Of a stretch of 25,772 bases of DNA, positions 1 through 25,772 are shown one piece after another. The DNA lies in IMG/VR virus record IMGVR_UViG_3300009183_000332, positions 1-25,772 of that record; one strand, 5' to 3'. A program made the translations under genes and the position numbers. The notes under the pieces were generated by a model. That model was given only the letters and a program-made list of their open reading frames with translations, made no database searches and was not told the origin of the DNA. The stretch's first letter is position 1. Each line of letters begins with the position of its first letter. The DNA comes from a virus.

Positions 1-1
1 C

Positions 2-283
2 GAAACTAATAGCAGCCCGTATACAAATATAGAACGCAAGATGATACGTGCGTACTGGAAAGAGTGTCAGTTGCAGCGAGACCGTAAAGCATTGCTTGCC
101 CAAATCATGCGGCAAACAATCAACCCAACTTCTAGGGAAAGCGTAGAGGACGGAGCAATAATAATGTCCGCAGCCCAAGCAAAAATGTACGCTCAACAAG
201 CGCATCTGTACAACCAAGCGCAGCAAGCGGGTTTTACAAATATAGGGCAGCATTTGTTTAAAGGTACAGGGACTAGTCCGTGA
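2..283 (+). CDS. Small hypothetical phage protein, probably 5'-truncated by the window edge
   Basis: Function not recognised. The reading frame is open from base 2 with no stop before the ATG at 41, and that ATG has no convincing Shine-Dalgarno sequence (upstream bases are gaacgcaag), whereas most neighbours have one. The gene therefore probably starts to the left of the window; if not, the product is 80 aa from 41. The visible protein is hydrophilic, with a basic N-terminal half (YWKECQLQRDRKALLAQ) and a Gln/Ala-rich second half, probably helical. It has no Cys cluster, membrane segment or known motif. Its stop overlaps the GTG start of the DNA polymerase gene (GTGA), so the two are probably translationally coupled and it belongs to the replication operon. 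Confidence 0.6.
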   Translation, partial: ETNSSPYTNIERKMIRAYWKECQLQRDRKALLAQIMRQTINPTSRESVEDGAIIMSAAQAKMYAQQAHLYNQAQQAGFTNIGQHLFKGTGTSP

Positions 284-2103
284 AAATTCTAACGATTGAC
301 TTTGAGACGGCCTATGGGGGTGACCTTGGCTTTGCTAAGCAGACTACCGAAGAGTACATACGCGACCCGCGCTTTGAAGTTATAGGGGTTTCAGTACAAG
401 TAGAGGACGATAAGCCCCAGTGGTTTAGCGGAACCATGACCGAGACGGCTAACTTTTTGAAGGGGTTTGATTGGGGGGACAGCTTGGCCTTAGCGCACAA
501 CGCTGTGTTTGATGGTGCGATTCTTAATTGGCATTTTGGCATTACACCCAAGGGCTGGTTGGATACGCTCTCAATGGCTCGTGCGTTACATGGCACTGAG
601 GTTGGTGGTAGCTTAGCTGTACTCGCCGAGCACTACGCTGTTGGCGTTAAGGGAGAGCAAGTCAAGCAGTACATCAACTACTTCCGCAAAGACTTCACGC
701 CAGAGGAACTCGCCGACTACGGCGGCTACTGCAAAAACGATGTGGCTATGACATGGGATTTGTTTGGGCACATGAGCGAGGGGTTCCCCGCAATGGAGTT
801 TCGGCTGATTGACCTGACCATACGCATGTTTACAGAGCCAGTGTTGCAGTTGGACAAGAAGGTGCTCACTGCTCACCTAACAAATGTTAGGGACAAGAAA
901 GAGTTGTTGATGAACAAGATGTTGATTGACAAAGACGATCTAATGAGCAACCCCAAGCTAGCCGATGTACTCCGGTCTTTTGACGTAGTGCCACCGATGA
1001 AGGTTAGCCCTACTACGGGCAAACAGACTTACGCATTCGCTAAGAACGACGAGGATTTTAAGGCCCTGCTGGAGCACGAGAACGTCATCGTACAGGCGAT
1101 TGTGGCTGCGCGGTTGGGCGTTAAGTCTACGTTGGAAGAGACACGAACCGCTAGGTTTCTGGGTATCGCTGATCGAGGGCCAATGCCAGTTCCTCTGCGC
1201 TACTACGCCGCCCACACAGGGCGTTGGGGCGGTGATGACAAGGTAAACCTCCAGAACTTACCACGCACTTCTCCGCTTAAGTACGCCATCATTGCGCCGA
1301 CTGGCTACGTAGTAATGGATTCGGATTCGTCACAGATTGAAGCGCGTACGCTGGCATGGCTGGCTGGACAGGAAGACTTGGTTGAAGCCTTTGATCGCGG
1401 CGAGGACGTTTACTGCATCATGGCATCAGCTATCTACGGACGGCCTATCACCAAGGCTGACACTCGTGAACGCTTTGTGGGGAAGACCACAATTCTTGGC
1501 TGTGGCTACGGCATGGGCGCAGTGAAGTTTCAGGCACAACTTCAGACATTTGGCGTAACGATTACGGTAGCAGAGGCAACGAAGATTATTGACGTGTACC
1601 GCAGGACTTACCCAAAGATTACAGCGCTGTGGAAAGTAGCGGGTACGGCGCTAGAAGCAATCATAAGGGGCCAGACGACAACGTTAGGCCGCAACGGTGT
1701 GCTCAAGGTTGACGGCAAGAACGGCATCAAACTGCCCAACGGCTTGTACATCCGCTACCCCAATTTGCGTAACAGTCAAGACGATGACGGCAAGTCTGAG
1801 CTTGTGTACGACACCAAAAAAGGCCGCTCTATTATACCGAATCGGATATACGGAGGCAAGCTAATTGAGAACGTGTGCCAAGCCTTGGCTCGGATTATCA
1901 TTGGTGAACAGATGCTTGCGATTGCCCGCAAGTACCGTGTTGTCATGACGGTGCATGATGCCGTGGCTTGCCTAGTGCCAATTAGAGAGGCTATTACCGC
2001 GATGGAATACGTCGAAATCTGTATGCGAATTCGCCCCTCATGGGGGTTGGAGTTACCCCTTAATTGTGAAACAGGATTTGGAGACAGTTATGGCGATTGT
2101 TGA
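280..2103 (+). CDS. Family A DNA polymerase with 3'-5' exonuclease domain
   Basis: Replicative phage DNA polymerase, 607 aa, starting with GTG that overlaps the previous stop. The N-terminal DEDDy proofreading exonuclease shows ExoI D7-x-E9 (DFET), ExoII N74...D78 (HNAVFD) and ExoIII Y150-x3-D154. The C-terminal polymerase domain shows motif A (DSSQIEAR, catalytic D349), motif B (R398-x3-K402-x3-L406-x2-GYG) and motif C (VHDA, catalytic D560). There is no 5'-3' exonuclease domain, as usual for phage enzymes of this length. Two residues stand out: Leu406 occupies the position of Phe762 in E. coli Pol I, and Ala561 follows the motif C Asp where Glu is usual. It heads an operon with nuclease and helicase genes, so it is the likely main replicase. 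The family call is secure; the fine specificity is inference. Confidence 0.97.
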   Translation: MKILTIDFETAYGGDLGFAKQTTEEYIRDPRFEVIGVSVQVEDDKPQWFSGTMTETANFLKGFDWGDSLALAHNAVFDGAILNWHFGITPKGWLDTLSMARALHGTEVGGSLAVLAEHYAVGVKGEQVKQYINYFRKDFTPEELADYGGYCKNDVAMTWDLFGHMSEGFPAMEFRLIDLTIRMFTEPVLQLDKKVLTAHLTNVRDKKELLMNKMLIDKDDLMSNPKLADVLRSFDVVPPMKVSPTTGKQTYAFAKNDEDFKALLEHENVIVQAIVAARLGVKSTLEETRTARFLGIADRGPMPVPLRYYAAHTGRWGGDDKVNLQNLPRTSPLKYAIIAPTGYVVMDSDSSQIEARTLAWLAGQEDLVEAFDRGEDVYCIMASAIYGRPITKADTRERFVGKTTILGCGYGMGAVKFQAQLQTFGVTITVAEATKIIDVYRRTYPKITALWKVAGTALEAIIRGQTTTLGRNGVLKVDGKNGIKLPNGLYIRYPNLRNSQDDDGKSELVYDTKKGRSIIPNRIYGGKLIENVCQALARIIIGEQMLAIARKYRVVMTVHDAVACLVPIREAITAMEYVEICMRIRPSWGLELPLNCETGFGDSYGDC

Positions 2104-2266
2104 TTACGCACGGCCTTGTATGTTGGCCGAGAATGCGTTAAAGGCGGCGCACGAAGCGATGCTAGAGAAGAAGTTTGCCGAGGCGATTGAGCAGGGCTTC
2201 ATTGCGATGGCAGAAACGAAGCTGATGATTAACTCGATCAGAGACATGCAGGAGCGCCAAAGATGA
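2090..2266 (+). CDS. Small hypothetical protein (58 aa) between polymerase and nuclease
   Basis: Function not recognised. The frame is open from 2066, but the ATG at 2090 is preferred because GGAG at 2080-2083 lies 6 bases upstream. This gives a 58-aa protein overlapping the polymerase end by 14 bases. It is predicted to be almost wholly helical (AENALKAAHEAMLEKKFAEA), acidic-basic amphipathic, with no membrane segment or Cys cluster. Its stop overlaps the start of the next gene in an ATGA arrangement, which supports it as a real, translationally coupled member of the operon. It could be a small accessory factor for the polymerase or nuclease, but nothing in the sequence shows this. Confidence 0.7.
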   Translation: MAIVDYARPCMLAENALKAAHEAMLEKKFAEAIEQGFIAMAETKLMINSIRDMQERQR

Positions 2267-2934
2267 CCACCAAACCAATCGTCTGGTCTTTCAGTAGCCT
2301 GAAGACTTTTCAGCAGTGCCCCAAGAAGTACTATCACACAAGGATTCTTAAGACCGAGCGTGAGCCCGACACCGTAGCGACTCTGTACGGCAAGTCAGCG
2401 CATACAGTTGCGGAAGAATACATACTCAACAAGACTCCGATCCCTCCCGCATTTGAGTACATGAAGGACATGCTTGACCAACTCAACGCCATCCCCGGCG
2501 AGAAGTTGTGCGAGGTGATGCTTGGCCTCACCAAAGAACTAGAGCCTTGTGAGTTTTATGCCGACGATGTTTGGTGGCACGGTATCGCCGACTTGGTTGT
2601 GCTTGACGAAGAGAACGGCATAGCACACTCTGTTGACTACAAGACTAGCAAAAACGCACGATACGCGGATGTTAAGCAGCTTGACTTGGTGGCTGCGGCT
2701 ATCTTTGCCAAGTACCCTAAGATCAAGACGATTAAATCTGCACTGCTGTTTGTGGTGAGCAAAGATTTTGTCAAGGCCACGCACCACGCTGAGATGAAAG
2801 ACAAGTACATTGAGAAGCCAGCGCAGGACGTTGCGCGTATCGAAGCAGCGATAGAGAACGGTGTGTGGAACCCGATCACCGGCCCTCTATGTAGGTTCTG
2901 CCCCGTCAAAGTTTGTGAACACAACAGGAGCTAA
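2263..2934 (+). CDS. PD-(D/E)XK nuclease of the Cas4/RecB type with Fe-S cluster cysteines
   Basis: Probable DNA exonuclease for replication or recombination. The 223-aa protein opens with FSSLKTFQQCPKKYY, the hallmark N-terminus of RecB/AddB/Cas4-like nucleases. Likely active-site residues are H47 (GKSAHT), D110 (HGIADLV), D125-x-K127 (SVDYKTSK) and Q139 (KQLDLVAAA). One Cys near the N-terminus (C19) and three at the C-terminus (C210-x2-C213-x4-C218) have the spacing that binds a [4Fe-4S] cluster in Cas4 and AddB. It starts by ATGA overlap with the preceding gene and is followed at 2 bases by the HNH gene. No cas1/cas2 or CRISPR array is nearby, so a replication/recombination role is more likely than spacer acquisition. 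The fold call is firm; substrate polarity is unknown. Confidence 0.9.
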   Translation: MTTKPIVWSFSSLKTFQQCPKKYYHTRILKTEREPDTVATLYGKSAHTVAEEYILNKTPIPPAFEYMKDMLDQLNAIPGEKLCEVMLGLTKELEPCEFYADDVWWHGIADLVVLDEENGIAHSVDYKTSKNARYADVKQLDLVAAAIFAKYPKIKTIKSALLFVVSKDFVKATHHAEMKDKYIEKPAQDVARIEAAIENGVWNPITGPLCRFCPVKVCEHNRS

Positions 2935-2936
2935 AA

Positions 2937-3215
2937 ATGCCATACGTAAACAAACCCCGCCCGTACAAAAAAGAGTACACCCAACAAGTCGAGCGAGGCG
3001 AACTGCCTACACGAATGGACCGCCAACGCGCCCGTAACGAGATGGACGCCAAAGGAATTGACCGCACTGGTAAAGACATTGACCACACGGTTCCGTTGAG
3101 CAAAGGCGGCACTAACGCGCCGAGCAACTTAAAGCTCAAGACGCCGAGCGCCAACCGTTCATTTAGCCGCAACTCTGACCACACAGTCAAAGTTAACAAA
3201 CCAAAGAAAAAATGA
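2937..3215 (+). CDS. HNH endonuclease-like protein
   Basis: Small 92-aa protein with an HNH-type core: D49-H50 (DIDHTVPLSKGG), N64 (SNLKL) and N73 (SANRSF). The usual final His/Lys is not obvious, though H82 lies nearby. The N-terminus is very basic (NKPRPYKKEYTQQ), as is the C-terminus (VKVNKPKKK), consistent with DNA binding. The ATG has AGGAG at 2926-2930. The stop overlaps the helicase start (ATGA). Small HNH proteins of this kind are frequent in phage replication modules. Here it is coupled in an operon and does not interrupt another gene, so it looks like a resident DNA-processing nuclease more than a homing element. Catalytic activity is inference. Confidence 0.85.
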   Translation: MPYVNKPRPYKKEYTQQVERGELPTRMDRQRARNEMDAKGIDRTGKDIDHTVPLSKGGTNAPSNLKLKTPSANRSFSRNSDHTVKVNKPKKK

Positions 3216-4597
3216 GCCTTGACACGTATACGTGGCCTCGCCCACATGGGTTTACACCGTTCGATCATCAGAAGGTAACCTCAGAGTTTTTAATTAGCAA
3301 CCCCAAAGCGTTTTGCTTTAACGAGCAGGGTACAGGCAAAACGGCGTCGGTGATTTGGGCGGTAGATCACCTTATGAACATCAACGCCATTAAGCGGGTG
3401 CTTGTCATCTGCCCGTTGTCGATCATGAAGTCAGCATGGCAGCAGGACTTGTTTAAGTTTGCCATACACCGTACGGTTGATATAGCCTACGGGAGCGCAC
3501 GTAAGCGCAAAGAGATTATTGGCGGAATGGCTGAGTTTGTCATCATCAACTTTGATGGCGTAGGCATCGTAAAGAACGAAATCATTGATGGTGAGTTTGA
3601 CCTGATTGTGGTTGACGAAGCCTCGGCCTACAAGAACGCGCAGACTGAACGCTGGAAGACACTGCGTGATATCAACAAGAGCGTCAAAGGTTTGTGGATG
3701 TTGACGGGTACGCCTGCTGCACAGTCGCCTGTGGATGCTTACGGATTGGCAAAACTAGTCAACCCTAAGGGAGTGTCGCCATTCTTTGGGCAGTACCGCG
3801 ACTCAGTGATGAACAAGGTGACAGACTTTAAGTGGACTCCAAAGCCGACAGCCAATCAAACAGTGCACCGAATCCTACAGCCAGCGATTCGGTTTGAAAA
3901 AGCGCAGTGCCTTGACTTACCCCCAGTTACGTTTGCGGATAGAGATGCGCCGCTCACGCCGCAGCAGTTGGTGTACTACAGAGTGCTTTTAAAAGAGATG
4001 CTCATTGAGGCGGCGGGCGAAGAAGTCTCCGCTGTGAACGCAGCGGTAAAGACCAACAAGCTGCTACAGATTTCCGGCGGCGCTGTGTACACCGACACTC
4101 ATGAGGTGCTGGAGTTTGATGTATCAAACCGCTTAAACGTGGTGCAAGAGATCATTGATGAGTGCAGTCATAAGGCGCTGGTGTTTGTACCCTTTACCCA
4201 CACCATCGAGCTACTGAAAAGGCACTTGACTAAGAACCACATTACGTGTGAAGTCATCAACGGAGCAGTGTCAGTCAACCGGCGCAGTGACATCGTAAAG
4301 AATTTTCAAGAGCAACCGGCGGTCAAGGTGCTTATCATACAGCCGCAAGCGGCGTCCCACGGACTTACCCTAACTGCCGCCGACACAATCATCTGGTACG
4401 CTCCATGTACTAGCGTTGAGACCTACCTACAGGCTAATGCGCGTATTGACCGCCCCGGCCAAGTCAACCCGATGACCATTTACCACATCATGGGTAGCAC
4501 GGTAGAGCGCAAGATTTACTCTATGCTGCGAGGCAACGTGAGTAGCCACCAAAAAATAATTGATCTTTATCGTCAAGTACTCGCCGAAGCCCCTTGA
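3212..4597 (+). CDS. SNF2-type superfamily 2 DNA helicase/ATPase
   Basis: ATP-dependent DNA translocase of 461 aa. Motif Q/I: DHQ at 18-20 and Walker A EQGTGKT (38-44). Motif II is VVDEAS (133-138) with DEAS replacing DEAH. Motif III is LTGTPAAQ (164-171). The second RecA-like lobe has LVFVPF, the motif V region SHGLTLTAADTIIWY and motif VI QANARIDRPGQ (407-417), with Arg fingers typical of SNF2 proteins. No accessory chromatin or DNA-binding domain is present, so this is the minimal phage version common in replication modules. The start overlaps the HNH stop by ATGA. The stop codon lies inside the -35 box of the promoter at 4594. A role in fork remodelling or recombination alongside the polymerase is likely. 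Confidence 0.95.
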   Translation: MSLDTYTWPRPHGFTPFDHQKVTSEFLISNPKAFCFNEQGTGKTASVIWAVDHLMNINAIKRVLVICPLSIMKSAWQQDLFKFAIHRTVDIAYGSARKRKEIIGGMAEFVIINFDGVGIVKNEIIDGEFDLIVVDEASAYKNAQTERWKTLRDINKSVKGLWMLTGTPAAQSPVDAYGLAKLVNPKGVSPFFGQYRDSVMNKVTDFKWTPKPTANQTVHRILQPAIRFEKAQCLDLPPVTFADRDAPLTPQQLVYYRVLLKEMLIEAAGEEVSAVNAAVKTNKLLQISGGAVYTDTHEVLEFDVSNRLNVVQEIIDECSHKALVFVPFTHTIELLKRHLTKNHITCEVINGAVSVNRRSDIVKNFQEQPAVKVLIIQPQAASHGLTLTAADTIIWYAPCTSVETYLQANARIDRPGQVNPMTIYHIMGSTVERKIYSMLRGNVSSHQKIIDLYRQVLAEAP

Positions 4598-4621
4598 CAA
4601 TGTACAAAGCTGTGATAGACT
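4594..4621 (+). promoter_or_regulatory. Sigma70-like promoter at the end of the helicase gene
   Basis: A perfect TTGACA -35 box (4594-4599), a 16-base spacer and an extended -10 element (TG at 4613-4614, then TAGACT at 4616-4621). The -35 box contains the helicase stop codon. The predicted start, about 7 bases beyond the -10, is near 4628, the first base of the large stem in the leader. It would transcribe the 138-aa, Cys-rich and HTH genes as a separate unit. This is the only strong promoter match I found between genes in the window. Confidence 0.65.
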
Positions 4622-4627
4622 TGTTTT

Positions 4628-4717
4628 TGTGAGTGGGGTTGGACAACGGGTTAGCGCCGTTGAACATCTCCATGTTGGTTGAACCCCGCTGCTTTATGCG
4701 AACCAACTCCGCTCACA
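4628..4717 (+). ncRNA. Structured 5' leader or small RNA with two alternative folds
   Basis: Bases 4628-4642 pair with 4703-4717 as a 15-bp stem with only two G-U wobbles. Enclosed are hairpin 1 (CAACGG 4644-4649 with CCGTTG 4657-4662, 7-base loop) and hairpin 2 (AACAT 4663-4667 with ATGTT 4672-4676, CTCC loop). The 9 bases AACCCCGCT (4682-4690) and AACTCCGCT (4705-4713) are direct repeats, and both are complementary to AGTGGGGTT (4632-4640). The 5' arm can therefore pair with either, giving mutually exclusive folds. The element lies between the promoter and the start codon at 4745. I do not recognise a known RNA family; it is not a tRNA. It could be a cis-acting switch or a processed small RNA. 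Confidence 0.6.
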
Positions 4718-4722
4718 CCCAT

Positions 4723-4734
4723 TAACAATTGTTA
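4723..4734 (+). promoter_or_regulatory. 12-bp perfect palindrome next to the ribosome binding site (possible operator)
   Basis: TAACAATTGTTA is a perfect inverted repeat directly touching the Shine-Dalgarno sequence AGGAG (4734-4738) of the gene starting at 4745. Its size suits a dimeric HTH regulator. The HTH gene at 6063 in the same unit is a possible binder, but this is only inference; a 12-bp palindrome in AT-rich sequence could occur by chance. Confidence 0.35.
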
Positions 4735-4744
4735 GGAGCATTAG

Positions 4745-5161
4745 ATGAATGAAGAAGCTACAGCCGCTGTAGACTTGGACCAGCTAACCGCGATCTACAT
4801 AAAGATCAGGGACGCTAGAGCCGATAAGAAGCGGGCATTTGAGGTAGAAGACAAAGAACTTGAGGACCAGCTATCGGTGCTTGCCACCCAGATGTTGGAC
4901 ACCTGTAAAGAAATGGGTGCTGACAGCATCCGAACACCGCACGGCACAATCATTCGCACAGTTAAGTCACGGTACTGGACGAACGATTGGGATTCAATGT
5001 ACGACTTCATTCAAGAGAATGGTGCATTTGGCCTGTTGGAGAAGCGACTTCATCAAACCAACATGAAGGACTTCCTCTCTGAGAATCCCGGCTACTTGCC
5101 TATGGGCTTAAATGTAGAAAGCGAATATACCGTTTCTGTCAGACGTTCTAAGGAAAAATGA
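4745..5161 (+). CDS. Conserved-looking hypothetical phage protein (138 aa)
   Basis: Function not recognised. The first about 60 residues are highly charged and probably a coiled coil (DARADKKRAFEVEDKELEDQ). The second half is a compact domain with aromatic residues (SRYWTNDWDSMYDFI), then a segment LEKRLHQTNMKDFL and a Pro-Gly rich stretch before a basic C-terminus (VSVRRSKEK). There is no membrane segment or Cys cluster. A good Shine-Dalgarno (AGGAG, 4734-4738) supports the ATG at 4745. It is the first gene behind the structured leader, so it is the most direct target of any control there. The following Cys-rich protein starts one base after its stop. The charged N-terminus and position suggest a nucleic-acid or replisome-associated role, but this is not demonstrated. 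Confidence 0.8.
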   Translation: MNEEATAAVDLDQLTAIYIKIRDARADKKRAFEVEDKELEDQLSVLATQMLDTCKEMGADSIRTPHGTIIRTVKSRYWTNDWDSMYDFIQENGAFGLLEKRLHQTNMKDFLSENPGYLPMGLNVESEYTVSVRRSKEK

Positions 5162-5162
5162 A

Positions 5163-6059
5163 ATGACCGACCTTACTGTTTTAAACCAAGACCTCCCCGA
5201 CTTCCTGCAAAACGCAGGAGTCTCTGAACTTACCAAAGCCCTTGCTGGCCGCGCAGGTGTTAAGCGTATCGTGCCTAAGAACGGCATCTTCCGCAAGACG
5301 GTTGGCGGTGAAGAGATGGGCAAAGTTAAGGGCAACCTTGACGTTGTGATTGTCAGCGCGTCTCCTAAAGTTGGGCGTATTTTTTACGCTAAGCAGTGGA
5401 CACCCGATGCCGAGCCAAGCGCCCCAGATTGCTTTTCTAACGATGGTAATTCACCCGATGCTGGCTCAACCGCCCCGCAGTCTTCTAGATGCGACACCTG
5501 TGCTCAGAACATCAAAGGTTCGGGTCAGGGCAACTCTAAGGCTTGCCGTTACTCCCGCCGTGTAGCTATGACTCTGATTGAAGATTTTGGCACTACGCTT
5601 GAAGGTTCTGTGTACCAGATGAACTTGGCGTCCAAGTCTTTGTTTGGCGATAGCGTTGGCAACAACACGCATCCGTTTGAGAACTACATCAAGTACCTCG
5701 CCAACAACGGCAAGAGCTTGGACTATGTTGTGACTACGCTGAGTTTTAACGAAGAGAACGACAACCAGTCCGTGCTGTTTACACCGGCCCGTTTCATCAA
5801 CAAGGCCGAGCATACCGTAACCAGCGAAGTTGCTAAGAAGCCAGAAGTGCAGAAGATGGTTGTCATGACTCCGTATCAAGCGGATATGTCTGGCCGCGCT
5901 CCCGCACTTGCTGCACCTGCTCCGAAAGCCGCCGCGCCCGAACCTGATATTGATGTCGCCGAGCCGGTTAAACGCGAAAACAAAAAAGCTGAGATTGCTA
6001 CCCCTACAGCCAAAAAAGACTTGGGTTCTGTCATTGATGCTTGGTCAAAGGAGAAGTAA
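5163..6059 (+). CDS. Cys-rich phage protein, candidate ssDNA-binding protein
   Basis: 298-aa protein of a kind often seen beside phage polymerases. The core (about 35-220) is likely beta-rich with alternating strands (LDVVIVSASPKVGRIFY). It contains four cysteines, C90, C110-x2-C113 and C128, in a Pro/Gly/Ser-rich context (PDCFSNDG, SRCDTCAQNIKGSG, ACRYSRR), suggesting one zinc site. The last about 70 residues are a low-complexity Ala/Pro/Lys linker ending in SVIDAWSKEK, which may be a flexible protein-interaction tail. Position between polymerase/helicase and primase genes plus this architecture suggests a zinc-containing single-stranded DNA-binding protein, as for gp32-like proteins. However, I see no diagnostic OB-fold motif and the tail is not the acidic type. 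AAGGA at 5150-5154 precedes the ATG. Confidence 0.75.
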   Translation: MTDLTVLNQDLPDFLQNAGVSELTKALAGRAGVKRIVPKNGIFRKTVGGEEMGKVKGNLDVVIVSASPKVGRIFYAKQWTPDAEPSAPDCFSNDGNSPDAGSTAPQSSRCDTCAQNIKGSGQGNSKACRYSRRVAMTLIEDFGTTLEGSVYQMNLASKSLFGDSVGNNTHPFENYIKYLANNGKSLDYVVTTLSFNEENDNQSVLFTPARFINKAEHTVTSEVAKKPEVQKMVVMTPYQADMSGRAPALAAPAPKAAAPEPDIDVAEPVKRENKKAEIATPTAKKDLGSVIDAWSKEK

Positions 6060-6062
6060 TAG

Positions 6063-6302
6063 ATGACCTACGGATACAGCCAGCGACTGGTTGAGGCCAA
6101 CAAAAAAGCCGACGAGCAGTCGTGGGGTGTACTCCTTGGGCGCAAGTGCATAGCGCTCGATATTTCTGTGGATGTAATCGCTACAAGGTTCAACGTGAGC
6201 CGCGCAACGATCTACAACTGGTTTTGGGGGGCTACAACTCCTAACCAATCACACGCGGAACAAATCGAGCGTCTTATACCTAAGCTCAAGAAAACCCGAT
6301 AA
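6063..6302 (+). CDS. Small helix-turn-helix DNA-binding protein
   Basis: 79-aa protein with a clear HTH at about residues 33-62: DISVDVIATRF forms the first helix, NVSRATIYNWFWG the turn and recognition helix, followed by an XRE/Cro-like third helix (SHAEQIERLIPKL). An N-terminal helix precedes it. There is no catalytic domain, so it is a likely transcriptional regulator or a terminus/origin-binding factor. AAGGAG at 6048-6053, inside the end of the previous gene, supports the start 3 bases after that stop. It is the last gene of the promoter-4594 unit, making autoregulation through the palindrome at 4723-4734 possible but unproven. A GC-rich hairpin follows the stop. Confidence 0.85.
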   Translation: MTYGYSQRLVEANKKADEQSWGVLLGRKCIALDISVDVIATRFNVSRATIYNWFWGATTPNQSHAEQIERLIPKLKKTR

Positions 6303-6315
6303 TCCGTGCGCGTAA

Positions 6316-6331
6316 GGGGGCTTCGGCCCCC
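6316..6331 (+). terminator. GGGGGC-UUCG-GCCCCC hairpin, possible terminator or RNA-processing signal
   Basis: Six perfect G-C pairs close an extra-stable UUCG tetraloop, 13 bases after the HTH gene stop. An extra A-T pair extends it, and flanking CGC/GCG (6309-6311 and 6333-6335) could add more pairing. No T-run follows (next bases tgcgtagccg), so it is not a canonical intrinsic terminator. It may partly terminate, block 3' exonuclease decay or mark an mRNA processing point between the HTH and primase genes. Confidence 0.45.
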
Positions 6332-6359
6332 TGCGTAGCCGTCCCCAAAAGAAAGTTAT

Positions 6360-9203
6360 ATGTCCAACTTTGACCTGCTTGATGCTGTCTTACCCGTTGA
6401 GGGTAGGTACTGCGTGATGGGCATTGGACGTTACCCAGATCAGAAATTTGTAGACACGAGAGAAGAAGCAGAAGCATTATTTGTCAAGCATGTAACCAAC
6501 GGAATTGATGCCTACTTTGGTTGTGCTAAGTACGGCCCGCTAAACAATCGCACCCACGAAAACGTAGCGCACGTGCGCGCTTTGTGGCTGGACATTGACT
6601 GCGGTGCAACCAAGGGTGTGCCCGACGATAAGGGTGTCATCAAAGGGTATCTAGACCGGCAGATAGGTTTAGATGAACTTGTGAAGTTCTATACAGCAGT
6701 CGGTTTACCGCAGCCGATTCTTGTTAACTCAGGTTATGGGGTTCATGCTTACTGGCTTCTTGAAGAGACACTGACCCGCAACGAGTGGGAGCCCCTGTCT
6801 AACCGCTTGCGGGAACTGTGTGACGAGAACGGCCTGATCGTAGACGCATCTGTTTTTGAAGCCTCGCGTATTCTCCGTGTTCCGGGTACGTTTAATTTTA
6901 AGTACGACACCCAAGTACTAGTTAGTGTAATCAACGAAGACACTGCGCGTATGAGTTACGCGCATGTTAAAGAGCTACTTGGTGCGCCTGACGCATCAAC
7001 CGACAAGCCTGATTTTCTGCCAAGCGCCGTTAGTCCAATGATGGAAGCGATGATGGGCAGTAAAGTGAAGCGGTTTAAAACAATTATGATGCGCTCGGCG
7101 AACGGCGATGGCTGTAACCAACTGCTTGAAGCGTATCAAAATCAAGGCTCCATAGAAGAGCCGCTGTGGCGTTCTGCCTTATCGATTACTGCATTTTGCG
7201 TTGACGTTAGTACAGCGGCGCACATGATGTCTGACCAGCATCCGGGGTACGACCCAGCAGAAGTAGACAACAAGATTAAGAACTTAATTGCAAAGGGTGG
7301 CCCACATCACTGCGCTACATTTGAAAAGCAAAATAAGTCCGGCTGTGACGGCTGTAAGCACAAGGGTAGTATTAAATCCCCGATTGTGTTGGGCATGGAG
7401 TTAAGTGAGGCAGAAGTAGAAGACGGCGAGTACGTACTGCCGCCAGAACAAACCACCGGCATAACGCGCCATATACCTGAGTACCCATTTCCATTTACTC
7501 GCGGCAAAGCGGGGGGCATTTGGAGAAAGGCTATGGACGAGGAAGACGAACCAGAGTTGGTGTACGAGCACGACCTGTACGTAGTCAAGCGCATGAAAGA
7601 CCCTGAGTTGGGTGAGACTGCGCTGTTTCGATTGCATTTGCCAATGGACGGCGTGAAAGAGTTTGTCATTCCGCTGGCGTCAATTGCAGTCAAAGAAAAA
7701 CTTAGGGAAGCACTTGCGCATCAAGGCGTAGCGGCACACCCTAAGCAGTTAGAAAACCTCATGTACTTTATTATAACGTTCATGAAAGCACTTCAATACG
7801 CAAAGAAAGCAGAAATTATGAGAACACAATTTGGTTGGGTAGACAACGATAGCAAATTTATTATTGGCGATAGGGAGGTCACAAAGGATGGTTCGTTCTA
7901 CAGCCCCCCGTCACACACGACTAAGCTCATTGCCGAAAAGATGACGCCGACTGGCTCGTTTGAAAAGTGGAAAGAGGTGTTTAACATGTACGCCAAGCCG
8001 GGGTTAGAACCTCATGCGTTTGCGGCACTCACAGCGTTTGGCTCCCCATTGCTCAAGTTTACGGGTATGAGCGGGGCGATCATCAATGTAATCCACAAGT
8101 CATCCGGTTCGGGTAAGTCAACGGCGCTCTTCATGTGCAACAGCGTATGGGGGCACCCTAAAGAGCTTGCTTCTATTTGGAAAGACACATTCAACGCAAA
8201 GATGCACCGGCTTGGCGTGATGAACAATCTGCCCAACACCATTGATGAGATTACAAACACAAGCCCGATGGAGTTCTCTGACTTGTCGTACAGCATTTCG
8301 CAGGGGCGTGGTAAGAATCGCATGAAGGCATCTACCAACGAGGAGCGCGTCAACCATACTAGCTGGCAAGGCATAACATTGTCGTCGGCTAACGCTAGCT
8401 TTTACGAGAAACTTGGCGCGGCTAAAAACTCCCCTGATGGCGAATCTATGCGGCTGCTGGAGTACGGAATCGAACCCACTACCATCATCAGTGTGGCGGA
8501 GGGTAAAGAAATGTTTGACCACCAACTCATGGAGAACTACGGCTTTGCCGGAGATATTTACGCCAAGTATTTGGTAGACAACCTTGAGGAAACCAAAGAC
8601 CTTATCCGTCAAATTCAAGCGAGGCTGGACAGCGAAGTACAGTTCACCTCACGAGAGCGCTTCTGGTCTGCCGTTGCGGCTTGTAACATTGCTGGTGGTT
8701 TGATTGCCCGTAAGCTGGGACTGCATGACTACGACATGAAAGAGATTTATAGATGGCTGACCGGCATGCTCGGTGAGCTGCGCGAAGAAGTGGCTCCCCC
8801 ACAGTCAAACCCTATATCAATCATCGGCGAATTTGTTAACGCCCACATGAACAACGTGCTGGTGGTAGACGGAGAAATAGATGCTCGGAGCAGTCTAATG
8901 GCTCTACCACAACAAGAGCCCAAGGGTGAGTTGCTTATACGATACGAGCCTGACACCAAAGATTTGTTTATCTCTGCCAAGCACTTTAAGGACTACTGCG
9001 TCAAGGCGCAGATCAACTACAAGGACTTGCTCAAACAGTTGAAAGACGATGATGTATACGCCGACACCGTTAACAAGCGTATGTCTAAGGGCATGCGGGT
9101 GATGTCCCCAGCGGTTCGCGTACTGCGCTTTAAGGCCGAAAAGTTTGATCTATTCAGCATGACCGCAGCAAATGAAGATAGAGACGGTAACGTACCGGAT
9201 TAA
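6360..9203 (+). CDS. Primase-helicase: archaeo-eukaryotic-type primase fused to DUF927-type helicase
   Basis: 947-aa bifunctional replication protein. The N-terminal domain (about 1-200) has the primase/polymerase pattern: metal-binding LWLDID with D78 and D80, SGYGVHAYW with H129, and the basic RILRVPGTFN (170-179). A middle segment carries a Cys/His cluster (H316, H317, C318, C329-x2-C332, H334), probably structural zinc. The C-terminal part (about 370-800) matches the DUF927 helicase-like ATPase: Walker A SSGSGKST (581-588) followed by a SVWG motif, and Walker B NTIDEI with D629/E630. It probably makes primers and unwinds DNA ahead of the family A polymerase. The start ATG has only weak ribosome-binding sequence (aaaagaaag), unlike its neighbours, so expression may be low or controlled. 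The end overlaps the next small gene by 32 bases. Confidence 0.92.
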   Translation: MSNFDLLDAVLPVEGRYCVMGIGRYPDQKFVDTREEAEALFVKHVTNGIDAYFGCAKYGPLNNRTHENVAHVRALWLDIDCGATKGVPDDKGVIKGYLDRQIGLDELVKFYTAVGLPQPILVNSGYGVHAYWLLEETLTRNEWEPLSNRLRELCDENGLIVDASVFEASRILRVPGTFNFKYDTQVLVSVINEDTARMSYAHVKELLGAPDASTDKPDFLPSAVSPMMEAMMGSKVKRFKTIMMRSANGDGCNQLLEAYQNQGSIEEPLWRSALSITAFCVDVSTAAHMMSDQHPGYDPAEVDNKIKNLIAKGGPHHCATFEKQNKSGCDGCKHKGSIKSPIVLGMELSEAEVEDGEYVLPPEQTTGITRHIPEYPFPFTRGKAGGIWRKAMDEEDEPELVYEHDLYVVKRMKDPELGETALFRLHLPMDGVKEFVIPLASIAVKEKLREALAHQGVAAHPKQLENLMYFIITFMKALQYAKKAEIMRTQFGWVDNDSKFIIGDREVTKDGSFYSPPSHTTKLIAEKMTPTGSFEKWKEVFNMYAKPGLEPHAFAALTAFGSPLLKFTGMSGAIINVIHKSSGSGKSTALFMCNSVWGHPKELASIWKDTFNAKMHRLGVMNNLPNTIDEITNTSPMEFSDLSYSISQGRGKNRMKASTNEERVNHTSWQGITLSSANASFYEKLGAAKNSPDGESMRLLEYGIEPTTIISVAEGKEMFDHQLMENYGFAGDIYAKYLVDNLEETKDLIRQIQARLDSEVQFTSRERFWSAVAACNIAGGLIARKLGLHDYDMKEIYRWLTGMLGELREEVAPPQSNPISIIGEFVNAHMNNVLVVDGEIDARSSLMALPQQEPKGELLIRYEPDTKDLFISAKHFKDYCVKAQINYKDLLKQLKDDDVYADTVNKRMSKGMRVMSPAVRVLRFKAEKFDLFSMTAANEDRDGNVPD

Positions 9204-9366
9204 CTGGGCGAAGTTCCGGCTTGGATACTCTTTCTTTGTACCCTGCATCAACCACAGCGAGGCAAGGAAAGCGGTTCGGGCGGTGTGCCGCCGACTGAAA
9301 ATTGAGATAGTTACAAAAGTAACCATTGAGGAAGGCATCAAAGGATTGCGGGTCTGGCGCACTTAG
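9172..9366 (+). CDS. Small basic hypothetical protein (64 aa), last gene of the replication block
   Basis: Function not recognised. It starts inside the primase-helicase gene in another frame and runs alone for about 160 bases to the terminator region. The product is basic and compact: an N-terminal beta-like stretch (VTYRINWAKFRLGYSFFVPC), a helix (SEARKAVRAVCRRL) and a second strand-helix unit ending in IKGLRVWRT. This mixed alpha/beta pattern, the lack of low complexity and the placement directly before the terminator argue for a real gene. No strong Shine-Dalgarno is seen, so translation may depend on coupling. Small proteins with a similar look close replication modules of related phages, but no role can be assigned. 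Confidence 0.7.
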   Translation: MKIETVTYRINWAKFRLGYSFFVPCINHSEARKAVRAVCRRLKIEIVTKVTIEEGIKGLRVWRT

Positions 9367-9413
9367 GCTAGACTAGAGCCGTTGTTCTCCTTGTGGTTGT
9401 CATAGTACCACTC

Positions 9414-9443
9414 GCCCCCGGCCTAAACACCGGGGGCTTTTTT
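9414..9443 (+). terminator. Rho-independent terminator ending the rightward replication block
   Basis: GCCCCCGG (9414-9421) pairs perfectly with CCGGGGGC (9430-9437) around an 8-base loop, followed by six T residues (9438-9443). The T-run is on the + strand only, so it stops rightward transcription. It overlaps the stop codon (9442-9444) of the leftward 2045-aa gene, placing the two convergent blocks back to back. The hairpin itself could still slow leftward polymerase. Confidence 0.9.
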
Positions 9444-12400
9444 ATTTCTGAACTTCGCGTTCCAGTTTTTTGGAGCTTGGCTCCAGCAATTCCATAATTT
9501 GCGGGTAGTATTTTTCGTCGATTGGGAAGCCGCGATCAGACAGCAACCTGCGCTCCATGCGTTTCTTCAAAGACTCACTAATCTGGTCGCTTGTGATGGG
9601 GTCCCAGTAGTTCTTCATGTTGTAGTTAATGAGCTTGTCAAAAGCTTTTTCAACATCGTCGTCGGAGCCTTTAGTAATCTCCAAGTCCAACCTAGCCAAT
9701 GCGTCAGAACGATCACGCTTAGCCTCTAAGATCAACCCTTGGATTTTAAAAATAGCTTCTCGGCGGGTTTGAAGTCCCTCAGTAGCGAAGCCAGCACCCT
9801 GTGCCAGAATCTGACCTATGGTAAATTCCTCCGCATCTTTGATAGATATGCCTGTTGTAGTCTGTGCGCCTTCTTGAGAATACCTATAAGCTTTTAATGG
9901 GTCACGGAATATGGCTGGAGCTAGTTGCTCCATACCTTGAAGAATCTTTCCTTGTTTGAAATAATCTATAGCCCGACCAGTCTGCTTGACGAGAGAAACG
10001 CTAGGGCCAAGCAAAGATGCCCCATAGTCCATCATCTCAGCTTGAGCAGTAGCTTGGTCTTTTATTTCCGGGAACCACATATTGTTCATGGACATGCTAC
10101 TAGTGATGTCGTAGCCAGTCAGCGCAGCAACCAAACCTTTGTCAAGGAACTCATCGAGTGTGTGGTCACCAATTTTTACATTACCAAATGTTTGCGGGAG
10201 CCATACGTTGCGGAACCAGAACTCAAGATCACGGCCTTCAAGTGGGTCATCTTCGTCATCGGCCTTCATAGAGTTGAGGATGCCTTGCAGCACGCCCATA
10301 GCCATGCTGATGCCGGGGATGCCGACGTATCCAGCTAGCGCATACGACATACCGAGCGAGCCCAAAAATTGAATTTTGGCTTCTTTTCTTTCTTGCGGAG
10401 TCAAACCTTTAAACATGTTGTACGCATTGCGCACAAAGTACGTAGTCACAAACGCCGGGAACATCTTGAACTGCAAGATAGAGCGGCCAATTGGGTTGTT
10501 AGCGTTAATAAACACTTCACGCGATTTACTTGCCGCAAGGCCCCGTGGGCGGTTTGATGCGTGGTAGTTACCTAACGCCTCATGGCTTTCTTGCGTTGCT
10601 GCTTCTAACGCAGCCTCATGCGCCAATCCTTTGTCGCGGTTTAAACGATACGAGGTCATGAATGTTACTTCACGAATCATCCGCTCCGAATGGTGGAACA
10701 GCGCAGTCATTGCGTTGGTGACAACTTTGCCAACACGACGAACTTTGCTTTGCCCTAACTTAGTAGGCACATCACGACGATTACCTAAGTCAAAGGCCAT
10801 TGTGGTGTCACTGATACCGAAGTCCTGCATGTACTGTGTAGCCAACTTCTCGTCAGCGGTCAAGCCCTCAAGCTGTGACATGCTTGGCATTGTGTAGCTG
10901 GTAGACCCATCAGGATTAGTCTTAGTTACGCCGATACCGTTAAACACGTTCAGTGACTTGGCAAGCGCAGCGGCAGTTTTAACCGTACCGTGCTTAGATG
11001 CGAGCACTGGAACAACAAAGACAGGCATAGCGGTGAACTGAGCCACCACAGTTTTGATGGAAGTCATCATCCATAAGAAGGCCGTAGTGTTTAAAAGATT
11101 AGACACTTGAAACCCAAGGCTGTCTTCTAAAGAAGGCCGTACCTGTTGTTCTGCTCGCAAACGCATCTCCGAAACAAAATCACCCAGCCGTGCTTTGTTT
11201 GGGTTGCCTTCTAGGGAAGCGGAAGCGCTCTCAAGGCCGCGCATAATTTCAGGGCCGTACTTGATACGCGCAATTTGATTTGCCATGTTCGTGCCGGTAG
11301 CCACGAAGTTACGGTGGATGTCACCCGAGAAACCAGCTACACCTTGACGGTGCATAAACTGTCGGCGGAAGTTGCGGTCTGGAAGAGTCTGCAAGTACAT
11401 CTGGTAGATGTCATCCTTGAGCTTGTCCATATTCAAAGTAGCCATATTGCCGACAACATTACCGAAGTCGTCAGTGATGCTAGTCACAGGCTTAGCTTCA
11501 AGCGTGTTAAATATCTCCTTCAGCATCTCGCTGGCAGCTACATCTTTTTTACGTGCGCTAGACAGGTCGTTGCCTTCATCGATATCTCCACCCTCTATCA
11601 TCTCGGCTTTTGTGCGGGCGTTACCGGACGCAGCGTTCAATTGCTTGACACGATCTTTTACAAACTTATCACGGTCAGATTGGCTCTCAAACATCTGGAA
11701 CTCACGAGCCTTACCTTTGCCCACACGCACCCAGTACTGCCCGTAGCGCATAAGGGGGAAGTATGGATACAGCTTCGTGCCGTCCTCATACATCTGCTTA
11801 ATAGAAGCAATCAACTTACCCTTTGGTGACTTAGGGTCGCTGGCGCTACCGGGCAAGCCAGACGCTTCAATCTGTTCTTCAAGAACCGCGTGATACGCCT
11901 TGTGGTTGCTTGCGTAAAACTCACGTACCTTGTTGTATAGTTTTTTGTTTGCTGGAGTCAGTCGGCCCCACAACGCAGCAAGGTTTCGATCTGTCGTAAC
12001 TTTGTTAGGGTCCTTTGACGTGATTGTTGAATAGTGCATCACGTTACCAAGCGCTGTGTACTGCTTGGCGTCCTTTGCCGCAAGATTATTTAAGTCTTCA
12101 GCGGTATCAAACATGGCGTTCTTAGCCTTGTTACGCATGGCGTTCATCTTGTTGATGCCAGCCCATGTGTCTTTTATACCGCCAATACCAAGTTTGCCTG
12201 CCCACCGCACAATAGCTTCGGTCTGCAACGCCGGGAGCAACTGCTGCATTACGCCGTCTTTTAGCCAAACCCCACTTGCCACCATACCATCAAGGAACTG
12301 CTCCATGTTGCGCATGCCCACCAACTGCTCAATATTTCCGCCAGATTTAATGTTGTCGGCGAAGTTAGACTTTTGCAGCTTCTCAACAGTCTTATCGACT

Positions 12401-15400
12401 TTTGCGCGGGTTTGTTTGGCGGACGCAAAGACCTGTTCGTAGCTTTCACCACGTTCAATCCGCTCCAGCTTGCGCATGGTGGGTGTTTTTTGTGCGGACA
12501 GAATTGTGTCTGTCATGATAATCAAGTCTGTCATGGCACTGAAGTCTTTTTCGCCGACTCCAAAGTAATCCATGATGGAACGAACAAAACGGCTGAACGC
12601 CGAGCCTTTAGGTGACTTAGCGTCTATGCTCAGCAAAAACTCTTGCATCACAGGCTCGGTCATGCCGTAAGCCAAGAACTCCTGATGCACTTCAAAAATC
12701 TTGTAGTAGGGTTTGCCGTTCTCGTCTAGGTCAAGAGTAGACTCCACCAACGCACGGAGGTCATCGGGTACTTGACCCATTGCGTCCATAACTTTGTACG
12801 TGGCATTCGCATTCATCATTACACGGGTGAACAACCGTGTAGTCTTAGTCAGCACCGCATCTGGGGAGAACCCGTTAGCGTTAGCCATTAGACCCAAAGA
12901 CAGCTTCTGATTCGTAGCAGCGTGCAGCAATTCGTGCAGCACCGTGATGTTATTGACGCCTTGGTCAGCCCCGAAGCTAACACCGCGCACGTAGACCCTA
13001 CGAGTTCTAGCAGGTAGGTCTTCAATGAACAGCCCCCGTGCGGCGTTCCAGTCGTTCATGTTTCGCTGCAACTGCTCAGGTATAGGGTCGCCTTTTTCAA
13101 TGACGATGAACTCTACATCTTTAACAAAGTTGCGCAAACGCTGAGCGATAAATCTTTGGAATGCGTTGCCTGTCTTAATAACCCGCGCAAGTGCTTGCAC
13201 TGCGTTGGTGGCTTTGGAAAAGCTTGCATCTGGCCGACTAGCTTTGCCGGTCTTTTCCGAGCGAGACACTTTGCTCTTCTCGTACGTCATACCAGTTCTT
13301 ATATCAGCAAGTTCTTTTGGGCTGATTGCTGGATTTTTAAGCGCGGCTTCTATCTTGCCCCGAGCGGTGTCTGTTGGTGAAAGCGAGTCTTGCAGCGTAA
13401 GCAGAGACTTGATGGCTTTTATTTTGTCAACGCGCTTATTGGTTTCCGCTTCTTTTAACTGCTCGTCTGTTTCAATATTTGCTTCGTCAATAGGAGCAAG
13501 TGCTGTGTCAAGCGCAGTAATAGCCGAGTCGGTTACACCAGAGGCAGCGGTAACAGCTTTTCTTTTTGCTCTATCGTTTGCTTTAGTAGCAGCACGGTTG
13601 GCTATTCGTTGTTCTTTAGTAAGCGGAGGGCGACCACGTCCTTTCTTTGGGGCTTCGGCTGCTGGAATGTAGACGTATTCTGGCCCGTTCAGCGTTACAA
13701 AGGTCACCCCATCATGCCCAGCATTTCTGGCGGCATTTACTAAATCAGCCATAGATGCAGATTGTGGGAGTCCTAACTGTTCTTTTGCCGCTGCCCACGT
13801 AGGGGCACTCAGCAAATTCTTAAACTCCACATCTTGCTGAGTTACTTTACCGCTCTCCCCGGCGTAAGTTTCTGCTACGCCCTTGTTGGGAGACATAAAT
13901 AGTGCGCCACCTACTGTTTTACGATCTCCCTGCCCTTCTGGTACGCCACGGTATAGAGTGAGTTGTTTGGGAGCAATTTCAGGCGCAACCTCTGGCGCAG
14001 CTTCGGTCTCAGGGGTCTGCAACTCCGCAATGGCTTCGTCAACGGGTTGGAACTCAATAGTAGCCGCTTTGTCAACTTCAGCAATTACGTTTTGTAAATT
14101 GCTGGCTGGCTCAGCGGTCAGTGCAGTCGGTTCTGTTCCTTCTCGTGCAGCAGGCTGGCTAACATCCGGTCCAACAGGAACCATTCCAGTTGGGTCAAGC
14201 GTTCTAGCGGTTTCGGAGGCGGACTCTGTATCGGACTGTGCAACCACTCCATCGCCAACTCCACTTGGTCCACCGACAGGTCCGACAGCAGTTGCTGTTC
14301 CTTGAGCTTCTCTCTGGGCATCCGCATTTTGTTTGTCCTCTACAGCTTCTTTGGTAGCTAGCTCAATAGCAGCTTCTTCTGGAAATGGAGCATTGTTTGC
14401 TCTAAACATTTCAGTAAGCTGAGCAACGCGCTCTGGGTCTGGTTGACCAGTAGGTGCAGTCTCAAGTGTAGGCGCTTCGCCCTCCGCCGCTGGAGGCCGC
14501 ACTGTTGTAGTTGTGCCTTTGTTAATCGCTTCTATTGTTTTGGCGGCTTCTTCAATCTTTAATTTTGCACGGTCAGAACGAACGCCCATAGCACCGCTTA
14601 CACCACCCATAGGGCCACCGAGCAGCAGCGCACCGCCAGCGGCTTCTAGATACTCTCTAGCTGCCTCAGGGTCAGTAAACGGATCAAGTGGTTTATCAGC
14701 TTGCCACCGCTCCAATACTTGCTGGATTACCTCTTGAGGAACTTCAAAGGCAATACCTTTTGCGGTCCCACTTGCTACAGCTTTAGCATAAGCCTTTGGT
14801 CTTGTAGCATTTTCAATAATCTCAGCAGTGGTGCGTTGGGCGGCTTCTTTACCCTCAAGACCAATAAGAGCGCCGAGCGGCTTAAAAAACTTGAACCCAA
14901 ATATGTCAAGGGCAGTTGAGCCAGCAGCAGCTACAGTAGCTGAGAGACGGTTAATATCTTCGCCTTCCCGGCCTTCTTTGGTTTGCTTCTCTTTTTGAAC
15001 CGCAATGTTGTCAGCAATGTAGGAACCCAATGTAGCCAAGCCAAAAGCAGCGGTACCGACAGCAGCGGCACTCAATGCAAAAGGGGCAGCTACGATACCA
15101 GCACCTACGGCAGCACTTGCAGCAGCACCGGCAGCGGCGGCGGGGGCCATAGAGCCGAAGGAGCTACCAGCAACTTCTTTAAATTTACTTCCAAGTTTAC
15201 CTAGCGCTTCACCATAGTTACCAGCTTTGACCTCATCACCAATTTCACTAAACTCAGTTTGCTTATAGGCGTGTTCAGACTCATCTTTGTATTTGGCTAG
15301 TTCTTTTGTAGCCTCAGCCTGATCGCCCAGCCCGGTGTACAGTTTAGCTGCTGGTAGCGCAGTATTGGCACGCTCTTTAAGTGAAGTCCAAAAAGAACCA

Positions 15401-15579
15401 AAGAACCCACCACTTTCGGTAGGTTCTTCTTTTGCCGAAGCAGAAGAGATTGTTTCCCAACCATCCGCACTAGGTCCCCCACTAGGGACAATTGTTTCCC
15501 AACCGTCTGCATTTGCTTTAGCTACGGGTCCCCCACTGGGGGCAATTGTTTCCCAGCCGTCTGCATCTGCTTTAGCCAT
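9442..15579 (-). CDS. Giant polyvalent virion protein with ADP-ribosyltransferase and HExxH metallopeptidase motifs (candidate ejection protein)
   Basis: 2045 aa. Residues 1-44 are two and a half copies of an 18-residue unit containing DGWETI. An Ala/Gly hydrophobic segment follows (about 144-190). Residues 540-640 look like an ADP-ribosyltransferase of the R-S-E class: LYRG (R544), LFMSPNKGVAETYAG (S563), DGVTF and GPEYVYI (E634). An AT-hook core RGRP is at 648-651. A zinc-peptidase motif VLHELLH has H882, E883 and H886, with E967 (HQEFLAYG) a possible third ligand. The C-terminal half is helical with hydrophobic segments near 1494-1530 and 1740-1770, resembling large polyvalent-protein domains such as LPD38. 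Its place after the nozzle and core genes matches T7 gp16-like ejected proteins. Enzyme activities are inferred from motifs only; no lytic transglycosylase motif was recognised. Confidence 0.85.
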   Translation of the reverse strand: MAKADADGWETIAPSGGPVAKANADGWETIVPSGGPSADGWETISSASAKEEPTESGGFFGSFWTSLKERANTALPAAKLYTGLGDQAEATKELAKYKDESEHAYKQTEFSEIGDEVKAGNYGEALGKLGSKFKEVAGSSFGSMAPAAAAGAAASAAVGAGIVAAPFALSAAAVGTAAFGLATLGSYIADNIAVQKEKQTKEGREGEDINRLSATVAAAGSTALDIFGFKFFKPLGALIGLEGKEAAQRTTAEIIENATRPKAYAKAVASGTAKGIAFEVPQEVIQQVLERWQADKPLDPFTDPEAAREYLEAAGGALLLGGPMGGVSGAMGVRSDRAKLKIEEAAKTIEAINKGTTTTVRPPAAEGEAPTLETAPTGQPDPERVAQLTEMFRANNAPFPEEAAIELATKEAVEDKQNADAQREAQGTATAVGPVGGPSGVGDGVVAQSDTESASETARTLDPTGMVPVGPDVSQPAAREGTEPTALTAEPASNLQNVIAEVDKAATIEFQPVDEAIAELQTPETEAAPEVAPEIAPKQLTLYRGVPEGQGDRKTVGGALFMSPNKGVAETYAGESGKVTQQDVEFKNLLSAPTWAAAKEQLGLPQSASMADLVNAARNAGHDGVTFVTLNGPEYVYIPAAEAPKKGRGRPPLTKEQRIANRAATKANDRAKRKAVTAASGVTDSAITALDTALAPIDEANIETDEQLKEAETNKRVDKIKAIKSLLTLQDSLSPTDTARGKIEAALKNPAISPKELADIRTGMTYEKSKVSRSEKTGKASRPDASFSKATNAVQALARVIKTGNAFQRFIAQRLRNFVKDVEFIVIEKGDPIPEQLQRNMNDWNAARGLFIEDLPARTRRVYVRGVSFGADQGVNNITVLHELLHAATNQKLSLGLMANANGFSPDAVLTKTTRLFTRVMMNANATYKVMDAMGQVPDDLRALVESTLDLDENGKPYYKIFEVHQEFLAYGMTEPVMQEFLLSIDAKSPKGSAFSRFVRSIMDYFGVGEKDFSAMTDLIIMTDTILSAQKTPTMRKLERIERGESYEQVFASAKQTRAKVDKTVEKLQKSNFADNIKSGGNIEQLVGMRNMEQFLDGMVASGVWLKDGVMQQLLPALQTEAIVRWAGKLGIGGIKDTWAGINKMNAMRNKAKNAMFDTAEDLNNLAAKDAKQYTALGNVMHYSTITSKDPNKVTTDRNLAALWGRLTPANKKLYNKVREFYASNHKAYHAVLEEQIEASGLPGSASDPKSPKGKLIASIKQMYEDGTKLYPYFPLMRYGQYWVRVGKGKAREFQMFESQSDRDKFVKDRVKQLNAASGNARTKAEMIEGGDIDEGNDLSSARKKDVAASEMLKEIFNTLEAKPVTSITDDFGNVVGNMATLNMDKLKDDIYQMYLQTLPDRNFRRQFMHRQGVAGFSGDIHRNFVATGTNMANQIARIKYGPEIMRGLESASASLEGNPNKARLGDFVSEMRLRAEQQVRPSLEDSLGFQVSNLLNTTAFLWMMTSIKTVVAQFTAMPVFVVPVLASKHGTVKTAAALAKSLNVFNGIGVTKTNPDGSTSYTMPSMSQLEGLTADEKLATQYMQDFGISDTTMAFDLGNRRDVPTKLGQSKVRRVGKVVTNAMTALFHHSERMIREVTFMTSYRLNRDKGLAHEAALEAATQESHEALGNYHASNRPRGLAASKSREVFINANNPIGRSILQFKMFPAFVTTYFVRNAYNMFKGLTPQERKEAKIQFLGSLGMSYALAGYVGIPGISMAMGVLQGILNSMKADDEDDPLEGRDLEFWFRNVWLPQTFGNVKIGDHTLDEFLDKGLVAALTGYDITSSMSMNNMWFPEIKDQATAQAEMMDYGASLLGPSVSLVKQTGRAIDYFKQGKILQGMEQLAPAIFRDPLKAYRYSQEGAQTTTGISIKDAEEFTIGQILAQGAGFATEGLQTRREAIFKIQGLILEAKRDRSDALARLDLEITKGSDDDVEKAFDKLINYNMKNYWDPITSDQISESLKKRMERRLLSDRGFPIDEKYYPQIMELLEPSSKKLEREVQK
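15448..15579 (-). repeat. 54-bp tandem repeat encoding the DGWETI units
   Basis: Two full 54-base units (15526-15579 and 15472-15525) and a partial third (15448-15471) encode AKADADGWETIAPSGGP-like units at the N-terminus of the giant virion protein. The DNA copies are highly similar (caattgtttccca is shared), indicating recent in-frame duplication. Copy number may vary between relatives. Confidence 0.85.
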
Positions 15580-15581
15580 GA

Positions 15582-17951
15582 TTACTTAGCCTTACGTTGG
15601 ACTGAACCGTCTGGTGCAATTCGGTAATCATACTTGTTTGGCTCGTATTTCTGCCCACTCTGCTCTACTCGGGCTTGCAGTCCAACAGAGGCGGAGGCAC
15701 TTGCCCTACCGGCTGTGGGGACAGGAGGAGCAACGGCGGGAGCAGCGGGGGACGGCAGGCGTTCCGTAATCATGTCTTTTTCGCGCTTTGCCATACCCGC
15801 AGTGTCTTTGGCGGTTTTTGCAGCCCTCCAAACAGGGTCGGCGTACTTAGCAGTTTCTACAGCCTTTGTAGCGTCTCTCAGTGCAGCGGCATCATTTTTG
15901 CCTTTTGCTAAGTCTTCCGCACTTTGTATTCTTTCTGGGATAGACGCAGCCGCACGAGTTTCTTTTGCCGTATCGCTAAATGCTTGGGCTTTAGCCGCTG
16001 CAAGTTTAATTGGGTCTTTGGCAATTGAAGGGTCTTCGGCAAGTGCTCGGTTAAGTTTAGCTTCTACAGATTCTTGCTCAAACGTCTTTTTATTTGCACT
16101 AGCCGCAGTAGCCGCAGCTTGCCGTTGCGAGTTCTCAGTGCTGGACTGGAGAGTGGCAATTTTTCCTTTTGCGTCAATCGCACGTTCCAAAGCTTTTGTT
16201 GCCGATGCTTTACCTTTTTCGTAGCTGTTTTCGGCTTTGGCAATTTGGCCGTCTCTGCGTTGTTCGGCAGCAGTAGCAAGTTGAATTTCCGAAGTACGCA
16301 ACAAGCGGCTAGCTTCACGAGCTTCTTTCTTAGCTTTTGTAGCTGCTTCGCCGCCTTCGATACCGGCGTTAGCAAGCCCGGTTACAAGACCACGACCTTT
16401 TAACATGCCTCTGGCTGCGGCAAAATAAGCTTCGGCAGGTATGCCATCTTTAGCGTCAAGTGCTTTACGATCTGCGGCTACTTCTTTAGCTATAGGGGCC
16501 AGAGCGCTCTCACCGTACATAGCTTGCACTCCGGGCAGCGCCGCAGTAATACCGGCTTGGCGTTCTGTGGGGGTATCTGTAATTTCTTTGTCCCCCAGAG
16601 TGGAAAGTTCATTCAGTGTGTCTTGCAACCCGCCACGAGCAAACGCAACAGCACCGCCGCCAGCCATACGCTCGGCCATACCAGAAGTTACAGTACCAGC
16701 TAAACCGCTTCTCAATGAAGCCTGAAAGCCCATTTCGTCTTGGATAGCCCTAATTTGTTCGGAGTCGCCACGGGCTTTGGCCGCTTTTAGAGCCTGCTGT
16801 AGCTGCTGCGGAGACAGCGAGCTAACAATACTTGCCACATTCTCAGCGCTATCTACGCCCCCACCGCCAGCGTAAGCCATACCACCATCAGCCATAAATT
16901 TGGACAAGCCAACACCGGCCATACCGAGCGAGCCCAACTGCTGAGCCATACCGGGTCCGGGTTCGTACATTTGTTTGGTGGACTGTTGACCAAGCGGCAA
17001 GCCACGGATCATGTCGGACATAAAGCCCAACTGTTTATACGGGTAGTTCTGCTGGTTCTGAAAGTCTTGATAACCTTGATCCAGACCCCTTTGTTCTAAT
17101 GCCTGTTGCTGACCACCATAAGCTGACTGAAGCTTGTTGATGTCCATAGCCTGACCAAACTTTTGCCCGCCAAGCGCACCCAACTGACCCGCGCCTTGCA
17201 ACGCTGTTTGAAGACCCTGCATACCAAGACCTGCGCCGTACTGTTTGGACTGCTCTCCAAGCTGCTGCGCTTGCATGTTACGGGATTGGTCTGCGTTAAA
17301 TTGCTGTTGAGCTTGCCCAAAAGCGCTTTGCAAACCCTGCGCTTGGATGTCACCCTTTTGCATAGCCAAATTGCGGCCAGCTTCTGCGTCCATGATTGCT
17401 TGGCGGGAACCACCAAATGCCCCTGCACCTGTAGCTTGAGCGTTGCGTCCTTGAGTGGCAATATCTGCTGCGCGGCCTGCTTCTCGCTGCTGTACATCAA
17501 CAACACTCTGCATGTAAGGAGACATGTATGCGGAAGCATCGGCCTGCCCAAATTTACCGGCTGTAAAAGTTGATGGGTCATATTTTGTACCCAGAGCACC
17601 AGCCGTAGCCGCACCAGCTTGCGACAAACCAAGGTCCGTACCAGCGGAGGTCTTCATGTTGGCAGCGCCTGCCTGCGCTCCCTGTTGCATAGGGTTAAAG
17701 CCCGCGATACGGTTAGCTCCGTAAGTCTGGTATGGGTTCTGGTTTATGTCTGTTAAAGCGCCAGTTTTAGCCAGCGTGTCTTTAGCGTAACCTTTGGCCC
17801 AATCAGGAAGCTCAGAAACTTGAGTTTGCGTAGAAGGGGCAGCTTCATCGCCACCCCCACAAACGATACGCCCACCCTCTTTACGGGTAACGTTGCTACC
17901 AAGTGGTTCGCCAAATGCGTAAAGTTGCCGACGCGAATAACTTGTAATCAT
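15582..17951 (-). CDS. Large Gln/Ala/Gly-rich virion protein, probable internal core/ejection protein
   Basis: 789 aa. The N-terminus (RRQLYAFGEPLGSNVTRKEGG) is followed by a domain with YMSPYMQSVVDVQQREAGR (about 142-160), a sequence style common in phage structural proteins. Residues 200-320 are Gln-rich and helical. The middle holds Gly-rich, partly hydrophobic segments (MADGGMAYAGGGG), and the C-terminal third is a long charged Ala/Lys/Glu coiled-coil-like region (EASRLLRTSEIQLATAAEQ). There are no enzyme motifs. The start overlaps the stop of the acetyltransferase-like gene by ATGA, and the stop is 2 bases from the giant gene, so the three are one operon. By position and composition it resembles the middle ejection protein (gp15-like) of T7-like phages; this is inferred from order, not homology. 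Confidence 0.8.
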   Translation of the reverse strand: MITSYSRRQLYAFGEPLGSNVTRKEGGRIVCGGGDEAAPSTQTQVSELPDWAKGYAKDTLAKTGALTDINQNPYQTYGANRIAGFNPMQQGAQAGAANMKTSAGTDLGLSQAGAATAGALGTKYDPSTFTAGKFGQADASAYMSPYMQSVVDVQQREAGRAADIATQGRNAQATGAGAFGGSRQAIMDAEAGRNLAMQKGDIQAQGLQSAFGQAQQQFNADQSRNMQAQQLGEQSKQYGAGLGMQGLQTALQGAGQLGALGGQKFGQAMDINKLQSAYGGQQQALEQRGLDQGYQDFQNQQNYPYKQLGFMSDMIRGLPLGQQSTKQMYEPGPGMAQQLGSLGMAGVGLSKFMADGGMAYAGGGGVDSAENVASIVSSLSPQQLQQALKAAKARGDSEQIRAIQDEMGFQASLRSGLAGTVTSGMAERMAGGGAVAFARGGLQDTLNELSTLGDKEITDTPTERQAGITAALPGVQAMYGESALAPIAKEVAADRKALDAKDGIPAEAYFAAARGMLKGRGLVTGLANAGIEGGEAATKAKKEAREASRLLRTSEIQLATAAEQRRDGQIAKAENSYEKGKASATKALERAIDAKGKIATLQSSTENSQRQAAATAASANKKTFEQESVEAKLNRALAEDPSIAKDPIKLAAAKAQAFSDTAKETRAAASIPERIQSAEDLAKGKNDAAALRDATKAVETAKYADPVWRAAKTAKDTAGMAKREKDMITERLPSPAAPAVAPPVPTAGRASASASVGLQARVEQSGQKYEPNKYDYRIAPDGSVQRKAK

Positions 17952-18355
17952 AATGTGACCCTCATCACTTGATGCGTGTTTTCAAGACCCATCTTTTTGT
18001 ACATGTCAACCAATGTTCCGCGTGCAAAGCACTGCGCTTTTGTTGCGCCACAACGGCGCATAAATTCTTTTGCTTCGTCAAACACATAGTCTCTAACGAT
18101 GCCTTTTCCACCCATTAAGTTCACGTTGGCAATACGCTCCATTGGGTAGTCAATAATATCTATCGTGCAAGCACCCGTAATGCCTTCTCCGGGTTCTTCC
18201 CAAACTAACAAATGCGTTTTGCCGGTACGGACGTTGTACTCAATAAGCTGTTCATTGTAAGACTCCGGCTCAAGGTCAATTGCTTTTTTTAAGAGCGGAA
18301 ACGCAATAGGCCAAATTATGGGTAGCATGTTTGGTTGAACGTGGTGCAACGGCAT
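17948..18355 (-). CDS. GNAT acetyltransferase-like small virion protein
   Basis: 135 aa. The pattern is that of a degenerate GNAT fold: an N-terminal helix region (LPIIWPIAFPLLKKAI), strands around HLLVWEEPGEGITGACTIDI, then the helix FDEAKEFMRRCGATKAQCFA and the C-terminal segment LVDMYKKMGLENTHQVMRVTL, which matches the GNAT ending where a helix precedes a GF/GL turn and a final strand. The acetyl-CoA loop (R/QxxGxG/A) is not clear; MGGKGIVRDY at 81-90 is the nearest candidate. T7 gp13, of almost the same size, occupies the same place beside the internal virion proteins, so this may be a virion or assembly protein using the fold without catalysis. It is coupled to the next gene by ATGA. Confidence 0.75.
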   Translation of the reverse strand: MPLHHVQPNMLPIIWPIAFPLLKKAIDLEPESYNEQLIEYNVRTGKTHLLVWEEPGEGITGACTIDIIDYPMERIANVNLMGGKGIVRDYVFDEAKEFMRRCGATKAQCFARGTLVDMYKKMGLENTHQVMRVTL

Positions 18356-18357
18356 AA

Positions 18358-20097
18358 TTAAGCTGGTAGGTATTTGGACGCACGGCTGTTAGCCGCTACC
18401 TTGCTTTTACCAACTGTTTTTCCACGAGCTTTCTGAACTCTGTCCATCATGGCGTACAACTTACGGGCACCAGCCTCCGTTGATCCGTTGCCTAGTTCAG
18501 ACACAATCCGTGCCGGTACAACAAATTCTCCGTCAGCAAGCCGAGCCGGTTGCTTCTTACCAATCATTGCAGGAATAGAGTCTGAGATGCCATCACCGGG
18601 GCCGCGCAGCAGTCTGCCGCCATCGGAGTAATCGCCCAGATTAGACATGCCACCTTGGGCTAGCGCCGCCATTAAACCGCCTTTTGCAGCCAAATTATCC
18701 ATGCCACCTGCCGAAGTGTCCCAACCACCACCGCCACCATCGGCTGGCGTATCACCTTGAAGCGGTCCGGAATCTGTCCCCGGTGCGCCACCGCTATCGC
18801 TACCACCGCCACCATAGTCCATCTCGCCTATCCCAGCGCTATAAGCCGGTGACGCCGCACGGGTTTGCGTGTACTTTTGAGTTTTGGGGTCGTAGCCATA
18901 CGCGGCAAGGATTTCCCCTGTACTTGTAGGCGCAGCAGCCGCATTAGCCATTGGGCTAGCTTGTGCAAATTTTTGAGTTTTTGGATCAAAAGAATATGCG
19001 CCAACTTCACCGCCTTCGTCAAACTTTGCCTCACCCGTGTAGGGGTTAACCGCTGAATCTTGAGAGCCACTTATCATGTTTTGAGAAACAGGTGTTTGAG
19101 CCGGTGAAGTGTATGCAGGGGTTTGAATACCCGACTGTGGATAGCCTGTGTTCATGCCGATTGCGTTGGCGTTTGACATATCCTCAACAGGACCGCCAGA
19201 TGCAAAACCGTACAATTTCTTAGCCGCGTCGTTGTCAATTTGAGTGTACGAAGGGGTGAAATACCGCTGCTCTTTACCAAAGTTTTGGTTTAGATTCCCA
19301 CTTCCGGGAACGTCAGGCGTAGGTGTTGGCGTTGTGGTTCCGGGGCTGTACGTATAACGCTGACCCATGTCTTTATCTACTTTTATTTCTGGCTGTTTGG
19401 TGGTCTCTTCCAACACAGGACCCGCTGCCATCATTCCAGCTTGCATTAAAGCTTTAGGTCCACCAATTTGAGTCATAAAGGCGCTACGGCCAGCTTCAGA
19501 GCCAAGACTTGAGATGCCACTACCTGCTGTTTGCAGTCTTTCAAAGGGGGTAGCATTTGTAAACGCAGTGCTTGCTGCATTTGACGCATCTACATAAGGT
19601 TGTGTTTTGCTTAGGATATTAGCCGTGTAATCTGGAACCATAGCGGGGGTTATCCCGCCAGCGGTATTTGCAGCGCCAGCAACTTCTCCTATGCCTGTTT
19701 GTGCTGCCGCTAGTTCGGGGGCTACCGCAGCTTGCACTCCCGCACCGGCCAAAGCCCCACCAATACCAGCACCGCCATAAGCGCCGAGGCCAGCCATCAA
19801 ACCTTTTTTCAAGCTACCTGTCGCCAGTCCGTAGCCACCACCAGTTATCATCGCAGACATCAGGGGAGTTAAAGTGCCGCCAGAAGCAATGCTCAAACCG
19901 GCACCAATCAGTGTGGGCAACAGTTTTGACAAGAAGCCCGCCTCTGGCAGACCTGTATCTGGGTTGATTGTGAGAGACCCGCCGTTAGCCATCGCCAGTT
20001 GCTGAAGGCTTTTAACTTCTCTGGGGGCCATGTGGACCAACATGGAGTCAGGTCCGCGACCAAGCGAAGCGAGTCCTTGTGCGGTTTGATGGTTCAT
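18358..20097 (-). CDS. Gly/Ala-rich virion protein, probable internal core/ejection protein
   Basis: 579 aa. The N-terminus (LASLGRGPDSMLVHMAPREV) resembles a widespread phage structural motif. Residues about 53-130 are hydrophobic and Gly/Ala rich with GxxxG-like spacing (GLMAGLGAYGGAGIGGALAG), suited to membrane insertion. The middle is low complexity (Pro/Thr, Gly/Ser). An 11-residue motif FDPKTQKFAQ/YDPKTQKYTQ recurs at D371 and D403. The C-terminal domain has PARLADGEFVVPARIVSELG and a helix MMDRVQKARGKT, a frequent C-terminal module of phage virion proteins. AGAGGA just upstream supports the ATG. It follows the nozzle and the 103-aa protein and precedes the GNAT-like gene, in the place of T7 gp14-like ejection proteins. 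The virion role is likely; the exact role is inferred. Confidence 0.8.
   Translation of the reverse strand: MNHQTAQGLASLGRGPDSMLVHMAPREVKSLQQLAMANGGSLTINPDTGLPEAGFLSKLLPTLIGAGLSIASGGTLTPLMSAMITGGGYGLATGSLKKGLMAGLGAYGGAGIGGALAGAGVQAAVAPELAAAQTGIGEVAGAANTAGGITPAMVPDYTANILSKTQPYVDASNAASTAFTNATPFERLQTAGSGISSLGSEAGRSAFMTQIGGPKALMQAGMMAAGPVLEETTKQPEIKVDKDMGQRYTYSPGTTTPTPTPDVPGSGNLNQNFGKEQRYFTPSYTQIDNDAAKKLYGFASGGPVEDMSNANAIGMNTGYPQSGIQTPAYTSPAQTPVSQNMISGSQDSAVNPYTGEAKFDEGGEVGAYSFDPKTQKFAQASPMANAAAAPTSTGEILAAYGYDPKTQKYTQTRAASPAYSAGIGEMDYGGGGSDSGGAPGTDSGPLQGDTPADGGGGGWDTSAGGMDNLAAKGGLMAALAQGGMSNLGDYSDGGRLLRGPGDGISDSIPAMIGKKQPARLADGEFVVPARIVSELGNGSTEAGARKLYAMMDRVQKARGKTVGKSKVAANSRASKYLPA
18858..18993 (-). 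repeat. Repeated DPKTQK motif in the 579-aa virion protein
   Basis: Two copies of an approximately 33-base motif encoding AYSFDPKTQKFAQ and AYGYDPKTQKYTQ lie 32 codons apart (Asp371 and Asp403). The DNA copies share tttgagtttt-ggtc, indicating an internal duplication within a low-complexity region. Confidence 0.7.
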
Positions 20098-20131
20098 GGA
20101 ATCCTCTGGAGTCGGGGGTGGGTTGAGTTTA

Positions 20132-20443
20132 TCATGGGGCTACCTTTAACACAAACGAAGATGTGTCATAGTAAACGTCTCCGGTCTTAAGCCTGCCCGC
20201 TGCTTGGTCTACCTGTGTTGGGAGACTGATACGCAAGGTTCCGGCTGTTACTCCCGGTTGGCTAAAACTGAGCGCAGTGGTAATTACGTTGTCAAGATTT
20301 TGAGTAGACGCCAAAATAGCGCCGGGGTTGTCTAACCGATTAAAATACAGGCGCAGTACGCTAAGTAGCTGCTCCATAAAATCTTGGCTGTATTCAACCG
20401 TTGATGACGGTAGGCGCGGTGCCCTGAATAGTGGATCACTCAT
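20132..20443 (-). CDS. Small conserved-type virion protein (103 aa)
   Basis: Function not established. The start (MSDPLFRAPRLPSSTVEY) leads into a helix QDFMEQLLSVLRLYFNRLDN, followed by a beta-rich C-terminal part (RISLPTQVDQAAGRLKTGDVYYDTSSFVLKV). It has no Cys, membrane segment or enzyme motif. Its start overlaps the stop of the nozzle gene by 4 bases (ATGA), and a 34-base gap separates it from the 579-aa gene. Small proteins with a similar N-terminal LFRAP...LRLYF pattern accompany nozzle proteins in short-tailed phages, so a tail or connector accessory role is likely. The C-terminal TGDVYYDTSS segment could be a small receptor- or fibre-like beta element. Confidence 0.75.
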   Translation of the reverse strand: MSDPLFRAPRLPSSTVEYSQDFMEQLLSVLRLYFNRLDNPGAILASTQNLDNVITTALSFSQPGVTAGTLRISLPTQVDQAAGRLKTGDVYYDTSSFVLKVAP

Positions 20444-22755
20444 CTCCGGCCATCCGGTCTAACTTCAATCCTAGGAACGCCTAGTTGCCATGCCGTACCA
20501 AGCGTATCGGAGCTAACTTTAAACGCCATTTGACGCCCGCGAACCCGCACGTAGACTTGCTCAGTAAATTGCTGTACGTTGTACGTACGCTGGTTAGCAT
20601 AGCTTTGAGTGCTTGTCACTGCGGGAGCGTTTTCGGTGCCGTAATTGGAACCGGGAAACTGCCGAGGCCGAACCGTAAAGTCCAACTCAGGAGCAATGGC
20701 CGAAGACCCGTCAAATGTCACATCGGGGATAATCCGCCACACAAAGCCAAAGTTGTGCCCGTCCCCAATGTCAAAGTCGGAAGACTGTACATACGCCACA
20801 ATAGGTGAGGGCGGGTTAGTTGTACCGTCATCCATACCTGTTTCATGGTAGACAAGTTGATTGCCGTAGGTCATTGCCATTGGTGCGGTTCGTAACGGAC
20901 TGTCATACCACGCAGACCGAGCCAGTGTTCCGTAGTACCAAATACGCTCAAGGTAGTTGTACACCACATACCTGTCAACGGTATCAGAATTGGCCGAGCA
21001 GTAATACCACCAGACTTCATTAAACCCCTCATTAGTGCCAGAAAAAAACTGGAACGATTGAGACATATTAATATCGTCATACACATAGGAGCGCAGTGTG
21101 CACGGCAGAGTTTCTATCCGGCCCGAATACACGTAGAATTTATCTGCGCCCATCCAGTAAGTTATGTTATTAACTGTAATTGCTGTGTTAGGACCTGCAA
21201 TAGATATATTGTCTGTAAGAATCTGAAAGCCCCATACGTACGGGGGGCCAAGGTATTGCATGGAATACAAAGCCGAATCGGTCCACACCAAAATCTCTTG
21301 CCGAGACTGCCGTGCCGTGATAATAGTTGAACCATTACTTAGGGTGTAGCTGCCAGCCTGATTGGTAATAGCGGGTGTCCATGATGTATAGTTTTCTTGG
21401 TCTGACCAGCGCACCAGCATAGGGTTTTGTGCAGCAGAACCGTAGTCGTTTACACCAAAGCAAATAACAAACCGTGAAGCATCCGACACCATAACAAAAT
21501 TACAAATGTCTGGCGTATCCCCGGTGGTAAGTAGGGTGCCACGGTCAAAAATGTTGGGGTTGGCGTTGGTGTTCCAGTAGTAAAGCCCGCCGCCTCTTGG
21601 GTTAAAGATCAAATCTTCGCCGTAGTTGGCTTGGCTCCAAAGACGAAGCTGCGTACCAATACTTACACCAGTGTAGCTGGCGGGTGATCCCCAACCTGTA
21701 AATGTTGTTGATTGAGTAACCGTTGAACCGCTTGCATGTGTAGTTGCTGCGCCCGAACCTGTACCATCAACTCCACGAGTACAGCCCGTAAATGTGTCAG
21801 GTGAGGTTGTTTTGCCTGTGTATGAAATTGTTTCTGAGTCAATTAAAATATTGCCGGTTGCTGTAAAACCTGTTGTCGATGTTACTGTGACTGTAGTGTT
21901 ACTTGATGAAAGCGTACCGCCGGATACCGCTGTAGTAACTGCACCTAAAACCGCGCCGCCCCATCCGCCAGCACCCCAACCTAAGCTTTGTGTGTAAACA
22001 GCAGAGCCGGTTGTAACTTGATATGCGCCCACCGTAGAGCCGCCGCCGTTGCCGCTATCACTACCATTGGCACGAGGAGAGGCTGTGCCTGTACCGGAAC
22101 CTACGCCCGTAGCGACAAAAACTACGCCTACTGTGTTTGAAGCTGCGCCAATAGCTACAAAATTTGTTGTTCCAATACTTGCAATGACATACGTAACACC
22201 AATTACAAACCCGCCTGCACTTGCTCTAGAAGTAATTGTGTACTTGTTATTGCTTGTGACCGTAGCTATTTGATACTCTCTATTGAGCACAAGGGCGGTA
22301 ATGGCCCCGCCCAAAGTGCTTGCGCCGCTGTACGTAACAAAATCCCCCGCCTGCGCCCCGTGCGCTGCATCGGTAACTGTTAGGGTGGTTGAGCCACTGG
22401 TAGCCGCAAAAGTTACGTCGCCCGCAGCGGTTGTGACACGTATAGGCGTAACGTCGTTAAACGCGCCGCCGACGCCGTTCTGGATGTAAAATTTGAGGTC
22501 CGTCCCCACTCCTAACAGGTTGTAGCTAGACAGCGTAATCCAATTCCACAATGATCGGCAGACACCCCAAAACGAACCCGTAGGTGGCGCGAGCGCAGCA
22601 TTAGACAGGCCCGTGTCGGCAATCCAGCCACCAATCTTCTCCGCAGAACCCGAGCGAAAGCGCACCTTGTCGCTCTCAAACCAGCCACCCTCATTGGTAA
22701 GGGTAGTGGACTCCCTGTTTACACCGGGTCGGAATTGAAGTTTTTGGAGCGGCAT
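20440..22755 (-). CDS. Tail nozzle / packaged-DNA stabilization protein with two inserted beta modules
   Basis: 771 aa. The N-terminus FRPGVNRESTTLTNEGGWFE and VRFRSGSAEKIGGW is the signature of the phage stabilization/nozzle family (position equivalent to T7 gp12 or P22 gp10). The rest is beta-rich with many Trp/Tyr (LRLWSQANYGEDLIF, LVRWSDQENYTSW, SLYSMQYLGPPYVWGF), consistent with a beta-propeller-like tube. Two segments look inserted: about 183-226 (YVIASIGTTNFVAIGAASN, a module recurrent in other phage structural proteins) and about 278-352 (TVTVTSTTGFTATGNILID, then ETISYTGKT). The shorter family members lack these. It sits between the endolysin and the small virion gene, so lysis genes precede the tail genes here. 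The ribosome binding site is weak (GTGGGA). Confidence 0.85.
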   Translation of the reverse strand: MPLQKLQFRPGVNRESTTLTNEGGWFESDKVRFRSGSAEKIGGWIADTGLSNAALAPPTGSFWGVCRSLWNWITLSSYNLLGVGTDLKFYIQNGVGGAFNDVTPIRVTTAAGDVTFAATSGSTTLTVTDAAHGAQAGDFVTYSGASTLGGAITALVLNREYQIATVTSNNKYTITSRASAGGFVIGVTYVIASIGTTNFVAIGAASNTVGVVFVATGVGSGTGTASPRANGSDSGNGGGSTVGAYQVTTGSAVYTQSLGWGAGGWGGAVLGAVTTAVSGGTLSSSNTTVTVTSTTGFTATGNILIDSETISYTGKTTSPDTFTGCTRGVDGTGSGAATTHASGSTVTQSTTFTGWGSPASYTGVSIGTQLRLWSQANYGEDLIFNPRGGGLYYWNTNANPNIFDRGTLLTTGDTPDICNFVMVSDASRFVICFGVNDYGSAAQNPMLVRWSDQENYTSWTPAITNQAGSYTLSNGSTIITARQSRQEILVWTDSALYSMQYLGPPYVWGFQILTDNISIAGPNTAITVNNITYWMGADKFYVYSGRIETLPCTLRSYVYDDINMSQSFQFFSGTNEGFNEVWWYYCSANSDTVDRYVVYNYLERIWYYGTLARSAWYDSPLRTAPMAMTYGNQLVYHETGMDDGTTNPPSPIVAYVQSSDFDIGDGHNFGFVWRIIPDVTFDGSSAIAPELDFTVRPRQFPGSNYGTENAPAVTSTQSYANQRTYNVQQFTEQVYVRVRGRQMAFKVSSDTLGTAWQLGVPRIEVRPDGRR

Positions 22756-22773
22756 AATTTATTTTCCCACGTA

Positions 22774-23202
22774 TTAGGCAAAAGGTCGAGTGCCTGCTTT
22801 GTCAATGATAAGCGCTTGCCTACGTGGGACTCCGTCTGGGGTGTTTGTCACACTAATATGCGTCCATGAATCGAACTCACGGATGATCTGGTCAACGGGC
22901 AAACCCGCAGCAATCACTGCACGTACCACAGCATCAGGAGTCATTCCGGGTACACGGATGTCCGCAGCGCAGCCCAGCCGGTGCTGGCTGGTGTCTTTAG
23001 AACCAACGCTGTCGTTGACCGCTTTAGATCGGAAGGCAGAGTTGACCATGATGGGCTTTCCTCCAAGTACTTCTTTGACCTGTTCAAGAAATTTTGCAAG
23101 ACGTTGCAGGTTGGTAATTTCATCATCATTAGGTGTGTTGTCCAGTGTGCGGTGGTTGGTGGCGGTTAGCTCATCCAACGTAAAGTGTTCGGTGAGGTTC
23201 AT
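22774..23202 (-). CDS. Endolysin: M15 zinc DD-peptidase
   Basis: 142-aa peptidoglycan peptidase of the M15 (Peptidase_M15_3-like) type. The signature SAFRSKAVNDSVGSKDTSQH (55-74) gives the first zinc ligand H74, followed by GCAADIR with D81 and the WTHISV motif with H115; the acid D111 or E109 may be catalytic. It probably cleaves the peptide stem or crosslink of the host wall. It has no signal peptide or transmembrane segment, so release needs the holin encoded directly upstream; the two genes overlap by 4 bases (ATGA). It is a single-domain enzyme without a wall-binding domain, the usual form for phages of Gram-negative hosts. An alternative role as a virion-associated peptidase is less likely given the holin neighbour. 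Confidence 0.93.
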   Translation of the reverse strand: MNLTEHFTLDELTATNHRTLDNTPNDDEITNLQRLAKFLEQVKEVLGGKPIMVNSAFRSKAVNDSVGSKDTSQHRLGCAADIRVPGMTPDAVVRAVIAAGLPVDQIIREFDSWTHISVTNTPDGVPRRQALIIDKAGTRPFA

Positions 23203-23609
23203 TTTTTACTTTTCATATCCATGATTTTTTCCAGCGTGCGCCCACCAAAATAAAAACTCATTACAAGCATGCCCCACTGGCCGAGCAAAGTGACGTAGAC
23301 CTCGTTGGCATCAAGTTTAAACGCGGACATCATTGCAAAAGTAAAATAACCTACGAAGATGGCAACCAACGTCATCGGCCTAATATTCTTGGACAACCAA
23401 GAGTCACTACTCATGTCCGCGTTTAAACGTTCTGTCAGGTTGTTTTGCTCTGTTTTGTACAGGTCCGTGTCGTTTGCCAGTTTGGCTAGCTCTCCCGATT
23501 GCGCTAACGTGGCTAGGTCAAGCTGGGCGCGGGCTTTAGCTTCTGGGTCTGGGATAAGTTTGTCAATCAGCTTACCGCCGACTTGTAACAGTGCGTCAAG
23601 ACCAATCAT
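23199..23609 (-). CDS. Holin (gene-transfer-agent/3TM-type)
   Basis: 136-aa membrane protein. The N-terminal half is an amphipathic, charged helix (PDPEAKARAQLDLATLAQ) and a likely coiled coil (YKTEQNNLTERLN). A conserved-looking SWLSKNIRPMTL box leads into TM1 (about 79-97), with a short loop and TM2 (about 104-122), and a basic tail (KIMDMKSKK). This is the layout of the holin family named from gene transfer agents (holin_3TM type). It would oligomerise in the inner membrane and release the M15 endolysin, whose gene overlaps its stop. Its own start overlaps the end of the upstream membrane protein gene, giving a tightly coupled lysis cassette. Confidence 0.85.
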   Translation of the reverse strand: MIGLDALLQVGGKLIDKLIPDPEAKARAQLDLATLAQSGELAKLANDTDLYKTEQNNLTERLNADMSSDSWLSKNIRPMTLVAIFVGYFTFAMMSAFKLDANEVYVTLLGQWGMLVMSFYFGGRTLEKIMDMKSKK

Positions 23610-24214
23610 TGTTTACTCCTAGATAACATAGTTGCTGCGATTTGAAGCATGGCACGGGTCTTCTCAAGGTCTTCAGGCTCTGAGGCCCATCCAACTGTGA
23701 TCTGCCCGACAAACCGACCCGGCTCCGGTGGAACTGAAATTCTGCATGTGTAATTAACGCCCTTTGCGATATACCACAAACCCATCTCTGACTGCGCTGA
23801 CTTGTACTCGCTGCAAGGAATCTCGTTTGCCATCAACTTAACAACATCAGAATTGTTGCCTGCGTTCTGTGTAAATAGCCCAACATCTAAGCCGTCATTT
23901 GTCTTGTCCCTACCATCTTTGGCGTAGGCTCTGTGCAAAATGCGCGTACCAAACATTGAGTTGACTTTAAACACGGCAACAATCAAAGCGCCTGACTGTT
24001 TAAACAAATGGCTTGCTGCGTCCTCAACTCTATCCTCGGCAATGCTTGGAATCTTTTTGGACTCCTTGTACGCCCCTATCAACAAATCCTGATTTGTATA
24101 TACAAAATAACCTGCAAAAGTTAAAACAGCCATTAGCACCATTGCAAACAGCCGGAACGGACTGCTGACGTACGCCAGCACCTTGTCAATAATGCTTAAA
24201 TTCTCTTCGCTCAT
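23606..24214 (-). CDS. Single-pass membrane protein with periplasmic domain in the lysis cassette
   Basis: Function not recognised. The frame is open from 24229, but the ATG at 24214 overlaps the upstream stop (ATGA) like the other genes here, so I prefer it (202 aa, MSEENLSIIDK); neither start has a good Shine-Dalgarno. A short cytoplasmic N-terminus is followed by one TM (RLFAMVLMAVLTFAGYFVY, about 21-40), then about 160 soluble residues probably in the periplasm. Two Cys (EIPCSEY and NYTCRIS) could form a disulfide. The C-terminal part has VPPEPGRFVGQITVGW and a final helix. Its place between another membrane protein and the holin suggests a role in lysis or lysis timing (spanin- or antiholin-like), but it lacks a lipobox and an obvious coiled coil, so this remains inference. 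Confidence 0.75.
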   Translation of the reverse strand: MSEENLSIIDKVLAYVSSPFRLFAMVLMAVLTFAGYFVYTNQDLLIGAYKESKKIPSIAEDRVEDAASHLFKQSGALIVAVFKVNSMFGTRILHRAYAKDGRDKTNDGLDVGLFTQNAGNNSDVVKLMANEIPCSEYKSAQSEMGLWYIAKGVNYTCRISVPPEPGRFVGQITVGWASEPEDLEKTRAMLQIAATMLSRSKQ

Positions 24215-24711
24215 TTTTGAAAGCTGCATTTACCGGCGCACTGCGCGAGCACTTCAAACGAAAGATACGCAATGCCGCCAATCAGCCCAAAGAAAATTAA
24301 CGCTAGTAAGACAATCTCGATAACTTCGTCCATCTCTTTTTTCTGCTTGGCGGCGGCTTCTCGTTCACGCCTAGCATCATGGGCAGACTCCACATCTATT
24401 GCCGCTGCTCTGGACTTAATCTTGGCCCACACATCCATTTTGTTACTCTGGAAGAACAGCATCTTGATCTCTTCTTCAAACGCACGGGCTTGTTCAATGG
24501 CAAGTTCTAGCTCAATGGCTTTGCCCATTGCCGAGCCTTTAAAACCCTTGTTCTTAGACTGCTGAAGAACTTTTATGCCGTCTGCTTTAGCTGAGAAGAA
24601 CTTACCTAGCACAGGGCCAAGCGACTCTACGTCCTTAACAGTCTGGGCGGCGGTCTTAACTAACTTGACTGCGGTACTGATTGCCGCTAGTGCTGTAAAC
24701 GGATCAATCAC
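24211..24711 (-). CDS. Helical membrane protein with C-terminal transmembrane segment, lysis region
   Basis: Function not recognised. 166 aa, start GTG at 24711 supported by GGAGG about 7 bases upstream. The N-terminus (MIDPFTALAAISTAVKLV) is an amphipathic Ala-rich helix; the centre (ELELAIEQARAFEEEIKMLF) and the stretch HDARREREAAAKQKKEMDE are charged helices, likely coiled coil. One TM lies near the C-terminus (about 130-152, IEIVLLALIFFGLIGGIAYL), leaving a short tail with two Cys (AQCAGKCSFQK). Phage proteins with this layout (N-terminal DPxTA helix, coiled coil, late TM) are common near fibre and lysis genes of aquatic phages. It may act in lysis or membrane remodelling. Its stop overlaps the next membrane protein start. 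Confidence 0.75.
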   Translation of the reverse strand: MIDPFTALAAISTAVKLVKTAAQTVKDVESLGPVLGKFFSAKADGIKVLQQSKNKGFKGSAMGKAIELELAIEQARAFEEEIKMLFFQSNKMDVWAKIKSRAAAIDVESAHDARREREAAAKQKKEMDEVIEIVLLALIFFGLIGGIAYLSFEVLAQCAGKCSFQK

Positions 24712-24868
24712 TTTGGACCTCCGCTACTTTCTTTGGCGCTGGTTTATTTTTCTCTCGCCACTGTAGGCACCAGACTAATAGTCTGTCGGACGACCAACTC
24801 CACCGCACGCACTCAAATACAGGCGCTGGAGCTTGTGCCGCTGGTGGCGGTGGTGGTAAAGCGTCCAT
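24704..24868 (-). CDS. Small Pro-rich protein (54 aa) between tail fibre and membrane protein genes
   Basis: A 54-codon frame that fills the only gap between the S74 fibre and the next gene. It starts 14 bases after the fibre stop and its stop overlaps the next GTG start by 8 bases, the tight packing expected of a real gene. The product begins MDALPPPPPAAQAPAPVFEC, continues with a Trp/Arg-rich core (VRWSWSSDRLLVWCLQWRE) and ends in a charged tail (KPAPKKVAEVQSD). It has no signal peptide, lipobox or TM. No clear Shine-Dalgarno precedes the ATG, so coupling to the fibre gene would be needed. The function is unknown; a small accessory of the fibre or lysis genes is only a guess. Confidence 0.55.
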   Translation of the reverse strand: MDALPPPPPAAQAPAPVFECVRWSWSSDRLLVWCLQWREKNKPAPKKVAEVQSD

Positions 24869-24882
24869 CAGAGACTACCAAT

Positions 24883-25772
24883 TTATCTGGACTCAAGCGC
24901 AGTGATGCGTGCTGCTTGTGTATCAACCAGTGCTTTAAGCTCTTGAATCGCCGCCGTTAATGTAGCAACTAGTTTGCTGGGGTCAACACCTTGTGGTTTA
25001 ATGTCGCCTTTTTCATTGAGCGCATCTTTTTCGCCAGCAACGCAATCGGGAACTACTGCCTGTAATTCGTGCGCTATAAAGCCTTGACCGTCTGAACTAT
25101 CAGCGTTCCATTTAAACGTGCAGGGTTTAAGTAAAGCCACCTTAGCCAACGCATCTGTCATTGGTGCAATTGAGTTCTTTAAACGATAGTCTGAGGCGCT
25201 ATTAAATGCAATAGTATTTTGAGTTTGACTAATTAATCCAGATATACCATTGGCGTTATTTAAAAAAACAATTGGGCTACCGTTAAAAGTTGTATTACTT
25301 GCTTTGGTTACTATACCCTGTGTATTTGTAGGGTCCCACTGCATACTTAATTTACCGCCAACCCCGGAGAAAAATGATGTGGTTCCAAGAAAAAAGTATT
25401 GAAGAACTGTTGCATTATTAGTGGCGGTTAACTGGGCAGAACACTCTACGGTAGTGCTATAAGCAGTGTTGCAAATAAAATTACCCGTACCGTCACCAAC
25501 AGACAAGCCAGAAACGCCACCAACGGTGCCCATGCGTACTCTATTCACTCCGTTATAGTTGTAGTCTAAATTACTTCCGCTTTGAGCTACAGTCCAACCG
25601 GAGCCTGTAGTTATTTGCGTAGCGGTTGTAGCGTTTGTGGCAGTTGCTGTAGTTGTAGCAAATTGCGCTGTTCCGCCAATGCTTAAATTAGCGGCGGTGC
25701 CTGAAATGTTTGTTCCAACCAAAACACTTGGCGTGCCCAGATTTGGATTGACGAGCGTGGGGCTGTTACTTA
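24883..25772 (-). CDS. Tail fibre/spike with C-terminal S74 intramolecular chaperone (5' end outside window)
   Basis: The frame runs open to the right edge; upstream in-frame sequence reads SPTLVNPNLGTPSVLVGTN, a classic phage fibre repeat, so the TTG at 25722 is not a real start and the gene is truncated by the window. The visible part is beta-rich, Thr/Gly/Asn-rich fibre sequence. The C-terminal about 95 residues form a Peptidase S74 (endosialidase-type chaperone) domain: FNSASDYRLKNSIAPM at the cleavage region near 25175-25205, GFIAHELQAVVPDCV, and a final coiled-coil helix (AIQELKALVDTQAARITALE). The chaperone trimerises the fibre and cuts itself off at the Ser before DYRLK. It is host recognition machinery and likely the most host-specific gene here. 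Confidence 0.92.
   Translation of the reverse strand, partial: SNSPTLVNPNLGTPSVLVGTNISGTAANLSIGGTAQFATTTATATNATTATQITTGSGWTVAQSGSNLDYNYNGVNRVRMGTVGGVSGLSVGDGTGNFICNTAYSTTVECSAQLTATNNATVLQYFFLGTTSFFSGVGGKLSMQWDPTNTQGIVTKASNTTFNGSPIVFLNNANGISGLISQTQNTIAFNSASDYRLKNSIAPMTDALAKVALLKPCTFKWNADSSDGQGFIAHELQAVVPDCVAGEKDALNEKGDIKPQGVDPSKLVATLTAAIQELKALVDTQAARITALESR

Follow-up and report, generated by a model that had tools for sequence, protein, structure and literature searches.

The 2045-aa protein described here is probably a large ejection protein of a short-tailed phage that has been remodelled into a polyvalent protein and carries a putative ADP-ribosyltransferase (ART) effector. It is encoded in a 25,772-nt IMG/VR virus fragment of an uncultured phage, the whole of which is referred to below as the window. 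In the architecture that we propose, the position of T7 gp16 and phiKMV gp37 would be taken by a constant chassis (residues ~361-530 and 641-2045, comprising a linker, an AT-hook, a zincin-type domain, LPD39 and a PLxRFG region) that bears exchangeable N-terminal modules. These modules would be a repeat tag for packaging, a hydrophobic arm and an effector slot, the last filled here by a putative enzyme of ~110 residues with an ART fold and an R-S-E triad. This kind of protein is already known; what is new is the R-S-E cassette, the exchange of the ART as a cassette in a fixed slot, the exchangeable tags and the link of the zincin domain to gp16-type ejection proteins. That the protein is polyvalent, as a sequence-only reading of the window had proposed, is supported by both fold and family, since disparate domains are found in one chain, namely an ART fold, a zincin and LPD39 above its Pfam cut-off.

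The open reading frame that the sequence-only reading had placed at 9442-15579 exists and lies on the minus strand, with its ATG at 15579 and its stop at 9442, and the plus-strand frame over the same interval holds many stops. The earlier reading had left the strand unstated. The residues and motifs that it had named (R544, S563, E634, RGRP at 648-651, HELLH at 882-886 and E967) were all found in place, and its hydrophobic segments correspond to stretches at about 147-181 and 1508-1528. The features are collected in Table 1.

Table 1. Features of the 2045-aa protein and its upstream neighbour, with window coordinates.
Feature	Residues	Position	Strand	Basis or remark
2045-aa polyvalent/ejection protein ORF		9442..15579	-	terminal gene of leftward structural operon
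789-aa 'DNA ejection protein', directly upstream, same operon		15582..17951	-	phrog_4287, E 5e-15
N-terminal tag, three tandem DADGWETIxPSGGP-like copies	4-45	15445..15570	-	self-repeat z = 11.9
N-terminal arm, Ala/Gly-rich hydrophobic segments	51-360	14500..15429	-	14-28% identity to relatives
ART-fold cassette, R544/S563/E634	about 531-640	13660..13989	-	AF2, Foldseek, conservation, cassette boundaries
AT-hook-like KKGRGRP	645-651	13627..13647	-	motif; Pfam AT_hook 12.4 bits, below cut-off
Zincin-type metallopeptidase domain	781-1031	12487..13239	-	phrog_2206, PDB 9sfn_G, AF2 pLDDT 87
HELLH zinc-binding/catalytic motif (putative)	882-886	12922..12936	-	H, E, H invariant 81/81
E967, putative third zinc ligand, in EFLAYG	967	12679..12681	-	invariant 81/81
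LPD39 (large polyvalent protein associated domain 39)	1143-1239	11863..12153	-	PF18858, 34.2 bits, cut-off 27
PLxRFG ('tail-700') C-terminal domain	1272-2023	9511..11766	-	NF032893, E 1.4e-105

The gene starts 3 nt past the stop of the preceding gene and is the last in a leftward series that runs from tail fibre through a holin/lysin region and a structural protein to the 579-aa, 135-aa, 789-aa and 2045-aa genes, and its claimed place at the end of the ejection operon, behind a 'DNA ejection protein' gene, is thus borne out. On the other side lies a convergent replication operon encoding DNA polymerase, exonuclease, helicase and primase. The placement behind an ejection-protein gene matches the gp14-gp15-gp16 type of gene order (PMC8954989), and the last place in the ejection operon is the usual gp16 position. 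By homology and operon position, the protein is probably packaged in the virion and injected with the phage DNA; JC1 gp69, a 4515-aa DarB-like protein, is represented by 51 peptides in purified virions analysed by mass spectrometry (PMC9144972), and the phiKMV-type structure of an internal virion protein that shares the zincin domain is a further precedent. A scan of genome contigs found no relatives, and PADLOC gave no match.

The zincin-type domain ties the protein to the ejection proteins. Among 81 sequences (80 related loci and the window), H882, E883, H886, E967, Y971, G972 and F998 are invariant, so that the motif residues picked out earlier do not vary among homologues, and HELLH exceeds chance, the number of HExxH motifs expected from composition being 0.010. 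For residues 740-1071, the match to phrog_2206, a family of N4-type virion RNA polymerases, has E 8e-13, and in tblastn the same stretch finds 109 phage records, the majority of them internal core proteins from phiKMV-type phages. A profile built from 49 sequences, none of them a phiKMV protein, recovers both 9sfn_G in the PDB ('Internal virion protein', E 2e-21) and phiKMV gp37, in which VLHEAVHAAT and KELVAWG occupy the corresponding positions. The phiKMV protein is of the gp16 type (PMC8954989), and its relatives include a tetrameric ejection protein, that of phage PhiM1 (PDB 8vb2); neither of the words protease or metallo occurs in the text of the PhiM1 ejectosome paper. With gp37 (the 9sfn, 8vb2 type) the 2045-aa protein shares a zincin with HExxH and a distal Glu, the operon position, and a PxGxxxxQF motif downstream at a similar distance, whereas it differs from gp37 and the T7 gp16-type proteins in its far longer N-terminal arm with a tag and an effector slot.

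An AF2 model of residues 741-1076 (pLDDT 87) consists of a helix, strands at 82-87, 109-114 and 119-125, the HExxH helix, and a later helix with E967. The polyvalent metallopeptidases (MPTases) have been described as a three-stranded sheet with HEXXH in the first C-terminal helix and the Glu ligand in the second (PMC5512222), and the HEXXH helix, Glu helix and preceding sheet that define this zincin-like group are all found in residues 741-1076. When the model was compared with solved structures by Foldseek, no match fell below E 0.1, the best being the carboxypeptidase 3hq2 (E 0.18), and the zincin assignment therefore rests on signature, family and layout. The metallopeptidase that had been claimed from the motif is in this way upheld in its sheet-plus-helices layout and in HELLH and E967, kept in all 81 sequences, but not by a significant match to a solved zincin fold.

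From these residues we infer zinc-dependent proteolysis, most likely in the form of self-processing. It is also possible, if rather doubtful, that the domain is structural or a relic, serving as a part of the ejection core that metal stabilises and not as a protease. Such a role would suit the missing PDB zincin match and the two complete gp16-type relatives in which HExxH is missing (L117, 1015 aa; L128, 825 aa), which indicate that the motif is dispensable for ejection in some phages, and it would also suit the N4 virion RNA polymerase, which is packaged unprocessed and yet needs its MPTase region for encapsidation (PMC5512222). A purely structural zinc site, however, has no need of E883, and this catalytic residue is invariant, together with the ligands, in all 81 sequences.

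The second enzymatic module is the ART-fold cassette. An AF2 model of residues 534-646, built from nine aligned cassettes, has a pLDDT of 85 and a pTM of 0.75, and its best match among PDB structures in Foldseek is 6kyf (E 1.2e-3, probability 1.0), followed by MbcT at ranks 2-3 and then by tankyrases. The best 15 PDB matches all belong to the ART superfamily, each with a probability >0.5, and NatT is also among the matches; the Foldseek E-values are modest, the lowest in the PDB being that of 6kyf. In BFVD, several of the fold matches bear the name PolyVal ADP-ribosyltransferase, and many others are large phage proteins that are uncharacterised. Across the nine cassettes 27 columns are invariant, including Y543, R544, G545, A569, Y572, E634 and Y635. 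In the model, R544 lies within strand 5-13, S563 ends strand 27-30 and E634 lies within strand 99-104, and these are the letters of the R-S-E clade, with Arg in strand 1, Ser in strand 2 and Glu in a late strand. The motif residues hold among all the distinct cassettes found, in that R544 and E634 are invariant and position 563 is S or T (T in L020). A chance occurrence of the letters was considered and is ruled out by fold and invariance. On the strength of the model, residues 531-640 can be assigned an ART fold with good confidence, and the R-S-E ADP-ribosyltransferase proposed from the sequence stands at the level of fold. The FMSP of strand 2 is similar to the FxS of R-S-E enzymes, whereas the last block, NGxEYIVI, is similar to that of PARPs (NEYIVY).

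At the level of sequence, the cassette resembles the PF18760-type ART (ART-PolyVal) of L013/L021 and relatives in its FxS and GxDGxxF...EYI blocks (hhalign probability 92%, with an E-value that is that of a single comparison), but Arg replaces His in strand 1, and the PF18760 Pfam model gave no match to the cassette at E up to 10. Pfam and PHROGs searches with the cassette alone found no match, nor did tblastn in 50,697 phage records, and a search of PDB sequences with a cassette profile returned only non-significant C3-type ART fragments with the catalytic blocks unaligned, which were excluded from the evidence. Like the polyvalent proteins of Iyer et al. 2017 (PMC5512222), the 2045-aa protein is a multidomain, virion-type protein with an ART, a zincin MPTase, a nucleic-acid-binding motif and an LPD, encoded at the end of the structural genes; unlike them, it has an R-S/T-E rather than an H-Y-D ART and shows exchange in a fixed slot. 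According to that paper, genuine polyvalent proteins have H-Y-D ARTs and lack those of the Alt-type R-S-E kind, a statement from which the cassette departs. The structure 6kyf is that of AcrIF11, an anti-CRISPR ART (PMC12421852). This phage-encoded NAD+-using ART is the nearest solved structure to the cassette by fold, with 18% identity over the aligned part and a TM of about 0.5, but it has an important Asp (D115) and stands alone instead of forming part of a packaged giant protein.

All cassettes have NG[PQRKL]E (NGPE here), with no acidic or Gln residue two before E634; the usual ExE/QxE acceptor motif is therefore absent, so that the reaction catalysed may be hydrolysis of NAD+. An ART-fold NAD+ hydrolase or phosphorylase of the MbcT/NatT type, draining NAD+ with no specific protein target, would fit this absence and the ranking of MbcT and presence of NatT in the fold search. 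We nevertheless judge it unlikely, as the S and E of the triad are kept (with T for S in one cassette), where the RES enzymes have Y and N instead (PMC9503650), and the structure that ranks first in the fold search is an anti-CRISPR ART that modifies protein.

The cassette occupies a sharply bounded slot. Compared with the 2045-aa protein, the relatives L003-L007 are 64-91% identical over residues 361-530 and 641-2045, a value that falls to 8-15% over residues 531-640. At the DNA level, where identity outside the slot is mostly 75-95%, conservation stops near residue 530 and restarts at residue 641, the right edge being identical in all six relatives compared. AIAELQxPE limits the slot on one side and KKGRGRP on the other, and between them lies the ART cassette in the present protein; L003 has a charged segment that is probably a coiled coil, L004-L007 have a TTQEIAExVEVTPEV segment, and L002 has yet another, different one. 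The ART cassette is absent from all 80 zincin relatives (0/80), and its being an exchangeable cassette explains why the ART segment is missing altogether from the nearest homologues. It recurs at 40-67% identity in giant proteins with no match elsewhere in sequence, some of which also have a methylase-helicase, a weak GNAT, LPD38 or a second ART. These comparisons suggest that phages swap payload segments in this slot, and two relatives with a PF18760-type ART right behind the zincin (L056 and L077) indicate that effectors are inserted at more than one site of the scaffold. It is very improbable that we are dealing with an ordinary DNA-protecting virion protein of the DarB-like kind in which the ART segment is a neutral passenger: the PLxRFG half is common to DarB-like proteins and sister phages manage without the ART, but the methylase and helicase that define DarB are missing here, and the 27 invariant columns, catalytic letters included, are kept across otherwise unrelated proteins, which places the cassette under selection as a unit.

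The AT-hook-like motif borders the slot. RGRP exceeds chance (0.018 expected from composition), and an RGR[PK]-type motif lies ahead of the zincin in 57 of 75 relatives. Its inclusion in the ART cassette was considered and ruled out, as cassette-free sisters also have it, and it belongs to the constant chassis. As a matter of speculation, it could hold the N-terminal arm near DNA.

The first ~50 residues are also exchanged in relatives and consist of tandem short aromatic repeats. Self-repetition exceeds z >3 against shuffles in 28 of 40 non-redundant N-termini, and nearly all of these repeat a short motif, aromatic or hydrophobic, two or three times in tandem. The motif varies by phage (FFDQFD, WWEEAPL, FVPLSE, FTSFTPI, GPWAQFA, GRDLSAELF, WTPPSDAV and others); several of the remaining N-termini open with a compact sequence, of which there are a few kinds. 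The arm is another exchangeable module, and since in L003 the tag is alike (74%) and the following arm unlike (14%), tag and arm recombine separately. In P1 DarB, the first 30 residues are all that a reporter needs to be directed to the capsid (PMC9024508), and by analogy a natural guess is that the repeat tag is a candidate capsid-targeting signal, comparable over many phages.

Together, the modules suggest a sequence of events in which the protein, by homology, would be packaged into the head and ejected through the tail along with the DNA. The zincin may then process the polypeptide, either while still in the virion or once entry has taken place, and so release or activate the N-terminal arm. 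The ART, possibly kept near the phage DNA by the AT-hook, would ADP-ribosylate a host protein, be it one that endangers the entering genome or one that needs to be commandeered. What the sequence itself shows is the domains with their order and conservation, the slot with its exchange, and the order of the genes; the enzymatic activities are inferred from these. A wider but doubtful proposal is that the gp16-type ejection protein is a reloadable platform, in which tag, membrane arm and cassette are exchanged independently between proteins otherwise ~80% identical, and that the cassette is a packaged ART that inactivates a host defence as the phage enters, in effect an AcrIF11 delivered by injection. 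For the view that counter-defence enzymes are injected by phages ahead of any gene expression, the cassette offers a concrete testable unit, a domain of ~110 residues with clean boundaries, three mutable residues and natural cassette-free relatives as controls. The polyvalent metallopeptidase is at the same time tied to a domain in the ejection proteins of well-studied phages such as phiKMV, in which zinc binding and processing are open to immediate testing.

The C-terminal half, finally, which consists of LPD39 and the PLxRFG region, is of the kind found in DarB-like giant proteins (phrog_10089, E 7.5e-76), although the DNA methylase-helicase dyad of DarB was not found in Pfam, PHROG and NCBIfam scans of the 2045-aa protein. 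Its equivalence to the C-terminus of gp37 was also considered, and the support is limited to a short weak match (P about 1e-3), so that C-terminal homology to the phiKMV gp37 and T7 gp16-type proteins is weakly supported. In tblastn, the C-terminal region finds 35 phage records at 21-28% identity, none spanning 80% of the query. The DarB-like/PLxRFG giants of PEp14, SopranoGao and Parlo differ from the 2045-aa protein in that the latter has an ART cassette and no methylase-helicase dyad, but they share its C-terminal ~850 residues, and that of Parlo also has the zincin.

The hydrophobic arm that follows the N-terminal tag of the polyvalent protein is itself, judged by sequence comparison, evidently a swapped module. 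It is 14-28% identical to the corresponding segment of relatives, and the chassis of these same relatives is about 80% identical. The close relative L003 has the tag in common with the window protein and not the arm. Self-repetition scored z above 3 in 28 of 40 non-redundant N-termini (L027-L106 set), and the repeats of the window protein and its relatives are possibly exchangeable capsid-targeting tags. The motifs in these relatives are unrelated to those of the window, yet they too are repeated.

An HExxH motif is found at the zincin position in ejection proteins of several Autographiviridae (phiKMV gp37 in L025; L118-L124). It is absent there from L117 and L128, the complete relatives on which absence was judged; L125-L127 were covered in part.

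Features of the polyvalent locus and of phiKMV
Feature	Location	Strand	Basis
Hydrophobic N-terminal arm, residues 51-360	window 14500-15429	-	identity with relatives
Tandem short aromatic repeats, polyvalent protein N-terminus	window 15445-15570	-	self-repetition
Strong terminator-like hairpin with T-run	window 9414-9437	+	
phiKMV gp37	L025 4795-8808		HExxH at zincin position

The giant proteins of L013/L016 and L021 combine, within a single chain, the R-S-E cassette with a PF18760-type ART. In L002, a break at 1172-1174, either an assembly error or a real stop, splits the polyvalent ORF into pieces 2-1171 and 1175-4795. The window hairpin lies between the end of the polyvalent gene and the convergent replication operon.
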